Shown here in pieces: positions 1-64,000 of a stretch of DNA of 64,000 nt. Source of the DNA: Flavobacterium yafengii (GTDB lineage Bacteria > Bacteroidota > Bacteroidia > Flavobacteriales > Flavobacteriaceae); NCBI RefSeq assembly GCF_030010375.1, contig NZ_JASCRY010000001.1:186001-250000 (forward strand), written 5' to 3'. The stretch's first letter is position 1. Every line of letters begins with the position of its first letter. The translations under genes and the position numbers were made by a program. Under the pieces are notes generated by a model that did not search any database, was not told where the DNA came from, and saw nothing but the letters and a program-made list of their open reading frames with translations.

Positions 1-1218
1 TGCATACCGTTTTACATGGCGACCAAAGACCAAGAAGTAGCTCGAAATCTATTGACATACCGCTACAATCAATTGGACAAAGCCATAGAAAATGCTGCCA
101 AATTAGGATTTACTAACGGTGCTGCTTTGTACCCAATGGTAACAATGAATGGCGAGGAATGTCATAACGAATGGGAAATTACTTTTGAAGAAATTCATAG
201 AAATGGAGCCATTGCATTTGCCATTTATAACTTTTACAGATACACTGGCGATTACAGTTACATTCCTGAAAAAGGACTGGAAGTATTAATAGGAATTGCT
301 CGTTTTTGGCATCAAAGAGCTAACTTTTCAACTAATTTAAACCAATACGTAATTCTTGGTGTTACAGGTCCAAACGAATATGAAAACAACGTAAACAATA
401 ATTTCTACACGAATTATATTGCAAAATGGTGTCTGGAATATACCTACGAGCAAATTCAAAAAGTGTCTCTGGAATATCCTTCAGATCACAAAAGAATTAC
501 CGAAAAAGTAAAAATATCGGATTCAGAATTACAATCTTGGAAAAAAGTTTCGGATAATATGTACTTCCCTTTTTCGGAAGAACATAACGTGTATTTGCAA
601 CAAGACGGTTTCTTGGACAAAGAATTAGTTCGTGTAGCTGATTTGGATAAAAGCCAAAGACCAATCAATCAAAAATGGTCTTGGGACCGAATTTTACGTT
701 CGCCGTACATCAAACAAGCCGATGTTTTGCAGTGCTTCTATTTCTTTGAAGATCATTTTTCGAAAGAAGAACTGAAAAACAATTTTGAATTTTACGAATC
801 ATTTACCGTTCATGAAAGTTCACTTTCACCTTGCGTGCATTCGATTCAAGCGGCTTTATTAGACAAAATGGATATGGCATACACGTTCTATTTGAGAACT
901 TCTCGTCTGGATTTAGATGATTATAACAAAGAAGTGGAAGAAGGTTGTCACATTACCTCAATGGCCGGAACCTGGATGAGTATCGTGGAAGGTTTTGGCG
1001 GAATGAGAATTAAGGACGACACACTTCATTTTTCTCCAAAAATTCCAAAAGAATGGGAAGGGTATTCCTTTAAAATCAATTTCAGAAATCAAATTCTGAA
1101 AGTGACGGTGAATCATACAGAAACTTCATTTTCAATTATTGGAAACAAAGAATTGGAAATCGTAGTAAATGGCAAGACTCTTGTGGTCACTGCAGAAAAT
1201 TTAGTTACCGTAAACTAA
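1..1218 (+). CDS. GH65 glycoside phosphorylase (maltose phosphorylase type), 5' end outside window
   Basis: Partial gene: the frame is open from base 1 and the next upstream codons fit the family, so the start lies outside the window. The segment GEECHNEWEITFEEIHRNG (about bases 151-210) is the hallmark of GH65 maltose phosphorylases and carries the general-acid glutamate. The C-terminal part (SMAGTWMSIVEGFGGMR, then a beta-sandwich tail) also fits. The family phosphorolyses maltose or related alpha-glucosides to glucose and beta-glucose-1-phosphate in the cytoplasm. Two exported GH13 amylases follow on the same strand, so a role in maltodextrin breakdown is likely. Kojibiose or trehalose specificity cannot be excluded from sequence alone. 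Confidence 0.9.
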   Translation, partial: CIPFYMATKDQEVARNLLTYRYNQLDKAIENAAKLGFTNGAALYPMVTMNGEECHNEWEITFEEIHRNGAIAFAIYNFYRYTGDYSYIPEKGLEVLIGIARFWHQRANFSTNLNQYVILGVTGPNEYENNVNNNFYTNYIAKWCLEYTYEQIQKVSLEYPSDHKRITEKVKISDSELQSWKKVSDNMYFPFSEEHNVYLQQDGFLDKELVRVADLDKSQRPINQKWSWDRILRSPYIKQADVLQCFYFFEDHFSKEELKNNFEFYESFTVHESSLSPCVHSIQAALLDKMDMAYTFYLRTSRLDLDDYNKEVEEGCHITSMAGTWMSIVEGFGGMRIKDDTLHFSPKIPKEWEGYSFKINFRNQILKVTVNHTETSFSIIGNKELEIVVNGKTLVVTAENLVTVN

Positions 1219-1259
1219 ACAATTGCTAGAACTTGTAGTTAATTCTATCATTTGATCCC

Positions 1260-1310
1260 AAGCCTCGCTAGGCTTACTAACAATCCCAATAACATTGGGA
1301 TTGTTTAATT
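1260..1310 (+). terminator. Two consecutive hairpins after the GH65 gene
   Basis: The first stem is AAGCCT/AGGCTT with a 4-base loop (1260-1275). The second is a perfect 12-bp stem, AACAATCCCAAT/ATTGGGATTGTT, with a 3-base loop (1279-1305), followed by a short T-rich stretch. The position 40-90 bases after the stop codon fits a factor-independent terminator, although the T tract is weak. Confidence 0.6.
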
Positions 1311-1433
1311 GATAACTGTTCTTAATTCAAATTTGAGCATTTCAATTTCTATAAAATCGGCTGACTAGTTTAAAGTAAAAAACTTTATTTTAAGTTAGCG
1401 AAAAATCTAAATGTCAATAAAATATATTTCACA

Positions 1434-3311
1434 ATGCATAAAACAGGTTCGTTTCCGTTCATAAATAGGAGCTTTCTAAAAAAAATAACCTTATTCCTTT
1501 TTTTTATGTCTTTAACTTTAAATGCTCAAATCGACAAAATTGAACCGCCTTTTTGGTACGCAGGAATGCAAAATCCAGAACTGCAAATTCTTTTTTATGG
1601 CAAAGACATTTCTCAATACCAAGTCACAGTTTCTAATGGCATAAAAATAACTAACGTTAAAAGAACGGAAAACTCCAACTACATTTTTGTTACCATTGAC
1701 ACCAAAAAAGTGGCTGCCTCTGATTTCGTTTTTACTTTTAAAAACAACAACAAAGAAACGTTTACACAAAAATACAGCTTGCGCCAAAGAAGAGAAAATT
1801 CAGCGCAACGCAAAAGCTTTGATTCTTCGGATATGATGTATTTATTGATGCCGGATCGCTTTGCCAATGGAAACAGAAACAACGACAGTGAAAACGCCAC
1901 CCAAGAAAAATACAATAGAGAATCACCTGGCGGAAGACACGGTGGCGATATTGAAGGCATCATAAAAAACTTAGATTATATAGCAGAACTGGGCGCAACG
2001 ACCATTTGGAGTACGCCACTTTGCGAGGATAATGACGCTAGACATTCGTATCATACCTATGGTCAATCTGATGTTTATAAAATAGATCCACGTTTCGGGA
2101 CTAATGCAGATTATGTTCGATTGGCTGCCGAAATGCATAAAAGAGACATGAAACTCGTGATGGATTATGTGACGAATCACTGGGGAATTGAACATTGGAT
2201 GATGAAAGATTTACCTACAAAAGAATGGATCAATCAATTTGACACCTACACACAAACCAATCATAAAAGAACGGTCATTCACGACACCAATGCAGCTGAA
2301 ATTGATAAAAAAGTAGCGATAGACGGTTGGTTTGTTCCATCGATGCCCGATTTAAATTTAAAGAATCCTTTGACTTTAAAATACCTGATTCAAAATGCCA
2401 TTTGGTGGATTGAATATGCTGATTTAGATGGTTTCAGAGTCGACACGTATAATTATTCAGACCCAAAAGGAATCGCAAAATGGACAAAATCCATTACGGA
2501 TGAATACCCAAATTTTAATATTGTAGGGGAAGTTTGGATGCAAAGTCAAGCGCAAATGGCGTATTGGCAAAAAGACAGTAAAATTGCTGAAATACAAAAT
2601 TACAACTCGTATTTACCTAGTGTAATGGATTTTACATTATATGAGGCAACCAGCAAAGCGTTCAGTGAAGACGAAGGAACTTGGGACAAAGGAGTGGTGA
2701 AAATGTATGATAATTTTACAAATGATTTTCTGTATCCAAACATCAATAATATGTTGATTTTTGTTGAAAATCACGACACGAATCGTTTCAATCAAACCTA
2801 CGGAAACGACATCAGAAAATACAAGATGGCAATGACTTTGATGGCTACCGTTCGTGGAATTCCTCAATTGTATTATGGAAGTGAAATAGGTATGGCCGGT
2901 GATAAAAACAAAGGCGATGCTGATATTCGTCAAGATTTCCCTGGCGGTTGGGAAGGCGATCAAAACAATGCTTTCATCAAAGAAGGAAGAACTCCGGGAC
3001 AAAGCGATTATTTTAATTTTACTTCTAAATTATTCAATTGGAGAAAAACAAAAGCGGCGGTTCATTTTGGAAAAATGACACATTACATTCCGGAGAATAA
3101 TATCTACGTTTATTTTAGATACAACAAAGATGAAACGGTGATGGTTCTAATGAACAATAGTAATGAGACCAAAACTGTCAATACACATCGTTTCAAAGAA
3201 AACATCAAAGACTTTAAAACCGGAAAAGATGTAATTTCTGAACTTACATTTGACGTTACAAACGAAATTATAATAGAACCTAAGTCCGTTTTGATTTTAG
3301 AACTTAAGTAA
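1434..3311 (+). CDS. Secreted GH13 alpha-amylase family enzyme (neopullulanase/cyclomaltodextrinase-like, SusA-like)
   Basis: 625 residues. An N-terminal signal peptide (hydrophobic stretch near residues 17-30, ending LNAQ) indicates export, probably to the periplasm. A small N-terminal beta domain of the cyclomaltodextrinase type precedes the GH13 barrel. All four GH13 motifs are visible: DYVTNH (~243), GFRVDTYNY with the nucleophile Asp (~336), GEVW with the acid Glu (~367) and ENHD (~445). A C-terminal beta domain follows. In the Bacteroides Sus system this architecture (SusA) degrades imported maltodextrins in the periplasm. It sits between a GH65 phosphorylase and a second amylase, which supports a shared maltodextrin pathway. 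The exact bond specificity is inferred, not shown. Confidence 0.9.
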   Translation: MHKTGSFPFINRSFLKKITLFLFFMSLTLNAQIDKIEPPFWYAGMQNPELQILFYGKDISQYQVTVSNGIKITNVKRTENSNYIFVTIDTKKVAASDFVFTFKNNNKETFTQKYSLRQRRENSAQRKSFDSSDMMYLLMPDRFANGNRNNDSENATQEKYNRESPGGRHGGDIEGIIKNLDYIAELGATTIWSTPLCEDNDARHSYHTYGQSDVYKIDPRFGTNADYVRLAAEMHKRDMKLVMDYVTNHWGIEHWMMKDLPTKEWINQFDTYTQTNHKRTVIHDTNAAEIDKKVAIDGWFVPSMPDLNLKNPLTLKYLIQNAIWWIEYADLDGFRVDTYNYSDPKGIAKWTKSITDEYPNFNIVGEVWMQSQAQMAYWQKDSKIAEIQNYNSYLPSVMDFTLYEATSKAFSEDEGTWDKGVVKMYDNFTNDFLYPNINNMLIFVENHDTNRFNQTYGNDIRKYKMAMTLMATVRGIPQLYYGSEIGMAGDKNKGDADIRQDFPGGWEGDQNNAFIKEGRTPGQSDYFNFTSKLFNWRKTKAAVHFGKMTHYIPENNIYVYFRYNKDETVMVLMNNSNETKTVNTHRFKENIKDFKTGKDVISELTFDVTNEIIIEPKSVLILELK

Positions 3312-3391
3312 TTTGAACCTTGTAAAGCATTTAAGCGATTTGATAATTCCTTATATGTTTCAAAAAAAAATAATCATTTAATGCTATAAAA

Positions 3392-5050
3392 ATGAAAAAA
3401 TATTCAATCCCACTTTTACTATTAACCATGACAATAATAAGTAGTTGCTCCAGTACACAAACAGTTGCTGAGAGTAACAAAACACCTTTCGTTTGGGAAG
3501 GAGCGAATGTTTATTTCTTAATGACAGACCGTTTTAATAATGGCGACACTTCAAATGATATAAACTTCAACAGAACCAAAACAACGGGAAAACTTCGTGG
3601 TTTTGAAGGTGGTGATATCAAAGGAATTTCTCAAAAAATTGACGAAGGTTATTTTGATAAATTAGGAATTAATGCCATTTGGTTTACACCAATAGTGGAG
3701 CAAATTCACGATGGTGTTGATGAAGGAACCGGTTTAAGTTATGGCTTTCATGGCTATTGGGCAAAAGACTGGACGAACTTAGATCCTAACTTTGGAACAA
3801 AAGAAGATTTGGCTGCATTAGTTCAAAAAGCACACGCACACGGAATCCGAATCATTCTTGATGGCGTAATCAATCATACCGGTCCCGTAACTCCCAAAGA
3901 TACGGTTTGGCCAAATGACTGGGTGCGAACAGGACCCAATTGCGATTACAAATCGTTTGAAAATACAACTGCGTGTACGCTGGTTTCTAATCTTCCGGAT
4001 ATAAAAACAGAAAACAATCAAGCTGTCGCTTTACCTCCTTTTTTAATCGAAAAATGGAAGAAAGAAGGACGTTACGAACAAGAAATGAAAGAACTTGATG
4101 CGTTTTTTGCGCGCACGGGATATCCAAGAGCGCCAAAATATTACATCATCAAATGGTTGACGGATTATATTACGGATTACGGAATTGACGGTTATCGTGG
4201 CGACACGGTAAAACATACCGATGAAACGGTTTGGGCTGATTTCAAGACCCAATGTGATTATGCTTTTGCAACTTGGAAGAAAAACAATCCGACAAAAGTT
4301 TTAGATAATAATCCTTTTTACACCATTGCTGAAGTTTATAATTATGGTATCAGCGGCGGACAAGATTTTGATTTTGGAGACAAAAAAATAAACTATTTTA
4401 AAAATGGTTTCAACAATATGATCAATTTTGAGTTCAAATGGGATGCACAAAAAGACTATGAATTTATATTTTCCAAATATTCTGATAAGTTAAACAATGA
4501 CTTAAAAGGATATAGTGTTTTGAACTATTTGTCTTCACACGATGACGGCGGACCATTTGATGCAAATCGTACCAAAACTATAGAAAGCGGAACAAAATTA
4601 TTACTGAGTCCTGGACTTTCTCAAGTATATTATGGTGATGAAAGCGCTCGTTCTTTAGTTATCGAAGGAACAAAAGGCGATGCAACATTACGTTCATTTA
4701 TGAATTGGGAAGCTATCAAATCAAATCCTGAAACCCAAAAAACATTGTTGCATTGGCAAAAATTAGGTCAATTCAGGAAAAACCATCCTTCGATTGGAGC
4801 AGGAATTCACAAGCAAATTTCGGCTCAACCGTATGTTTTTAGCAGAACTTTCTCTAAAGGAGATTATACAGATAAAGTAGTTGTTGGATTGGATTTGGTA
4901 ATTGGTACAAAAGAACTTGCTGTAGATTCAATTTTCGCAGACGGCACATCATTAAAAGATGCCTATTCCGGAAAAGAAGCAATTGTTTCCAATGGAAAAG
5001 TGACAATCAATACTGAATTTGATATTGTTTTATTAGAATTGAAAAAATAA
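3392..5050 (+). CDS. GH13 alpha-amylase lipoprotein
   Basis: 552 residues with a lipoprotein signal (MKKYS...TIISSC, lipid-accepting Cys near residue 19). It is therefore membrane anchored, possibly on the cell surface as in SusG. GH13 motifs are intact: DGVINH (~156), GYRGD with the nucleophile (~270), AEVY (~313) and SSHDD (~380). The gene follows the first amylase after an 80-base gap with no evident terminator, so cotranscription is likely. It would start the degradation of external starch or glycogen, with products passed to the periplasmic amylase and the phosphorylase. A strong hairpin terminator lies just downstream. Confidence 0.88.
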   Translation: MKKYSIPLLLLTMTIISSCSSTQTVAESNKTPFVWEGANVYFLMTDRFNNGDTSNDINFNRTKTTGKLRGFEGGDIKGISQKIDEGYFDKLGINAIWFTPIVEQIHDGVDEGTGLSYGFHGYWAKDWTNLDPNFGTKEDLAALVQKAHAHGIRIILDGVINHTGPVTPKDTVWPNDWVRTGPNCDYKSFENTTACTLVSNLPDIKTENNQAVALPPFLIEKWKKEGRYEQEMKELDAFFARTGYPRAPKYYIIKWLTDYITDYGIDGYRGDTVKHTDETVWADFKTQCDYAFATWKKNNPTKVLDNNPFYTIAEVYNYGISGGQDFDFGDKKINYFKNGFNNMINFEFKWDAQKDYEFIFSKYSDKLNNDLKGYSVLNYLSSHDDGGPFDANRTKTIESGTKLLLSPGLSQVYYGDESARSLVIEGTKGDATLRSFMNWEAIKSNPETQKTLLHWQKLGQFRKNHPSIGAGIHKQISAQPYVFSRTFSKGDYTDKVVVGLDLVIGTKELAVDSIFADGTSLKDAYSGKEAIVSNGKVTINTEFDIVLLELKK

Positions 5051-5069
5051 TTCGAAAATAATTTCATCC

Positions 5070-5100
5070 AAACGCCTTTAGAAATGAAGGCGTTTTTTTT
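5070..5100 (+). terminator. Rho-independent terminator after the amylase operon
   Basis: A 9-bp stem AAACGCCTT/AAGGCGTTT with an 8-base loop is followed by a run of eight or more T residues. It lies 20 bases after the amylase stop codon. Confidence 0.85.
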
Positions 5101-5130
5101 ATGTTTACCTTTACCAAAAAATAAAAGACA

Positions 5131-5808
5131 ATGCTCAAAATTGGACATCGTGGTGCAAAAGGACATGAACCCGAGAATACCTTTATTTCGTTCCAAAAAG
5201 CATTAGACATGCAAGTGGACGGCATTGAACTTGACGTGCATTTGAGTGCTGATGGCGAAATAATGGTTATTCATGACGAATCTATTGACCGAACGACCAA
5301 CGGAAAAGGTTTTGTAAATGCATTATCTTTGCGCGAATTGAAAGCCTTTAGAATAAATGGAGAGCAGCAAATCCCAACTCTGAAGGAGGTTTTTGATTTG
5401 GTAAACCAAGATTGTTTTATCAATATTGAGCTCAAAAGTTATGAGGCAACCGATAAAGTAGTTTCGCTTATTGAAAAATACGTCACTAAAAAAGGATGGA
5501 AATACGACCGGTTTTTAATTTCCAGTTTTGATTGGAATGCGCTGCAACAAGTGGCGTTTTTAAATGATAAAATCCCTATTGGCGTTTTAACGGAAACCGA
5601 TTTAGACTTGGCTTTGGCTTTCGCCAAATTCATTCAGGCAAAATCCATTCATCCGCATTTTCATTTATTGACAAAAGAAAACACGGCAAAAATACAGGAA
5701 AAAGGATTGCAGGTTTTCCCTTGGACCATCAATGAATTAGAAGACATTCAAAAAATAAAAACATTCAACGTAAACGGAATCATCACTGATTTCCCAAATA
5801 GAATATGA
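5131..5808 (+). CDS. Glycerophosphodiester phosphodiesterase
   Basis: 225 residues, no signal peptide, so cytosolic. It has the GDPD signature: HRGAKGHEPENT (residues 6-17), GIELDVHLS (~35-43) and IHDESIDRTTNG (~51-62), which supply the catalytic His pair and the metal-binding Glu/Asp residues of the TIM barrel. The enzyme hydrolyses glycerophosphodiesters from phospholipid turnover to glycerol-3-phosphate and an alcohol. The length is normal for bacterial GDPDs. The stop codon overlaps the start of the next gene by four bases (ATGA), so the two are translationally coupled. Confidence 0.93.
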   Translation: MLKIGHRGAKGHEPENTFISFQKALDMQVDGIELDVHLSADGEIMVIHDESIDRTTNGKGFVNALSLRELKAFRINGEQQIPTLKEVFDLVNQDCFINIELKSYEATDKVVSLIEKYVTKKGWKYDRFLISSFDWNALQQVAFLNDKIPIGVLTETDLDLALAFAKFIQAKSIHPHFHLLTKENTAKIQEKGLQVFPWTINELEDIQKIKTFNVNGIITDFPNRI

Positions 5809-7025
5809 ACCAGAATTACGATATAATAATAGTAGGCGGCGGTGCGGCAGGTTTTTTTACAGCGATTAATATTGTGGAAAAAAATCCAAAATTAAAAGTT
5901 GCAATTCTGGAACGCGGAGCTGAAGTATTGCAAAAAGTTAGAATTTCCGGTGGCGGAAGATGCAACGTAACGCACGCTTGTTTTGAACCGAATGAATTGG
6001 TGAAGTTTTATCCGCGTGGCGAAAAAGAATTACGCGGTCCTTTTCATCAGTTTTGTTCTGGAGATACGATTGAATGGTTCGAGAAACATGGCGTAGAACT
6101 CAAAATTGAAACGGATGGACGCATGTTTCCCGTTTCGAATTCATCTCAAACAATTATTGATTGTTTCCTGAAAGCAACACAAAAACTAGGAATTGCAGTG
6201 CTTACGGGACAAAGTGTGCAATCTATTTTCAATGCCGAAGTTTCGGGAGGAAATTTTTGGAAAATTGAAACCCAAACCGAAAATTATCTTGCCGAAAAGC
6301 TGATTTTAGCCACAGGGAGCAATCCTAAAGTATGGGAAATGTTACAGAATTTTGGTCACGCAGTTATCAGCCCGGTTCCTTCCCTATTCACTTTCAACAT
6401 CAAAGATTCCAGAATAAAAGAATTACCCGGAGTTGCGGCACAAGTTACCGTAAAAGTAAAAGACACCAAACTTACTTCAACGGGACCGTTGTTAATTACC
6501 CATTGGGGAATGAGCGGGCCCGCAATTTTGAAACTCTCCGCTTGGGGTGCCCGAATCTTGCATGACAAAAATTATCAGTTTACCATTTTCGTAAATTGGT
6601 TGAATGATGAAGACACTGCTGATGTCGAGAAAAAGCTAAAAGATTTAAAACAAGAACACGCTAAAAAATCAGTTTCAAAAAAATCACCTTTCGAATTAAC
6701 CAATCGATTATGGGAAAGTTTAGTGCTTGCTTCCGGAATTGAAGTGGAGACGAAATGGGCCGATTTATCTAAAATACAATTGCAAAATCTAGCCAATCAG
6801 TTGACGAATGGGACTTTTCAGGTAAACGGAAAAAGCACGTTTAAGGAAGAATTTGTAACTGCTGGCGGGATTGATTTAAAAGAAATCAACTTCAAAACAA
6901 TGGAAAGCAAACTACACGAAAATCTTTATTTTGCTGGTGAAATCGTGAATATTGATGCCATTACAGGCGGATTCAATTTTCAGAATGCGTGGACCAGCGG
7001 GTTTATTGTGGCAAATGCCGTTTAG
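5805..7025 (+). CDS. HI0933/BaiN-like FAD-dependent flavoprotein
   Basis: 406 residues. The N-terminal dinucleotide-binding motif IIIVGGGAAG and the family motif RISGGGRCNVTHA are clear. The C-terminal segment AGEIVNIDAITGGFNFQNAWTSG closes the FAD site and is typical of the HI0933 family. These proteins are widespread NAD(P)/FAD-dependent oxidoreductases. Most have no proven substrate, although BaiN in clostridia reduces bile-acid intermediates, and that role should not be transferred here. It overlaps the GDPD gene by four bases, so both are probably made from one transcript. Confidence 0.9.
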   Translation: MNQNYDIIIVGGGAAGFFTAINIVEKNPKLKVAILERGAEVLQKVRISGGGRCNVTHACFEPNELVKFYPRGEKELRGPFHQFCSGDTIEWFEKHGVELKIETDGRMFPVSNSSQTIIDCFLKATQKLGIAVLTGQSVQSIFNAEVSGGNFWKIETQTENYLAEKLILATGSNPKVWEMLQNFGHAVISPVPSLFTFNIKDSRIKELPGVAAQVTVKVKDTKLTSTGPLLITHWGMSGPAILKLSAWGARILHDKNYQFTIFVNWLNDEDTADVEKKLKDLKQEHAKKSVSKKSPFELTNRLWESLVLASGIEVETKWADLSKIQLQNLANQLTNGTFQVNGKSTFKEEFVTAGGIDLKEINFKTMESKLHENLYFAGEIVNIDAITGGFNFQNAWTSGFIVANAV

Positions 7026-7125
7026 ACCAAAGTCATTATACTACAAAACTTTAATTAAGAGAACTTTAGTTTTTGATTAACATGAATTTATTATTCTGTT
7101 TTCATTTTCACCGAATGATTTGAAT

Positions 7126-7890
7126 ATGTTTGTAATCAAAATATTACGAATGATTAAAAGCTACTTTTTTGTTTTCTTACTGTTTTTTGTACTTCAATCT
7201 GGTTTCTCACAAACCGAAAAATTAATTCACGGAAAAGTTTTACACGAACAATTTCCAGTGGAAAAAGTTGAGGTTGCTAATTTTAGTTCTAAAAAAATCA
7301 CCCTTACTAATGCATCCGGGGAATTTTCTATTTTGGCAAAATCGGGTGACGAACTCATTTTTATTTCGAAAAACCATGATGTCAAAAAATTTGTCTTGGA
7401 TGAAAAGACCATTAGCAAAAACAACCTCATCATTTTGTTAATCCTAAAACCAGAAGAATTAAAAGAGGTTATGGTTACAAAAATGCCTTCCATTAAATTA
7501 AGCACTGATAAAGCGTATGAACAAGGAAAGCTTGATAAATTAGCTTTAGAGAAAGCCGCAAGAACTCTAAAAAACTCCGGAGTTTACACCGGAACTATTG
7601 AAAACGGCATGGATTTTATGCGAATTGGCGGAATGATTTTAGGACTATTCAAAAAAGAAAAAGAGGAAGTTCCAGAAAATAAGCCACAAATTGAATTCAA
7701 ACAATTGGCAAAAAGCAGCTGTGATGAAAAGTTTTATTTTCAAACTTTAAAATTAAAACCAGACCAAATAGATCTTTTCCTCGAATTTTGCGATGCAGAT
7801 CCAAAATCAAAAACAGTAGCTGAAAGCAACAATGTATTAAGTGTAATGGATTTTTTGCTTGCGAAAAATATTGAATTTAAAAAACTATAA
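7126..7890 (+). CDS. Secreted protein with carboxypeptidase-regulatory-like domain, function unknown
   Basis: About 254 residues from ATG 7126. A second ATG at 7150 would give a cleaner signal peptide (MIKSYFFVFLLFFVLQSGFS), so the start is uncertain. After the signal peptide comes a short beta-sandwich segment with the pattern GKV...V.V.N.S..KITLTNASGEFSI, typical of CarboxypepD_reg-like domains in Bacteroidetes. The rest is lysine-rich and lacks a motif I recognise. Such proteins are usually periplasmic or cell-envelope associated. It converges with the tspO gene only 8 bases downstream. No enzymatic function can be assigned. Confidence 0.75.
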   Translation: MFVIKILRMIKSYFFVFLLFFVLQSGFSQTEKLIHGKVLHEQFPVEKVEVANFSSKKITLTNASGEFSILAKSGDELIFISKNHDVKKFVLDEKTISKNNLIILLILKPEELKEVMVTKMPSIKLSTDKAYEQGKLDKLALEKAARTLKNSGVYTGTIENGMDFMRIGGMILGLFKKEKEEVPENKPQIEFKQLAKSSCDEKFYFQTLKLKPDQIDLFLEFCDADPKSKTVAESNNVLSVMDFLLAKNIEFKKL

Positions 7891-7898
7891 ACAGAATA

Positions 7899-8375
7899 CT
7901 ATCGATTCAACCACCAAATACTTCCATTTAAAACGGCGGCAAAACTTACCCAAGCCAAATACGGAAGGAATAAATAGCCCGCAATTTTATTGATTTTGGC
8001 AAATTGAACGTACGTTTCAAAAATCATCAACCACAATACAATAATTTCTAATCCGGCTAGCATTGGGTTGTGTAATCCAAAGAATAAATACGACCATAAA
8101 GCATTTAATGCCAATTGTATCGCAAAGAAAACCAAAGCTTTTTTCACAACTTCTTTTTCAGTTTCTATTCGATCCCAAACTAATCCTGCCGCAACACCCA
8201 TCATCACATAAAGCATACTCCAAACGGGTGCAAAAATCCAATTGGGCGGATTAAAACTTGGTTTTATTAAAGTGGGATACCACGTTGTAATGGCAGAACG
8301 AGTAACTATTCCAGAGAAATAACCAATGGCAAGACACGTAACAACAACTGCTAATATTCGGGTGATTTTATTCAT
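7899..8375 (-). CDS. tspO: TspO/MBR family membrane protein
   Basis: 158 residues with five predicted transmembrane segments. The conserved loop WYPTLIKPSFNPPNWIFAPVWSMLYVMMG has the Pro/Trp pattern of the TspO/MBR family, written here in part only (PSFNPPNWIFAPVW). The C-terminal NGSIWWLN also fits. TspO proteins bind porphyrins and cholesterol-like ligands and are linked to stress or tetrapyrrole regulation in bacteria, but the molecular role is unsettled. The gene is divergent from the mevalonate decarboxylase gene and convergent with the upstream secreted protein gene. Confidence 0.9.
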   Translation of the reverse strand: MNKITRILAVVVTCLAIGYFSGIVTRSAITTWYPTLIKPSFNPPNWIFAPVWSMLYVMMGVAAGLVWDRIETEKEVVKKALVFFAIQLALNALWSYLFFGLHNPMLAGLEIIVLWLMIFETYVQFAKINKIAGYLFLPYLAWVSFAAVLNGSIWWLNR

Positions 8376-8463
8376 TTTTATATTTTTCTAATGCGAGCCA
8401 AATTTAATCAAAAGTTTAGTACAATTCGACAAATAAACAAATCTGCTTGTAAATCAAAAAAAG

Positions 8464-8471
8464 TATCTTTG
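8464..8471 (+). promoter_or_regulatory. -7 element TATCTTTG upstream of mevalonate diphosphate decarboxylase
   Basis: TATCTTTG matches the Bacteroidetes -7 consensus TAnnTTTG and lies 17 bases before the ATG. The only nearby TTG (8447-8449) gives a 14-base spacer, shorter than usual, so the -33 part is unclear. Confidence 0.6.
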
Positions 8472-8488
8472 CGTAAATTTATACATTC

Positions 8489-9571
8489 ATGATTTCAGTA
8501 AACGATTTTATTCCATCAAAATATACGCATTCGATTGAAAAGGGAAATTTTCAATGGAGCGCACCCAGCAACATTGCCCTTGTAAAATATTGGGGAAAAA
8601 AGGACAATCAAATTCCAGCGAATCCTTCGGTGAGTTTTACCTTGAATAATTGTAAAACGATTACCAAATTGGCTTTCGCCAAAAAAGAAAACGATGATAC
8701 ATTTTCATTTGATTTACTTTTTGAAGGACAACCAAAAGAAGATTTCAAACCGAAAATTCAAAAGTTTTTGGAACGAATAGAAATCTATTTGCCGTTTTTA
8801 AAAGAATATCACTTTACGATTGACACGGAAAATACCTTTCCACACAGTTCCGGAATAGCTTCATCAGCATCTGGAATGGCAGCTTTGGCGATGAACTTGA
8901 TGAGTTTAGAAAAAGCGTTACATCCTGAAATGACTGAGGAATATTTCTATCAAAAAGCATCTTTATTAGCGCGTTTGGGTTCTGGAAGCGCTTGTAGAAG
9001 TGTAAAAGGACAAGTGGTAGTTTGGGGTAATCATGCAAATATTTCCGGAAGTTCTGATTTATTTGGAGTTGTATTTCCAAATGCGATTCATACTAATTTT
9101 AAGAATTTTCAAGATACTATTTTACTGGTTGACAAAGGTGAAAAACAAGTTTCAAGTACCATTGGGCATGATTTAATGCACAACCATCCTTTTGCCGAAA
9201 GGCGATTTGCACAAGCCCATGAAAACTTGGATCAACTAATTTCAATTTTTGAAAGTGGAAATCTGGACGAATTCATCAAAATTGTAGAGAGCGAAGCCTT
9301 GACTTTGCATGCCATGATGATGACCTCGATGCCTTATTTTATATTGATGAAACCGAATACTTTAGAGATTATAAATGCGATTTGGAAATTTAGAAATGAG
9401 ACTAAAATTCCGGTTTGTTTCACGCTGGATGCTGGTGCAAATGTGCATGTTTTATATCCTGAAAATGTTGCCAAAACAGTTTTACAATTTATTAAGAACG
9501 AATTAGTTGGCTATTGTCAAAATGGTCAGTACATTTGTGACGAAATTGGAAATGGGGCTTTGTTGATTTAA
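8489..9571 (+). CDS. mvaD: Diphosphomevalonate decarboxylase
   Basis: 360 residues, GHMP superfamily. The N-terminal ApSNIALVKYWGKKD motif and the ATP-binding loop SSGIASSASGMAAL are diagnostic of mevalonate-5-diphosphate decarboxylase, and LDAGANVHVLYP near the C-terminus also fits. It converts mevalonate-5-diphosphate to isopentenyl diphosphate with ATP use and CO2 release, in the cytosol. A mevalonate kinase gene lies two genes downstream and a UbiA prenyltransferase further on, so the block serves isoprenoid synthesis. The mevalonate route, rather than the MEP route, is usual in Flavobacteriaceae. Confidence 0.95.
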   Translation: MISVNDFIPSKYTHSIEKGNFQWSAPSNIALVKYWGKKDNQIPANPSVSFTLNNCKTITKLAFAKKENDDTFSFDLLFEGQPKEDFKPKIQKFLERIEIYLPFLKEYHFTIDTENTFPHSSGIASSASGMAALAMNLMSLEKALHPEMTEEYFYQKASLLARLGSGSACRSVKGQVVVWGNHANISGSSDLFGVVFPNAIHTNFKNFQDTILLVDKGEKQVSSTIGHDLMHNHPFAERRFAQAHENLDQLISIFESGNLDEFIKIVESEALTLHAMMMTSMPYFILMKPNTLEIINAIWKFRNETKIPVCFTLDAGANVHVLYPENVAKTVLQFIKNELVGYCQNGQYICDEIGNGALLI

Positions 9572-9612
9572 TTTGTTTTTTTCCTATCTTTATTTTTTAA
9601 AGAACTAAAATT

Positions 9613-9807
9613 ATGGATATTCAATCCGAGAAATTAGAATTGATAAAAATGTTGTTAGAAACTGACGACAAGACTATAATCGAGACTATCAAAAACATTT
9701 TCAAAGCACAAAAAAAAGATGTCTGGAAAGAATTATCTCCTGAACAACAAGAAGAAATTGATCTTGAAATTCTAGAGGCAAATCGAGGAGACCAAGTTGA
9801 TTTATAA
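9613..9807 (+). CDS. Small acidic protein resembling a putative addiction-module antitoxin component
   Basis: 64 residues, acidic and predicted helical. The pattern LELIKMLLETDDKTIIETIKNIFK followed by WKELSPEQQEEIDLEILEANRGD (quoted in parts) resembles the small antitoxin-like proteins that in Bacteroidetes often precede a RelE/ParE-type toxin. The usual C-terminal tail after the ANRG segment is almost absent here, and no toxin gene follows. It sits between mvaD and the mevalonate kinase gene with short gaps on both sides. It could be an orphan remnant of a toxin-antitoxin pair. The family call is from memory of pattern and is tentative. Confidence 0.55.
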   Translation: MDIQSEKLELIKMLLETDDKTIIETIKNIFKAQKKDVWKELSPEQQEEIDLEILEANRGDQVDL

Positions 9808-9864
9808 AAACTATTTGTTACAACATATAATTATCAAGCTTAAATTGTTAATTTACACCCCAAT

Positions 9865-10803
9865 ATGAAAGGACCTTTATTTTATTCAAAAATATTACTC
9901 TTTGGAGAATACGGAATCATTCGTGACTCAAAAGGGCTTTCAATTCCATACAATTTTTATAATGGTGCGCTTAAAAGAGATGAAAATCCATCTGAAGAAG
10001 CCATCAAATCTAATGGTCACTTGAGACGTTTTGTAACTTATTTAGAAACTTTGCAAAACGAACAATCTGACTTAGTTACTTTTGACCTGACTGCATTGAA
10101 AAACGATGTTGAAACTGGAATGTATTTTGATTCCAGTATTCCTCAAGGCTATGGCGTAGGCAGCAGTGGCGCGCTTGTAGCGGCTATTTATGATAAATAT
10201 GCACAAAATAAAATCACTGTTCTGGAAAATCTGACCCGTGAAAAATTATTGCAGTTAAAAAATATATTTTCTCAAATGGAGAGTTTTTTCCACGGAAAAA
10301 GTTCTGGCTTAGATCCTTTGAACAGTTATTTAAGCATCCCGATTCTGATTAATTCTAAAGACAATATTGAAGCAACCGGAATTCCTACTCAAAGTTTTGA
10401 CGGAAAAGGCGCAGTGTTTTTATTAGATTCAGGAATTGTAGGTGAAACTGCTCCGATGGTGAATATTTTCATGGAAAGTCTGAAAGACAAAGGTTTCCGT
10501 GCGATGTTGAAAAATCAATTTGTAAAATACACGGATGCTTGTGTGGAAAATTTCCTTGGCGGAGACATGAAATCATTGTTCATGAACACCAAGAAATTAT
10601 CAAAAGTAGTTTTGAATAACTTCAAACCAATGATTCCGGAACAATTTCACGGAATTTGGCAACAAGGAATTGACAGCAATGATTATTATTTAAAATTATG
10701 TGGTTCTGGCGGTGGCGGTTATATCTTAGGTTTCACCGAAGATTTAGAAAAAGCCAAAGCGTCTTTGAAAGATTACAAACTAGAAGTAGTCTATCAGTTT
10801 TAA
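9865..10803 (+). CDS. Mevalonate kinase (GHMP kinase family)
   Basis: 312 residues. N-terminal SKILLFGEYGIIRDSKGL matches the substrate-binding start of GHMP kinases. SSIPQGYGVGSSGALVAA is the ATP-binding P-loop-like motif, with the catalytic region around GKSSGLDPLNS. KLCGSGGGGYILGF is the third GHMP motif. It most likely phosphorylates mevalonate to mevalonate-5-phosphate. Phosphomevalonate kinase activity is a less likely alternative. It lies downstream of mvaD on the same strand, separated by the small antitoxin-like gene. A terminator hairpin follows at about 10,924. Confidence 0.88.
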   Translation: MKGPLFYSKILLFGEYGIIRDSKGLSIPYNFYNGALKRDENPSEEAIKSNGHLRRFVTYLETLQNEQSDLVTFDLTALKNDVETGMYFDSSIPQGYGVGSSGALVAAIYDKYAQNKITVLENLTREKLLQLKNIFSQMESFFHGKSSGLDPLNSYLSIPILINSKDNIEATGIPTQSFDGKGAVFLLDSGIVGETAPMVNIFMESLKDKGFRAMLKNQFVKYTDACVENFLGGDMKSLFMNTKKLSKVVLNNFKPMIPEQFHGIWQQGIDSNDYYLKLCGSGGGGYILGFTEDLEKAKASLKDYKLEVVYQF

Positions 10804-11158
10804 AAATTTCCAACTACTACAAATTTAAGCTGACAGCACAATTTTGTGTAATAAATAGTATTCAGTTGGCATCCTATAGATATATATTCCATTTTTTTGG
10901 AAAACAACTAATTTCAAATTAGAAAAACACGAATTTACTGGGTCAAATAACCTTGTAACATTCGTGTTTTTTTATGCTTCCGTGGCAATGCGTTTATTGA
11001 AAAATAATATGTTTTTTGGCAAAACCTTAAAAACAAAAATTAAATTATTCAATACAAATAAATTTGAAATAAATTTAAACCAAATCTTACATTTCAATAA
11101 AAACAGCTTATCTTTAAGCATCTGATTTTTTTTGCCCCACTACCTACAAAAAAACTAT
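10804..11158 (+). other. Intergenic region with terminator and imperfect -7 element
   Basis: No gene is seen in this 355-base gap. It holds the terminator at 10924-10974. An imperfect -7 element, TATCTTTA at 11109-11116, may serve the histidine kinase gene. The stretch 11025-11100 is very AT rich without a recognisable motif. Confidence 0.5.
10924..10974 (+). terminator. Hairpin terminator after mevalonate kinase
   Basis: The arms AAAACACGAAT and ATTCGTGTTTT form an 11-bp stem with a 25-base loop and run into a T tract. The long loop makes it less certain than the others. Confidence 0.6.
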
Positions 11159-12592
11159 ATGACTGAAAATAAAATTCTTGAAAATTTTAAGCGAAGTAAT
11201 ATTTTCATTCCTCTGATTATAATAATTATATCTTGCTCTTCGTTGATTATCATCAACTACCTGACCATTAAAATCTTGTCGGCATCCAGAGCGTATGTAA
11301 ATGGAGAATCTCATTATTCTAAAGGACAAAAAGATGCAACACGCCACCTCATCACTTATTTATTTACTAATGACACCACTCAATGGAAACTATTCCACGA
11401 AGAATTGAGTGTTCCTATAGGAGATAAAACTGCACGAATTGGCTTAGTTAACAATAGCGATATTGAAATAATCAAAGATGGATTTAGAGCTGGTCGAAAT
11501 GACGAGAGAGATCTTGATGATATAATTTGGTTATTTAAACATTTTCACTCCGTTCCTTTTTTAGCAAAAGCGATCAATGAATGGGAAAAAGGAGATCAAT
11601 TAATTGACCAATTGGCATTGATTGGAAATGAAGTCCATAAAAAAATAAGTGCCAATACTTTAAGCCCAGACGAAAAAGAAAAAATTTTGCAACAGATAAA
11701 TAGCATTACCTATAAACTAACTATAAATGAGCGTAATTTCTCTGATTCACTAGGAGAAGGCACTCGCTTAATTAAAACCTATCTTCTTTTTACCAATATC
11801 TTTTTTACGTTAATAATCATTGGAAGTGTCAGTATTTATTACTCCGTAATGATTAACAAGCTCAGACGCTCGAAACAAGAAACAGAAGATAAAAACAGAA
11901 ATTTAATACTAGCCAATAAAGAACTTGATAAGTTTGTATACAGCGCTTCTCATGATCTAAGGTCGCCCATCTCTTCCTTGAAAGGATTAATAGAAATTAT
12001 AAAATTAGAAGATGATTTGGATGAAATTAGAGATTATTTAGACTTAATGCATCAAAGTCTTGATAAGCAAGATCAATTTATAAGAGAGATAATCGATTAC
12101 TCCAGAAATAAAAGAAAAAAAGTAACTGCTGCTTCTGTTAGTCTAAATGAAATTATAGATGAAATTATTTCTCAACATTTTTATATCAAAGGAACCAATG
12201 AAATTGCCATCAAAAAAGACTTATCCGTTGATGAAGTCCAAAGTGATGGTTTGCGATTAAAGATTATCTTAAATAACTTACTATCAAATGCTATCAAATA
12301 TTCTGACGAGAAAAAAGAGAAACGTTATATTTCTATTAAAACGTATACCAAAGGGGAATTTTACAAAATAGAAATTGAAGATAATGGCATTGGAATTAAT
12401 AAAGAATACCAAGTCAAAATTTTCGAAATGTTTTTTGTAACCAATAACAATAAGAAAGGTTCTGGTTTAGGTCTTTACTTAGTAAAAGAAGCTGTTGAAA
12501 ATCTTAAAGGAAACATAACCGTAGATTCAAAAATGAATATAGGAAGTAAATTTATAGTAACGATACCTATACAACATGAGTGCCAATTATAA
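11159..12592 (+). CDS. Membrane sensor histidine kinase
   Basis: 477 residues from ATG 11159 (MTENKILENF). An earlier in-frame TTG at 11132 exists but is less likely. Two transmembrane segments (about residues 15-38 and 207-232) flank a periplasmic helical sensor region of about 170 residues with no recognised fold. The HisKA motif SASHDLRSPISSLKG carries the phospho-accepting His (~265). The ATPase domain shows NLLSNAIKYS (N box), EDNGIGI (G1) and GSGLGLYLVKEA (G2). The gene overlaps by 17 bases a response-regulator gene that is broken by frameshifts, so this kinase may have lost its cognate partner. Confidence 0.9.
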   Translation: MTENKILENFKRSNIFIPLIIIIISCSSLIIINYLTIKILSASRAYVNGESHYSKGQKDATRHLITYLFTNDTTQWKLFHEELSVPIGDKTARIGLVNNSDIEIIKDGFRAGRNDERDLDDIIWLFKHFHSVPFLAKAINEWEKGDQLIDQLALIGNEVHKKISANTLSPDEKEKILQQINSITYKLTINERNFSDSLGEGTRLIKTYLLFTNIFFTLIIIGSVSIYYSVMINKLRRSKQETEDKNRNLILANKELDKFVYSASHDLRSPISSLKGLIEIIKLEDDLDEIRDYLDLMHQSLDKQDQFIREIIDYSRNKRKKVTAASVSLNEIIDEIISQHFYIKGTNEIAIKKDLSVDEVQSDGLRLKIILNNLLSNAIKYSDEKKEKRYISIKTYTKGEFYKIEIEDNGIGINKEYQVKIFEMFFVTNNNKKGSGLGLYLVKEAVENLKGNITVDSKMNIGSKFIVTIPIQHECQL

Positions 12593-12977
12593 AGTTTTGA
12601 TAATTGACGGCAATGTAATTGATCAAATTGTCACGAAACAATTACTAAGGAAACACTGGGTGTAACTGAAATAAGCACTGCAAATAATGGCGAAGAAGCA
12701 ATTCAATGGCTTACTAATTACAGAATCAGTCTGAAGAATCGCTACTTATTCTGTTAGACATTAAAATGCCCGAAATGGATGGATTCGAATTCCTTTTAGC
12801 ATATGAAATGCTCTCCGGAGAATTGAAAAAGGAAACTCAAATTTTCATGCTTTCCTCCACATTAGACCCAAACGATATTACACGTGCAAAAAGAATAAAT
12901 ACGTCAAAACTCTTTTGAGTAAACCTTTACCAATTAAAAAATTTGGCGAAATGATTTATCCTCATTGTTCCCTATAA
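12576..12977 (+). pseudogene. Frameshifted CheY-like response regulator
   Basis: Translation from ATG 12576 gives SANYKVLIIDGNVIDQIV and stops at 12663. Homology continues in successive frames: KETLGVTEISTANNGEEAIQ from 12647, then LLILLDIKMPEMDGFEFLL with the phospho-accepting Asp from 12736, then VKTLLSKPLPIKKFGEM with the conserved Lys-Pro up to a stop at 12977. Each step is a -1 shift, so three single-base losses restore the net frame. The start overlaps the upstream kinase gene, as expected for a former kinase-regulator pair. The acidic pocket is also changed (IDGN where DD is usual). Base-calling error at these sites is a possible alternative. Confidence 0.82.
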
Positions 12978-13196
12978 TAATGCAATTGATTTTGAATCAA
13001 ATGAAATTAGATTTATCTCCAATAGAATTATCCAAAATAAGGGTAGTATTTCCCAATATCCTCTTAAAAGAATTCCCGTTTATGAGTTTTTGTAAAGAAA
13101 TCAAGTTGATTTTAAAAACAAAAACCTAAATTTGAAAATGAATAGGCAAGTTTGCTATAACAATTTAAAAACTTGACAAAAAACTACTAATAAACA

Positions 13197-14153
13197 ATGT
13201 TAAGCAGGCAACATAAGCTTTTAGTGATGAAAATTGTCAGTTTATTCTCTGTAGTAAGAGGATATAACATTCCAATAATAATTTTGGCGCAATACCTTTC
13301 CGCTATATTTATTTTGGCTCCAGAAAAAAGAGCGTTGGACATTCTGCTCGATTTCAATTTATTTATTCTGGTTTTTGCTTCTTCGCTAACAATTGCTTCT
13401 GGGTATATTATCAACAATTTTTATGACAGTCGAAAAGATTTAATCAATCGTCCTAATAAGTCGATGCTGGATCGATTAGTGAGTCAAAAAACAAAACTGA
13501 GCGTCTATTTTACGATCAATTTTATTGTGGCTTTAATGGCTATGTTTGTTTCCTGGCGGGTACTTTTATTTTTTTCAGGATATATCTTTTTCATCTGGTT
13601 TTATTCCCATAAAATAAAAAAATACCCAATAATAGGAAACCTGACTGCTGCATTACTGGCTGTTTTACCTTTTTTTGCCATACTATTGTATTTTTATACT
13701 CGGATTCCATATGAAGAGATTGAAAATTACAAAAGACAATTAGGCGTGATTTTTTCTCATGCTGTTTTTTTATTTTTGTTACTATTTATTCGGGAAATGA
13801 TTAAAGATTTAGAAAATCTAAAAGGTGACTTAGCCAATGATTATAAAACGATTCCTATAGTTTACGGTGAAGAGATATCAAAAAAAATCATTACTGTTTT
13901 AACAATTCTAACTATTTTTCCAGTGTACGCTTTAATCGATATTTACGATGTGGGTTACATGGATGTTTATTTTTATTCTTGTCTGATTATCCTGATTTTT
14001 TTCTTGGTTTACTTGTGGAAATCAAATGCTAAGCCACAGTTTTTGATGCTTCATAACACCTTAAAATTCCTTATTGTAGCTGGTGTTTTTTGCATTGTAT
14101 TGATTAATCCGAGTGTTTTATGGCACGGAAAAAGATTGTTGATGGCGGTTTAG
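13197..14153 (+). CDS. UbiA family prenyltransferase (geranylgeranylglycerol-phosphate geranylgeranyltransferase-like)
   Basis: 318 residues with about eight transmembrane helices. The first Asp-rich motif is NNFYDSRKDLINRP and the second is DLENLKGDLANDYKTIP, both needed to bind Mg and prenyl diphosphate in the UbiA family. A second ATG at 13227 (MKIVSLFSVVRGYNIP) is also possible. Proteins of this type in Flavobacteriaceae are often annotated as geranylgeranylglycerol-phosphate geranylgeranyltransferases, but the acceptor here is unknown. Placement near mvaD and mevalonate kinase suggests it uses the isoprenoid products of that pathway. The intervening kinase and broken regulator look like later insertions, which is an inference. 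Confidence 0.85.
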   Translation: MLSRQHKLLVMKIVSLFSVVRGYNIPIIILAQYLSAIFILAPEKRALDILLDFNLFILVFASSLTIASGYIINNFYDSRKDLINRPNKSMLDRLVSQKTKLSVYFTINFIVALMAMFVSWRVLLFFSGYIFFIWFYSHKIKKYPIIGNLTAALLAVLPFFAILLYFYTRIPYEEIENYKRQLGVIFSHAVFLFLLLFIREMIKDLENLKGDLANDYKTIPIVYGEEISKKIITVLTILTIFPVYALIDIYDVGYMDVYFYSCLIILIFFLVYLWKSNAKPQFLMLHNTLKFLIVAGVFCIVLINPSVLWHGKRLLMAV

Positions 14154-14225
14154 ATTATTTCTGCTTTGGAATTATAAAAGGTTAAAATCAATTTTCTCAA
14201 AAATTCCCAAATACCTCTATTTGGT

Positions 14226-14303
14226 TAGCCCCGATTACAACGGCATCCTTTTTCTTTTTTCTTTAAAAAGAAAAAGATAGAGTGGAAAGCGGGAAATAGC
14301 TCC
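14226..14303 (+). repeat. Structured intergenic repeat, subfamily 1, copy A
   Basis: Shares with copies at 42136 and 47292 the order: TAGCCC, GAT, GGCATCCTTTT, a variable hairpin, AAAAGATA, AGxG, AGC, GGAA, AGCTCC. Here the central stem is CTTTTTCTTTTT/AAAAAGAAAAAG. It lies between the UbiA gene and the pseudouridine synthase gene and contains no open frame. Confidence 0.85.
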
Positions 14304-14384
14304 AAAAAACGAAACTAAAACGAAACTAAAACGTATTAATTAGCTTATTAACTAGATAGTTAGCGTTTTTATAATTGGCTGTTA

Positions 14385-14415
14385 TTGATTGTCAACTATA
14401 TAAATAGTATCTTTG
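14385..14415 (+). promoter_or_regulatory. Promoter of the pseudouridine synthase gene
   Basis: A TTG at 14385-14387 and TATCTTTG at 14408-14415 are separated by 20 bases. This is the Bacteroidetes -33/-7 arrangement. The -7 element lies 19 bases before the start codon. Confidence 0.75.
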
Positions 14416-14434
14416 CACAAATTATTGGAATATT

Positions 14435-15343
14435 ATGAATAACAAGGAAGGCAATAATAAGAAAAGTGGTCCTAGAGCAGCTAGCTCAAGACCAAGTTCG
14501 AATAAGCCAAAACCTGCCATGCAGAAGCGCGCTCAAGGGCCGAAAAAAGTTAAAGTAAATACTAAAGTTGCCGATATCGCTACTGATAAAGTAGAGAAAA
14601 AACCAAATCAAGCACCAAAGAGACCGAAAGTAAAAGACGAAATTCGTTTGAATAAATACATCGCTAATTCTGGTGCGTGCTCGCGTCGTGATGCTGATAT
14701 TTATATTCAATCCGGGACTGTAAAAGTAAACGGAATTCCTGTTACCGAAATGGGATACATGGTAAAACCAGGAGATGTTGTGAATTTTGACGGTGCCACT
14801 TTGACTCCGGAGAAAAAAGTATACATTTTACTGAACAAACCTAAAAACTTTACAACTGCCATGGACGAAGGTCAGGAGTATCGTAATGTATTGGAACTAG
14901 TAAAAGGTTCTACGACTGCAAAAATTGGCGCAGTAGGAAGAATGGACAAGAATACAACTGGTTTGTTATTGTTCACGAATGACACGGATATGATTCGTAA
15001 ATTTACGTTACCTAGTCAAAAATCATCTAAAATTTACCAAGTTTCATTAGATAAAAACTTAAAATTTGAGGATTTAGAAAAAATAAACAAAGGGTTGACT
15101 CTTGACGGACACCGCGTTTTTGTGGAAGATGTAAGTTACATTGACGGAGAAGCTAAAAGTGAAATTGGTCTACAATTAAGATCATCTAACGTAAAAGTGG
15201 TTCGTAATATTTTTGAACACTTTAGTTATGATGTATTGCGTATTGACAGAGTTTCTTTTGCCGGTTTGACCAAAAAGAATTTACCAAGAGGAAACTGGAG
15301 ATTACTTACCGAACAAGAAATTATCAATTTGAAGAACGTTTAA
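14435..15343 (+). CDS. 16S/23S rRNA pseudouridine synthase, RsuA/RluB/RluF family
   Basis: 302 residues. A basic, low-complexity N-terminal tail of about 65 residues (rich in Lys, Pro, Ser and Asn) is followed by an S4 RNA-binding domain (RLNKYIANSGACSRRDADIYI). The catalytic domain has GRMDKNTTGLLLFTND, where the Asp is the catalytic residue. The family isomerises specific uridines in rRNA. Which position is modified (RsuA, RluB or RluF type) cannot be decided. The extended disordered N-terminus is common for this protein in Flavobacteriaceae. It has its own promoter and terminator. Confidence 0.92.
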   Translation: MNNKEGNNKKSGPRAASSRPSSNKPKPAMQKRAQGPKKVKVNTKVADIATDKVEKKPNQAPKRPKVKDEIRLNKYIANSGACSRRDADIYIQSGTVKVNGIPVTEMGYMVKPGDVVNFDGATLTPEKKVYILLNKPKNFTTAMDEGQEYRNVLELVKGSTTAKIGAVGRMDKNTTGLLLFTNDTDMIRKFTLPSQKSSKIYQVSLDKNLKFEDLEKINKGLTLDGHRVFVEDVSYIDGEAKSEIGLQLRSSNVKVVRNIFEHFSYDVLRIDRVSFAGLTKKNLPRGNWRLLTEQEIINLKNV

Positions 15344-15367
15344 TATTTCTTTGAAATTATAAAAATG

Positions 15368-15401
15368 AAATCCCTTTCGCATAGCGAAATGGGATTTTTT
15401 T
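15368..15401 (+). terminator. Terminator after the pseudouridine synthase gene
   Basis: The arms AAATCCC and GGGATTT, extended by TTTCGC/GCGAAA around an ATA loop with one extra T, are followed by a T tract. Confidence 0.85.
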
Positions 15402-15427
15402 AATTAAAAATTCAATCCTAAATAAGT

Positions 15428-15790
15428 ATGACACCAGAAAAATTACAATCAATTGCTTTTAAATGGTTTGAAACTTTCAATAATAAAGAATTAGAAAAAC
15501 TATTGTCTTTGTATGACGAAGATGCCGTGCATTTTAGTCCAAAACTAAAAATGTACAAACCAGAAAGTAACGGTTTTGTTACCGGCAAAGAAGCTTTACG
15601 AGAGTGGTGGAAAGATGCTTTTGAGCGTTTACCATCTTTAAATTATAAAGTAAAATCACTTACTGCCAATGGCGACCGCGTTTTTATGGAATACACAAGA
15701 ACAGTTACTGGCGAAGAAGATTTGCTGGTGGCGGAAGTATTGGACATTAGAGAAGACAAAATAATTGCTTCCCGAGTGTATCACGGATAA
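15428..15790 (+). CDS. SnoaL-like / NTF2-superfamily protein
   Basis: 120 residues, no signal peptide. The pattern FKWFETFNNKELEKLLSLYDEDAVHFSP and the later VTGKEALREWW are typical of SnoaL-like polyketide-cyclase or ketosteroid-isomerase-like folds in the NTF2 superfamily. Members are small cone-shaped barrels with varied or no enzymatic activity, so no reaction is assigned. The gene stands alone between two terminators. The length is normal for the fold. Confidence 0.8.
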   Translation: MTPEKLQSIAFKWFETFNNKELEKLLSLYDEDAVHFSPKLKMYKPESNGFVTGKEALREWWKDAFERLPSLNYKVKSLTANGDRVFMEYTRTVTGEEDLLVAEVLDIREDKIIASRVYHG

Positions 15791-15811
15791 GACCTTTTTA
15801 GAAGAGCAACA

Positions 15812-15851
15812 AAAAACCCTACAACAAATTATTTATGTTGTAGGGTTTTTA
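15812..15851. terminator. Bidirectional terminator between SnoaL-like and M3 peptidase genes
   Basis: A 14-bp stem, AAAAACCCTACAAC/GTTGTAGGGTTTTT, lies between two convergent genes. A and T runs on both sides allow it to stop transcription in either direction. Confidence 0.88.
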
Positions 15852-15870
15852 GTTTTAAAAGAAAATGGAC

Positions 15871-18018
15871 TTATCCTTTTACTTTTTTAAGTGGTTCTGC
15901 TTTTTTGTCCAGACCACGTTTTCTCAACAGCGGCTCGATACTTGGTTCGGCACCTCGGAAACGTTTGTACAACACCATCGGATCTTCGGTCCCTCCTTTT
16001 TCTAAAACATTCTCACGGAATAATTTGGCTTTTTCAGGATTGAATAAAGTAGTTGTCTTGAATGCTTCAAAAGCATCCGTATCTAAAACCCCTGACCAGA
16101 TGTAGCTGTAATATCCGGAAGAATATCCTCCAGAGAATATATGACTGAAATACGTACTACGGTATCTTGGAATGATCGATTGAATTAAACCAATTTTTGT
16201 CATTGCTGCTTTTTCGAAAGCGTTTGCATCAACGGTAATGTCTTTGGTTTGAGAATGGTATTCTAAATCTAATAAAGAAGCCGCAAGATATTCCGTTGTT
16301 GTAAAACCTTGATCAAAAGTGCCAGCTTTCTTCAATTTATTCACTAAAGTTTCTGGTATTACTTCGCCAGTTTTATAATGCTTAGCATACATTTTCAAAA
16401 CCTCTGGTTCAGCCGCCCAATTCTCCATAATTTGAGAAGGAAGTTCCACAAAATCTCTTGGAACACTTGTTCCCGCTAAACTTTTGTACGTCACATTCGA
16501 CAATAAACCATGTAAAGAATGTCCAAATTCATGGAAGAAAGTCGTCACTTCATCAAAAGTCAAAAGTGCCGGAGCATTTGCTGATGGTTTTGTAAAATTA
16601 CAAACGATAGAAACTACTGGAGCAACACGTTTCCCATCAACCGTTTTCTGACTTCTGTATGAAGTCATCCATGCACCGCCACGTTTCGATTCACGCGGAT
16701 GAAAATCCATATATAAAACACCCAGATGAGTACCATCTTTTTCTGTTACTTCCCAAACAGTTGCGTCTTGATGGTATTTTGGAACATTAGTCAACTCTTT
16801 GAATTGTATTCCGTATAGTTTTTCAGTTACCTGAAAAACACCCTTTCTAACATTCTCTAAACTGAAATACGGTTTTAATTCTTCTTCGTCTAAATCAAAA
16901 CGCTCTTTCCTGATTTTCTCTGTGTAATATCTCCAATCATATGGCTGTACCGCGCCTTTCACTCCTTCTTTATCCATCATTTTCTGAATATCTGCGGCTT
17001 CCGTTTTAGCTATTTCCAAAGCTGGTTTCCACAAATCATTCAGCAGCTTGTTTACATTTTCCGGTGTTTTAGCCATCGATTCTTCCAACACATAATTAGA
17101 ATGCGATTTATAGCCTAACAATCGTGCTTTTTGTCCACGAAGATTTGCTAACTCAACTGCATTCTTCTTATTATCAAATTCATCGTCATGGTTGCCTCTG
17201 GTTTGGTACGCATTCCAAATTTGCTTGCGCAATTCTCGATTCGCACTGTATTGCAAAAACGGCATTACACTGGAATTAGAAAGCGTAAAAACCCATTTTC
17301 CTTCTTTACCTTTTGCTTTAGCATCAACAGCGGCAGCATCAATTAATCCTTGTGGCAATCCGGCTAAATCTTTTTTGGCATTAATAACCAACTCATATTT
17401 ATTGGTCTCTGCCAAAATATTCTGTCCGTACTTTAAGCTGGTAATCGAAAGTGCTCCGTTTATTTTCCGTAATATTTCTTTGTCTGCATTCGATAAATTG
17501 GCTCCACTTCGAACGAAATCTTTATAGGCATTATCTAAAATTTTAGCTTGCTCTAAATTAACACCCAACGTTTCTTTTTTGTCCCAAAGCGTTTTTACTC
17601 TTGCGAATAATTTTTCGTTCAGGTAAATATTATCTCTATGAGCGGAAAGATTTGGTGCTATTTCTTTGGCAATATTCTGAATCTCTTTATTGGTATTCGC
17701 CGAATTCAAATTAGAAAAAACCGTATTCACATTTGCCAATAATTCTCCTGCATTTTCCATAGCAAGAATCGTATTCTCAAAAGTGGCCGGTTGTGTATTA
17801 TTTGCAATAGCGTTAATTTCAGCTTGATGTTTACTGATCCCTTCTAAAATAGCGGGTTTAAAATGTTCATTTTTAATTTTGTCGAAAGGCGGCACATTAA
17901 AAGGCGTGTCGTAAGCTTTAAAAAATGGATTCATAGTCGTGTTTTCTTTTTTCTCTTGGGCTTCAATTGTTAGCATATTTCCGATGACCAACAAAATGAA
18001 AAAGGATTTTTTTCTCAT
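15871..18018 (-). CDS. M3 family peptidase, peptidyl-dipeptidase Dcp-like, exported
   Basis: 715 residues. A short N-terminal signal peptide (MRKKSFFILLVIGNMLTIEA) points to the periplasm. The zinc motif HEFGH lies near residue 495 in the context TTFFHEFGHSLHGLL, with the third ligand Glu in the downstream helix, as in the M3A family. C-terminal MVLYKRFRGAEPSIEPLLRKRGL (quoted in part as FRGAEPSIEPLLRKRGL) is typical of Dcp. These enzymes remove C-terminal dipeptides from peptides. The gene converges with the SnoaL-like gene. An upstream DUF885 peptidase gene is divergent. Confidence 0.92.
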   Translation of the reverse strand: MRKKSFFILLVIGNMLTIEAQEKKENTTMNPFFKAYDTPFNVPPFDKIKNEHFKPAILEGISKHQAEINAIANNTQPATFENTILAMENAGELLANVNTVFSNLNSANTNKEIQNIAKEIAPNLSAHRDNIYLNEKLFARVKTLWDKKETLGVNLEQAKILDNAYKDFVRSGANLSNADKEILRKINGALSITSLKYGQNILAETNKYELVINAKKDLAGLPQGLIDAAAVDAKAKGKEGKWVFTLSNSSVMPFLQYSANRELRKQIWNAYQTRGNHDDEFDNKKNAVELANLRGQKARLLGYKSHSNYVLEESMAKTPENVNKLLNDLWKPALEIAKTEAADIQKMMDKEGVKGAVQPYDWRYYTEKIRKERFDLDEEELKPYFSLENVRKGVFQVTEKLYGIQFKELTNVPKYHQDATVWEVTEKDGTHLGVLYMDFHPRESKRGGAWMTSYRSQKTVDGKRVAPVVSIVCNFTKPSANAPALLTFDEVTTFFHEFGHSLHGLLSNVTYKSLAGTSVPRDFVELPSQIMENWAAEPEVLKMYAKHYKTGEVIPETLVNKLKKAGTFDQGFTTTEYLAASLLDLEYHSQTKDITVDANAFEKAAMTKIGLIQSIIPRYRSTYFSHIFSGGYSSGYYSYIWSGVLDTDAFEAFKTTTLFNPEKAKLFRENVLEKGGTEDPMVLYKRFRGAEPSIEPLLRKRGLDKKAEPLKKVKG

Positions 18019-18199
18019 TTACGTGTAAATTATTAGAACAGTAAATTTAGAGGAAATCTATTTAAAATAAGCACTCCAATGACGCGTTAACTAAATTTTA
18101 TGAGAAAGAAAAACCGCTTTTTTAAACATATAAATACTGTTATATTATAAATCGAAAAAAAATGAATAAATTAGCTAAATCTATTATCAAACATTCATT

Positions 18200-19963
18200 A
18201 TGAGAAAAATAAGCGCACTTTTCATTACATTGACAACTTCTATATTGCTGGTCAACTGTAAACCCGAAGATAAAAAAGAAAGCTTTAGCAGTTTAACAGA
18301 AAACTATTTTGACGATAGAAATGCGATGAGCCCTTTGGATGCAACGCAAAATGGTCAAAATGAGTATAACGATCAGTTGCAATTTGAAATGACGGACAGC
18401 TACAGAAAGTCGCAAGAAGCATTTTTTGACAAATACCAAACTGCCTTAAAAACTATTAACAAAGAAAACTTATCTGAAGAAGAAAAAAATAGTTATGAAA
18501 TCATAAAATGGGAAGTTGAGATTGGTAAAAATTTACTAAGACAGCCTACAAATCTTCTACCAGTTCATCAGTTTTGGGGAACGCACCTAACGATGGGACA
18601 GTTTGCGGGAGGTACCAGCGCGCAACCTTTTAAAACAGAAAAAGACTATACTAATTTCCTGAAAAGGATGGACAAATATGCTGTTTGGATAGATTCTGCA
18701 ATGGTGTACATGAAAAAAGGGATGGTAAAAGGAATTGTGCTGCCAAAATCATTAACAACAAAGTTAATTCCACAATTTGCTGAAATGGCTACGCCAAAAA
18801 TTGAAGATAATTTATTTTACTCCTCGATAAAATTAATGCCTGCCACTTTTTCTGATGCTATAAAAAAAGACTTAACCGCAAAATATACAGCAACCATCAA
18901 TGATAAATTGATTCCGCAATATAAAAAAATGGCTGATTTCTTGACCAATGAATACCTTCCTGCATCAAGAGCAACCAGCGGAATAGGAAGTTTCCCTTTC
19001 GGAAAGGATTTGTACGCTACGTATGTAAAACAATGGACTACAACCGAAATGACTCCGGAGGAAATTCATGAATTGGGATTAAAAGAAGTAGCCCGATTGA
19101 GTGCCGAAATGGAAAAAGTAAAAACTCAAGTAGGCTTCAAGGGCACTTTATTGGAATTCTTTGAAGAGGTTAGAAACAAAAAGGAATTAAAACCTTTCAC
19201 AAAGCCAGAGGAAGTTATTGCCAATTTCCAAAGTATTTATACCCGAATTAAACCGAATGTAGACAAATTATTCGCACTACAACCCAAAACAAAATTTGAA
19301 ATTAGAAGAACTGAAGCGTTTAGAGAAAAAACGGCAAGTGCCGAATACATGCAAGGAACAGCTGATGGTTCTCGTCCTGGTATTTTTTATGTTCCAATAC
19401 CGGATGTAGCCAATTATAATCTTTATGGAGATGAAGATTTATTTTTGCACGAAGCCATTCCAGGACATCACTTCCAGATTTCATTACAACAAGAAAATGC
19501 CAGTCTTCCTGATTTTAGAAAATTCAATTGGTTTGGTGCTTACGGTGAAGGTTGGGCTTTATATACCGAAAGTTTAGGAAAAGAGCTTGGATTGTATCAA
19601 GATCCATATCAATATTTTGGAATGCTTAGTAATGAAATGCACAGAGCAATCCGATTAGTTGTAGATACTGGATTACATTCCAAAGGATGGACTAGAGAAC
19701 AAGCTATAAAATATTCGTTAGCAAACGAAGCCGAAAGTGAAGCAAGTATTATTCCAGAAATAGAGCGTTATATGGCAATTCCAGGTCAAGCTTTATCTTA
19801 TAAAATAGGTCAGTTAAAAATTATTGGACTTCGTAAAAAAGCCGAAGCCAAAATGGGTACAAAATTTGATATTAAAAAATTCCACGAAAAAGTATTAGAA
19901 TCTGGAGTAATGCCTTTAGCGTTATTAGAGATGAAAATTGACGCTTGGATAGAAAGTAAATAA
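18200..19963 (+). CDS. DUF885 family zinc peptidase-like lipoprotein
   Basis: 587 residues. A lipoprotein signal (ALFITLTTSILLVNC) ends in a lipid-accepting Cys near residue 21. The family motif HEAIPGHH at about residues 417-424 supplies the HExxH-type metal site with an extra His, and GEGWALYTESLGKELGLY follows as usual (quoted in part). DUF885 proteins are predicted metallopeptidases of the cell envelope. Substrates are mostly unknown, although their spread in Bacteroidetes suggests peptide scavenging. It is divergent from the Dcp-like gene. A hairpin terminator and tRNA-Leu follow. Confidence 0.9.
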   Translation: MRKISALFITLTTSILLVNCKPEDKKESFSSLTENYFDDRNAMSPLDATQNGQNEYNDQLQFEMTDSYRKSQEAFFDKYQTALKTINKENLSEEEKNSYEIIKWEVEIGKNLLRQPTNLLPVHQFWGTHLTMGQFAGGTSAQPFKTEKDYTNFLKRMDKYAVWIDSAMVYMKKGMVKGIVLPKSLTTKLIPQFAEMATPKIEDNLFYSSIKLMPATFSDAIKKDLTAKYTATINDKLIPQYKKMADFLTNEYLPASRATSGIGSFPFGKDLYATYVKQWTTTEMTPEEIHELGLKEVARLSAEMEKVKTQVGFKGTLLEFFEEVRNKKELKPFTKPEEVIANFQSIYTRIKPNVDKLFALQPKTKFEIRRTEAFREKTASAEYMQGTADGSRPGIFYVPIPDVANYNLYGDEDLFLHEAIPGHHFQISLQQENASLPDFRKFNWFGAYGEGWALYTESLGKELGLYQDPYQYFGMLSNEMHRAIRLVVDTGLHSKGWTREQAIKYSLANEAESEASIIPEIERYMAIPGQALSYKIGQLKIIGLRKKAEAKMGTKFDIKKFHEKVLESGVMPLALLEMKIDAWIESK

Positions 19964-19980
19964 TTTTCACTAATACATAC

Positions 19981-20013
19981 AAAAAAAGCTTCTCGATTGA
20001 GAAGCTTTTTTTT
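19981..20013. terminator. Bidirectional terminator between DUF885 gene and tRNA-Leu
   Basis: Stem AAAAGCTTCTC/GAGAAGCTTTT with a GATT loop, A-rich on the left and T-rich on the right. It can end both the DUF885 transcript and the minus-strand tRNA. Confidence 0.88.
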
Positions 20014-20014
20014 G

Positions 20015-20096
20015 TGCGGATAATAGGACTCGAACCTACACGCCTTGCGGCACCAGATCCTAAGTCTGGCATGTCTACCAATTTCACCATATCCGC
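20015..20096 (-). tRNA. tRNA-Leu (anticodon TAG)
   Basis: On the minus strand the acceptor arms GCGGATA and TATCCGC pair fully, with discriminator A. The anticodon arm CCAGA-CTTAGGA-TCTGG gives anticodon TAG. A long variable arm (TGCCGCAAGGCGT) marks a class II tRNA, and the T loop is GGTTCGAGTCC. The 3' CCA is not encoded. Confidence 0.96.
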
Positions 20097-20109
20097 GCAA
20101 TTGTGGGTG

Positions 20110-20139
20110 CAAAGATAAACATAACTTCCAATTTTCAAA
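20110..20139 (-). promoter_or_regulatory. Promoter of tRNA-Leu
   Basis: On the minus strand TTTG (20136-20139) and TATCTTTG (20110-20117) are separated by 18 bases, 13 bases before the mature tRNA end. This is a good Bacteroidetes promoter match. Confidence 0.8.
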
Positions 20140-20174
20140 GTAAATTTCACAAAAAATATTCATACTCTTTTTTG

Positions 20175-20182
20175 TACTTTTG
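20175..20182 (+). promoter_or_regulatory. -7 element TACTTTTG before the M20 peptidase gene
   Basis: TACTTTTG fits TAnnTTTG and is 22 bases before the ATG. No TTG stands at the expected distance, so only the -7 part is supported. Confidence 0.5.
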
Positions 20183-20204
20183 AAATATAAACAAAATTCA
20201 AATA

Positions 20205-21593
20205 ATGGAAAATATTAAAGCATACGTTCAAGAACACAAAGATCGCTTTATCAACGAGTTAATCGAATTATTGAAAATTCCGTCCGTAAGTGCTGACACT
20301 GCTTATTCGCATGATGTTTTTGAAACTGCAGATGCCGTAAAAGCCAGTTTAGAAAAAGCAGGCTGCGATTTTGTTGAAATTTGTGATACTCCAGGTTATC
20401 CAATCGTCTATGGTGAAAAAATCATAGACAAATCATTACCAACAGTTTTGGTTTATGGTCATTATGATGTTCAACCACCAGACCCAATGGAATTATGGAC
20501 TTCACCTCCCTTTGAGCCAGTAATCAAGAAAACAGAAATTCATCCCGAAGGCGCTATTTTTGCCCGTGGATCTTGTGATGACAAAGGCCAAATGTACATG
20601 CACGTAAAAGCATTAGAATATATGGTTCAATCCAATACTTTGCCTTGTAACGTAAAATTTATGATTGAAGGCGAAGAGGAAATTGGATCAAAAAGCTTGA
20701 GTTGGTTTGTAGAACGCAATCAAGAAAAATTAAAAAACGATGTGATTTTAATTTCGGATACCGGAATGATTTCTAATCAGCAGCCGTCAATTACAACAGG
20801 TTTACGTGGATTAAGTTATGTAGAAGTAGAAGTTACGGGACCAAACCGTGATTTGCATTCCGGACTTTATGGTGGTGCTGTTGCAAATCCAATCAATGTT
20901 TTAGCAAAGATGATTGCTTCACTTCATGATGAAAACAACCACATTACCATTCCCGGGTTCTATGATAATGTAGCAGAATTATCACTTGAAGAAAGAGCCG
21001 AAATGGCTAAAGCGCCTTTCAATTTAGACAATTATAAAAAAGCATTGGACTTAAATGACGTTTATGGCGAAAGCGGCTATGTAACTAACGAAAGAAATTC
21101 CATTCGTCCTACACTGGACGTCAACGGAATCTGGGGTGGTTACACCGGAGAAGGTGCCAAAACGGTTATTGCGAGTAAAGCTTTCGCCAAAATTTCGATG
21201 CGTTTGGTACCTAATCAAGATTGGGAGCAAATCACTGAACTTTTCACAAAACATTTTACAAGCCTTGCCCCTGCCGGCGTTACCGTAAAAGTAAAACCGC
21301 ATCATGGCGGTCAGGGATATGTAACCCCAATAGACAGCATTGGCTACAAAGCCGCAAACATGGCGTATACTGAAACCTTCGGCGTTCCCGCAATTCCGGT
21401 GCGTTCCGGAGGAAGTATTCCTATCGTAGCATTATTCGAAAAAGAACTGAAAAGCAAGACTATTCTAATGGGATTTGGTCTGGACAGCGATGCCATTCAC
21501 TCTCCAAACGAACATTTCGGAATCTTTAATTACCTAAAAGGAATTGAAACCATTCCGTTGTTTTACAAATATTTTGTAGAACTGTCTAAATAA
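20205..21593 (+). CDS. M20 family dipeptidase
   Basis: 462 residues, no signal peptide. The metal-site motifs of the M20 family are in order: VYGHYDVQPPDP (~82-93), ARGSCDDKGQ with the bridging Asp, IEGEEEIGS with the catalytic Glu, and ISDTGM. GPNRDLHSGLYGG is typical of the dimerisation-domain lid in the CNDP dipeptidase subgroup. C-terminal LDSDAIHSPNEHFG gives the last His ligand. It hydrolyses dipeptides in the cytosol with a two-metal centre. The gene is monocistronic, between the tRNA-Leu promoter and a terminator. Confidence 0.94.
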   Translation: MENIKAYVQEHKDRFINELIELLKIPSVSADTAYSHDVFETADAVKASLEKAGCDFVEICDTPGYPIVYGEKIIDKSLPTVLVYGHYDVQPPDPMELWTSPPFEPVIKKTEIHPEGAIFARGSCDDKGQMYMHVKALEYMVQSNTLPCNVKFMIEGEEEIGSKSLSWFVERNQEKLKNDVILISDTGMISNQQPSITTGLRGLSYVEVEVTGPNRDLHSGLYGGAVANPINVLAKMIASLHDENNHITIPGFYDNVAELSLEERAEMAKAPFNLDNYKKALDLNDVYGESGYVTNERNSIRPTLDVNGIWGGYTGEGAKTVIASKAFAKISMRLVPNQDWEQITELFTKHFTSLAPAGVTVKVKPHHGGQGYVTPIDSIGYKAANMAYTETFGVPAIPVRSGGSIPIVALFEKELKSKTILMGFGLDSDAIHSPNEHFGIFNYLKGIETIPLFYKYFVELSK

Positions 21594-21608
21594 TAGTTAG
21601 CGATATCG

Positions 21609-21661
21609 TCAGTTCGAGTTTTTTTGTAAAGAGAAACGGAACAAAAAAGTATCGAGAACCT
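21609..21661 (+). repeat. Imperfect inverted repeat with TTCGA / TCGA arms
   Basis: GTTCGAGTTTTTTTGT on the left and ACAAAAAAGTATCGAGAAC on the right form an imperfect hairpin just after the M20 gene. I recall similar GTTCGAG...CGAGAAC elements in other Flavobacterium intergenic regions, but I could not check this. Confidence 0.55.
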
Positions 21662-21675
21662 TCATTAAATTTTAT

Positions 21676-21708
21676 ATCCGCTCTTATAAACAGAGCGGAT
21701 TTTTTTTG
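21676..21708 (+). terminator. Terminator ATCCGCTCT hairpin
   Basis: ATCCGCTCT and AGAGCGGAT form a 9-bp stem with a 7-base loop, followed by eight T residues. It ends the M20 transcript. Confidence 0.85.
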
Positions 21709-21810
21709 GGCGTTCCCCGCTGAAAAAAGCGGGTCAGGCTGTCCATTCTCAATCTTTTTATTTTTTGAAACAAAAAAATGAAAAGGATTTCCACTCCCAT
21801 CCTTAACGCA
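21708..21810 (-). repeat. Structured intergenic repeat, subfamily 2, copy E
   Basis: Read on the minus strand it has GCGTTAAGGATGG, GTGGAAATCCTTTT, a hairpin with a T-rich 5' and A-rich 3' arm, AAAAGATTG, GGACAGCC, GACCCGC and CGCCC at the end. The same order is seen in copy D at 26061. It overlaps no gene. Confidence 0.8.
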
Positions 21811-21845
21811 AACCGCTGACTACCAAAATATTTTTCTCTAAAAAC

Positions 21846-21877
21846 TTGTTTATCTGATTTTATATTCTACATTTGTA
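21846..21877 (+). promoter_or_regulatory. Promoter with BlaI-type operator TACAnnTGTA
   Basis: TTG (21846-21848) and TACATTTG (21868-21875) with a 19-base spacer form a standard Bacteroidetes promoter. The -7 element is itself part of the palindrome TCTACA-TT-TGTAGA, whose core TACATTTGTA (21868-21877) matches the TACAnnTGTA box known for BlaI/MecI/CopY repressors. The third gene-start neighbour in this operon encodes such a repressor, so autoregulation is likely. Confidence 0.8.
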
Positions 21878-21900
21878 GAGCAATGTTTTAATCTGTAGAA

Positions 21901-22326
21901 ATGAAAAATCAAAACAAGTATACAATCATCATCATTCTTTTGTGCATAAGCCTCACTAGTTGCAAAATTAATCAAACCAAAAACGGATTAAAAACTGGAA
22001 AATGGATCCAAACCGAAAAATTCATGAACATCGAATCTGTCGCAATAGGAAGATACAAAAAAGGAGATAAAACAGGAACTTGGAAAGAATTCATGAGCGA
22101 TAGATTACTTTCAAAAGAAAAATATAAAAAAAACAGTTGCCACGTCATCAAATATCATAATACAGGAAAAATTCAACAAATAGGAGTTTCCAATAAAGCC
22201 ATAATAAATTCAAAAATAGAATGGCTGCCCACTGGAGAATGGAAATTCTATGACTCCGAAGGAATACTACTTGGAACAAAAATCTATGAAAAAGGAATAC
22301 CTATTCAAGAAATTTACACAAAATAA
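21901..22326 (+). CDS. Small lipoprotein with MORN/YwqK-like repeats
   Basis: 141 residues. The signal ends in LTSC with Cys near residue 21, so it is a lipoprotein. Two or three short repeats of the type K.GKW....F, GTWKEF and TGEWKFYDSEG resemble the MORN or YwqK-like antitoxin repeats common in secreted Bacteroidetes proteins. It is the first gene after the BlaI-type operator and is followed 8 bases later by the repressor gene. It is therefore probably induced together with the repressor and the M56 sensor. Its own role is unknown. Confidence 0.75.
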   Translation: MKNQNKYTIIIILLCISLTSCKINQTKNGLKTGKWIQTEKFMNIESVAIGRYKKGDKTGTWKEFMSDRLLSKEKYKKNSCHVIKYHNTGKIQQIGVSNKAIINSKIEWLPTGEWKFYDSEGILLGTKIYEKGIPIQEIYTK

Positions 22327-22334
22327 AAATAAAC

Positions 22335-22709
22335 ATGCAACAACTAACAAACGCCGAAGAACAAGTAATGGAGCACCTTTGGAAACTCGAGAAAGCCTTT
22401 ATGAAAGACTTGCTTGAAGCCTATCCAAAACCAAAACCGGCTACCACAACTGTGGCTACTTTATTAAAAAGAATGATCGATAAGCAATTTGTAGCCTACA
22501 GGGAGTTTGGGAACTCACGAGAATATTATCCTTTGGTCAAGAAAACCGATTATTTCTCGAAACACGTCAACGGATTGATTAGTAATTTCTTCAACAATTC
22601 GGCATCGCAATTTGCTTCTTTCTTTACCACCGAAACGAATTTGTCTCAAACGGAACTGGAAGAACTTAAGAAAATAATAGACAGTGAAATTCAAAAAAAG
22701 AAAAAATGA
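22335..22709 (+). CDS. BlaI/MecI/CopY family transcriptional repressor
   Basis: 124 residues. An N-terminal winged helix (LTNAEEQVMEHLW...TTTVATLLKRMIDKQFVAYREFG, quoted in parts) is typical of BlaI/MecI/CopY repressors, and the C-terminal helices serve dimerisation. The ATGA overlap with the M56 gene (22706-22709) indicates translational coupling. In the known BlaR1/BlaI pairs the sensor protease triggers repressor inactivation. A TACAnnTGTA box overlaps the operon promoter. The inducing signal in this organism is unknown and need not be a beta-lactam. Confidence 0.93.
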   Translation: MQQLTNAEEQVMEHLWKLEKAFMKDLLEAYPKPKPATTTVATLLKRMIDKQFVAYREFGNSREYYPLVKKTDYFSKHVNGLISNFFNNSASQFASFFTTETNLSQTELEELKKIIDSEIQKKKK

Positions 22710-24169
22710 GCGACTTTCTAATCAAATCGACAATTACTTTATTCATGCTATTGGCGGTGTATTATTTGTTTTTGGAAAAAGAAAAAATACATGTATTCAA
22801 TAGGTTTTACTTGTTGTTCAGTCTTGTTTTCTCGATGGTGATTCCATTTATAACTATTGAAGTTATTCAGGAAATAACACAACCTACAGTCAATCCGGGA
22901 AATATCCAAATACTGCAAGGAAACGCTGTAATACTGGAGGAAACTAACTATCTGGCAATAGGATTATGGAGTTTGTATGGTTTAGTAACACTTATTTTGG
23001 CGATACGTTTTATCAGCAATATCAATAAGATTTCGTCTAAAATGAAGTCGACTACACCTATTGACTATAAGAATGCCAAATTGATTTTGGTTCCCGAAAA
23101 AACCTTGCCGCATACTTTCCTGAATACGATTTTCATCAACGAAAAGGAATACAACAACCGTCAAATTGAAGCTGAATTGTACACGCACGAACTCACTCAT
23201 GTATCCCAAAAACACACTTTAGATATTTTGTTCATCGAACTATTGAAAACCGTTTTTTGGTTCAACCCTATTTTTATTTTTTACAAAAAAGCCATACAAC
23301 TCAACCACGAATTTCTTGCCGATGAGAAAGTAGTGACCTTCTATAACAATGTTCCGTTCTACCAATCTTTATTATTATCGAAAGCAAACGAGAACCAAAC
23401 TTTTTACTTGGCCAGTAATTTGAATTATTTAATAACTAAAAAACGATTACTCATGATGACAAAAACCACATCAAAAACAGAAGCTTTATTAAAAAAAGCA
23501 ATGCTAATTCCTGTAGTAACTTCCTTATTGTTTTTATTGTGTACGAAAGTCATTGCACAAGAAACCAATGTAAAAAAAGAAACTACTCCTAAAAAATCTG
23601 AAAATTTAATTAAAACGTATTACGACAAAACTACTTTTAAAATCAAAGATGAAAAAGGAAAGGTTGCCAGCGAAAAAAAATACAATGAACTAACTCCTAT
23701 AGAAAAGAGGGCAATACCTTCTATCCTATCCAAGCAAAAAGAATTGCCTACAAACGAGGAACTTCTGGGGATTTTAAGTAAAGGAGCTCCTGAAGTAATT
23801 GAAATTGATGCGTACGATTCTGAAAATCAGTTTGTCCAAAAAGGGGAAAATGAAGTCTATAATACTGCTGGAATAACCGAAAAACCAGATTTTCCGGGAG
23901 GAATTATGGAATTTTACAAATTTGTCGGCAATAATTTTAAAACTCCAGAACAACCTAATTTAAAAGGAAAAGTATACATCACCTTTATAATAGAAAAAGA
24001 CGGCAGTTTAAGCGATATAAAAAACATACGAGATATTGGTTTTGGAACGGGTGAAGAAGCCATACGTGTTTTGAAAATATGCCCGAAATGGATTCCCGGA
24101 AAAATGAACGGCGTTCCTGTGAGAGTAATGTATAGCTTACCTATAACTATTCAATCTGGAAAGGCGTAA
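22706..24169 (+). CDS. BlaR1-like M56 membrane metallopeptidase with C-terminal TonB domain
   Basis: 487 residues. Transmembrane helices lie near residues 5-20, 35-55, 85-105 and 265-285. The cytosolic peptidase loop has the zinc motif HELTH (161-165). After the last helix a periplasmic region ends in a TonB C-terminal-like domain: KPDFPGGIMEFYKFV, then LKGKVYITFIIEKDGSLSDI (quoted in part). Bacteroidetes commonly fuse M56 to a TonB-like domain in place of the penicillin-binding sensor of BlaR1. It is coupled to the repressor gene. By analogy it senses an envelope signal and relieves repression, but beta-lactam sensing is not shown. Confidence 0.9.
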   Translation: MSDFLIKSTITLFMLLAVYYLFLEKEKIHVFNRFYLLFSLVFSMVIPFITIEVIQEITQPTVNPGNIQILQGNAVILEETNYLAIGLWSLYGLVTLILAIRFISNINKISSKMKSTTPIDYKNAKLILVPEKTLPHTFLNTIFINEKEYNNRQIEAELYTHELTHVSQKHTLDILFIELLKTVFWFNPIFIFYKKAIQLNHEFLADEKVVTFYNNVPFYQSLLLSKANENQTFYLASNLNYLITKKRLLMMTKTTSKTEALLKKAMLIPVVTSLLFLLCTKVIAQETNVKKETTPKKSENLIKTYYDKTTFKIKDEKGKVASEKKYNELTPIEKRAIPSILSKQKELPTNEELLGILSKGAPEVIEIDAYDSENQFVQKGENEVYNTAGITEKPDFPGGIMEFYKFVGNNFKTPEQPNLKGKVYITFIIEKDGSLSDIKNIRDIGFGTGEEAIRVLKICPKWIPGKMNGVPVRVMYSLPITIQSGKA

Positions 24170-24181
24170 TTGTAAAAAAAG

Positions 24182-24208
24182 AAATCCGCTTCTTTGAAGC
24201 GGATTTAT
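24182..24208 (+). terminator. Terminator hairpin AAATCCGCTTC, left border of accessory cassette
   Basis: A stem AAATCCGCTTC/GAAGCGGATTT with a 3-base loop follows the M56 gene. The 3' arm plus ATCAAACTAA recurs at 26244-26266, on the other side of the two-gene cassette. Confidence 0.85.
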
Positions 24209-24341
24209 CAAACTAAGGTTTTTGCTTTGAGATAGTGGTGAATTCGTAAGCTTTCAATTTTTGACTTAACAAAGAGTTTATGCGAAACTGTAATTACATT
24301 TAAACACACACTATATCAAACAGCTGGTTAGTTGCCTTTGT

Positions 24342-25010
24342 TTAGTATGTTTCAGAATCTTTAATTCCGTATTTTATTCTTATGTCTTTCAATATTTTGG
24401 TAATCCTTATTGCTAAAACTATAAACGCTACGTCATAATTATATTCCTCTGCATACTCAATTGATTGATCAATATGGTATTCAATTCGTGAATAGTAGAA
24501 CTGGTACATTTTTTTAATGAAGAGTTTCTTATTCTGTTCATTAAGATTGCTGTTTTCTAGTTCCTCAATAAAGTATTGTATTAAGTACAGAACATATTTA
24601 AATTGATATTCAAAAGTTATATTGCCCTCTTGTCTAATTTCTAAATCCCGACAGTAAACATCAATTGGAGATTCAAAAACAATATCTTTAAGATTTTCGT
24701 GAATTTCTTCTTTGCTAAAGCCAACAAGATGAAATTCTTTTTTTATTTCCTCATAGTCATTTCTAAATCGGTCAATATTCTGATTTTCTATTTGTTGTGT
24801 ATTTGCTTTTACTTGTTCTTGAAATGAGATATAAATTAAAATCGCACCTAAAATATTTACTAATGGCGCTGTAATTCCCCCAATAGTATCTCCTATTGCT
24901 CCAGATTCAGCATTAAATGATATGATTCCGCTAAATTGAGTTAATACTATAGGAGAGACAACAACTAAAAGAAGGAGTCCAATGATTAAGTATTTATAAG
25001 ATTTGTTCAA
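24342..25010 (-). CDS. Membrane protein of unknown function, resembling phage abortive-infection membrane proteins
   Basis: 222 residues. The only plausible start is a TTG at 25010, since no ATG is near. Two N-terminal transmembrane helices (about 5-25 and 44-66) are joined by the segment ESGAIGDTIGGITAPLVN. After them come SFQEQVKANTQQIENQ and a soluble alpha-helical domain. The GD..GG...P pattern followed by helix and a Gln-rich turn resembles membrane proteins annotated as putative phage abortive infection proteins. This is a resemblance from memory, not a search result. Codon use is AT-rich and the gene lies in a small cassette unlike its neighbours, so anti-phage function is possible but unproven. 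Confidence 0.6.
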   Translation of the reverse strand: MNKSYKYLIIGLLLLVVVSPIVLTQFSGIISFNAESGAIGDTIGGITAPLVNILGAILIYISFQEQVKANTQQIENQNIDRFRNDYEEIKKEFHLVGFSKEEIHENLKDIVFESPIDVYCRDLEIRQEGNITFEYQFKYVLYLIQYFIEELENSNLNEQNKKLFIKKMYQFYYSRIEYHIDQSIEYAEEYNYDVAFIVLAIRITKILKDIRIKYGIKDSETY

Positions 25011-25161
25011 AGTTTTTTTAAAATTGCAGAGCTCTTGTGCTACAGCGTGTTTGGGACTAAATTAAGACCTATTTTCGGATTTGCCAAATCTCACAAATAC
25101 AAAACCAACTTTTCACTAAGCCTATCGCCCAAATCCGTTATTGTATTCTTGTTGGCAGTTT
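25011..25161 (-). repeat. Structured spacer between the two cassette genes
   Basis: This 151-base spacer has interleaved complementary words on the minus strand, in the order CCAAC, CGGATTTGG, GTTGG, CCAAATC-like, CAAATCCG. They can form alternative hairpins. It resembles spacer sequences I remember between accessory genes in Flavobacterium, possibly attC-like. That memory is not verified. Confidence 0.4.
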
Positions 25162-25881
25162 TTATGCAGTTATAAACCTTAAAAATCGTCTTCCAGTGTC
25201 TGTAAATTTATAAAGCGCTTCAGGTTTATGAATAATATCGTACGATTCTAATAAAGCGATTAATTTAGTTGTGGTTGCATCATTTTGGATTCTGTAATTA
25301 TTTTGAATTGCTCTTGTAAGAGTATTAAAAGCCTCTAGTTCATAACTATTATTCATTATTCTTTCTGCTAGCTTTTCAAGTTCAGAATTTGAATCATCTA
25401 TTTTTTCATCAACTTTTTCTACAGTTTTGTCACTTTCAATTTGTTTTTTTAACGATTCAATTTCTGAATTTTTGTCTTGAACTAATTTTGAAAATCTTTC
25501 TTCTTGTTTAAAGATTTGTTCCCTTAATTCAATTGATTGTTCAACGGTTAATAACTGTTTACTTTCAATTAAATTTTTATGTTTTGATTTCCAGTTTTCA
25601 AAATTGATTGATAGCCAATATGCGCCGTTAGAAAGAAAAGGAATAATGGTCAGTAATATAAGAGTTGATATTAAAGGATAAGTTATCAAATAATGAGTGT
25701 CATTATAATTAGCAATTATGTATTCAATTTTATTGATTTTAAATTTATTTTCAGAAACAAAAAAACTTAAATATGGGATTTTCCAATTCCATAAAAGCCA
25801 AGAAACTATAAAAGTTCCGAAAAGTGGACTGGTAGTTCGCTCGTATAAAATTGCACTAATCGATTTTTTTATTTCTTCCAT
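25162..25881 (-). CDS. Membrane-anchored coiled-coil protein, function unknown
   Basis: 239 residues from ATG 25881. The N-terminus has the pattern ERTTSPLFGTFIVSWLLWNWK, quoted here as SPLFGTFIVSWLLWNW, forming a first membrane helix, and a second helix lies near residues 65-90. A charged coiled coil spans about 110-175 (EQSIELREQIFKQEERF and following). A C-terminal domain of about 60 residues (LEAFNTLTRAI..., TKLIALLESYDII...) looks like a small helical, perhaps winged, module. I do not recognise a named family. The gene is cotranscribed with, and upstream of, the 222-residue membrane protein gene. Confidence 0.6.
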   Translation of the reverse strand: MEEIKKSISAILYERTTSPLFGTFIVSWLLWNWKIPYLSFFVSENKFKINKIEYIIANYNDTHYLITYPLISTLILLTIIPFLSNGAYWLSINFENWKSKHKNLIESKQLLTVEQSIELREQIFKQEERFSKLVQDKNSEIESLKKQIESDKTVEKVDEKIDDSNSELEKLAERIMNNSYELEAFNTLTRAIQNNYRIQNDATTTKLIALLESYDIIHKPEALYKFTDTGRRFLRFITA

Positions 25882-26060
25882 AATATTAATTTCATTAATT
25901 CTGTTCTTTGAAATTGCCTACAACTTCTATAAAGCCGAAACAAACCCTCTTATACACACCTAATTTTGTGTAGATTAGAGAAAATATGTTTCGCTCTGTG
26001 TTTTCCAAATATAATCAAATTTTCTTACAATTTAGTAAAAAACGGCGCATCATTGTAATG

Positions 26061-26184
26061 CGCTGCGTGAGGGATGGCAGCGAAAATCCTTTATGTTTTT
26101 TCTTTAAAAACATAAAGATTGCACCGAACAGCCCGACCTGAAGTTGCGAGGAGGAACGACGAAGCAATTTGCAGGGTCACGCCC
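26061..26184 (+). repeat. Structured intergenic repeat, subfamily 2, copy D
   Basis: Contains GCGTGAGGGATGG, GCGAAAATCCTTTATG, a stem TTTATGTTTTT/AAAAACATAAA, AAAGATTG, CGAACAGCCCGACC and ends GGGTCACGCCC. The same order occurs in copy E. It lies in the gap 25882-26280, in which no gene is seen. Confidence 0.82.
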
Positions 26185-26227
26185 ATACTTCGGCTACGCT
26201 CAGCATAAATAAAGAATTTTAAAAAAC

Positions 26228-26253
26228 AAATCCGCTTCAAAAGGAGCGGATTT
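26228..26253. terminator. Hairpin AAATCCGCT, right border of accessory cassette
   Basis: The arms AAATCCGCT and AGCGGATTT are followed by ATCAAACTAA, exactly as at the left border (24182-24218). It lies downstream of the minus-strand saccharopine dehydrogenase family gene and may end its transcript. Confidence 0.78.
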
Positions 26254-26280
26254 ATCAAACTAAAAATCTAAAAAAAACTA

Positions 26281-27651
26281 CTAACTAAACTCTTTATCAG
26301 GATTATATCCTAAATACGACATGGATTGTTCTTTGAAAACAACACCATATTCCTCTAATTCTTTCAAAATAGGCTCATAGACTTCCTTACGAATAGGCAA
26401 TTGAACTCCCGGAGTCGTAATTTTACCATTCAATATTAATAAAGTCGCCATGGCAACTGGTAAACCCACTGTTTTTGCCATAGCCGTATACGTTTGATCG
26501 TCGCCAATACAAACCATTTTGGAATCTATTTGTTCTTTCTTGCCATGTATTTCGTATCCAAATTTATGATACATGACAATCATATCTTTATCTTTAGGTT
26601 GAAGTGTCCAACTATCACTGAGTATTTTCTCTAAAATTTGAGCTGGAGTAGCATTCTTCAACCCTACTTTTTTATCCCGATTGAACAAATCCAATTCTAA
26701 TAATTTGTCCCACATGATATCATCTTGGTCAATCTTGAGAATCAAACGCGTTTTAATTTCTACAGAATCCGTGGGATGATATGGCAGGAACGAATTCACA
26801 AATTCTCGGTAACTCATGTTTTCCGAATCCTCCATAACGTAACTATCATCCGTCATTCCTAATTGCACAAACATATTCCATGCTTTAGAAAAACCAACTC
26901 TTCGGATTGTTCCTCTGTATAACGTAAGCACATTGTCTAAGCCATACACACTTCTATATTTCAAGGAATCCCGATTCGAATACGCTTCAAATCGACCATA
27001 ACCCTCAACATCCAAAAACTCGGTTCTACGGAATAAATTACAATACGGAATGTATTTATAAGTTCCTTCCTGAATAAATTTGGCAGCGCCACCTTGACCG
27101 GCAAGAACAACATTTCGTGGTGCCCAGGTAAATTTGTAATTCCAAAGATTCGTATCGGATTCCGGAGCTACAAGTCCGCCACAAAAGGATTCAAAAAGAA
27201 GCATTTCTCCGCCTTTTTCCTTAATATCATCAATCACTTTCATCGCACTCATGTGGTCAATCCCAGGATCCAATCCAATTTCATTCATGAAAATCAGATT
27301 ATTTTCCTTTGCTGCAGCATCTAATTCCTGCATGGCATCACTCACGTAGGAAGCGGTAACCAAATGCTTTTTGTAAACAATACAATCCTTAGCTACCTCA
27401 ATATGCAAATGAGCCGGCAACATCGAAATAACAATGTTGGCTTTCTCAATAGCTGCTTTTCTTTGATTTTCATCAAAAATATCTAAGGCAATCGCCGTTG
27501 CATTGGGATGATTATTTGTCTTTTTTTCAGCTAATGCCAATGACAAATCACCAATAATAAGATGCAAGTTCTCTTTTTCTGATTTACTTAAAAGATAATG
27601 TATCAAAGATGAAGCTGATCTTCCTGCCCCGATGATTAAAATTGTTTTCAT
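26281..27651 (-). CDS. Saccharopine dehydrogenase family protein
   Basis: 456 residues, cytosolic. The N-terminal Rossmann motif ILIIGAGRSASSLIHYL binds NAD(P), and ANIVISMLPAHLHIEVAKDC and NEIGLDPGIDHMSAM are characteristic of saccharopine dehydrogenases and related carboxynorspermidine synthases (second motif quoted in part). The reaction is probably oxidation of saccharopine or a related amino-acid adduct in lysine breakdown. A role in lysine catabolism is supported only weakly by context, since a partial glutaryl-type acyl-CoA dehydrogenase is at the far end of the window. The length is normal for the single-domain bacterial form. Confidence 0.88.
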   Translation of the reverse strand: MKTILIIGAGRSASSLIHYLLSKSEKENLHLIIGDLSLALAEKKTNNHPNATAIALDIFDENQRKAAIEKANIVISMLPAHLHIEVAKDCIVYKKHLVTASYVSDAMQELDAAAKENNLIFMNEIGLDPGIDHMSAMKVIDDIKEKGGEMLLFESFCGGLVAPESDTNLWNYKFTWAPRNVVLAGQGGAAKFIQEGTYKYIPYCNLFRRTEFLDVEGYGRFEAYSNRDSLKYRSVYGLDNVLTLYRGTIRRVGFSKAWNMFVQLGMTDDSYVMEDSENMSYREFVNSFLPYHPTDSVEIKTRLILKIDQDDIMWDKLLELDLFNRDKKVGLKNATPAQILEKILSDSWTLQPKDKDMIVMYHKFGYEIHGKKEQIDSKMVCIGDDQTYTAMAKTVGLPVAMATLLILNGKITTPGVQLPIRKEVYEPILKELEEYGVVFKEQSMSYLGYNPDKEFS

Positions 27652-27803
27652 TTTTTATAATTATAACACAAACATACAAAATTGTTGTATTTATAACAAA
27701 TAGTGTTGCGAAAAAAATTATACGAGTTATAAAACCTGATTTAGGATAAATCAACCGCTAAAAAGTATCTTACAAAACGTTTTTAATTTAAAGTGAGATG
27801 AGA

Positions 27804-27811
27804 TACTTTTG
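27804..27811 (+). promoter_or_regulatory. -7 element TACTTTTG that fixes the DUF423 start
   Basis: TACTTTTG fits TAnnTTTG and lies 19 bases before ATG 27831. It falls inside the longer reading frame from ATG 27798. The gene therefore probably begins at 27831, since the upstream ATG would precede the transcription start. Confidence 0.65.
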
Positions 27812-27830
27812 CAATAAAAACAATACTAAC

Positions 27831-28223
27831 ATGGACAAAAAGATAATTTCAACAGGAGCTATTTTAGGAATGATTGCTATAATTCTTGGTGCTTTTGGCG
27901 CGCATGCCCTAAAAAAAGTACTGTCTATTGAACAATTATCGACTTTTGAAACCGGTGTACGCTACCAAATGTACCATGCACTATTTTTATTGTTTTTTGG
28001 ACTAATGAAAGACATCCCTCAAAAAACAAAAAAAGCAATCTATTTTTTAGTTCTTTTTGGTGTAATTTTATTCTCTGGGTCTATTTATCTATTAGCGACA
28101 AACGACCTTACTACTTTTGATTTTAAAATTATAGGATTCGTGACTCCTATTGGCGGACTCCTATTAATACTGGCCTGGGGCGTTTTATTGATGAATATTA
28201 TGAATAAAAAATCACAAAATTAG
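27831..28223 (+). CDS. DUF423 family membrane protein
   Basis: 130 residues from ATG 27831, with four transmembrane helices. The signature GAILGMIAIILGAFGAHALKK (quoted here as ILGAFGAHALKK) and FETGVRYQMYHALFLL are diagnostic of the DUF423/YgdD family. Function is unknown across the family. A -7 promoter element lies just upstream of the chosen start. It is read divergently from the saccharopine dehydrogenase family gene and is followed 74 bases later by the PEP carboxykinase gene, which has its own -7 element. Confidence 0.9.
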   Translation: MDKKIISTGAILGMIAIILGAFGAHALKKVLSIEQLSTFETGVRYQMYHALFLLFFGLMKDIPQKTKKAIYFLVLFGVILFSGSIYLLATNDLTTFDFKIIGFVTPIGGLLLILAWGVLLMNIMNKKSQN

Positions 28224-28254
28224 AAGAATCAAACTGTATCTGAAATATAATTTC

Positions 28255-28262
28255 TACTTTTG
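28255..28262 (+). promoter_or_regulatory. -7 element TACTTTTG before pckA
   Basis: TACTTTTG fits TAnnTTTG and lies 35 bases upstream of the pckA start. No clear TTG is at -33, so only this half is supported. Confidence 0.5.
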
Positions 28263-28297
28263 CAGTCTATAAAAAGAAACTACACAACAATAAATTT

Positions 28298-29899
28298 ATG
28301 GACAATAACACGCTTTTCTCGCAATCGATTTCGTTAAAAGAATTAGGAATTGAAAATGCAAAAATTCATTACCAGTTATCCCCTGAAGAATTACACGACA
28401 TAACAATAAAATTAGGTCAAGGAATTGAAAGCTCAACCGGTGCATTAGCAGTAAATACAGGTGAATATACTGGTCGTTCTCCTCAAGACCGCTATATAGT
28501 AAAAGACAGCATCAGTGAAAATCAAGTTTGGTGGGGAAAAGTAAATATCCCTTTTGAATCAGATGCTTTCGAAGCACTTTACAATAAAGTAACCTCTTAT
28601 TTATCCAATAAAGAGGTTTACGTAAGAGATTCATATGTATGTTCTGATCCAAATTACAGATTAAACGTTCGCGTAATCACAGAAACTCCTTGGGCAAATT
28701 TATTTTGTTACAATATGTTTTTGAGACCTGAAATGGACGAATTAGCAAACTTCGATCCAGAATGGACTTTACTTTGCGTGCCTAGCTTTATGGCAGATCC
28801 AGCGGTAGACGGAACGCGTCAAAGCAATTTTGCAATTCTTGACTTTACAAGAAAAGTAGTTTTGATAGGCGGAACTGGCTACACAGGAGAAATGAAAAAA
28901 GGAATTTTCTCTGCATTGAATTTCATTTTACCAGTTTTCAAAAATACTTTACCAATGCACTGTAGTGCCAATGTTGGAAAAGACGGTGATACTGCTATTT
29001 TCTTTGGATTATCAGGAACTGGAAAAACAACTTTATCTGCAGATCCAAACAGAAAATTAATTGGTGATGATGAACATGGTTGGACTAATGAAAATACAGT
29101 TTTCAACTTTGAAGGAGGCTGTTATGCAAAAGTCATCAACCTTTCCGAAGAAAACGAACCAGACATTTTTAGAGCTATAAAAAAAGGGGCAATCCTAGAA
29201 AACGTAGTAATCAATAAAGACACTAATGAAGTTGACTTTGAGGACATTTCTATCACTCAAAACACCAGAGTAAGTTATCCTATTTATCATATTGATAACA
29301 TTCAACCTGGTTCTATTGGGAAAAACCCAAAGAATATATTTTTCTTAACTGCCGATTCATTCGGAATATTACCTCCAATTTCTAAACTGACTCCAGGACA
29401 GGCTGCCTACCACTTTATTTCTGGTTATACGGCAAAAGTTGCTGGAACTGAAGCTGGAATTACAGAACCTCAGCCTAATTTTTCTGCTTGTTTTGGCGCA
29501 CCATTTATGCCATTACACCCAACAAAATATGCTGAAATGTTGGGTAAAAAAATGAAAGATGCCAATGTAAAAGTTTGGTTAATCAATACGGGTTGGACAG
29601 GTGGTCCTTACGGAATAGGAAGCAGAATGAAATTAAAATACACGCGTGCCATGATTACCGCTGCATTAAACGGAGAATTGGACGACGTAGCGTATGAGAA
29701 TCACAAAGTATTTGGAATTGCAAAACCGCAAACGTGTCCAAATGTTCCTAGTGAAATATTGAATCCGAGAAATACATGGGAAGACCCTGAACTATACGAT
29801 AAGAAAGCGGTAGAATTAGCTCAAAAATTCAAAGCTAACTTCGCCAAATTTGAAGAATTTGCCAATGCCGAAATTATGGCAGGAGCACCATTAGCTTAA
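28298..29899 (+). CDS. pckA: Phosphoenolpyruvate carboxykinase (ATP)
   Basis: 533 residues, the usual length for ATP-dependent PEPCK. NTGEYTGRSPQDRYIV near the N-terminus, the kinase P-loop GLSGTGKTTLSAD (~237-249), and the metal site DDEHGW are all present. It converts oxaloacetate plus ATP to phosphoenolpyruvate, CO2 and ADP, the committed step of gluconeogenesis from C4 acids. The gene stands as a single unit with a -7 element before it and a strong terminator after it. Confidence 0.97.
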   Translation: MDNNTLFSQSISLKELGIENAKIHYQLSPEELHDITIKLGQGIESSTGALAVNTGEYTGRSPQDRYIVKDSISENQVWWGKVNIPFESDAFEALYNKVTSYLSNKEVYVRDSYVCSDPNYRLNVRVITETPWANLFCYNMFLRPEMDELANFDPEWTLLCVPSFMADPAVDGTRQSNFAILDFTRKVVLIGGTGYTGEMKKGIFSALNFILPVFKNTLPMHCSANVGKDGDTAIFFGLSGTGKTTLSADPNRKLIGDDEHGWTNENTVFNFEGGCYAKVINLSEENEPDIFRAIKKGAILENVVINKDTNEVDFEDISITQNTRVSYPIYHIDNIQPGSIGKNPKNIFFLTADSFGILPPISKLTPGQAAYHFISGYTAKVAGTEAGITEPQPNFSACFGAPFMPLHPTKYAEMLGKKMKDANVKVWLINTGWTGGPYGIGSRMKLKYTRAMITAALNGELDDVAYENHKVFGIAKPQTCPNVPSEILNPRNTWEDPELYDKKAVELAQKFKANFAKFEEFANAEIMAGAPLA

Positions 29900-29919
29900 G
29901 TTAATATTAATTCAAAACC

Positions 29920-29953
29920 AATAGAGCCGTTCGTAAAGAGCGGCTCTATTTTT
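29920..29953 (+). terminator. Terminator after pckA
   Basis: The arms AATAGAGCCG and CGGCTCTATT form a 10-bp stem with an 11-base loop and are followed by a T-rich tail. It lies 21 bases after the stop codon. Confidence 0.85.
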
Positions 29954-30016
29954 ATATATAAAAATCGTTAATTAAAAACATATCAAGTATTTATACCAAT
30001 ATTCATTTTTTGGCGT

Positions 30017-30024
30017 TAAATTTG
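30017..30024 (+). promoter_or_regulatory. -7 element TAAATTTG before DUF4407 gene
   Basis: TAAATTTG fits TAnnTTTG, 29 bases upstream of the ATG. The -33 part is not clear. Confidence 0.45.
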
Positions 30025-30053
30025 CAACCATCAATCAATCAAAAAAATCAATC

Positions 30054-31154
30054 ATGTTAAAACAATTTTTCATCCTTTGTTCCGGAGCTGACAAAGACCT
30101 TCTTGAAGGCTGTTCCGAAGGCGAACAAACCAAATATGTAGGTATTGGCGCCACTGTTTTCTTCACCGCAGTGATGGCTTTACTAGCCAGTTCTTATGCA
30201 CTGTTCACCGTCTTTGACAGTATTTATCCCGCAATCGCATTTGGTATCGTTTGGAGTTTACTTATTTTTAACCTGGATCGTTTTATTGTTTCCACTATTC
30301 GAAAAAGAGACCAGTTTGGAAGTGAATTTTTACAAGCTACTCCCCGAATTATTTTGGCGGTAATCATTGCCATTGTAATTTCGAAACCATTAGAAATTAA
30401 AATCTTCGAAAAAGAAATTAATACCGTTTTATTGAAAGAAAAAAATGCTATGGCTTTGAATAACAAAAAGGAAGTGGCGAATTATTTCAAATCGGATTTA
30501 GACAAGAACAAAGCCGAAATAGCAGGTTTGAAATCGGAAATTACTAAGAAAGAAAAAGAAGTCAATACGCTTTACGAAACGTACATCACAGAGGCTGAAG
30601 GAACCGCAGGAACCAAAAAATTAGGCAAAGGACCTGTTTTTAAAGAAAAAATTGCCAAACATGATTTGGTAAAGAAAGAACTGGACACCTTACAAAAAAC
30701 CAACTTGGCTAAAATTGCTGAAATGGAGAAAAACACCAAAAACCTTCAAACTGACTTAAACAAGAAAGTCACCGAAACCCAGCCTATCATTGATGGATTT
30801 GACGGTTTAATGGCACGAATCAATGCCTTGAATAAATTACCTTGGTTGCCTTCGTTTTTTATTATGTTGTTGTTTCTGGCTATAGAAACTTCCCCTATTA
30901 TTGCTAAACTTTTATCTCCAAAAGGGGAATACGATTATAAATTAGAAGATTTAGAAACAGCCTTAAAAGCAACAATCGAGCAAGACAAATACCAACGCAC
31001 TTTATTGGTAAAAACTAGTGCAACGATGCACGACAAAGTTTACGGAGACATTGCTGACGACAAGCAATTGTATGATTTACAACGAAAAAACGCTACCGAT
31101 CTACTAGAATTACAATCTAATAATTTCGTAGAAAAGCAAAAGAGAACTCTTTAG
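30054..31154 (+). CDS. DUF4407 domain membrane protein
   Basis: 366 residues. It starts LKQFFILCSGADKDLLEGC, the usual opening of DUF4407 proteins. Transmembrane helices lie near residues 30-50, 58-78, 95-115 and 262-282. Between the third and fourth is a long coiled-coil segment (about 130-250) rich in Lys and Glu. DUF4407 function is unknown. It is common in Bacteroidetes, usually as a single gene. It converges with the AraC regulator gene and is separated from it by a long stem-loop. Confidence 0.88.
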   Translation: MLKQFFILCSGADKDLLEGCSEGEQTKYVGIGATVFFTAVMALLASSYALFTVFDSIYPAIAFGIVWSLLIFNLDRFIVSTIRKRDQFGSEFLQATPRIILAVIIAIVISKPLEIKIFEKEINTVLLKEKNAMALNNKKEVANYFKSDLDKNKAEIAGLKSEITKKEKEVNTLYETYITEAEGTAGTKKLGKGPVFKEKIAKHDLVKKELDTLQKTNLAKIAEMEKNTKNLQTDLNKKVTETQPIIDGFDGLMARINALNKLPWLPSFFIMLLFLAIETSPIIAKLLSPKGEYDYKLEDLETALKATIEQDKYQRTLLVKTSATMHDKVYGDIADDKQLYDLQRKNATDLLELQSNNFVEKQKRTL

Positions 31155-31166
31155 TCTGAATATTAG

Positions 31167-31230
31167 AAAGTCGAAAGTCATAAAATCAAGAGGTAGTGAA
31201 ATATCTTTTGATTTTATGACTTTCGGCTTT
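31167..31230. terminator. Long inverted repeat between DUF4407 and AraC genes
   Basis: The arms at 31167-31189 and 31208-31230 are complementary over 23 positions with one G-T pair, loop about 18 bases. It lies between convergent genes. It is related in sequence to the element at 36199-36248, and both are followed by TTAAGAC and AATTACATAAAAC. Confidence 0.75.
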
Positions 31231-31290
31231 AAGACTAATTACATAAAACACTACATTCAATTTGAAGCTTGAACAAGAGTTTGATCTATT

Positions 31291-32349
31291 TTAAATCATA
31301 AAAAGATCTAGTGTAAGGATGTCTGGAAAGCTCCAATAAAAGAAAGACAATTTTGTAGTCCTATCGAGTTTTCTGAAACTGATGGGTGTAAATCCATAAA
31401 ACAGTTTAAAAGCTGCCGAAAAATGAGACACATCTTTGTAGCCACACTTATAGGCTACTTCCCCTACATTTGTAGCCTTATTTTTGAATAAGTTTTTAGC
31501 ATATTCCATTCGGAGTTTAGTGATGTAGCCTTTTACTGTTGTTTCAAAGCAAGATTTAAATCCTTTTTTTAGTTTAAATTCATTCAGCGATATTGCTCTG
31601 GAAAGTTCCGGAAGTGATGGCGCATTTGTAAAATTAGCTTCTAAAATTAATTTGGCTTTCTGAAGTTTAAGATAGTCTTCCTCATTTATAAGTACTTTTT
31701 CTAGAGGTTTTTTTACCAAGGTATCCAGTTGTAAAATTAAAAGCTCTTTTATTTTAGCCTCAAGATACATTTTCTTGATAGCCCCTTTGTAGGTACAGTT
31801 TTTTATTTCGTGAATAACCCATTGCATAACAGGACTAAACGGAACGTATTTTGGAGTTAAATAACCGGATTTTTTTTGAATAATAGTTGCAGAGAATTTT
31901 TGATGAAGTCCCCAATCTTCATTGATTAATTGATAATAATAATCCAACGATAAAATAATGGACAAATAATTAATCTCTTCAAAAGCAGGAATTTCAAAGG
32001 TTCCATTAAAGTTGTCTGTGTATAGAATATTATGGGTATTTTCCTTTGTATATTTCTCGCTTTCTACTTGGTCTATAGTCGCTTCTACATTGTTGCAACA
32101 AATAAAATTCATCACAATAGATTCGCCAATTATTTCAGATTGTATCGTTTGTGGAGTCGAAAAACACATTTTAAAATCCAGAATCACTACACCTTCACAA
32201 ATCAAATTAGCGCTCGTTATTTGCTCCATTTTTCCATTCTGGATACTAATTTTCTCTTCGACAAAATGGCTTTTTTGATTATACGAATCCCCTATTTCCA
32301 GATCAATCAGTGGTTTTTTGTGTGCTAATATTTTCGATTTAAGTTTCAA
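31291..32349 (-). CDS. AraC family transcriptional regulator
   Basis: About 352 residues with a likely non-ATG start. The frame opens at TTG 32349 and the only alternatives upstream before a stop are ATT codons. The C-terminal AraC domain shows two helix-turn-helix units, SLPELSRAISLNEFKLKKGFK and NVGEVAYKCGYKDVSHFSAAFKLFYGFTP (quoted in part as VGEVAYKCGYKDVSHFSAAF). The N-terminal part is an effector or dimerisation domain without a clear match. It is divergent from a TonB receptor operon with two tandem 20-bp repeats in between, one overlapping its own start. Similar regulators control metal-chelate uptake receptors, so this is probably a specific activator. Confidence 0.85.
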   Translation of the reverse strand: MKLKSKILAHKKPLIDLEIGDSYNQKSHFVEEKISIQNGKMEQITSANLICEGVVILDFKMCFSTPQTIQSEIIGESIVMNFICCNNVEATIDQVESEKYTKENTHNILYTDNFNGTFEIPAFEEINYLSIILSLDYYYQLINEDWGLHQKFSATIIQKKSGYLTPKYVPFSPVMQWVIHEIKNCTYKGAIKKMYLEAKIKELLILQLDTLVKKPLEKVLINEEDYLKLQKAKLILEANFTNAPSLPELSRAISLNEFKLKKGFKSCFETTVKGYITKLRMEYAKNLFKNKATNVGEVAYKCGYKDVSHFSAAFKLFYGFTPISFRKLDRTTKLSFFYWSFPDILTLDLFMI

Positions 32350-32387
32350 AATAATAATCCGTTTTTACAAAATAATAATCCGTTTTT
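32347..32387. promoter_or_regulatory. Two tandem 20-bp direct repeats, probable AraC operator
   Basis: CAAAATAATAATCCGTTTTT occurs at 32347-32366 and again, identical, at 32368-32387, a 21-base period equal to two helix turns. It lies between the divergent AraC and TonB receptor genes and includes the regulator start codon. Direct repeats at this spacing are typical AraC binding sites. Confidence 0.7.
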
Positions 32388-32414
32388 CCCTACCTATTTT
32401 ATGGATGTTAATAG

Positions 32415-32422
32415 TAGTTTTG
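32415..32422 (+). promoter_or_regulatory. -7 element TAGTTTTG for the TonB receptor operon
   Basis: TAGTTTTG fits TAnnTTTG and lies 28 bases after the second AraC repeat, with no good -33 TTG. A missing -33 is expected if an activator bound upstream recruits RNA polymerase. Confidence 0.55.
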
Positions 32423-32490
32423 CAGCAAAGTTATTTATAATAAGTCTAATTAAGAATAGTTTTTAGTTAAATATTACATTAAAAAATACC

Positions 32491-34752
32491 ATGTTTAAAA
32501 AATATACCTCATTCATTTTATTTCTGTTAACGATTCTCCCCGTAGTATCGCAAACAAGTAATCCTAAAAATAAAGCCCTTAAAATCGAAAAAACCGCAAC
32601 AAAAGATACTTTAGTAAAAGCCCTTAAAAATGTAACAATACAAGGAAAACCTAAAAAACAAAAAATTGAAACTAGTGGTTTTGCCGTAGCAATTATTGAA
32701 ACTAAAGAAGCTTCATTACGCAACTTAACTACTAATGAATTACTTGATAGATCTGTTGGAGTACGCGTAAGACAAAACGGCGGTATAGGCTCGAACGTGG
32801 AATACAACTTAAATGGAATGTCTGGAAGTGCAATAGGGATATTTATTGATGGAATAGAAATTTCAACTTTTGGTTCCTCATTCAATTTAAATAATATTCC
32901 GCCTTCAATGATTGAGCGAATTGAAGTTTACAAAGGAATTTTACCCTCATACTTAACAGGAGATTATGTGGGTGGTGCCATTAATGTGGTTTTAAAAAAG
33001 GATGTGTCTAAGAATACTGCAACTGCAGCAGTTTCTTATGGCTCGTTTCAAACTTTTCAATCTGATTTGGGAGTTACCTTACGAGATAAAAAAACGGGAC
33101 TTTCTTTTAGAGGATCTGCTTTTTACACTTATACTGATAATAGTTTTGAAACCTGGGGCAGGTCTACCACGTTTGTAAATCATTTACAACAAATCACGAG
33201 ACCCTACAGAGCCAAACGTTTCAACAATACTTATAAAGCAGTAGGAGGCCGTTTTGAAGCCGGAATTACTGATACTAAATGGGCCGATCAATTTTTTATT
33301 GGATACAATGGCTCTAGCAATTATACTGAGATTCCGCATGGAATAACAATGGCCGTACCATATGTAGGAAGATTTAACGAAACCAAAGCACATGCACTAC
33401 TTTTAAATTATACGAAGAAAAATTTTTTAGCTCAAAACTTAGCTCTGAATGTTAACGCAGTAAGAAGCGAACGCAGTACCTACTTACAAGACACCATCAG
33501 TTATGCCTATAATTGGGACGGAAGCATAAGAGAAGTAATTGAGTTTGGAGAAAGAGTCCCTTTGCGCACCAATGGAGGACAGCAAGGTCCAAAAACAATA
33601 ACAAATACCGATAGAAAAATCACAAATGCTAGATCAAACTTGGGGTATTTGATAGCTAACGGACATCGTATTTCTTTGAATCATAAATACGAAGCAACAA
33701 ATAGAAAAGATGAAGATTTATTAAATCCAACTTTAAGAGAACTGGCTACTAAAAGTCTGGTTACAAAAAACATCCTTTCATTAAATTATGAAGCCGAAAA
33801 TTTCAACAGGAAGCTGACAACAAATATTTTAGGGAAATACACTAGCAATAGAACCAATCAAACAAAATTTGACATTGCTACCACTGATGGCGTTAATTCA
33901 ATAGTAAAAAGTAAAAGCACTACCTCAAACTATAATTTTGGGTATGGTGCAACAGCTTCGTATCAAGTAATTGAGAAACTCTTTGTCATTGGTTCCACCG
34001 AAAATTCATATATAATGCCTACCGAAAATCAATTATTTGGAGCGCCTGAAATTAACATTTTATCCAATCTTGAATTAGAGCCAGAAAAAAACATCAACTA
34101 CAATTTAGGTTTTAGATGGGGACCAATAGATTTTAAAAAACACAAAGTATCCTTTTATGCAAATGCCTTTTGGCGTAATGGATTCAATAAAATAACACAA
34201 CAAGCAGTAGATGTATCCGAAATTGAAGAGGAATCTGATGCTGATATTCAAACCACCCGATATATAAATCTAGGAAAAACACAATCTCGAGGTTTTGAAG
34301 CAGAAATTATCTACGTGTACAATAACAAATTGAATGCCTCTGTAAACTTTTCTAAATTCAATAATGTGTTCAAGCTAGAACGAGATAATAATGGTCAACC
34401 TCATACTTTTTTTGGACAACAGGTTCCAAACGAACCCTTTTTAACTGCCAACGCAAATATTCAATACCGCCTAAATAGTGTATTTCAGAAAAAGTCAATA
34501 CTTAATCTTTATTACAACACTGGTTATGTAGGAGAATATTATGTGGTGTGGGGACAGCCAGAATGGTCCTTAACTCCGAGTCAATTTACACATGATCTGG
34601 GTATAAGTTATGGATTTCCATCTAAAAAACTCATTGCAAGTATAGACGTAAAAAATATTATGAACGCAGAAATATATGATAACTTTTCTATACAAAAACC
34701 CGGAAGGGGCATTTACTTCAAATTGAATTACACTTTTAGCAAATTTTTATAA
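32491..34752 (+). CDS. TonB-dependent outer-membrane receptor
   Basis: 753 residues with a signal peptide (MFKKYTSFILFLLTILPVVSQ). A plug domain spans about residues 55-170 (LDRSVGVRVRQNGGIGSNV, IFIDGIEI, NIPPSMIERIEVYKGILPSYL quoted in part). A 22-strand barrel region follows and ends in the typical aromatic C-terminus FKLNYTFSKFL. It imports a substrate across the outer membrane using TonB energy. The DUF4374 lipoprotein gene follows 19 bases later, a pairing found for siderophore or metal-chelate receptors. A divergent AraC regulator is next to it. No SusD partner is present, so a polysaccharide role is unlikely. Confidence 0.93.
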   Translation: MFKKYTSFILFLLTILPVVSQTSNPKNKALKIEKTATKDTLVKALKNVTIQGKPKKQKIETSGFAVAIIETKEASLRNLTTNELLDRSVGVRVRQNGGIGSNVEYNLNGMSGSAIGIFIDGIEISTFGSSFNLNNIPPSMIERIEVYKGILPSYLTGDYVGGAINVVLKKDVSKNTATAAVSYGSFQTFQSDLGVTLRDKKTGLSFRGSAFYTYTDNSFETWGRSTTFVNHLQQITRPYRAKRFNNTYKAVGGRFEAGITDTKWADQFFIGYNGSSNYTEIPHGITMAVPYVGRFNETKAHALLLNYTKKNFLAQNLALNVNAVRSERSTYLQDTISYAYNWDGSIREVIEFGERVPLRTNGGQQGPKTITNTDRKITNARSNLGYLIANGHRISLNHKYEATNRKDEDLLNPTLRELATKSLVTKNILSLNYEAENFNRKLTTNILGKYTSNRTNQTKFDIATTDGVNSIVKSKSTTSNYNFGYGATASYQVIEKLFVIGSTENSYIMPTENQLFGAPEINILSNLELEPEKNINYNLGFRWGPIDFKKHKVSFYANAFWRNGFNKITQQAVDVSEIEEESDADIQTTRYINLGKTQSRGFEAEIIYVYNNKLNASVNFSKFNNVFKLERDNNGQPHTFFGQQVPNEPFLTANANIQYRLNSVFQKKSILNLYYNTGYVGEYYVVWGQPEWSLTPSQFTHDLGISYGFPSKKLIASIDVKNIMNAEIYDNFSIQKPGRGIYFKLNYTFSKFL

Positions 34753-34771
34753 TCAAATTAAAATCAATATC

Positions 34772-36157
34772 ATGAAAAAAAATCTATTTAAAATAGCAGT
34801 ATTAAGTACTGTAATTACAGCATTTGCATTAGGAAGTTGCAGCAATGACGACACCGGTACTGAGACAACTCCAGTAGTTGATACTGCAAGATGGATCACG
34901 CTAACAGGTTCATTTCCTGACGCAACAGGGACCGCAGGAAATGGTGGGACTCGTGCCTACGCTATAACGCCACAAAATGCCGCTAATCCAGATTATGTAG
35001 TAGATTTATTTAAGTTGAACGGATCAACATATGTTGAAGGTTTCGCTTTAAAATCAAGCCGAACTGCCCGAGTGCAAGCATCAGCAGATGGAAAATTTTT
35101 ATACAACATTCAATACACCGGAACTGAAGGTGGTGTTTTTAACAAATACAGCGTAACTAGCGCAGGAAAATATGAAGAGGTAGGATTTGAATTAAATACC
35201 TCGGTAATTTTAGGAACTTCACCGCGCTGGGTTAAAGCTGCCGAAGGTGTGGGAGTTGGAGTCTCTTTTGGTGATGCACTTGAACCTTACACAGGAACCG
35301 CTCCTAATTATGTGTATAGAAATCCAAAAGGAGTAATTAAAATTGCAAACATTGACTTAAACAATACGGCAATTACTAATACTGGAGCTATTAACGTTGA
35401 TCTTGGAGCTGAATTAGAATCAAAGGGATATCATATCTGGAGAGCTGATGTACCTGTTTTAAATGAAGCTAAAACAAAACTGTACATTGGTGTGGGTATT
35501 AGAAGACATAATACAAGCGGAACAGTAACAACAAACGCTACATCTGGAGCCATTACAGGTTGGGCAACTACTACAAATAGGGATCTAGGAACTGTGTCCT
35601 ATGTAGTTGATTATCCGTCATTAAAAAATCCAAAAATTATCATCTCTGATAAAAGTATCATTGATAACTTAGGCTACCGCACCTTGACACAGTATGTAGG
35701 TACTGATGGAAATCTATACCAAGCTACTGCAACATCAGGTCCAGATATTCTTCGTATTAGTAAATCAACAAACGAATATGATGCATCATTCCATTTTAAT
35801 TTAAACACTGCTTTGAACACAACTGGAGCAACTATTAAAGCTTGGAGATACATTAAAGACGGTATAGCAATTGTTATGTACACCGTAACGGGAACAAATG
35901 GCGGGTATGTTGCACTGGTAGATTTAAATACTAAAACAGCAACTAAATTAGCTACAGAATTAGAAACTGACCCAGCATTAACAACTACATTTGGTCAATT
36001 TCAAAACATAGGTCTTATTGGTGATAATGTGTATTTACCCTTTACGCCTGCAGGTAAAGACGGGAATATTTATATTGTAAATTGGAAAACCAAATCGATT
36101 ACAAAAGGTGCAAAACTAAAAGCAGCTTCGGGTAGTTTTTATTTAGGTGCCTACTAA
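34772..36157 (+). CDS. DUF4374 lipoprotein, partner of the TonB receptor
   Basis: 461 residues. Lipoprotein signal ALGSC with Cys near residue 23. The body consists of repeated beta blade-like segments (RWITLTGSFPDATG, YNIQYTGTEGG, ADGKFLYNIQ) as in DUF4374 proteins, probably a beta-propeller. DUF4374 genes are usually beside TonB receptors for siderophores in Bacteroidetes. It is 19 bases downstream of the receptor gene and surely cotranscribed. The likely role is surface binding or handing over of the chelate, but no experimental function is implied. Confidence 0.88.
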   Translation: MKKNLFKIAVLSTVITAFALGSCSNDDTGTETTPVVDTARWITLTGSFPDATGTAGNGGTRAYAITPQNAANPDYVVDLFKLNGSTYVEGFALKSSRTARVQASADGKFLYNIQYTGTEGGVFNKYSVTSAGKYEEVGFELNTSVILGTSPRWVKAAEGVGVGVSFGDALEPYTGTAPNYVYRNPKGVIKIANIDLNNTAITNTGAINVDLGAELESKGYHIWRADVPVLNEAKTKLYIGVGIRRHNTSGTVTTNATSGAITGWATTTNRDLGTVSYVVDYPSLKNPKIIISDKSIIDNLGYRTLTQYVGTDGNLYQATATSGPDILRISKSTNEYDASFHFNLNTALNTTGATIKAWRYIKDGIAIVMYTVTGTNGGYVALVDLNTKTATKLATELETDPALTTTFGQFQNIGLIGDNVYLPFTPAGKDGNIYIVNWKTKSITKGAKLKAASGSFYLGAY

Positions 36158-36198
36158 ATAATTAACTTTTGTTTCAAAAAAAACACTTAAAAAAAAGT

Positions 36199-36248
36199 GA
36201 AAATCCTAAAGTCAAAAGAAGAGAATATCTTTTGACTTTAGGACTTTC
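36199..36248. terminator. Long inverted repeat after DUF4374 gene
   Basis: The arms at 36199-36219 and 36228-36248 are complementary over 21 positions with one mismatch and an 8-base loop. It separates convergent genes and is related to the element at 31167-31230. Confidence 0.78.
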
Positions 36249-36263
36249 TAACATTAAGACAAA

Positions 36264-36977
36264 TTACATAAAACTCAAAATTTCTTTTTTGAAAGCATCA
36301 TATTCGCCTTGTAAAATCAATCCGTTGTCCAATAATTTTTTATAATTCTGTAGTTTTTCAAAAAGTTCGTCTTGAGATAAATCATTTAAAGATTTGTCTT
36401 TTGGACTTGTTGAAATGGCTTCGAATTCCTGATTTTCAGCAGTAAAATTGGGTTGTAAAACTGGCATTATTTCAGCAAAATTAGTCACTTCTTCCGTTTC
36501 CATTTCTTCGATAATCTCCACTTCTTCTTCTATCGAAATCACAGGAACTTCATCGATAACCGTTGCGTTTAATGCGGAACCACTTTTCAAAATATCCAAT
36601 TGTTCTTTGGCGTAAGTAAAAATCTTTCGCGCTTGAATTTTAGGAATATAATCAATTGAAACCTCCATATTAGTTCTCGTAGTAAAAGAAAACTCAGAAC
36701 CCAAAATATTTTCTTTCACAAAAGTGCCTTCAATCTCGTCCCAAGTGTAATCAATAAAATTCATTGAAAGTCCCAGATTTTTGGGTTGACAAATGATAAT
36801 TCTTTTATTCGTCATCACAATACTATCCGGCAAAACCGTAATCGCTGGCTTTTTTTGAACAGCAATATATCCGATTTCTTCATTTTTCATCAATAAATCA
36901 CTCAATTTTGAAGCGATTTTTTCAATAGCTTTTGGGTCTTGTTCTTCGTTTAAAAACTTCTTAAATTGTTCTTTCAT
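36264..36977 (-). CDS. PH-like domain protein with C-terminal SHOCT domain
   Basis: 237 residues. Residues ~35-130 (PDSIVMTNKRIIICQPKNLG, then DYTWDEIEGTFVKENILGSEF in part) match a bacterial PH-like fold. A Glu-rich linker follows. The last 35 residues (DELFEKLQNYKKLLDNGLILQGEYDAFKKEIL, quoted in part as KLLDNGLILQGEYDAFKKEI) form a SHOCT motif, which often tethers proteins in oligomers. There is no signal peptide. The role is unknown. It converges with the DUF4374 gene. Confidence 0.8.
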   Translation of the reverse strand: MKEQFKKFLNEEQDPKAIEKIASKLSDLLMKNEEIGYIAVQKKPAITVLPDSIVMTNKRIIICQPKNLGLSMNFIDYTWDEIEGTFVKENILGSEFSFTTRTNMEVSIDYIPKIQARKIFTYAKEQLDILKSGSALNATVIDEVPVISIEEEVEIIEEMETEEVTNFAEIMPVLQPNFTAENQEFEAISTSPKDKSLNDLSQDELFEKLQNYKKLLDNGLILQGEYDAFKKEILSFM

Positions 36978-37046
36978 ATGATATGCTGAATTTATTTCAG
37001 TAGGTATTTATAATTTTTATTCTGAATTTCTTCGCAAAAGTAATGC

Positions 37047-37418
37047 CTAATTTTCTAATTCTTGAATTCCACTCTGCAATTTCTTTGTTAAACTTTTGAA
37101 AACCAATTCATAGGAATGATCAACCAACTCTTTGACTAGCGCATCCGAAACTGATTCATTTACAGCAATTGTATTCCAATGGGTTTTACTCATGTGAAAA
37201 CCGGGCTGAATGTCATCGTATTCAGCACGCAATTCCTGAGCGTGCTCAGGATCACATTTTAAATTAACTGAAGGTTGCCCTTTCTCCCACTGACTTAAAG
37301 ACGACAATGCAAACATTTTTCCGCCTACTTTAAAAACTAAAGTATCTTCATCAAAAGGAAAATGCTCTGTTACTCCTTTTTTAGACAAGCAATATTCGTA
37401 ATATGTTTCTAAGTTCAT
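37047..37418 (-). CDS. MmcQ/YjbR family protein
   Basis: 123 residues, cytosolic. The pattern YCLSKKGVTEHFPFDEDTLVFKVGGKMFAL and the later GFHMSKTHWNTIAV (first quoted in part as TEHFPFDEDTLVFKVGGKMF) are diagnostic of the MmcQ/YjbR family, a CyaY-like fold with probable double-wing DNA-binding features. Function is unknown. It starts at the base directly after the cyclase stop codon, so the two genes are in one transcription unit. Confidence 0.92.
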   Translation of the reverse strand: MNLETYYEYCLSKKGVTEHFPFDEDTLVFKVGGKMFALSSLSQWEKGQPSVNLKCDPEHAQELRAEYDDIQPGFHMSKTHWNTIAVNESVSDALVKELVDHSYELVFKSLTKKLQSGIQELEN

Positions 37419-38210
37419 TTATGAAATTATTTTTTCATCATTTAAAATAGCGTACAAAACTGGCTTACTGGGACTCGCATCATTCTCAAAAGATGCGATT
37501 TGTAAATTCAATAAATAACTGCCGTCTTTCACCTCATCTGAAACAAAAATCATTTCGGTAATCGTGCAATCCAATCGTGCATCTGCATTTAGATTGTTGA
37601 CATCTTTTATATTCCAAAAAGCTTTGTGTGCCAATAATTTTCCATCATCTTTTTCTTTATCGACACTTGGCAAATCAATCAATAAATGCTGAATTCCGCT
37701 TTCGCGAATGAAACGCGCTGCATCTTCATCCAGATAAGGCGGATTGGTATTCGAATATTTTAAAGATTTTTTTATTTTAAAATTAGGAAGAGTTCTAATA
37801 ATTATGGCTTCTCTTGGAGTACCTAACTTCAATGTCAAATCGAGCGCAGTCGAGATGCTATCCAAAGTAATCACCAAATCTTCTCCTTGCAATTCCGGCA
37901 CAACCGAAATCAATTCAGCCAAAAAGAAAAACTGTTTCAACGACTGATTAATACTGTAAAACTCTCTTGTAATATGACCCAGACATTCGGTGTGAGTTCC
38001 ATGTCCGTGTGGATTGAAGAAAATATTATTGAAATTGGTAGACGATTTCCCTTCCGAAACTTTGCCTATCCAATCCCCAAAAACCACGGGTTCTATGACT
38101 GGTTTATCGATATACCAAGCAATTGGATTCTCATCGGTATTTGTCAATGGAATCGAAATATCAATAGGTTTTGATAGGTCGACTTTAAAGTTATCAATAG
38201 TTGCAATCAT
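37419..38210 (-). CDS. Cyclase family protein (kynurenine formamidase-like fold)
   Basis: 263 residues. N-terminal LSKPIDISIPLTN and the metal motif NPHGHGTHTECLGHI fit the cyclase family, which uses His residues of the HxGTHxD/E type to bind a metal. Known members act as kynurenine formamidases, isatin hydrolases and polyketide cyclases. No tryptophan-catabolic genes are nearby, so the substrate is not assigned. A repeat element separates it from hemW upstream. Its stop codon abuts the MmcQ gene start. Confidence 0.85.
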   Translation of the reverse strand: MIATIDNFKVDLSKPIDISIPLTNTDENPIAWYIDKPVIEPVVFGDWIGKVSEGKSSTNFNNIFFNPHGHGTHTECLGHITREFYSINQSLKQFFFLAELISVVPELQGEDLVITLDSISTALDLTLKLGTPREAIIIRTLPNFKIKKSLKYSNTNPPYLDEDAARFIRESGIQHLLIDLPSVDKEKDDGKLLAHKAFWNIKDVNNLNADARLDCTITEMIFVSDEVKDGSYLLNLQIASFENDASPSKPVLYAILNDEKIIS

Positions 38211-38218
38211 AATTATTT

Positions 38219-38297
38219 AACCACAAAGGGCACTAAGATTATCACCAAGATCACAAAGCATCGTGGACTTTGTGCCATCTTTGCGTTCTTAGTGGTT
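38219..38297. repeat. Quasi-palindromic CACAAAG repeat between hemW and cyclase genes
   Basis: Outer arms AACCAC and GTGGTT enclose multiple copies of CACAAAG/CTTTGTG-like words (ACCACAAAGGGCAC, ATCACAAAGC, CTTTGTGCC). It can fold as an imperfect hairpin. There is no open frame. I recall similar elements in other Flavobacterium intergenic regions, but have not checked this. Confidence 0.65.
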
Positions 38298-38301
38298 TAT
38301 G

Positions 38302-39435
38302 TTATTCCAAATTTAAGTAAAACAAATCACTTGCAATTCCATCCGTCAAAAACTTTCCTTTTGGTGTTGGTTTCAAGATATTGTTTTCGATAAAAACTAA
38401 ATCATCATCAAGGAATTTCTGAGTCTGTTTATTCAAATATTCCAAATATTCACTTCCAAATTCAGTTTTGATTCTATCCAAAGAAACGCCCCAAATCGTT
38501 CGCAAACCCGTCATAATATATTCATTGTAACGGTCCGTAATCGAAAGGATTTCTATTTCATTTGGCAATTTATCTTCTTCAATAGATTTTAAATACAGCG
38601 CATTATTCGAAACATTCCAACTTCGGGAAATGCCATCATAACTGTGCGCCGAAGGACCAATTCCAATGTATTTTTTCCCTAACCAATACGCCGAATTATT
38701 TTTTGAAAAATAGTTTTCCTTCCCAAAATTCGATAATTCATAATGAATAAAACCATTACCTTCGAGCGTTTCTACCAAAATAGCAAAATGTTCTTGCGCA
38801 ACATCGTCCTTAGGTGCTGCAATTTTTCCGGTTTGTATCAGTTTATTCAAAGCCGTTTTTGGTTCCACTGTCAACGCGTAACTCGAAATATGAGGAATCC
38901 CAAAACTCAATGCCGTTTCAATGTTTTGTTTCCATTTCTCATTGCTCATTTCCGGAATTCCGTAGATTAAATCAAGGGAAATATTGTCGAAATACTGAGT
39001 TGCTTCTTCTAAGCATTTTTTGGCTTCGGCCGAATTATGAGCGCGGTTCATCAGTTGCAAATCTTCTTCAAAAAAAGACTGAATTCCAATGCTTAATCGG
39101 TTGATTTTGCTTTTAGACAATTCGATTATTCGTTCACTTGACAAATCATCCGGATTGGCTTCCAGTGTAATTTCAGGATTTTCTGAAACAGAATAGTTTT
39201 TATACACTTCTGCTATCAGGAAATTAATTTCTTCAGAAGTTAAAACACTTGGCGTTCCTCCGCCAAAGTAAATGGTCTCAATTTGTTCCTTTTCAAACTC
39301 GCTTTTGCGCATTTGAATTTCTTTGGCAATAGCCAAAACCATTTCTTCTTTCTTCTTCATCGAAGTCGAAAAATGGAAGTCGCAGTAATGACACGCCTGC
39401 TTGCAAAAAGGGATATGAATATAGATTCCTGACAT
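38302..39435 (-). CDS. hemW: HemW-like radical SAM protein
   Basis: 377 residues. GIYIHIPFCKQACHYCDFHF contains the iron-sulfur CxxxCxxC (Cys 11, 15, 18), and IETIYFGGGTPSVL is the SAM-binding glycine-rich motif. The N-terminal short HIPFC and length of about 377 fit HemW, a heme chaperone, rather than HemN, which is longer and has another C-terminal domain. The original annotation of the group as coproporphyrinogen oxidase is therefore not used. It follows ruvC on the same strand with a short hairpin-bearing gap. Confidence 0.93.
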   Translation of the reverse strand: MSGIYIHIPFCKQACHYCDFHFSTSMKKKEEMVLAIAKEIQMRKSEFEKEQIETIYFGGGTPSVLTSEEINFLIAEVYKNYSVSENPEITLEANPDDLSSERIIELSKSKINRLSIGIQSFFEEDLQLMNRAHNSAEAKKCLEEATQYFDNISLDLIYGIPEMSNEKWKQNIETALSFGIPHISSYALTVEPKTALNKLIQTGKIAAPKDDVAQEHFAILVETLEGNGFIHYELSNFGKENYFSKNNSAYWLGKKYIGIGPSAHSYDGISRSWNVSNNALYLKSIEEDKLPNEIEILSITDRYNEYIMTGLRTIWGVSLDRIKTEFGSEYLEYLNKQTQKFLDDDLVFIENNILKPTPKGKFLTDGIASDLFYLNLE

Positions 39436-39445
39436 AATTAGTGGT

Positions 39446-39495
39446 CAGTAATCGATGATTAGCGGTCAGTTCTGCAAACTGAATACTGATTACTG
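39446..39495. repeat. Short inverted repeat between ruvC and hemW
   Basis: CAGTAATC (39446-39453) and GATTACTG (39488-39495) with inner CAGTT/AACTG form a hairpin between the two minus-strand genes. The motif ACTGATTACTGATTAC is internally repeated. Confidence 0.6.
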
Positions 39496-39499
39496 ATTA

Positions 39500-40054
39500 C
39501 TATTTTTTAACTCGTTCTTCGTTTTGTTTTACAAAAGCATCCCAACCGGTATAACTTTTGGCGCCAACCACTTTCCCAGAATTGAAAAAATGACAAACCG
39601 CCGCGGCCAATCCATCCGTACTATCGAGGTTTTTAGGCAATTCCTTCAATCCCAAAAGTTGTTGAAGCATTTTGGCAACTTGTTCTTTGCTGGCGTTTCC
39701 ATTTCCGGTAATCGCCATTTTTATTTTCTTTGGTTCGTATTCGGTAATTGGAATATCTCTCGAAAGTCCCGCCGCCATGGCCACGCCTTGTGCACGTCCT
39801 AACTTCAACATCGATTGTACGTTTTTACCAAAGAAAGGCGCTTCAATTGCAATTTCATCTGGATTATGCGTATCAATCAACTCAATCGTACGCTCAAAAA
39901 TGATTTTCAGCTTTTGATAATGATTGTCGTATTTGGACAATTGCAGTTCATTCAATTGCAAAAACTCCATTTTTTTATTGACAATTTTTATCAATCCAAA
40001 ACCCATAATCGTCGTTCCCGGGTCAATTCCTAATATGATGCGTTCGTTTGCCAA
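39500..40054 (-). CDS. ruvC: Crossover junction endodeoxyribonuclease RuvC
   Basis: 184 residues. The catalytic acidic residues are present: GIDPGTTIMGFG (Asp 11), IAIEAPFFGKN (Glu near 70) and STDGLAAAVCHFF (Asp near 142 to 145). RuvC resolves Holliday junctions as a homodimer with RuvAB, neither of which is in this window. The length is close to that of RuvC proteins elsewhere. It is divergent from the lysylphosphatidylglycerol synthase-like gene, with only 23 bases between the starts. Confidence 0.96.
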   Translation of the reverse strand: MANERIILGIDPGTTIMGFGLIKIVNKKMEFLQLNELQLSKYDNHYQKLKIIFERTIELIDTHNPDEIAIEAPFFGKNVQSMLKLGRAQGVAMAAGLSRDIPITEYEPKKIKMAITGNGNASKEQVAKMLQQLLGLKELPKNLDSTDGLAAAVCHFFNSGKVVGAKSYTGWDAFVKQNEERVKK

Positions 40055-40077
40055 TTTTAATTTGTTATTTTGCAGTA

Positions 40078-41022
40078 ATGATTACAATTCCACACAAAAC
40101 TAAGCAATTCCTCGTACTTCTAATCAAACTTTTGATTGTGGGCGGTGCGTTTTATTTTATTTACAATCAATTGGCCAATAACGACAAACTGGATTGGCAA
40201 AAATTCATTGTTTTATTCCAGAAAAACCAGTCCATTGGTGGAATAGCCTTTATTTTGTTATTGAGTGTTTTGAATCGGTTTTTTGAAATCTTGAAATGGC
40301 AAAACTTAGTTGGATTTATCCATAAAATATCTTTGGGCGAAGCAACAAAACAAGTTCTTGGTGCATTAACCGCGGGACTTTTTACGCCGAATGGAGTTGG
40401 AGAATATGCCGGGAAAGCATTGTTTTTTGACAAAGCAAACACTAAAAAAGTAATTTTCCTAAACCTGATTTGCAACGGAATCCAAATGATATTGACCGTT
40501 ATTTTTGGAATTTTCGGGTTGTTGTATTTCAATGCGCAGTACAATGTAATTACTACAAAAACGGTTATGATTCTGTTTGGCATTTGTTTTTTGGCATTTG
40601 GAACCTTGTTTTCTTTAAAAAAAATAAACATTAAGGGCTATTCGATCGAAAAACTGATTCATAAAATTAACGAAATCCCAAAATCGATTCATCAAAAAAA
40701 CATCTTTTTAGGCATTTGTCGCTTTCTGGTTTTTTCGCACCAATATTACTTTTTGTTCCTGGCTTTTGATGTTGACTTACCTTATTTAATAGCCATTGCC
40801 ACGATTACAAGCGTTTATTTTCTAGCTTCCTCTTTGCCTACTTTTCAGTTTTTGGACTTTGCCGTAAAAGGAAGTGTAGCAGTTTATTTCTTCGGGATTC
40901 TTGGCGTAAACGAATGGATAGTAATTTTTATAACTACACTTATGTGGTTTTTGAATGTAGTTTTACCGGTAATAATTGGCAGTTATTATGTGTTGAATTT
41001 TAAAACACAAAAAACTACATGA
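40078..41022 (+). CDS. Lysylphosphatidylglycerol synthase-like transmembrane (UPF0104) protein
   Basis: 314 residues from ATG 40078. An earlier in-frame TTG at 40048 would overlap the divergent ruvC gene, so it is rejected. Eight or so transmembrane helices and segments such as LTAGLFTPNGVGEYAGKALFF and FLASSLPTFQFLDFAVKGSVA (quoted in parts as TPNGVGEYAGKA and FLDFAVKGSVAVYFFG) fit the LPG_synthase_TM/UPF0104 family. Members are flippases or of unknown role. It overlaps the glycosyltransferase gene by 4 bases (41019-41022), so a joint role in envelope or glycolipid assembly is likely. Confidence 0.85.
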   Translation: MITIPHKTKQFLVLLIKLLIVGGAFYFIYNQLANNDKLDWQKFIVLFQKNQSIGGIAFILLLSVLNRFFEILKWQNLVGFIHKISLGEATKQVLGALTAGLFTPNGVGEYAGKALFFDKANTKKVIFLNLICNGIQMILTVIFGIFGLLYFNAQYNVITTKTVMILFGICFLAFGTLFSLKKINIKGYSIEKLIHKINEIPKSIHQKNIFLGICRFLVFSHQYYFLFLAFDVDLPYLIAIATITSVYFLASSLPTFQFLDFAVKGSVAVYFFGILGVNEWIVIFITTLMWFLNVVLPVIIGSYYVLNFKTQKTT

Positions 41023-42122
41023 TTTATGGTTTATACCTCATAATCCTCATGTATTGCTTGACGATAATCGTACTGATTTATGGTTTTACAAAAGTGAATA
41101 CAATTGAATATACCGGGGTAAAGCCAAAAACAAAATTCTCGATTATTGTTCCTTTCCGGAATGAAGCCGAAAATCTACCCATTCTATTAGAGAGTTTGTC
41201 GAAGTTGAATTATCCGATGGAATTGTTCGAAGTGATTTTGGTTGATGATTTTTCTGAAGAAGCGTTTAAAATTCCAACTTTAAAGTTTAAAGTTTCGGTT
41301 ATAAATAACGTCAGAGTTACGAATTCGCCCAAGAAAGATGCGATTGTAACCGCAATGCAAATTGTAACTACGGACTGGATTATCACCACCGATGCCGATT
41401 GTACAGTAAATACAAACTGGTTATTGACATTGGATAATTACATTCAGCTTCATGATGTTGCTATGATTGCCGGAGCGGTTACGTATGATTGTGGCAATTC
41501 ATTTCTGCATCATTTCCAGCAATTGGATTTGGCGAGTTTACAAGGCGCAACCATTGGCAGTTTTGGAATCAACAAAGGGTTTATGTGTAATGGCGCCAAC
41601 TTTGCGTATACCAAATCGTTATTTCAAGAACTGAATGGTTTCAATGGAAACGATGCAATTGCCAGTGGCGATGATGTTTTCCTGTTGCAAAAAGCGATTG
41701 CGAAATCCCTTGAAAAAGTGCATTATCTAAAATCTCAAAATAATATTGTCATCACAAAACCATTGGATGATTGGAAATCATTATTCTATCAGCGCGTTCG
41801 ATGGGCTTCAAAAACAAGTTCGTATCAAAGTTCTTTCGGAAAAGGATTGGGGCTGTTAGTATCTGCGGGAAATCTGAGTTGGCTTTTCGTTCTTGGGTCT
41901 TGGGTCTTGGGCCTAACTGCTTTTCAAAACTTCTTTATAATATGCGTTTTAAAGTTCTCTGTTGATACTGTTTTGATTTATAAATCCAATGAATTTTTAA
42001 CCAAAACCAAAACCAAAATACAGTATTTGATTTTGAGCAGTTTATTCTATCCTTTTTTTAGTGTGAGCGTAGCTTTGTATTCTTTGTTTGGAAAATATGA
42101 ATGGAAAGGCAGAAAATTTTAA
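41019..42122 (+). CDS. Membrane-bound family 2 glycosyltransferase
   Basis: 367 residues. A first helix near residues 5-22, the GT2 core (FSIIVPFRNEAENLPILLESL, VILVDDFSEE, TTDADCTVNTNW with the DxD-type metal site, quoted in parts) and the later DDVFLLQKA and QRVRWASK motifs are clear. C-terminal transmembrane helices lie near 285-305 and 335-355. The activity is transfer of a sugar from a nucleotide-sugar to a lipid or envelope acceptor at the inner face. The start ATG overlaps the stop of the flippase-like gene. The repeat element at 42136 follows. Confidence 0.9.
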   Translation: MIYGLYLIILMYCLTIIVLIYGFTKVNTIEYTGVKPKTKFSIIVPFRNEAENLPILLESLSKLNYPMELFEVILVDDFSEEAFKIPTLKFKVSVINNVRVTNSPKKDAIVTAMQIVTTDWIITTDADCTVNTNWLLTLDNYIQLHDVAMIAGAVTYDCGNSFLHHFQQLDLASLQGATIGSFGINKGFMCNGANFAYTKSLFQELNGFNGNDAIASGDDVFLLQKAIAKSLEKVHYLKSQNNIVITKPLDDWKSLFYQRVRWASKTSSYQSSFGKGLGLLVSAGNLSWLFVLGSWVLGLTAFQNFFIICVLKFSVDTVLIYKSNEFLTKTKTKIQYLILSSLFYPFFSVSVALYSLFGKYEWKGRKF

Positions 42123-42135
42123 CTTACACTAATGC

Positions 42136-42217
42136 CCTAGCCCAGATGGAAACGGCATCCTTTTTCTTTTTTCCTTTAAAAAAGAAAAAGATACAGTGAA
42201 CAGCTGGAAGCAGCTCC
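42136..42217 (+). repeat. Structured intergenic repeat, subfamily 1, copy B
   Basis: Has CCTAGCCC, GATGGAAACGGCATCCTTTT, stem CTTTTTCTTTTT/AAAAAGAAAAAG, AAAGATACAGTG, ACAGCTGGAAG and CAGCTCC. It is 14 bases after the glycosyltransferase stop codon. Confidence 0.85.
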
Positions 42218-42224
42218 AGAAAAA

Positions 42225-42701
42225 CTACTCTACTTTTAGAATAACCGGAAGTATAAATTGGGTTTTTACGGGAATTCCGCGTTTTATGGCGGGGTTAATT
42301 TTTGGAAAATCAACTAAACGGACTTTAAGAATACTGTCAATTTTGATTTTATCGTAGGCAACTGAATCTTTTGGAAATTGAGGTTCGAATTGCATCGTTG
42401 CATTTGGAAAAACAGTAACCTTTACTTCAATCGTATCCAGTTCAGGATAGAGGACCGAAAGGGTGTCGATGCTCAATTTCTCCTGAATCAGCTGCGTTAA
42501 AACTTCGAAAAAACACTGTTGGCGTTGTTTTTTATCCTCTATTTTTTCGCAATCCACTACCGATGGGTATTCATCGACTTCTTTCCAGTTGATGGATTTC
42601 AGTTCCTTTTGCAACAATTCCTTTTCCGAAGGGATTTGCTTGTCAAAGTATTGACAGGAATTAAAAAATATAAATACTAAAAAGAGGTAATACTGCTTCA
42701 A
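42225..42701 (-). CDS. Small lipoprotein with TonB C-terminal-like region
   Basis: 158 residues from TTG 42701 (MKQYYLFLVFIFFNSC). This start gives a clean lipoprotein signal with Cys 16. Another TTG at 42743 would extend it in frame by 14 residues but would spoil the signal. The C-terminal region (IEVKVTVFPNATMQFEP, then PKINPAIKRGIPVKTQFILPVIL quoted in parts) resembles a TonB-like or energy-transducer domain. No enzymatic motif is visible. The preceding gene on the same strand ends three bases or less before the longer version. Function is not known. Confidence 0.7.
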   Translation of the reverse strand: MKQYYLFLVFIFFNSCQYFDKQIPSEKELLQKELKSINWKEVDEYPSVVDCEKIEDKKQRQQCFFEVLTQLIQEKLSIDTLSVLYPELDTIEVKVTVFPNATMQFEPQFPKDSVAYDKIKIDSILKVRLVDFPKINPAIKRGIPVKTQFILPVILKVE

Positions 42702-42743
42702 GGTTTTGTTTTTGAATTGGACTAATATTCTATAAAAATACAA

Positions 42744-43133
42744 TTATTTTTTTTGAGAGGCTTTCGAAAGCAAATAATCTTCATAGTTTTCAGCAAACCA
42801 TTTCTTTTTGTTTTCGGCTGCGATTTCTTTTTGATCTGGATACAAAGTCGCCAATCGGCCTGAAAAAACAGCAATCTGAATCGTGTATTTATAGAATTCT
42901 TCTTTTGTTAATACTAAATTGGGATTTGATTTTTTATCGGAAAACTCAAAAAAAAGCGCATCAAACTCTTTCAAAGAAAAATTTAATACTTTTACTCTAT
43001 TCTCGTTGTAAATAGCTTCCTTTAAAAGTGCATCAGTGCTATTTACAATTTTTTCTTGGGCATTTACAGTCCAAAAAGAAAAAACGAAAAAGAACATAAT
43101 CGAAAATAAAATACTTAATTTAATCCCTTTCAT
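42744..43133 (-). CDS. Secreted small protein, function unknown
   Basis: 129 residues. A signal peptide (LSILFSIMFFFVFSFWTVNAQ) ends near residue 26. The mature part is Lys/Glu-rich and helical with no motif I recognise. It is cotranscribed with the downstream lipoprotein. It starts 51 bases before the divergent DUF456 gene. Confidence 0.7.
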   Translation of the reverse strand: MKGIKLSILFSIMFFFVFSFWTVNAQEKIVNSTDALLKEAIYNENRVKVLNFSLKEFDALFFEFSDKKSNPNLVLTKEEFYKYTIQIAVFSGRLATLYPDQKEIAAENKKKWFAENYEDYLLSKASQKK

Positions 43134-43184
43134 AAGCTAGCTAAATGTTGCTTTTGTGTTTTCAAAATTACTAAAAATAAATTT

Positions 43185-43685
43185 ATGGATGTACTGCTTT
43201 TGGTTCTTGGTTTTATGTGTGTGATTTTAGGCATTTTTGGTAGTTTTTTACCGGTTTTACCTGGGCCTGGCATCAGTTGGGTCGGATTGGCATTACTTTA
43301 TTTCACGAATGCTGTTCCGGCTAACTATTGGATTTTAGGAATTGCATTGTTAGTTACCGTAATCATATCGATTTTAGATTACGTGATTCCGGCCAAGGGA
43401 ACCAAAAAATTTGGCGGAAGCTCTTATGGCATCTGGGGAACTAACATTGGATTGATTGTTGGGATTCTAGCCCCTGTTCCTTTTGGATTCATTATCGGCC
43501 CTTTTGTCGGTGCGCTGATAGGTGAACTTATTTATGATTTTAAAGACCACAATCGGGCTTTGAAAGCAGCCGCGGGATCCTTTGTAGGTTTTCTAGCTTC
43601 CAGCTTCATGAAATTTGTAGTTTGCGTGATGTATTTGGGATTGTTTGTGTGGATTGTCTGGAACTATAAATCCGAGTTGTTTTAA
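43185..43685 (+). CDS. DUF456 family membrane protein
   Basis: 166 residues with five or so transmembrane helices. The opening MDVLLLVLGFMCVILGIFGSFLPVLPGPG (quoted in part as GIFGSFLPVLPGPGISW) and the GAPVPFGFIIGPFVGALIGEL-like segment (APVPFGFIIGPFVGALIGE) are typical of DUF456. Function is unknown. It converges with the tRNA-Asp/GIY-YIG array and is separated from it by a hairpin terminator. Confidence 0.9.
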   Translation: MDVLLLVLGFMCVILGIFGSFLPVLPGPGISWVGLALLYFTNAVPANYWILGIALLVTVIISILDYVIPAKGTKKFGGSSYGIWGTNIGLIVGILAPVPFGFIIGPFVGALIGELIYDFKDHNRALKAAAGSFVGFLASSFMKFVVCVMYLGLFVWIVWNYKSELF

Positions 43686-43717
43686 TGTACCATTAGTTTT
43701 AGAACTATATCTAAAAG

Positions 43718-43745
43718 AAAAAGCCTTTCAGTTACGAAAGGCTTT
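43718..43745. terminator. Hairpin AAAGCCTTTC between DUF456 and the tRNA array
   Basis: GAAAGGCTTT pairs with AAAGCCTTTC around AGTTAC. Closely related hairpins end each tRNA-like unit at 44105, 44490, 44875 and 45456. It probably ends both the DUF456 transcript and the minus-strand array transcript. Confidence 0.8.
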
Positions 43746-43767
43746 CCGCTAAAATAATCTCGTTTTT

Positions 43768-43844
43768 GAAACGAGAGGACTCTAACCCGTCTCGTCCCAA
43801 AAGACGAGATGACAGGCATATGTTCTATTCAACTTGAAAACTCC
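43768..43844 (-). pseudogene. tRNA-Asp-like remnant fused to GIY-YIG copy 1
   Basis: On the minus strand the end of the GIY-YIG gene runs into a segment like the D arm and 5' anticodon arm of tRNA-Asp, then CCTGTCA. The stretch TCTCGTC-loop-GACGAGA follows in place of the 3' anticodon stem and variable loop, then CGGGTT and a T-arm-like tail. This copy has GAGTCCTC changed to AGAGTCC. It cannot fold as a functional tRNA. Confidence 0.72.
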
Positions 43845-44073
43845 TTATTAATCTTTCTATCGAAGCAACATTAAGCTTTTTCAATCGCAATTCTTCTTTT
43901 AATGCTTCTGTTTTTGTTTCAAATTCTTTGAAATAAACCAAAACCCATGGACTTTTTCCAGAAGTGTATCGGCTTAAATCATTATTGTGTTCTAAAATAC
44001 GCTTACCAAGATCTTGTGTAAATCCTTTGTAAAATAATCCTTGATGATTTTTTATGATGTAAACAAAATACAT
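43825..44073 (-). CDS. GIY-YIG endonuclease family protein, copy 1
   Basis: 82 residues. N-terminal YFVYIIKNHQGLFYKGFT has the GIY-YIG core in the variant form VYI/YKG. LGKRILEHN carries the conserved Arg and His, and the Glu in KTEALKEELRLKK is the metal-binding residue. Such single-domain proteins are often called UvrC-like or mobile endonucleases. It is almost identical to copies 2 and 3. Its stop codon lies inside the adjacent tRNA-Asp-like remnant. A role in element mobility is likely but not shown. Confidence 0.88.
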   Translation of the reverse strand: MYFVYIIKNHQGLFYKGFTQDLGKRILEHNNDLSRYTSGKSPWVLVYFKEFETKTEALKEELRLKKLNVASIERLIRSFQVE

Positions 44074-44104
44074 ATCGATTGCTATTTGAATTTTACAAAA
44101 ACAA

Positions 44105-44134
44105 AAAAAGCTTTTCTATTACGAAAAGCTTTTT
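44105..44134 (-). terminator. Hairpin terminator of GIY-YIG/tRNA unit 2
   Basis: AAAAAGCTTTTC and GAAAAGCTTTTT pair around TATTAC, with an A/T-rich flank. Identical copies recur every 385 bases at 44490 and 44875. Confidence 0.8.
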
Positions 44135-44152
44135 GTTACTGGTCTTGTTTTT

Positions 44153-44229
44153 GGAACGAGAGGACTCGAACCCGTCTCGTCCTAAAAGACGAGATGACAG
44201 GCATGTGTTCTATTCAACTTGAAAACTCC
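44153..44229 (-). pseudogene. tRNA-Asp-like remnant fused to GIY-YIG copy 2
   Basis: Same structure as the remnant at 43768: CATGCCTGTCA, then TCTCGTC-TTTTAG-GACGAGA, CGGGTTCGAGTCC, TCTCGTTCC. The anticodon stem cannot pair. The 5' half carries the end of the GIY-YIG gene. Confidence 0.75.
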
Positions 44230-44458
44230 TTATTAATCTTTCTATCGAAGCAACATTAAGCTTTTTCAATCGCAATTCTTCTTTTAATGCTTCTGTTTTT
44301 GTTTCAAATTCTTTGAAATAAACCAAAACCCATGGACTTTTTCTAGAAGTGTATCGGCTTAAATCATTATTGTGTTCTAAAATACGCTTACCAAGATCTT
44401 GTGTAAATCCTTTGTAAAATAATCCTTGATGATTTTTTATGATGTAAACAAAATACAT
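44210..44458 (-). CDS. GIY-YIG endonuclease family protein, copy 2
   Basis: 82 residues, identical to copies 1 and 3 except for one Gly to Arg change in the segment SRKSPWVLVYF. The unit is exactly 385 bases from the copies on either side. That degree of identity, including the flanking hairpins and tRNA-like tail, indicates recent tandem duplication or gene conversion. The catalytic residues are unchanged. Function as described for copy 1. Confidence 0.87.
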   Translation of the reverse strand: MYFVYIIKNHQGLFYKGFTQDLGKRILEHNNDLSRYTSRKSPWVLVYFKEFETKTEALKEELRLKKLNVASIERLIRSFQVE

Positions 44459-44489
44459 ATCGATTACTATTTGAATTTTACAAAAACAA

Positions 44490-44519
44490 AAAAAGCTTTT
44501 CTATTACGAAAAGCTTTTT
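44490..44519 (-). terminator. Hairpin terminator of GIY-YIG/tRNA unit 3
   Basis: Identical to the hairpin at 44105, 385 bases away. Confidence 0.8.
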
Positions 44520-44537
44520 GTTACTGGTCTTGTTTTT

Positions 44538-44614
44538 GGAACGAGAGGACTCGAACCCGTCTCGTCCTAAAAGACGAGATGACAGGCATGTGTTCTATTC
44601 GACTTGAAAACTCC
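44538..44614 (-). pseudogene. tRNA-Asp-like remnant fused to GIY-YIG copy 3
   Basis: Same as the remnant at 44153 with one base difference near the GIY-YIG end (ATTCGACTTG where the others have ATTCAACTTG). The anticodon-stem replacement is intact. Confidence 0.75.
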
Positions 44615-44843
44615 TTATTAATCTTTCTATCGAAGCAACATTAAGCTTTTTCAATCGCAATTCTTCTTTTAATGCTTCTGTTTTTGTTTCAAATTCTTTG
44701 AAATACACCAAAACCCATGGACTTTTTCCAGAAGTGTATCGGCTTAAATCATTATTGTGTTCTAAAATACGCTTACCAAGATCTTGTGTAAATCCTTTGT
44801 AAAATAATCCTTGATGATTTTTTATGATGTAAACAAAATACAT
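44595..44843 (-). CDS. GIY-YIG endonuclease family protein, copy 3
   Basis: 82 residues, protein identical to copy 1. This is the first GIY-YIG gene encountered by a transcript coming from the tRNA-Asp promoter at 45,6 kb, directly after the intact tRNA-Asp at 44910-44986. A terminator-like hairpin lies between it and that tRNA. Function and motifs as in copy 1. Confidence 0.88.
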   Translation of the reverse strand: MYFVYIIKNHQGLFYKGFTQDLGKRILEHNNDLSRYTSGKSPWVLVYFKEFETKTEALKEELRLKKLNVASIERLIRSFQVE

Positions 44844-44874
44844 ATCGATTACTATTTGAATTTTACAAAAACAA

Positions 44875-44904
44875 AAAAAGCTTTTCTATTACGAAAAGCT
44901 TTTT
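44875..44904 (-). terminator. Hairpin terminator after tRNA-Asp
   Basis: Same AAAAAGCTTTTC/GAAAAGCTTTTT hairpin as at 44105 and 44490. It lies six bases after the encoded CCA of the tRNA-Asp. Confidence 0.8.
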
Positions 44905-44909
44905 GTTAC

Positions 44910-44986
44910 TGGCGGTCTGGACGGGACTCGAACCCGCGACCCCATGCGTGACAGGCATGTATTCTAACCAACTGAACTACCAAACC
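44910..44986 (-). tRNA. tRNA-Asp (anticodon GTC), intact, with encoded CCA
   Basis: Minus strand: acceptor GGTTTGG/CCAGACC with one G-T pair, discriminator G and CCA encoded. The D arm is GTTC/GAAT, the anticodon arm CATGC-CTGTCAC-GCATG, the variable loop GGGTC and the T arm GCGGG-TTCGAGT-CCCGT. G34-T35-C36 reads Asp codons, and G73 is the known Asp identity base. It is 113 bases from the first tRNA-like copy. Confidence 0.95.
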
Positions 44987-45018
44987 AGTATTTTAATCTA
45001 TAACATTCTAATCCTTAA

Positions 45019-45099
45019 ACCCAGTTCTGGAATCGAACCCGTCTCGTCCCAAAAGACGAGATGACAGGCATGTATTCTAACCAACTGAACTACCAAACC
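45019..45099 (-). pseudogene. tRNA-Asp-like copy 1 with hairpin replacement
   Basis: The 5' half is identical to the intact tRNA-Asp up to the anticodon (GGTTTGG to CCTGTCA). Positions corresponding to 38-49 are replaced by TCTCGTC-TTTTGG-GACGAGA, after which CGGGTTCGATTCC continues with a shortened, mispaired T and acceptor arm. It cannot form an anticodon stem. Confidence 0.82.
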
Positions 45100-45132
45100 A
45101 GTATTTTAATCTATAACATTCTAATCCTTAAA

Positions 45133-45212
45133 CCCAGTTCTGGAATCGAACCCGTCTCGTCCCAAAAGACGAGATGACAGGCATGTATTCTAACCAACTG
45201 AACTACCAAACC
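45133..45212 (-). pseudogene. tRNA-Asp-like copy 2 with hairpin replacement
   Basis: Same as the copy at 45019, exactly 113 bases upstream in the array. Sequence differences are very few, so duplication is recent. Confidence 0.82.
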
Positions 45213-45243
45213 AGCATTTTAATCTATAACATTCTAATCCTTA

Positions 45244-45325
45244 AATCCAAGTCTTGAATCGAACCCGTCTCGTCCTAAAAGACGAGATGACAGGCATGTA
45301 TTCTAACCAACTGAACTACCAAACC
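45244..45325 (-). pseudogene. tRNA-Asp-like copy 3 with hairpin replacement
   Basis: Same design, with loop CTAAAA instead of CCAAAA on the plus strand and a slightly different 3' tail (AAGTCTTG). The 5' end is 113 bases from that of copy 2. Confidence 0.8.
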
Positions 45326-45345
45326 AGCTTTCTTTTTAAATCAAA

Positions 45346-45375
45346 AAAGCTATCCACAAAAGTGGAAAGCTTTTC
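45346..45375 (-). terminator. Hairpin between tRNA-Asp-like copy 3 and the first tRNA-Asp
   Basis: AAAAGCT and AGCTTTT with an inner CCAC/GTGG form a hairpin in the 100-base spacer before the upstream tRNA. Confidence 0.55.
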
Positions 45376-45455
45376 ATTGGTCTAACTACTAAACCCGCTA
45401 CGAGTTACAAATTCGTAGCAAACAACACAACTAACTTTAGATACTTTATAGGGGC

Positions 45456-45485
45456 AAAAAAGCCTTTCTGTTACGAAAGGCTTTC
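45456..45485 (-). terminator. Hairpin terminator after the first tRNA-Asp
   Basis: AAAGCCTTTC and GAAAGGCTTT pair around TGTTAC, with outer GGGG/CCCC. It is nearly the same as the hairpin at 43718, at the opposite end of the array. Confidence 0.75.
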
Positions 45486-45495
45486 CCCAATATTG

Positions 45496-45569
45496 CGGTC
45501 TGGACGGGACTCGAACCCGCGACCCCATGCGTGACAGGCATGTATTCTAACCAACTGAACTACCAAACC
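45496..45569 (-). tRNA. tRNA-Asp (anticodon GTC), intact
   Basis: Minus strand, identical in the mature part to the tRNA at 44910. Acceptor, D, anticodon (CATGC-CTGTCAC-GCATG) and T arms pair fully, and the discriminator is G. CCA is not encoded here (GCAATA follows). It is the first gene of the array after the promoter. Confidence 0.96.
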
Positions 45570-45587
45570 TCTGCGTTATTGCGGTGG

Positions 45588-45617
45588 CAAAGATACAATA
45601 GATTTCCGTTTACACAA
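45588..45617 (-). promoter_or_regulatory. Promoter of the tRNA-Asp/GIY-YIG array
   Basis: On the minus strand TTG (45615-45617) and TATCTTTG (45588-45595) are separated by exactly 19 bases, a near-perfect Bacteroidetes promoter, 18 bases before the tRNA. Confidence 0.88.
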
Positions 45618-45655
45618 GCGTTTTTTGAAAAAATAATTGATAAATTTTAACCTTA

Positions 45656-46582
45656 TTATCCAAAGTTTTGTTTTTCAACCAAGTATGTCATTAAAATTTT
45701 TTCAAAACTTTCCCCAACACTTACCGGAATGTACTTTATTCGGTTTTGCGAGCAGGTCAAAGCGAGTTTCTTAAAGTAACTTTCTGTCTGTTTTTCGTAT
45801 TCTTCTTTGACATTATCGGCAAAAACCGCTACTTCTTCTCCCGTTTCCACATCAATAAACTTCCTTGGAGCATTATCAAAGTCAAAATTTAACTCTGTTT
45901 TATTATCGACAACATGAAATAAGACCACTTTATGCTTATTGTGTTTCAAATGTTGCAGCGCATTGAACAACGCTTCTTCATTACCGGATTGAAACATATC
46001 CGTAAATAAGATAATCATCGAACGGCGGTGGATTTTCTCTGCTATTTGATGCAGGAAAGTAATTGTATCAGTACTTTTCTTAGTCGTAGGTTTCTCTAAA
46101 AGCCCTTCAAGTGTATTTAAAATCATTCTATGATGGCGATCACTGCCTTTTTCAGGCGCGTAGTACTCGTATGTATCCGAAAACACACTTATTCCCACAG
46201 CATCGCGTTGCTTCTTTAAAAGATTCATTAAAACCGCCGAAGCCAAAACCGAAAAGCCAATCTTATTCTCAAAAAAATTCTGACTGTCTTTTAGCTTCGG
46301 ATAATGCATCGATGAGGAATTATCAATGATAATATGACACCGCAAATTAGTCTCTTCCTCGAAGCGCTTGGTGTACAAACGATCCGTTTTGGCAAACAAT
46401 TTCCAATCAATGTGCTTCGTACTTTCCCCTACGTTATAAACTTTATGTTCCGCAAATTCAGCCGAAAAGCCATGAAACGGACTTTTATGCATTCCTGAAA
46501 TAAAACCTTCCACAACCTGATTGGCCAGCAACTCCAGATGCTGAAAACTGGAAATGTTCTCTATTTGCGATTCGATTTTCAT
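45656..46582 (-). CDS. DUF58 protein with vWA-type domain
   Basis: 308 residues, no signal peptide. DUF58 is shown by HKSPFHGFSAEFAEHKVYNVGESTKHIDWKLFAKTDRLYTKRFEEE (quoted in part as GESTKHIDWKLFAKTDRLY). The MIDAS-like DNSSSM lies near residue 92, followed by a vWA-type fold with ILFTDMFQSG. In Bacteroidetes DUF58 genes usually sit in bat/moxR operons that affect chaperone-like envelope functions. Here no moxR or batA is beside it, so it is a solitary copy. The role is not assigned. Confidence 0.9.
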   Translation of the reverse strand: MKIESQIENISSFQHLELLANQVVEGFISGMHKSPFHGFSAEFAEHKVYNVGESTKHIDWKLFAKTDRLYTKRFEEETNLRCHIIIDNSSSMHYPKLKDSQNFFENKIGFSVLASAVLMNLLKKQRDAVGISVFSDTYEYYAPEKGSDRHHRMILNTLEGLLEKPTTKKSTDTITFLHQIAEKIHRRSMIILFTDMFQSGNEEALFNALQHLKHNKHKVVLFHVVDNKTELNFDFDNAPRKFIDVETGEEVAVFADNVKEEYEKQTESYFKKLALTCSQNRIKYIPVSVGESFEKILMTYLVEKQNFG

Positions 46583-46733
46583 ATTCCAAATATATTAAAA
46601 GATTGAACGATTTAAAAATTTAAAGATTGAAAAGAAAATAGAACCACCTTTGATTCTCTGATTTTAAAATCATGTTTAATCTGTTAATCTGCATTGTTTA
46701 TTATATACCTGATTGAAACGCTGTAAATCCCAC

Positions 46734-46768
46734 AAAAAAAGGCTTGACTTTCGCCAAACCTTTTTTTT
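46734..46768 (-). terminator. Terminator after trxA
   Basis: AAAAAAAGG and CCTTTTTTT flank a 16-base interior. It lies 39 bases beyond the trxA stop on the minus strand. Confidence 0.6.
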
Positions 46769-46806
46769 GAATCTTTTCAGATTCTATATAAATCATAATC
46801 TACCGA

Positions 46807-47124
46807 TTACAACAAAGCGTCTAAACTATCAGCGTAAGTTTGTTTTGGAGCAACTCCTACTTGTTTTCCTACCACTTCTCCGTTATGAAAAACCAATACT
46901 GTTGGGATATTTCTCACTCCGTATTTGGCTGCAAATTCTTGATTTGCATCAACATCTACTTTCCCTACAACAACTTTCCCTTCGTATTCATTGCTTAACT
47001 CATCAATGATTGGCCCTACCATTCTACAAGGTCCACACCATGCTGCCCAAAAATCCACCATTACCGGTTTGTCTGATTTCAAAACTACTTCTTCAAAAGT
47101 AGCATCTGTTATTGCTAATGCCAT
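46807..47124 (-). CDS. trxA: Thioredoxin
   Basis: 105 residues, cytosolic. The redox motif WCGPC is at residues 29-33, preceded by VDFWAA, and the cis-Pro is in RNIPTVLVFHNGE. The length and lack of signal peptide match the housekeeping thioredoxin TrxA, a general reductant of protein disulfides, rather than an exported TlpA type. A matching promoter lies upstream on the minus strand. Confidence 0.96.
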   Translation of the reverse strand: MALAITDATFEEVVLKSDKPVMVDFWAAWCGPCRMVGPIIDELSNEYEGKVVVGKVDVDANQEFAAKYGVRNIPTVLVFHNGEVVGKQVGVAPKQTYADSLDALL

Positions 47125-47178
47125 ATTTATTTTTATTTAAGTTTATCGTTTGAATATTTAAAGTCTCAAACTCGGTTA

Positions 47179-47206
47179 CAAATTTAGAAATTAAAAACTA
47201 ATCAAA
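47179..47206 (-). promoter_or_regulatory. Promoter of trxA
   Basis: On the minus strand TTTG (47203-47206) and TAAATTTG (47179-47186) are 16 bases apart, slightly short, and 55 bases upstream of the start codon. Confidence 0.6.
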
Positions 47207-47291
47207 CGCCATTCATAAATTAGTTTTGACTATTAATATATCGTCAATTCTTATCACTCGATTTCAATGTATTTAAGATTACAATAATCAA

Positions 47292-47370
47292 GAGCTACTT
47301 CCTGCTGTACGCTGTATCTTTTCCGGCTTAAAGAAAGCCAGAAAAGGATGCCACTCCCATCAGGGCTAGG
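47292..47370 (-). repeat. Structured intergenic repeat, subfamily 1, copy C
   Basis: On the minus strand: CCTAGCCCTGATGGGAGTGG, CATCCTTTT, stem TCTGGCTT/AAGCCGGA, AAAAGATACAGCG, ACAGCAGGAAG, AGCTC. The stem differs in sequence from copies A and B yet is still paired. It lies in the gap 47125-47477, in which no gene is seen. Confidence 0.85.
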
Positions 47371-47477
47371 ACATTTGTGTCACAACAAAATCAATTTCCA
47401 AAGAAAATTCCTTCGCCTGCAAACAAAAAAAGCCATCTTTTCAGACAGCCTTTTGATAAATATTTAAAAATGGTTTA

Positions 47478-48341
47478 TTACAAACTGTATTTGACCCCAA
47501 GAGTCAATCCCAATCCACTGATACCAACATAAGAACTCAATTCATCCATTGGTTTCGTTGTATCTACCGTATTAAATTGCGCGTTATTAGAATTACTGTC
47601 TAATCGATCCGTATAATTAGAATGCACCTGAGAAGTGTTACGTGTACTCAATCGATCTGTTCCATTAACGGTAAATTCAGTAGTTTCCTTATCTTTTCCA
47701 TGCACCGTAAAATTACGGTATTCTAATTCTGCAAAAGCCGATAGATTTTTAGCTAATTTATAAGAAGTCCCTAAAGCCGCTTGAAAACCTACAGTTGGTT
47801 TTGGCCTGATTACATCTTTACTGAACACATTTACTCCCGGAGCAGCAACTGCATTTGTTTTAATCGTTAAATCTCCGTGAACCGGAACAATTACCCCTAC
47901 TTTAGAATAGGTTTCAAATCCTTTTACTTCACCCAAGAACAACACAACTGCCGGAGCTAAATCAAAAGCAGTAATTTGACCAACAGATTTTAAGGTAGTT
48001 ATTCCATCATCAACCCTTTTAACCATTGTTTTATCAGTACTGTTATAATAATTAATACCCATTTCCAAGCCTAAACGATCTGTAAAACGGTATCCAACAG
48101 CGCCACCAGCACGAAAACCCTCTCCAAAAGAACCTGTAACGCTTTCTTCAGAAACCAAATCTCCACCAACATAAACCTTGCTTAAAGCCTCTTGACCACC
48201 TACAGTAGGAAACTCAGTAGCAGCAGTTTGAACAAAATAAGATCCGCCTAATTTAAAATACCAACTTTCCTTTTTTTCAGTTTGCCCTATCATAACTATA
48301 GAACAAAACATAAATCCCAACAAAAATAATTGCTTTTTCAT
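47478..48341 (-). CDS. Outer-membrane beta-barrel protein
   Basis: 287 residues. Signal peptide MKKQLFLLGFMFCSIVMIGQ ends in Gln near residue 20. The mature protein is beta-rich and closes with VGISGLGLTLGVKYSL, an aromatic or hydrophobic C-terminal strand typical of outer-membrane barrels. Segments such as GAVGYRFTDRLGLEMGINYYN match the small OmpA/OmpW-like outer-membrane barrel families of Bacteroidetes (quoted in part). No specific ligand is suggested. The gene is monocistronic and oriented toward copy C of the repeat. Confidence 0.8.
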   Translation of the reverse strand: MKKQLFLLGFMFCSIVMIGQTEKKESWYFKLGGSYFVQTAATEFPTVGGQEALSKVYVGGDLVSEESVTGSFGEGFRAGGAVGYRFTDRLGLEMGINYYNSTDKTMVKRVDDGITTLKSVGQITAFDLAPAVVLFLGEVKGFETYSKVGVIVPVHGDLTIKTNAVAAPGVNVFSKDVIRPKPTVGFQAALGTSYKLAKNLSAFAELEYRNFTVHGKDKETTEFTVNGTDRLSTRNTSQVHSNYTDRLDSNSNNAQFNTVDTTKPMDELSSYVGISGLGLTLGVKYSL

Positions 48342-48503
48342 AATTTAGTATATTACCATTTTTACAAAAATAAACCATTTTTGATAAAAATTTCGCACTA
48401 TTTAATACCAAATATATGTTAAAACTGATTAAAGTTTAAGCCCCAAGCACTTATAGACATTCAAATCTATTTTATTTTCTTGAACTATCAGCATTTGAAA
48501 AAC

Positions 48504-51500
48504 CTAATTCAACTTAAAGTTAATCTGCATTTTTTCCAGTTCCACTAACAATTCATTCGAAATCTTGATTTTCAGTTTTCTGCTTGGCATAGTTAACTTG
48601 GTTACAACCTTAATTTCTTCGACTTCTTCGACTTTTGCTTCGGTATTTGTCTCTGGAATTTCGAGAGTTTCCATTTCAGAATCTTCATTTCCATCAACAA
48701 AAGCTACCTCTTCATTTTCAATTTCGACAGAAGCAATGGCAACGAGTCGTTTCGTTTTTTCCAACTCCATGATTTCAAAAGACACTGTATTATCCCCTTT
48801 ATTATCTTGAAAAAGATGACTTAATTTATGGATAAAATCAGTTTCTAAATCCTTTATATTTAATAGTACAACTAATTTTCTAGCAAAAGTTTCTAACACA
48901 TCTTGCAATTGCTTTACTTCCACAAATTGCAATCTCGGCTCTCCTTTTTTCCCAGTATCACGGTCTGTCCAGCCTTCTTTTACCAACACTTTCATGAAGG
49001 TAAAATTATTTTGAATAAAGAAATGACGGAACCTTAAATACTCTTCCCCAAAAATCCGAAATTCATAACTTTCATCATAACCCTCCAGAGTAAACATACC
49101 CCAGCCTTTTCCGTTTTTAGCCACACGATGCTGCACATTATTGATAATTCCCCCAAACGCGAGGTTTTTACTGACATGAAGCTCCATATTCTTCAACGCT
49201 TCCAATTTGGCATTACAAAAATGTTTCATTTCAAATTTGTAATCATCCAGCGGATGTCCCGAGATATAAATCCCAACAACTTCCTTTTCTTTAGCCAATT
49301 TCTCCATCGTACTCCAATCCTCGCAAGGCGGCACAATAGGCTCTGCGATTTGCACATCGCTACTTTCGCCAAACAAACTCACTTGCGATGAATTTTCATT
49401 TTCCTGAAACTTCGACCCATACCGAATCGCTTTCTCATAAAAGGTAATTCCATCACCATCATCATGAAAATATTGTGCTCTCGTTGTTCCTAAAAACGAA
49501 TCGAAACCACCAGCCAAAACCAAATTCTCTAATGCTTTTTTATTCGCTGCACGTAAATCGATGCGCTTGGTCAAATCAAAAATCGATTTATATCTTCCGT
49601 CTTTTCTATTCTCCACAATTGTTGCCACAGCTCCAGAACCAACACCTTTTACAGCCCCCATTCCAAAACGAACGGCATAATCATCATTTACGGTAAACTT
49701 GTAAAACGACTCATTTACATCAGGTCCTAAAACTTGTAATCCCATGCGCTTGCATTCCTCCATAAAGAAAGAAACTTGCTTAATGTCACTCATATTATTA
49801 GACAAAACCGCAGCCATATATTCAGCAGGATAATTCGCTTTCAAAAAAGCCGTTTGGTACGCAATCCAGGCATAACATGTCGAGTGCGATTTATTAAAGG
49901 CATATTCCGCAAAGGCTTCCCAGTCTTTCCATATTTTCTCCAGTTTATCTTCGGCATGACCTTTGGCGGCAGCCTGAGAGATAAATTTAGGTTTCATTTT
50001 ATCCAGAACGTCCTTTTGTTTTTTTCCCATCGCTTTACGCAAAACGTCGGCATCACCCTTGGAGAAATCCGCGAGTTTTTGGGACAAAAGCATTACCTGT
50101 TCTTGGTAAACGGTAATTCCGTACGTATCTTTTAGTAATTCTTCGCAAGCTTCAAGGTCATAAATAATTTCCTCTTCGCCGTTTTTTCGCTTGACGAAAC
50201 TCGGAATATAAGCAATCGGTCCCGGACGATACAACGCATTCATGGCAATCAAATCGGGGAAAACCGTCGGCTTCAATTCCTTCATGTATTTTTGCATTCC
50301 CGGACTCTCATACTGGAAAATCCCTACTGTTTCTCCACGCTGGAAAAGCTCATACGTCTTCAAATCATCAATAGGAAACGTATCTGGATCGAGATCAATT
50401 CCAGTTCTGTATTTTACTAATTTGACCGTATCTTTTATCAAGGTTAGGGTTTTCAAACCCAAGAAATCCATCTTCAACAAACCGGCACTTTCCACCACCG
50501 AGTTGTCAAATTGAGTCACATACAAATCTGAATCTTTGGCGGTAGCCACAGGAACAAAATTCGTAATGTCGCTTGGCGTAATAATCACTCCACAAGCGTG
50601 AATCCCAGTATTTCTTAGATTCCCTTCTAAAACTTTGGCTTGCTGAATGGTTTCTCCACCCAAATCACTTTCATTAGCAAGACCTATTAATTCTTTTATT
50701 TTATCGTATTCTTCCGGACGAACCGCTTTCTTAATTATATCTTCTTTTTCACTCAAAAAACGCGCTAAATTCCATTTTGACGGCATCATGCCCGGAATCA
50801 ACTTCGCAATTTTATCCGCTTCGAATAAAGGTAAATCCAGCACACGAGCGGTATCACGAATCGCCGATTTCGTTGCCATTTTACCATAGGTGATAATTTG
50901 CGCCACCTGTTTCGAACCGTATTTCCTGATCACATAATCCATTACGCTGCTTCGTCCTTCGTCATCAAAATCGATATCAATATCGGGTAGTGACACACGA
51001 TCCGGATTCAGGAAACGCTCAAAAAGCAGGTTGTACATTAATGGGTCAATATTGGTGATTTTCAAACAATACGCCACCACGGATCCTGCCGCAGATCCCC
51101 TTCCAGGCCCAACCGAAACGCCCATACTTCTCGCCTCGGCAATTAAATCCTGTACAATCAGGAAATAACCCGGATAACCGGAATTGGATATCGTCAACAA
51201 TTCAAAATCCAATCGTTCTTGAATTTCTTCAGTAATAACAGGATATCGTCTTCTTGCTCCTTCAAAAGTCAAATGCCTCAAATACGCATTTTCTCCTCGT
51301 ACACCGCCATCAACTGCATCTTCGAAATTATTAAATTCAACCGGGATTTCAAATTTTGGAAGTAAAACTTCACGAGCCAAATCGAAAATTTCAATCTTAT
51401 CCACAATCTCCGAAATATTGGAAATCGCTTCGGGCAAATTTGCAAAAAGCTGTTTCATCTCCTCTCCCGTCTTGAAATAGTATTCCTGATTCGGCAATCC

Positions 51501-53048
51501 ATAACGATAGCCACGACCACGGCCTATAGGTGTAGTTTGCTTTTCACCGTCACGCACACAAAGCAAAATATCGTGTGCATTCGAATTCTCCTTGTCTATA
51601 TAAAAGGTATTGTTTGTCGCAATAATTTTGACCTCATGTTTCCTTGCCAATGAAATCAAAGACGCATTCACCCGATTTTCATCTTCCTGATTGTGACGCA
51701 TCACCTCAATGTAGAAATCTTCCTTGAACTCGTTTTTCCACCAGATCAAAGCTTCTTCGGCTTGGTTTTCACCAATGTTTAAAATCTTATTTGGGATTTC
51801 GCCATAAAGATTTCCAGACAAAACAATAATATCTTCTTTGAATTCCTGAATGACTTTCCTGTCGATTCTTGGCACATAATAAAATCCTTCAGTATAAGCT
51901 ATGGAAGACATTTTAGCCAAATTATGATAACCTTTTTTGGTCTTCGCCAAAAGTACTATTTGGTATCCATTATCCTTAACCGACTTGTTTTTATGGTCTT
52001 CACAAACAAAAAATTCACAACCAACTATTGGTTTCATTAGAACTTCGGTAGGTGCTTCACCATTTTCGATTGCCGCTTTATTTTTGGCTTCAGCCGCTTT
52101 ATTATGGTATAAAATATCGCGAACAAAATGAAAAGCACCCATCAAATTCGCATGATCGGTCATGGCAACCGCAGGCATTTTTTGTTGTGCCGCTGCTTTT
52201 ACCAATGCCGCAATACTAATTGTAGACTGCAACACCGAAAACTGCGTATGATTGTGCAAATGCACGAAAGGTGCATCAATAAGTACTTTTTTATTCTCAG
52301 AAAGTTCTTGTCTTGAAACGGCCGGCGCTTGTTTTTCTCCAAACTGCTGACGGATTTTATCCGAAGCTTCCTTGAGATTTATATGTTTTAAACCAATGAG
52401 CTTAATCTCGCTTGGATTCTTACTTTGAAAGTCTTGAAAGTAACTGGCTGGAACATCCAGTTCCTCTTTTGTGAAAACGTCACGACGAATCAACTCCAAG
52501 AAACAACGTGTAGTTGCCTCGACATCGGCAGTAGCGTTGTGTGCTTCACCGAAAGGTTTATTAAAAAGATAAGAGTGCAGTTCCGTTAAAGTAGGCAGTT
52601 TGAATTTACCACCACGACCACCCGGCAATTTCAATAAAGAAGCGGTTACTTCGGTACAGGTATCCAGAATTGGCATGGAACTCATTTGACTTTCAACGCC
52701 CATTCTGTAAAATTCACAACCCATAATATTGATATCAAAACCTAAATTCTGACCTACAATAAATTTGGCTTTGCCTAAAGCTACATTGAATTTTTCTAAA
52801 ACTTCTGCCAACGAAATACCATCGGCCTCCGCCAATTCAGTAGAAATACCGTGAATTCGTTCTGCGTCATACGGAATATTAAAACCTTCGGGCTTCACCA
52901 AATAGTCTTCGTGCTCGATGAGTTTTCCCATATCATCGTGCAACTGCCAAGCGATTTGAATACAACGCGGCCAGTTATCCGTATCTGAAATGGGAGCGCC
53001 CCAACGCTTTGGTAATCCTGTAGTTTCGGTATCGAATATTAAGTACAT
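48504..53048 (-). CDS. dnaE: DNA polymerase III alpha subunit with fused N-terminal DEDDh exonuclease
   Basis: 1,514 residues from ATG 53048. A TTG at 53087 is also possible but the ATG begins exactly at the exonuclease strand MYLIFDTETTGL. Domains in order: DnaQ-like 3'-5' exonuclease (~1-190; DTETTG, then HNATADVEATTR with catalytic Asp and His), PHP domain (HLHNHTQFSVLQ near 255-270), the C-family polymerase palm (PDIDIDFDDEGR near 685, supplying catalytic Asp residues), fingers, helix-hairpin-helix region, OB domain and C-terminal tail. It is the replicative polymerase. In E. coli the exonuclease is a separate DnaQ subunit. Here proofreading seems built into the same chain. Confidence 0.95.
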   Translation of the reverse strand: MYLIFDTETTGLPKRWGAPISDTDNWPRCIQIAWQLHDDMGKLIEHEDYLVKPEGFNIPYDAERIHGISTELAEADGISLAEVLEKFNVALGKAKFIVGQNLGFDINIMGCEFYRMGVESQMSSMPILDTCTEVTASLLKLPGGRGGKFKLPTLTELHSYLFNKPFGEAHNATADVEATTRCFLELIRRDVFTKEELDVPASYFQDFQSKNPSEIKLIGLKHINLKEASDKIRQQFGEKQAPAVSRQELSENKKVLIDAPFVHLHNHTQFSVLQSTISIAALVKAAAQQKMPAVAMTDHANLMGAFHFVRDILYHNKAAEAKNKAAIENGEAPTEVLMKPIVGCEFFVCEDHKNKSVKDNGYQIVLLAKTKKGYHNLAKMSSIAYTEGFYYVPRIDRKVIQEFKEDIIVLSGNLYGEIPNKILNIGENQAEEALIWWKNEFKEDFYIEVMRHNQEDENRVNASLISLARKHEVKIIATNNTFYIDKENSNAHDILLCVRDGEKQTTPIGRGRGYRYGLPNQEYYFKTGEEMKQLFANLPEAISNISEIVDKIEIFDLAREVLLPKFEIPVEFNNFEDAVDGGVRGENAYLRHLTFEGARRRYPVITEEIQERLDFELLTISNSGYPGYFLIVQDLIAEARSMGVSVGPGRGSAAGSVVAYCLKITNIDPLMYNLLFERFLNPDRVSLPDIDIDFDDEGRSSVMDYVIRKYGSKQVAQIITYGKMATKSAIRDTARVLDLPLFEADKIAKLIPGMMPSKWNLARFLSEKEDIIKKAVRPEEYDKIKELIGLANESDLGGETIQQAKVLEGNLRNTGIHACGVIITPSDITNFVPVATAKDSDLYVTQFDNSVVESAGLLKMDFLGLKTLTLIKDTVKLVKYRTGIDLDPDTFPIDDLKTYELFQRGETVGIFQYESPGMQKYMKELKPTVFPDLIAMNALYRPGPIAYIPSFVKRKNGEEEIIYDLEACEELLKDTYGITVYQEQVMLLSQKLADFSKGDADVLRKAMGKKQKDVLDKMKPKFISQAAAKGHAEDKLEKIWKDWEAFAEYAFNKSHSTCYAWIAYQTAFLKANYPAEYMAAVLSNNMSDIKQVSFFMEECKRMGLQVLGPDVNESFYKFTVNDDYAVRFGMGAVKGVGSGAVATIVENRKDGRYKSIFDLTKRIDLRAANKKALENLVLAGGFDSFLGTTRAQYFHDDGDGITFYEKAIRYGSKFQENENSSQVSLFGESSDVQIAEPIVPPCEDWSTMEKLAKEKEVVGIYISGHPLDDYKFEMKHFCNAKLEALKNMELHVSKNLAFGGIINNVQHRVAKNGKGWGMFTLEGYDESYEFRIFGEEYLRFRHFFIQNNFTFMKVLVKEGWTDRDTGKKGEPRLQFVEVKQLQDVLETFARKLVVLLNIKDLETDFIHKLSHLFQDNKGDNTVSFEIMELEKTKRLVAIASVEIENEEVAFVDGNEDSEMETLEIPETNTEAKVEEVEEIKVVTKLTMPSRKLKIKISNELLVELEKMQINFKLN

Positions 53049-53622
53049 ATCTGGATTTGAAGTGTTTGTGATTTTAAAAAATCGCAAAAAATGAATTTCA
53101 AATTTAGTTTTTTTTGAGTAGAATAGAAGTTAAGTTATCAACAAAAAACAAATTTATTTTCCAGAACTATTCTCCTATTAAAACTACAATCACTTTCAAC
53201 AAATCACCTTGATATTCCCTTGTTAAAAAGATAAAAAGAGTCCGTATTGATTTTTTGGATGTCGTAGTATTTCATCAAAAAAAAATACTGAAATACGGCT
53301 AAAAAATATGCATTTTACTAATAAAATCAAACTAAAAAACAGCCTCAATAAAAATCAAATAGCGAATTTAAAATTAAAAAAAAGTTGATTTTAATTCCAT
53401 TTTATTAAATATTCACAAACATAACAGCTTTTTATAAGTAAATTTTATCAATTTGATAAATATCAAAAACCTCCAAAAATTAATTTTTTATTGTATCTAA
53501 ATAAAAAACTACACTACTAAAAAAGAAGCTTAAAAGATAAAAACCAGCAAAGAAATACCCTAATCTGATTTTGGGTATCGTATATAATGAAATATTAAAA
53601 AATAAAGACTTGATTCTTTTTT

Positions 53623-53630
53623 TAGTTTTG
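53623..53630 (+). promoter_or_regulatory. -7 element TAGTTTTG of the leu operon
   Basis: TAGTTTTG fits TAnnTTTG and lies 61 bases before the leuC start. No TTG stands at the expected -33 position. Confidence 0.5.
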
Positions 53631-53648
53631 CCTTCATTGTTATCATCT

Positions 53649-53663
53649 TAGCCAACTTGGCTA
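53649..53663. promoter_or_regulatory. Perfect palindrome TAGCCAA-C-TTGGCTA in the leuC leader
   Basis: A 7-bp perfect inverted repeat with a 1-base centre lies 18 bases after the -7 element and 28 bases before leuC. The symmetry and position are like an operator for a dimeric regulator. No regulator gene is adjacent, so the factor is unknown. Confidence 0.5.
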
Positions 53664-53691
53664 TAAAAAAATACATTAAAAACATATTAAA

Positions 53692-55086
53692 ATGAGTACT
53701 ACATTATTTGACAAAGTATGGGATTCGCACGTGGTGCGTAAAATTGAAGATGGACCAGACGTGTTTTTTATTGACCGTCATTTCATCCATGAAGTTACTA
53801 GTCCTGTAGCTTTTTTAGGTTTAAAAGAAAGAGGAATTTCAGTTTTATATCCAGAGCGCACTTTTGCTACTGCGGATCACAACACGCCAACTATAAATCA
53901 ACATTTACCAGTTCAAGATGCATTATCTGCCAATCAACTTAAGGCATTAGAAGACAACGCAGCAGAATATGGTATTTCGCATTGGGGATTAGGTCACCAA
54001 AAAAACGGAATTGTGCACGTAGTAGGTCCTGAAAACGGAATTACTTTACCGGGTGCCACTATTGTTTGTGGAGATTCGCATACTTCTACGCATGGTGCTT
54101 TTGGAGCTATTGCTTTTGGTATCGGAACTTCTGAGGTTGAAATGGTTATGGCTACTCAATGTATCATGCAACCGAAACCAAAGAAAATGCGTATCAACGT
54201 AAATGGTGAATTGAGCAAAGGTGTTGGTCCAAAAGACGTTGCACTTTATATCATTGCACAATTAACTACTTCTGGAGGTACAGGATATTTCGCAGAATAT
54301 GCAGGAGATGTTTTTGAAAACATGTCTATGGAAGGTCGTATGACTGTTTGTAACTTGAGTATCGAAATGGGTGCTCGTGGTGGTATGATTGCTCCGGATC
54401 AAAAAACATTTGATTTCTTAGAAGGAAGATTATACGCTCCAAAAGGTGAAGCTTGGACAAAAGCAGTTGAATATTGGAAAACCTTAAAAACTGATGCTGA
54501 TGCAATTTTTGATGCAGAATTAAACATCAATGCTGCAGATATTGAACCAATGATTACGTATGGTACGAACCCTGGAATGGGAATTGGTATCTCAAAAAAT
54601 ATTCCAAGCGCTAACCAAGTAGAAGGTGGCCCCGAAACATATAAAAAATCTTTAGCCTATATGGGTTTTGAAGAAAACGACGTAATGATTGGTAAACCAA
54701 TTGATTTTGTTTTCTTGGGAAGTTGCACCAATGGTAGAATTGAAGATTTCAGAGCTTTTACAGAAATTGTAAAAGGGAGAAAAAAAGCAGATAATGTTAC
54801 GGCTTGGTTAGTTCCAGGTTCTCACGTAGTAGAAGCTCAGATTAAAGAAGAAGGGCTTTTAGACATTCTTACTGAAGCTGGTTTTGTATTACGTCAGCCA
54901 GGTTGTTCCGCTTGTTTAGCGATGAATGATGACAAAGTACCTGCAGGAAAATATGCGGTAAGTACTTCAAACAGAAACTTCGAAGGTCGCCAAGGTCCTG
55001 GTTCAAGAACATTATTGGCAAGTCCAATTATGGCCGCTGCGGCTGCAGTTACTGGAAAACTAACAGATCCTAGAGATTTGTTTTAA
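53692..55086 (+). CDS. leuC: 3-isopropylmalate dehydratase large subunit
   Basis: 464 residues. The iron-sulfur cluster ligands are seen in FLGSCTNGR (Cys near 344) and [11 protein letters not shown] (two Cys near 404 and 407). Substrate and family motifs such as [21 protein letters not shown] (quoted in part as [13 protein letters not shown]) are complete. With LeuD it isomerises 2-isopropylmalate to 3-isopropylmalate in leucine synthesis. It is first in a leuC-leuD-leuA-like-leuB series and probably shares the transcript that starts near 53,636. Confidence 0.97.
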
Positions 55087-55106
55087 AAGATTTCAGAATG
55101 TAGAGT

Positions 55107-55235
55107 AACGATTTTTGATTTCAGATTTCGTTAAAATCGACACAGCATTCAGTTTAAATTATAGAATATAAAATAATATTAGTTAGCGTTTACGATTCCA
55201 TTTTCCTTGAGGTAAATCTAAAATCATAAATCGTT
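55107..55235. repeat. Inverted copies of a 22-bp intergenic repeat between leuC and leuD
   Basis: AACGATTTTTGATTTCAGAT plus TT at 55107-55128 recurs inverted at 55214-55235 with two changes. A third copy, inverted with one change, is at 61165-61186. Confidence 0.7.
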
Positions 55236-55255
55236 AATCATAAATAAAAAATAAA

Positions 55256-55852
55256 ATGGCATACGATAAATTTAATATCCTTACCAGTAGCGCAGTGCCG
55301 TTACCTATAGAAAATGTAGATACCGATCAAATCATTCCAGCACGTTTCTTGAAAGCGACCGAACGTGTTGGTTTTGGAGACAATCTTTTCAGAGACTGGA
55401 GATACAATGGAGATGGTACTCCAAAAGCAGATTTCGTATTGAATGACGCAACTTACAGTGGAAAAATATTAGTAGGCGGAAAAAACTTTGGTTCAGGTTC
55501 TTCTAGGGAACACGCGGCTTGGGCCGTTTACGATTACGGATTTCGTGCAGTTGTGTCTAGTTTTTTTGCAGACATCTTTAAAGGAAATTGCTTAAACATT
55601 GGTGTTTTACCAGTACAAGTGAGTCCTGAATTTGCAGAAACTATTTTCAAGGCTATTGAAGCTGATCCAAAAACAGAATTGGAAATAAATCTTCCGGAAC
55701 AAACCATTACATTAAAAGCAACTGGTCAAAAAGAATCTTTTGATATTTCCGGATACAAAAAAGACAATATGGTTAACGGTTTTGATGATATTGATTATTT
55801 ACAAAACATCAAAGAAGAAATTGTTGGGTTTGCCAATAAACTTCCTTACTAG
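55256..55852 (+). CDS. leuD: 3-isopropylmalate dehydratase small subunit
   Basis: 198 residues. VDTDQIIPARFLKATERVGFG, then GKNFGSGSSREHAAWAVYDYG (quoted in part) are the signature of the LeuD swivel subunit. It forms a complex with LeuC. The length is normal. It is 169 bases downstream of leuC, unusually wide, because the gap holds a repeat. Confidence 0.96.
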   Translation: MAYDKFNILTSSAVPLPIENVDTDQIIPARFLKATERVGFGDNLFRDWRYNGDGTPKADFVLNDATYSGKILVGGKNFGSGSSREHAAWAVYDYGFRAVVSSFFADIFKGNCLNIGVLPVQVSPEFAETIFKAIEADPKTELEINLPEQTITLKATGQKESFDISGYKKDNMVNGFDDIDYLQNIKEEIVGFANKLPY

Positions 55853-55987
55853 AAACTAACAATAAAAATGCAGTTATCTCAAGCTCAATAGTATTGTTAA
55901 GCCAGATAACTGCTTTACCTTTTATAAAACACATCGGCAAGATTTCAAATTACCGAAGTCAAAACCACTTTTAGCATCAAATTTATA

Positions 55988-57514
55988 ATGAAAAAAAGAA
56001 AAATTGAAATAATGGATACGACGCTCCGTGATGGTGAACAAACCTCGGGAGTATCATTTTCTGCTGCAGAAAAACTAACCATTGCGCAATTATTGCTGGA
56101 AGAATTAAATATTGATAGAATCGAAATTGCTTCAGCACGTGTAAGTGAAGGTGAGTTTCAAGGTGTAAAAGGGATTATGGCTTGGGCTAATGAGAAAGAA
56201 TATTCTAACCGAATCGAAGTCTTAACCTTTGTTGATGGTGGACTTTCAATAGATTGGATGAAAAAAACGGGAGCTAAAGTTCAAAATTTACTAACCAAAG
56301 GATCTCTCAACCATTTAACGCATCAGTTAAAGAAAACGCCCGAACAACATTTTACCGAAATTGCTCAAGCCATTACTTTGGCTAAGGAAAATAATATTGA
56401 AACAAATGTTTATCTTGAAGACTGGAGTAACGGAATGCGCAATTCACCTGAATATGTGTTTCAATATTTAGATTTTCTGACCAAACAACCTATAAAAAGA
56501 GTATTACTACCGGACACTTTAGGCGTTTTGATCCCTTCAGAAACTTTTGAATTTATTTCGGAAATTATAGCAAGATACCCTGATACTCATTTTGATTTTC
56601 ATGCCCATAATGACTATGATTTAAGTATCGCTAATGTAATGGAAGCTGTAAAAGCAGGAATACAAGGACTTCACGTAACCGTAAACGGAATGGGAGAACG
56701 CGCCGGAAATGCACCACTTGAAAGTACTGTTGCTGTAATAAATGACTTCTTTCCGCAAATAGAAATCGGTGTAAAAGAATCATCATTATACTCCGTAAGT
56801 AAATTAGTGGAGACTTTTACCGGTTATAGAATTCCTGCTAACAAACCTATCGTTGGCGACAATGTGTTTACGCAAACTGCCGGTATTCACGCTGATGGAG
56901 ACAATAAAAACAATTTGTATTTTAATGATTTGCTTCCAGAACGTTTTGGAAGAAAACGAAAATACGCCTTAGGAAAAACATCCGGCAAGGCCAATATCGA
57001 AAAAAATCTTCAGGAATTAGGATTAAAATTAAATCAAGAAGATCTAAAATTAGTTACGCAGCGAATCATTGAGTTAGGCGACAAAAAAGAGACAGTCACC
57101 AAAGAAGACTTACCTTATATTATCTCTGATGTTTTAGACAGCCAGTCTTATCAAGAAAAAGTTGTTGTTGAATCATATATATTGTCTCACGCCAAAGGAT
57201 TACGCCCATCGACCACTTTATCTCTAAAAATAGATGGGGAAGTCATTGAAGAGCATGCACAAGGCGACGGTCAATTTGATGCTTTTATGAATGCTTTGGC
57301 AAAAATATATAAAAGCAAAAATTTAGAATTGCCTAAATTAATCGATTATGCCGTACGAATCCCACCAGGAAGTAGTTCTGATGCTTTATGTGAAACCATA
57401 ATTACCTGGACAAATAATGGAAAAGAATTCAAAACCAGGGGACTGGATTCAGACCAAACAGTTGCCGCAATTATAGCAACCCAGAAAATGTTGAATGTGG
57501 TTGCAGCCCAATAA
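55988..57514 (+). CDS. 2-isopropylmalate synthase family protein (LeuA/CimA-type) with LeuA-dimer regulatory domain
   Basis: 508 residues. The DRE-TIM metallolyase start IMDTTLRDGEQTSGVSFSAAEK is complete, with the metal motif FDFHAHNDYDLS (His-x-His) and GMGERAGNA. The C-terminal part (~380-508) is a LeuA allosteric regulatory domain. It could be 2-isopropylmalate synthase or (R)-citramalate synthase. Acyl-CoA specificity cannot be read with certainty here. Its location between leuD and leuB favours leucine synthesis, but the divergence of IEIASARVSEGEFQ (quoted in part) from classical LeuA leaves citramalate synthase open. Confidence 0.85.
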   Translation: MKKRKIEIMDTTLRDGEQTSGVSFSAAEKLTIAQLLLEELNIDRIEIASARVSEGEFQGVKGIMAWANEKEYSNRIEVLTFVDGGLSIDWMKKTGAKVQNLLTKGSLNHLTHQLKKTPEQHFTEIAQAITLAKENNIETNVYLEDWSNGMRNSPEYVFQYLDFLTKQPIKRVLLPDTLGVLIPSETFEFISEIIARYPDTHFDFHAHNDYDLSIANVMEAVKAGIQGLHVTVNGMGERAGNAPLESTVAVINDFFPQIEIGVKESSLYSVSKLVETFTGYRIPANKPIVGDNVFTQTAGIHADGDNKNNLYFNDLLPERFGRKRKYALGKTSGKANIEKNLQELGLKLNQEDLKLVTQRIIELGDKKETVTKEDLPYIISDVLDSQSYQEKVVVESYILSHAKGLRPSTTLSLKIDGEVIEEHAQGDGQFDAFMNALAKIYKSKNLELPKLIDYAVRIPPGSSSDALCETIITWTNNGKEFKTRGLDSDQTVAAIIATQKMLNVVAAQ

Positions 57515-57547
57515 CAAATAGAAATACATTAATATAAAATAGACCTA

Positions 57548-58609
57548 ATGAAATTTAACATAGCCCTTTTAGCCGGAGACGGAATTGGACCAGAAGTAAT
57601 CAATGAAGCTGTAAAAGTTTCGGATGCTATAGCAAAAAAATTTAACCACGAAATCAATTGGACTCCAGCTCTTACAGGAGCTTGTGCTATTGATGCTGTT
57701 GGAGTTCCTTATCCTGATGAAACGCATGAAATTTGCATGGCTGCAGATGCAGTTCTTTTTGGAGCCATTGGGCACCCAAAATACGATAACGACCCAAGTG
57801 CTCCTGTAAGACCGGAACAAGGTTTATTATTGATGCGTAAAAAATTAGGGTTGTTTGCAAATGTACGTCCAACATTTACTTTCCCATCTTTGATTGACAA
57901 TTCTCCTTTGAAAAGAGAACGCATCGAAGGAACTGATTTGGTTTTCTTGAGAGAACTTACTGGAGGAATCTATTTTGGAGAAAAAGGAAGAAAAGACGAT
58001 GGCGAAACTGCATTTGACACCTGTACTTATACCAGACCTGAAGTACAGCGTTTAGCCAAAAAAGGTTTTGAATTGGCGATGACCCGAACTAAAAAACTAT
58101 GTTGTGTGGACAAGGCCAATGTAATGGAAACTTCACGATTGTGGAGAGAAACTGTACAAGCTATGGAAAAAGACTATCCTGAAGTAACAGTAAGTTATGA
58201 ATTTGTTGATGCGGTTGCCATGCGTTTGGTACAATGGCCGAATTCATATGACGTCTTGATTACTGAAAACTTATTTGGAGACATCTTAACGGATGAAGCT
58301 TCTGTAATATCAGGTTCTATGGGATTAATGCCATCTGCATCTGTAGGAGAACACACTTCATTGTACGAACCTATTCACGGGTCGTATCCACAAGCTACAG
58401 GATTAAATATTGCTAATCCATTAGCGACGGTTTTATCTGCTGCGATGATGTTTGAAGATGCTTTTGGATTAAAAGAAGAAGCAGAAGCTATTAGAGCAGT
58501 AGTTAACAAATCATTGGAACAAGGAATTGTAACAGAGGATTTAGCTGGAAAAGATGCAAAAGCGTATAAAACTAGTGAAGTTGGCGACTGGTTAGTTGCT
58601 AATCTATAA
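57548..58609 (+). CDS. leuB: 3-isopropylmalate dehydrogenase
   Basis: 353 residues. N-terminal LLAGDGIGPEVINEAVKV, DKANVMETSRLWRE, NLFGDILTDEASVISGSMGL and EPIHGSYPQATG (quoted in parts) are the LeuB metal, NAD and substrate motifs. It oxidatively decarboxylates 3-isopropylmalate to 2-oxoisocaproate. It is last in the leu operon, 33 bases after the LeuA-like gene, with a bidirectional terminator about 100 bases downstream. Confidence 0.97.
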   Translation: MKFNIALLAGDGIGPEVINEAVKVSDAIAKKFNHEINWTPALTGACAIDAVGVPYPDETHEICMAADAVLFGAIGHPKYDNDPSAPVRPEQGLLLMRKKLGLFANVRPTFTFPSLIDNSPLKRERIEGTDLVFLRELTGGIYFGEKGRKDDGETAFDTCTYTRPEVQRLAKKGFELAMTRTKKLCCVDKANVMETSRLWRETVQAMEKDYPEVTVSYEFVDAVAMRLVQWPNSYDVLITENLFGDILTDEASVISGSMGLMPSASVGEHTSLYEPIHGSYPQATGLNIANPLATVLSAAMMFEDAFGLKEEAEAIRAVVNKSLEQGIVTEDLAGKDAKAYKTSEVGDWLVANL

Positions 58610-58710
58610 AGTTTCTTTTGTTTAAAAATTGAGTAATAGCTAAGATTACAACCTGAAAAACAACACTCACTTTTAGCTTTTACTCAGCTTTAAACAAAAT
58701 AATAAGCAAC

Positions 58711-58744
58711 AAAAAAGGTGTCAATAAATTGACACCTTTTTTTA
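58711..58744. terminator. Bidirectional terminator between leuB and RRM gene
   Basis: A perfect 15-bp stem AAAAAAGGTGTCAAT/ATTGACACCTTTTTT with a 2-base loop lies between convergent genes. Confidence 0.9.
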
Positions 58745-58761
58745 TATTGTAGAAAAAAATA

Positions 58762-59124
58762 TTAATATCCTCCTCTGTTTCCACCACCACGGTTATCTCC
58801 ACCACGGCTGTTTCCACCACCATAACCACCGCGTGAATCTCCACCACGACTGTTATTGTTAAAACTTCTTCTTTCACCTTCTGGTTTAGGCTCAGATTTG
58901 TTTACTACAATTGCACGTCCTTGAACAGTAGCTCCGTTCAATTCATCAATTGCTTTTTGAGCTTCGTCATCATTTGGCATCTCAACAAAACCAAATCCTT
59001 TACTTCTTCCAGTAAATTTATCAGTAATAATTTTAACTGAATCAACTGCTCCGTAAGCCTCGAAAGACTCTCTTAAATCTGCTTCCTCAATACTGAATGG
59101 AAGGCTTCCAACAAAAATATTCAT
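58762..59124 (-). CDS. Single-RRM RNA-binding protein with RGG-like tail
   Basis: 120 residues. RNP2 is IFVGSL (3-8) and RNP1 is KGFGFVEM (42-49), with the usual beta-alpha-beta-beta-alpha-beta spacing (~1-78). After it comes a Gly/Arg/Asn-rich tail with several RGG and GGN units (~88-120). Small RRM proteins of this kind are common in Bacteroidetes and cyanobacteria and are linked to cold response or RNA chaperoning. No target is known here. Confidence 0.93.
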   Translation of the reverse strand: MNIFVGSLPFSIEEADLRESFEAYGAVDSVKIITDKFTGRSKGFGFVEMPNDDEAQKAIDELNGATVQGRAIVVNKSEPKPEGERRSFNNNSRGGDSRGGYGGGNSRGGDNRGGGNRGGY

Positions 59125-59147
59125 ATGTACTTATTTAAATAATAGAA

Positions 59148-59155
59148 CAAATGTA
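59148..59155 (-). promoter_or_regulatory. -7 element TACATTTG of the RRM gene
   Basis: TACATTTG on the minus strand fits TAnnTTTG, 23 bases upstream of the start codon. No TTG is visible at the -33 position. Confidence 0.5.
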
Positions 59156-59279
59156 CTCTAATTTTTTTCTAATCTACTATATATTAGCTTATTTATGTTT
59201 TTATTTTAATTTCAAAAAAAGAAAACGAACATCCTAAAGCAAATGCTCAAAGTGTTTTAAGAAACCAACTCCTCGTAGA

Positions 59280-59765
59280 TTACTGAACAAGAGAACGAAC
59301 TACAGGAACCTTATAAAAAACTCCGTGCTGAAAATTAACAACCTGGCTGGCTAACGAGTTACTATTTGTATTTTCAGCATTAAACTTAAAAGTACCAGTG
59401 ATGGTATTATTAACAGCGTCATATTCGGTTATTACAATTTGCCCCTCTCCTATCCCAAAACCTGTAGAAAAAGTAACCAAACCATTTGTAGCATCAGTGA
59501 CTGTATAAATCGCTTTTTTGGACTCACTGGTTCCTAAAAAATAAGTTTGAGCAGTTGTAGATGTAGTTTTTAAGGATAGTGTTTCATTTGCTGTAAAGGA
59601 TTCTATGAGCAAAGACCCATCAGCCGCTAGTGTTGCTCTAGATTGCACCCCTCTCCAAAACACATTATCCTTCATGCCTTGTAGTGAAGGATTATTAAAA
59701 CTAATATCTTCTTCACAAGAGATTAAAGAAAAAAGCACGACAATAAACAAAAAATATTTTTTCAT
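59280..59765 (-). CDS. Lipoprotein of unknown function (DUF6252-like)
   Basis: 161 residues from ATG 59765 (MKKYFLFIVVLFSLISCEED). A start three codons earlier at 59774 is also possible. The lipobox is LISC with Cys near residue 17. The mature part is beta-rich, with FNNPSLQGMKDNVFWRGVQSRA and TGTFKFNAENT (first quoted in part), which resembles DUF6252 lipoproteins in Flavobacteria. That family call is tentative. No function is known. It has no obvious operon partner. Confidence 0.7.
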   Translation of the reverse strand: MKKYFLFIVVLFSLISCEEDISFNNPSLQGMKDNVFWRGVQSRATLAADGSLLIESFTANETLSLKTTSTTAQTYFLGTSESKKAIYTVTDATNGLVTFSTGFGIGEGQIVITEYDAVNNTITGTFKFNAENTNSNSLASQVVNFQHGVFYKVPVVRSLVQ

Positions 59766-59909
59766 AAAATGCATCTTTTAGAGAAACAAAAGTATGACAT
59801 TAGACCTTAAAAAAATAAAATTGTACTGAAAAATAAAAACAATAGCCATACCTAAAACAGTATCATTCATTAAAATACCAATCGAATTAGTATTTATCGA
59901 TAAAAAATG

Positions 59910-59917
59910 TATCTTTG
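59910..59917 (+). promoter_or_regulatory. -7 element TATCTTTG of rpsP
   Basis: TATCTTTG fits TAnnTTTG, 49 bases before the rpsP start. The -33 element is not obvious. Confidence 0.6.
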
Positions 59918-59966
59918 CACCCTTAATTAATCGAGGTCGAGTACCTCAAAATTTAATCACAAGATT

Positions 59967-60524
59967 ATGTCAGTAAAAATTAGATTACAAAGACACGGTA
60001 AAAAACAAAAACCTTTTTACTGGGTTGTAGCAGCAGATGCTCGCTCAAAAAGAGATGGTAAATACTTAGAGAAAATAGGTACTTACAATCCAAACACTAA
60101 CCCAGCAACTATCGAATTAAACCTTGATAGCGCAGTAAAATGGTTGCACAATGGTGCTCAACCAACTGATACTGCAAAAGCAATTCTTTCTTACAAAGGA
60201 GCTTTATTGAAACACCACCTTGATGGAGGTATCCGTAAAGGAGCTTTAACTCAAGAACAAGCTGATGCAAAATTAGCTGCTTGGTTAGAAGCAAAATCTG
60301 GAAAAGTTGATGCTAAAAAAGAAGGCTTAACAAAAGCGCAAGCTGATGTTAAAGCTAAAGCTTTCAAAGCAGAACAAGATGTTAATGCTAAACGTTTAGC
60401 TACAGCTGCTCAAGCAGAAGCTGATGCTATCGCTGCTGCAACTCCTGCTGTTGAAGAAGTTGCTGAAGTTGAAGTTGAAGAAGCTCCAGCTGCAGAAGAA
60501 AATAACGAAACAACTGAAGCATAA
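59967..60524 (+). CDS. rpsP: 30S ribosomal protein S16 with long C-terminal extension
   Basis: 185 residues. The first ~80 residues match S16: VKIRLQRHGKKQKPFYWVVAADARS (in part), GTYNPNTNPATIELNLD and PTDTAKAILSYKGA. The E. coli protein is 82 residues. The remaining ~100 residues are Ala/Lys/Glu-rich, with a repetitive acidic tail. Similar extensions occur in S16 of other Flavobacteriaceae. The gene is followed by rimM at 15 bases, as usual for this pair. Confidence 0.96.
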   Translation: MSVKIRLQRHGKKQKPFYWVVAADARSKRDGKYLEKIGTYNPNTNPATIELNLDSAVKWLHNGAQPTDTAKAILSYKGALLKHHLDGGIRKGALTQEQADAKLAAWLEAKSGKVDAKKEGLTKAQADVKAKAFKAEQDVNAKRLATAAQAEADAIAAATPAVEEVAEVEVEEAPAAEENNETTEA

Positions 60525-60539
60525 TTTTAGAAGGCGAAC

Positions 60540-61064
60540 ATGCGTAAAGAAGATTGTTTCTATTTAGGTAAAATCGCTAAAAAATTTAGTTTCAAAGGGG
60601 AAGTTCTTGCCTATTTAGACACGGACGAACCTGAGTTATACGAAAACTTGGAATCAGTGTTTGTTGAATGCAACAAACACTTGGTTCCTTTTTTTATTGA
60701 AAGCAGTTCACTGCACAAAAACGACTTTCTTAGAATTCGTTTTGAAGATATGAATACCGAAGAAGATGCCGATGCTATTATAGGCAACGCCATTTATCTT
60801 CCTTTAAATATGTTGCCAAAACTTTCCGGCAATAAATTCTACTTCCATGAAGTAATTGGTTTTGAAGTTGAAGACAAACGTCTTGGCGTTGTTGGAAAAA
60901 TCCAATCCATAAATGACACTACTGCCCAACCTCTTTTTGAAGTTTTAAACGGTGATGTAGAAATTCTTATCCCTATGATTGACCATTTTCTTGTAAAAAT
61001 TGACAGGGAAAACAAAAAAGTCATCATGGATTTACCTGAAGGGTTGATCGAAATGTATCTTTAG
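60540..61064 (+). CDS. rimM: Ribosome maturation factor RimM
   Basis: 174 residues. N-terminal LGKIAKKFSFKGEVLAYLDTD matches the RimM beta-barrel domain (in part), and IPMIDHFLVKIDRENKKVIMDLPEGL matches the PRC-barrel C-terminal domain (in part). RimM assists 30S assembly and binds S19. It is 15 bases after rpsP, the standard gene order. The usual next gene, trmD, is not found and the next gene is trmN6-like. Confidence 0.95.
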   Translation: MRKEDCFYLGKIAKKFSFKGEVLAYLDTDEPELYENLESVFVECNKHLVPFFIESSSLHKNDFLRIRFEDMNTEEDADAIIGNAIYLPLNMLPKLSGNKFYFHEVIGFEVEDKRLGVVGKIQSINDTTAQPLFEVLNGDVEILIPMIDHFLVKIDRENKKVIMDLPEGLIEMYL

Positions 61065-61164
61065 AAAGTTTAATCGGTTATTTGTTTATTCGGTTAATCG
61101 ATAAAATCAAAGACTTCATTTTACTATACTATTTATTGAAATCCAGTAAATCCGCATTTACAAA

Positions 61165-61186
61165 AAATCCGAAATCAAAAATCGTT
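61165..61186 (-). repeat. Third copy of the 22-bp AACGATTTTTGATTTC repeat
   Basis: On the minus strand AACGATTTTTGATTTCGGAT plus TT differs by one base from the copy at 55107. It lies between rimM and the trmN6-like gene. Confidence 0.7.
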
Positions 61187-61206
61187 AATTTACAATCTTA
61201 ATCATC

Positions 61207-61914
61207 ATGTTTTCATTCAAGCAATTCTCCATCCAACAAGACCGTTGTGCCATGAAAATTGGAACTGATGGTGTTTTACTTGGCGCTTGGACACCCATTG
61301 AAAACAATCCATTTAGTATTTTAGATATTGGAGCCGGAACAGGCGTAATCGCTTTAATGCTGGCGCAAAGAAGCAACGCGGAACAAATTGATGCTTTAGA
61401 AATAGACGAAGAAGCCTACGAGCAATCTGTAGATAATTTTGAAAATTCCCCTTGGAGTGATCGCTTATTTTGTTTTCATGTCGGTTTAGATGAATTTGTA
61501 GAAGAACCAGAAGACGAGTACGATTTAATTGTTTCCAATCCCCCATTTTATACTGATGATTACAAATCTGATAACGAGCAGCGTGATTTAGCCCGTTTTG
61601 CAGACGCTATGCCTTTTGAGGATTTGATTGAGGCTGCTGATTTATTACTTTCGGAAAACGGAATATTCGCTTTAATTATTCCTTTCAAAGAAGAAGAAAA
61701 TTTCTTGGCACTAGCCTCAGCATACGAATTATACCCAGTAAAAATCACAAGAGTAAAAGGAACTCCAACTACCGAAATCAAACGCAGCTTACTCGCATTT
61801 ACGCGAAAAGAAACTATTGATTTTCAAATTGACACATTAATTATCGAAACTTCAAGACATCAATATACTCCCCAATACATTGAATTGACTAAGGATTTTT
61901 ACTTGAAGATGTAA
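61207..61914 (+). CDS. tRNA1(Val) adenine-37 N6-methyltransferase-like (YfiC/TrmN6)
   Basis: 235 residues. The SAM-binding motif LDIGAGTGVIALMLAQR and the substrate motif IVSNPPFYTDDYKS (NPPF for adenine N6-methylation) are intact. MKIGTDGVLLGAW is the family N-terminal segment. In E. coli the enzyme methylates adenine 37 of tRNA-Val. The length is typical. The target in this organism is inferred from family membership only. It lies downstream of rimM and converges with a TlpA-like gene. Confidence 0.9.
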   Translation: MFSFKQFSIQQDRCAMKIGTDGVLLGAWTPIENNPFSILDIGAGTGVIALMLAQRSNAEQIDALEIDEEAYEQSVDNFENSPWSDRLFCFHVGLDEFVEEPEDEYDLIVSNPPFYTDDYKSDNEQRDLARFADAMPFEDLIEAADLLLSENGIFALIIPFKEEENFLALASAYELYPVKITRVKGTPTTEIKRSLLAFTRKETIDFQIDTLIIETSRHQYTPQYIELTKDFYLKM

Positions 61915-61970
61915 GTGTCATAAAACCTAACAATAAAAGGTTCTAAATAAATGTAACACCAAAACGTGAA

Positions 61971-63272
61971 CTATTTTTCAATTATTTTAGCAATCAACTC
62001 TAAGGAAATCTTATCTCCAGCACCGACAAATTTAATTTCACCTCTTTTATTTAGCAAAACGACTGTCGGATATGCTTTTATATTTAGTTGTTTTATAAAA
62101 GTATTGATACTATTTAATTTTATAAATGCTTGCTGCCATTTGACATTATTTTTTTTCACATATTCTAATACTTTTTCATTAGATTGATCAACAGCAATGC
62201 CAAGAATACTTATTTTTTTTTCGTTTAAATTATAGAATTCTCTAATTTGTGGATTAAATTTAAGACAAGGACCGCACCAAGTACCCCAAAATTCTAAAAG
62301 TAAAAAATCCTTATCTTTTAAAACATTTTTTAGAATAAAATTATTGTTGTCTAAATCTCTAAAAGAATAATTTAACGGTATTTTATTCTCAATTGCAAAT
62401 CGTTTGATAGGCCCTTTTTTGATTGGACTTAGATACAATGAATCCATTTCAGACTGTCTTTTAATGGTGTAATTTGAATTATTGATAGTAATTGTATCAT
62501 TAAAGGAATATTTGTACTGATTATTAAAAACAAAATCTTCTGAAAAATTAGTGTTTTTATCTTTAACATAGAATTGACTTTTAGTATAAAAATCAGAAAA
62601 ATAAAACTCATAACCATCTACTTTCCCTACCCAAGCATCTACAAATTTAATAAAAGATAAATAAGGACTATCTTCTTTACTAATCTTTTGGGATATTGCA
62701 TTCTCTCTATCAGGTACTAAAACAAACTTTCTTTCAAAATTTTTAATTTGATTATTTTCAAAATACTCAAATTTATAAACTGAAGGTAAATAACTGTTCA
62801 CCAAAGCGTCCTCGTCAGCATTTTGATTTACTTCATATTCATATTTAATTTCATCACTAAAATCCTTATTCTTATTGGTATCTGCAATTAGTATTTGTTT
62901 ATTCTTTTTAAACCCTATTAGTATAATTAGTTCTTGATCAATTTTCTTTTGCGATAAGGTTAGCGTATCTATTTTTAATTTTCTAAAATATTCAAGCGCT
63001 CTTTTCTTTTCGACTTTATTATTTTTAAGCAGATCGAAAGTATTTTGAACATAATCAATTGCCACGAAATGAAACCTTAAGGAATCTAGCAGAGGGATCC
63101 CTATGAAATTATCAGTATAAGACAAAGGTCTTAAATCCGACTCATATTGGTTTAAGTTAAAGGTGTCAGCATTACTTGTTAACTTTAATTTTATTTGCTT
63201 TGTTTGAGAAATTGAGACTTGTGCTAACAAACCAAACAAAATTACTGTAATTCGTTTTAAGGTCATATCCAT
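61971..63272 (-). CDS. TlpA-like thioredoxin family protein, exported
   Basis: 433 residues. Signal peptide region VILFGLLAQVSISQ ends near residue 22. A start at ATG 63266 (two residues later) is equally possible. The N-terminal ~280 residues form an uncharacterised, mostly beta domain. A C-terminal TlpA/DsbE-like thioredoxin fold (about residues 295-433) has FWGTWCGPCLKF (WCGPC near 332-336) and the cis-Pro in AYPTVVLLNKRGE. The periplasmic redox site probably reduces disulfides in envelope proteins. It converges with the trmN6-like gene. Confidence 0.86.
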   Translation of the reverse strand: MDMTLKRITVILFGLLAQVSISQTKQIKLKLTSNADTFNLNQYESDLRPLSYTDNFIGIPLLDSLRFHFVAIDYVQNTFDLLKNNKVEKKRALEYFRKLKIDTLTLSQKKIDQELIILIGFKKNKQILIADTNKNKDFSDEIKYEYEVNQNADEDALVNSYLPSVYKFEYFENNQIKNFERKFVLVPDRENAISQKISKEDSPYLSFIKFVDAWVGKVDGYEFYFSDFYTKSQFYVKDKNTNFSEDFVFNNQYKYSFNDTITINNSNYTIKRQSEMDSLYLSPIKKGPIKRFAIENKIPLNYSFRDLDNNNFILKNVLKDKDFLLLEFWGTWCGPCLKFNPQIREFYNLNEKKISILGIAVDQSNEKVLEYVKKNNVKWQQAFIKLNSINTFIKQLNIKAYPTVVLLNKRGEIKFVGAGDKISLELIAKIIEK

Positions 63273-63600
63273 GCTTTAGAGGCAACTTTTTAGTTAATGA
63301 AATGCAATGATTTAATTCTAATCTCAAGCAAATTAGGGATAAATTACAGAATTTTATCAATATATAAACCTACAAATTTATGATTAAATAAATAACTAAA
63401 GATTTTTATTCGGAGACATAAAGATCCTGCTTTAATACAATCCCCAAAATTCCATAGTTTCCTGTTTAATTGAACCTTTATTTGTACTTTAGACACTTGT
63501 ATTCATTACAAAACGAATCGAATTCATAAAAATATAACATTTATTAATGCTTTTGTTATATTTCTTTCTGTAAATTTGCATCACTTAAAATTACCAAACC
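63273..63600. other. Intergenic region between TlpA-like and acyl-CoA dehydrogenase genes
   Basis: No gene is seen in these 328 bases. An inverted repeat ATATAACA (63532-63539) and TGTTATAT (63554-63561) overlaps the candidate -33 of the following gene. Confidence 0.5.
63551..63578 (+). promoter_or_regulatory. Candidate promoter of the acyl-CoA dehydrogenase gene
   Basis: TTTTG (63551-63555) and TAAATTTG (63571-63578) with a 15-base spacer, slightly short for the group. The -7 element is 22 bases before the ATG. Confidence 0.55.
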
Positions 63601-64000
63601 ATGAAACCAGACTTATTTCAAGCTCCAGATTATTATAACTTAGACGACTTACTGACTGAAGAACACAAACTAGTGCGCGAATCTGCACGAGCGTGGGTAA
63701 AGCGTGAAGTATCTCCTATTATAGAAGAATATGCTCAAAAAGCAGAATTTCCAAAACAAATCATAAAAGGTTTGGGTGAAATTGGTGGTTTTGGCCCTTA
63801 TATTCCTGAAGAATATGGTGGTGCCGGTTTAGACCAGATTTCATACGGTTTAATCATGCAAGAAATTGAACGTGGTGATTCTGGCGTTCGTTCTACCTCT
63901 TCAGTACAATCATCTTTGGTGATGTATCCAATTTGGAAATACGGAAATGAAGAACAGCGTATGAAATATTTACCAAAACTGGCTACTGGCGAGTTTATGG
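63601..64000 (+). CDS. Acyl-CoA dehydrogenase, glutaryl-CoA dehydrogenase-like, 3' end outside window
   Basis: Partial: 133 codons are visible and the frame runs off the window end. The N-terminus (LTEEHKLVRESARAWVKREVSPIIEEYAQ in part) is the usual acyl-CoA dehydrogenase helical domain. PYIPEEYGGAGLDQISYGLI and ERGDSGVRSTSSVQSSLVMYPIWKYG (both quoted in part) match glutaryl-CoA dehydrogenases. The family oxidises acyl-CoAs with FAD, and the glutaryl type also decarboxylates in lysine and tryptophan breakdown. The catalytic Glu is beyond the window, so the assignment rests on the N-terminal part. Confidence 0.85.
   Translation, partial: MKPDLFQAPDYYNLDDLLTEEHKLVRESARAWVKREVSPIIEEYAQKAEFPKQIIKGLGEIGGFGPYIPEEYGGAGLDQISYGLIMQEIERGDSGVRSTSSVQSSLVMYPIWKYGNEEQRMKYLPKLATGEFM

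Follow-up and report, generated by a model that had tools for sequence, protein, structure and literature searches.

The window, i.e. the whole stretch of 64,000 nucleotides of the Flavobacterium yafengii contig that was analysed, contains five copies of a structured intergenic element. The neighbours of these copies include genes for UbiA, a pseudouridine synthase, a glycosyltransferase, a beta-barrel protein, a thioredoxin, a saccharopine dehydrogenase and an M20 peptidase. All five copies matched the Rfam family RF01705 (Flavo-1), for which the curated score cut-off is 42 bits, with scores of 50.9 to 73.6 bits and E-values of 2.6e-14 to 4.6e-08, and copies A, B and C matched at full length. 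Copies A to C were delimited from TAGCCC to AGCTC(C/T).

14226..14303, + strand: Flavo-1 copy A, type 1 (RF01705, 71.9 bits, and sequence)
14249..14275, + strand: hypervariable apical stem-loop of copy A, TTTTTC.../...GAAAAA (sequence)
21728..21812, - strand: Flavo-1 type 2 copy (RF01705, 50.9 bits, and sequence)
26057..26142, + strand: Flavo-1 type 2 copy (RF01705, 55.7 bits)
42138..42217, + strand: Flavo-1 copy B, type 1 (RF01705, 73.6 bits, and sequence)
47291..47368, - strand: Flavo-1 copy C, type 1 (RF01705, 70.8 bits, and sequence)

Copy A is laid out as TAGCCC-CGAT, a bulged C at 14248, GAT and finally AGC-GGG-AAATAGCTCC; its orthologues in other species have different apical stems in which self-complementarity is kept. 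The glycosyltransferase gene, identified from its gene end and the Pfam domain of the neighbour, ends about 15 bases before copy B, and a terminator-like hairpin of the upstream gene stands between that gene and copy C. In the type 2 copy at 26057..26142 an extra outer helix, GCGTGA/TCACGC, encloses the core, and in the one at 21728..21812, which is immediately preceded by a terminator-like hairpin, the outer helix is GCGTTA with a 3' partner recognised by eye.

The first-pass annotation of this DNA had described three of these copies, starting at 14226, 42136 and 47292. All three exist, the first start being exact and the other two lying within a few bases of those found here. The shared flanks that it reported were recovered in the 5' part (TAGCCC...ATCC) and in a shared 3' part, but copy C ends in AGCTCT and not in AGCTCC; the conserved unpaired C was confirmed in the sequence of the copies. 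The other two of the "five sites" that it mentioned are probably the type 2 copies at 26057-26142 and 21728-21812. Its statement that no named family was known has to be withdrawn, because the copies belong to Flavo-1, a family already named in Rfam and listed in PMC2864571. At the level of single copies, the window elements are like the Flavo-1 RNA of RF01705 in both sequence and structure, with no difference. In the portion of that paper available, Weinberg et al. 2010 listed Flavo-1 as "probably" RNA (Table 1) and as not cis-regulatory (PMC2864571), Rfam gives its type as sRNA, and the text available from another study ranks it among the most abundant sRNA families and gives no function (PMC9029176). 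A proposal that Flavo-1 is a DNA element was absent from the available portions of PMC2864571, PMC9723704 and PMC9029176, within a literature scope that mostly excluded subscription journals, preprints and supplements. What is added here to Flavo-1 is its copy number, its outer forms, its DNA-like behaviour and the larger units in which it spreads. The outer forms comprise type 1, type 2 with its additional helix, and 3' ends that are either long or short.

Two other features of the window were recorded. An S16-Flavobacteria ribosomal protein leader (RF03138, 39.4 bits) lies at 59926-59957, and the region at 43825-44843 and 44910-45569 has three 82-codon ORFs with a regular spacing of 385 bases beside two tRNA-Asp genes with the same anticodon, an arrangement that suggests a tandem duplication.

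Anatomy, covariation and the folding strand

The anatomy of the element was read from 95 of the 103 copies in the F. yafengii genome, taken with their flanks, the 8 weakest being left out. A type 1 copy has the order TAGCCC-N-GAT-N-GnA-(2 bases)-GGC-ATC-C-[apical stem]-GAT-AnA-(2 bases)-GnA-N'-AGC-N'-GG-AAATAGCTCC, and in a second subtype AATC/GATT replaces ATC/GAT. The outer helix of type 2 copies is GCGTGA/TCACGC or GCGTTA/TAACGC, frequently accompanied by another hairpin, which by eye makes a three-way junction. On the annotated strand, Flavo-1 can form a core helix with purine-rich internal loops, topped by an apical self-complementary arm of free sequence that varies widely between copies and retains its self-complementarity. 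The foot of the hairpin, inspected by eye in the 95 copies, was TAGCCC or GCGTGAGGG-like.

A long 3' form was also seen, in which GGGA, about 27 nt of variable A-rich sequence and then GCTCCTAAA replace GGGAAATAGCTCCTAAA. It occurs at L001, L015, L028, L031, L047, L052, L053, L062, L065, L075, L076, L078, L082, L085-L087 and L090 of the F. yafengii genome, and the flank before TAGCC resembles the ~27-nt insert, by eye only. Small inserts recur at fixed points within Flavo-1: the core loops can hold TTACTTCAC...GTGAACTTCGTTTG, and ATCGAAGATTCAGCGTAGCT or ACGAGCAAAGC..GAAGT can precede AAATAGCTCC. They were found at the orthologous loci L167, L175, L178, L180, L181, L191, L196, L198 and L201 and at L087 of F. 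yafengii, and look like other short mobile repeats nested there.

For the covariation analysis, the 3' arms were placed by complementarity of the apical stem only, without the core pairs under test. The set combined 63 of the 95 F. yafengii copies with 99 of 120 copies from named genomes, which gave 143 distinct copies after merging; the 120 outside copies had been found by a pattern in which most of the 5' core is fixed, and the ranking covered column pairs at least four apart. The five predicted core pairs took ranks 1-5 of the tested column pairs by APC-corrected G. For example, one of them was T-A in 51 copies, C-G in 48, G-C in 26, A-T in 15, T-G in 2 and T-T in 1. Over all five, G-U accounted for 10 of 715 pairs (1.4%), A-C or C-A for 7 and other mismatches for 19, and the tRNA yardstick, a small sample of 12 distinct tRNAs, had G-U in 25 of 258 pairs (9.7%). 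An earlier parse of eight pairs in 69 of the 95 F. yafengii copies had given a matching result, with 520 Watson-Crick, 5 G-U, 2 A-C and 25 other pairs, and since it chose the 3' arms partly by pairing, the 143-copy count is the fairer one. A further run took 80 of the 120 outside copies, of which 67 could be parsed. A first MAFFT alignment, which offset the two subtypes by one base, was excluded from the counts. The covariation in Flavo-1 is genuine and almost strictly Watson-Crick, and together with the Rfam E-values of the window copies it places the element far above what chance would give.

These results support, in a larger alignment, the earlier description of a structured intergenic repeat with compensatory changes, which were also seen at one orthologous site across species. 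The covarying stem on which that description rested does contain a real change; the stems of A and B are nearly identical, so that the three copies hold only one stem change among them, and copy C has one T-G pair in the stem and another in the core. The stronger covarying positions lie in the conserved core, which had been overlooked: the position following TAGCCC forms a C-G pair in copy A, A-T in copy B and T-A in copy C, and the one following GAT forms T-A in copy A and G-C in the other two. Nor can the copies be counted as unrelated loci that provide independent evidence, because they are homologous and belong to a single repeat family. Covariation demonstrates the folding of one strand but does not identify what folds as RNA, and matched arms can also arise when copies swap whole modules.

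Which strand folds was read from 160 distinct apical stems, counted without the five pairs used as an anchor. They comprised 859 Watson-Crick, 22 G-U (2.5%, compared with 9.7% in the small tRNA sample), 1 A-C and 13 other pairs, and the excess of G-U over A-C (p = 5.7e-6) identifies the annotated strand as the folding strand.

Abundance and genomic surroundings

The F. yafengii genome (3.92 Mb) carries at least 103 RF01705 matches, 93 of them over the cut-off, a lower bound that rests on the scoring of 150 of 1185 candidates. In the genus, 95 of 101 genomes had a match; copy numbers there are also lower bounds, since in 44 of the 101 genomes the count stood at the limit of 41 scored candidates, and fuller scoring of two complete genomes gave 59 and 108 Flavo-1 matches. 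Across the class, a match was found in 107 of 296 genomes (72 over the cut-off), and in the control genomes in 0 of 14. The named genomes in which an exact pattern was matched include members of Flavobacterium, Chryseobacterium, Polaribacter, Halpernia, Epilithonimonas, Kaistella, Flavivirga and an uncultured Algibacter, and the exact type-1 pattern had 0 matches in IMG/VR.

According to a simple ORF caller, 94 of the 95 F. yafengii copies are intergenic. Of these, 42 lie in tandem antisense, 23 in tandem sense, 22 divergently and 7 convergently, with a significant excess of antisense over sense among the tandem copies (p = 0.025). Ten neighbour proteins were tested, of which seven had unrelated Pfam domains and three no Pfam match. 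A riboswitch or other cis-regulatory RNA, expected in sense orientation upstream of a consistent gene set, was set aside, as the tandem copies are mostly antisense (42 vs 23) and their neighbours unrelated by Pfam. Orientation did not follow the replichores either, there being no significant arc in G087, G009 or contig C1 of F. yafengii (permutation p 0.07, 0.62 and 0.11). At one locus (L377 4640-4794, - strand), a match to Acido-Lenti-1 RNA (RF01687, 39.7 bits, cut-off 37), another Rfam "sRNA", adjoins a Flavo-1 copy.

Terminator-like hairpins stood between gene end and element at 19 of 54 facing gene ends, compared with 6 of 90 control sides. Promoters were searched with the motif T(T/A)G...TAnnTTTG, which we take to be of Bacteroidota type. 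In equal 96-base windows on the upstream side, a full match read into the element in 2 of 95 copies and away from it in 9 of 95; on the other side the numbers were 2 in and 5 away, and a 166-base window upstream gave 3 of 95 reading in. TTTTT occurred within 25 nt after the element in 12 of 95 copies. Judged by these consensus matches in the 95 copies, the element does not generally have a promoter and terminator of its own, the mark of an independent sRNA gene.

It is rather unlikely, by our estimate, that Flavo-1 is an RNA module of UTRs or read-through transcripts, in which the annotated strand would be the RNA and would be bound by an RNA-binding protein or regulate stability. Another member of the Bacteroidota reportedly has a paralogous sRNA family, FopS, with the protein RbpB, which we counted in favour of such a module, along with the folding of the annotated strand (22 G-U against 1 A-C in the apical stems) and the retention of the core at site A described below. 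The tandem copies in antisense outnumber those in sense, promoters reading in are few (2/95), the elements often lie beyond terminator-like hairpins, G-U pairs are rare in the core and the orientation flips at one orthologous site, all of which argue against it. The literature points both ways: besides the Rfam type sRNA and the "probably" RNA of Table 1 in PMC2864571, several 5' transcribed regions of F. psychrophilum coincide with Flavo-1 hits, while the same source, in the part available, describes the hits as sense or antisense indistinctly, with no consistent strand, and many of them as outside transcribed regions (PMC9723704). What keeps an RNA module under consideration is chiefly that the G-U strand bias suits RNA and single-stranded DNA alike.

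Retention at orthologous sites

The sites of copies A and B were each searched in 249 genomes, and the best 29 relatives per site were inspected. At site A, which lies before the pseudouridine synthase gene, the element was recognisable by eye in 24 of the 29 relatives; it was degenerate in L183, L188 and L192, and none was seen in L190 and L197. Average identity to the window copy was 0.87 in the two core parts, 0.55 in the upstream flank, 0.60 in the downstream flank and 0.68 in the apical part, against 0.49 for a shuffled flank, values that cover the 13 of 29 relatives recovered by a strict pattern, which favours conserved copies. Core pairs have also changed singly at this site, L195 showing a T-G intermediate, and in L187 and L199 the element has the opposite orientation.

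At site B, the element was found by eye in 14 of 29 relatives, and 10 had another context. Four more (L151, L153, L155 and L165) share the downstream context but are without the element, their junctions aligning too poorly to define the element ends, and L158 holds a remnant from which, by eye, the hairpin was deleted between short repeats. In the 8 of 29 relatives recovered by the pattern, identity was 0.87 and 0.77 in the core parts and 0.79 in the upstream flank, so that there is no contrast between core and flank at this site. Site C had the element in 3 of 3 aligned relatives (G204, G200 and G191); the apical arm of G200 differs from that of the window copy and is of the same type as L074, L075 and L088 of F. 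yafengii. Similarly, the type 2 copy at 26057..26142 was found in 3 of 3 aligned relatives (G150, G006 and G204) and that at 21728..21812 in 4 of 4 (G170, G150, G006 and G183). In the syntenic stretches compared for empty sites, copies were kept, not gained, and a clean filled/empty pair with target-site letters was not found for the Flavobacterium copies. Pattern matches in a conserved 143-base block (G026b and G009) are probably false.

We consider it distinctly improbable that Flavo-1 is a decaying selfish repeat without function, whose arms match only through template switching and gene conversion among copies. The whole-module arm swap at an orthologous site (G200), the almost perfect matching of the arms and the absence of copy B in four relatives would agree with such decay. 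Site A speaks against it, since its core is 0.87 identical with a flank near the shuffled baseline, and single core pairs change alone there, with the T-G intermediate of L195.

Spreading units, a proposed DNA element and candidate enzymes

Elsewhere in the class, Flavo-1 is embedded in larger units. G309 has a sharp-ended unit of 136 nt at two unrelated places (C49b and C34); C49a is truncated by the contig end and shares the 23-base left flank of C34, so it may be the same place. Near-identical cores occur at unrelated loci in G309 and G480. In family f33, Flavo-1 is the 3' module of a non-coding unit of about 308 nt, which has sharp ends formed by TGTCNTATAATG at the 5' side and CTTTGCCTTAATA at the 3' side and was located as follows:

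L372, ~3240-3547: ~308-nt unit
L373, ~3327-3634: ~308-nt unit
L374, ~2874-3180 and 12283-12589: ~308-nt unit, two copies
L375, - strand: ~308-nt unit

The unit is present in 7 of 41 genomes. Two direct copies lie 9.4 kb apart in G280 and 23 kb apart in G402, and the copy pairs are 92% and 94% identical, respectively. Its sites are mostly unrelated, but G501 and G542 have a common locus; 148 bases upstream are common to G402a and G518, 439 bases upstream are common to G402b and G280b, and G562 matches G501 and G542 over short stretches downstream. Some copies lie near genes that are presumably restriction-modification-like and resolvase-like. The 309-base unit had no match in PLSDB. Since these larger units stand with sharp ends at unrelated loci, Flavo-1 spreads in some lineages. 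MITEs are non-autonomous repeats that depend for their movement on the transposase of a related element, and the units in G309 and family f33 are like them in being short, non-coding, sharp-ended and placed at unrelated sites; unlike MITEs, they had no terminal inverted repeats or target duplication recognisable by eye.

Flavo-1 is a family of homologous, multi-copy, intergenic elements that fold on one strand with strict pairing, spread within larger units and are mostly kept at orthologous sites. The likeliest explanation, which we put at about even odds, is that it is a structured DNA repeat of the non-autonomous kind and not an RNA gene. In a further-reaching version, with a rough probability of 0.45, Flavo-1 would, as folded single-stranded DNA, be acted on by a putative single-strand recombinase or chromosome-binding protein, and some of the ~100 copies in each genome would be retained at fixed positions because they serve the host. 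In either case, the annotated strand would fold when exposed as single-stranded DNA, and the folded strand would be recognised by a putative protein, either a single-strand recombinase/transposase or a chromosome-binding protein. Spreading may proceed in bursts through a putative enzyme, followed by long retention in place, during which apical arms may be exchanged between copies.

Several lines of evidence favour a DNA repeat. Its matches number at least 103 in 3.92 Mb and are intergenic, in all orientations and beside unrelated neighbours; few promoters read in, and terminator-like hairpins stand between gene end and element. G-U is rare in the core (1.4%, vs 9.7% in tRNA), the spreading units have sharp ends, the core of site A was kept while its flank lost similarity, and the orientation flips in L187 and L199. 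The F. psychrophilum hits without a consistent strand, as described in the available part of PMC9723704, agree with this. On the other side, neither a mobilising enzyme nor a clean filled/empty pair was found for Flavobacterium copies, the apical excess of G-U over A-C fits folded RNA too, the corresponding core values are close (10 and 7), and the G-U yardstick consists of only 12 tRNAs. Retention at orthologous sites also means that copies are maintained, or made uniform through conversion, neither of which would be required of a repeat that is purely selfish. Site B is without core/flank contrast and four relatives are without the element there, a replichore orientation, which a lagging-strand transposon might show, was not seen, and the IMG/VR pattern scan (0 matches) and PLSDB (no match) gave nothing. 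If Flavo-1 is DNA, a common annotation label in Bacteroidota misleads, and this phylum has a DNA enzyme or chromosome protein that recognises hairpins and awaits discovery; an RNA would require some other account of the strict pairing and of the scarcity of promoters. In both cases the question can be tested with the strand, the boundaries and the spreading units described here.

The candidate enzyme that was checked is RAYT, the REP-associated Y1 HUH transposase. Like REP/BIME repeats, as described in the available parts of PMC3733652 and PMC6006769, Flavo-1 is multi-copy, intergenic, near gene ends, hairpin-forming and present in either orientation. Unlike them, it is longer, has conserved internal loops and is not enriched at RAYT genes. 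Inspection of the 95 copies by eye showed no obvious GTAG (or GTRG) tag at the hairpin foot. We regard it as very improbable that Flavo-1 is the REP-type partner repeat of Bacteroidota RAYT transposases and is moved by them, even though multi-copy intergenic palindromes are typical of REP and the sole Y1 (HUH) transposase gene found in the F. yafengii genome, which has RAYT-like features and its own flanking repeat, has a Flavo-1 copy of 41.8 bits, slightly below the cut-off, at a distance of 385 bases from its 3' end. In a scan of 80 Y1_Tnp loci (274 kb; 20 of 30 loci from each of two sets plus 40 weak-type places), Flavo-1 was over the cut-off in 7 loci (5, 1, 0 and 1 per 20) against 7.2 expected from the density in the F. 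yafengii genome. The first 20 weak-type loci had 5 copies in 90 kb where 2.4 were expected, a difference in the direction of a RAYT link that is not significant (Poisson p 0.09). Copies of a RAYT-associated REP would flank the RAYT gene, and only these 7 of 80 loci contained a Flavo-1 copy anywhere.

Furthermore, 18 RAYT-like ORFs from 15 of 20 loci had other repeats at their ends, e.g. CCCGATAGCGCGGATTTGCAATCCGTGCCC, and the F. yafengii gene is flanked by CGAACCACACGAAAGGATTCGTGCGGTAG. Genomes with at least 33 Flavo-1 matches can be without any Y1_Tnp match (e.g. G003, G026, G027, G045 and G046). A Bacteroidetes subclass of RAYT has been reported to have atypical structures alongside (PMC6006769, in the part available), and those beside RAYT genes in the loci read here are not Flavo-1. 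A RAYT linkage was thus rejected, with no overall enrichment in the 80 Y1_Tnp loci and other repeats at the RAYT flanks, and a mobilising enzyme for Flavo-1 was not found among these loci. Integron attC sites, which would have AAC/GTT core sites and go with an integron integrase, were likewise set aside; by eye, the type-1 copies show no such core sites. The RAYT-like gene of F. yafengii lies at L031 1243-1773 (- strand), with repeats of family CGAACCACACGAAAGGATTCGTGCGGTAG at about 892, 1150, 1225 and 1878, and a related copy of this repeat was seen in the overlapping contig stretches L013 and L059.
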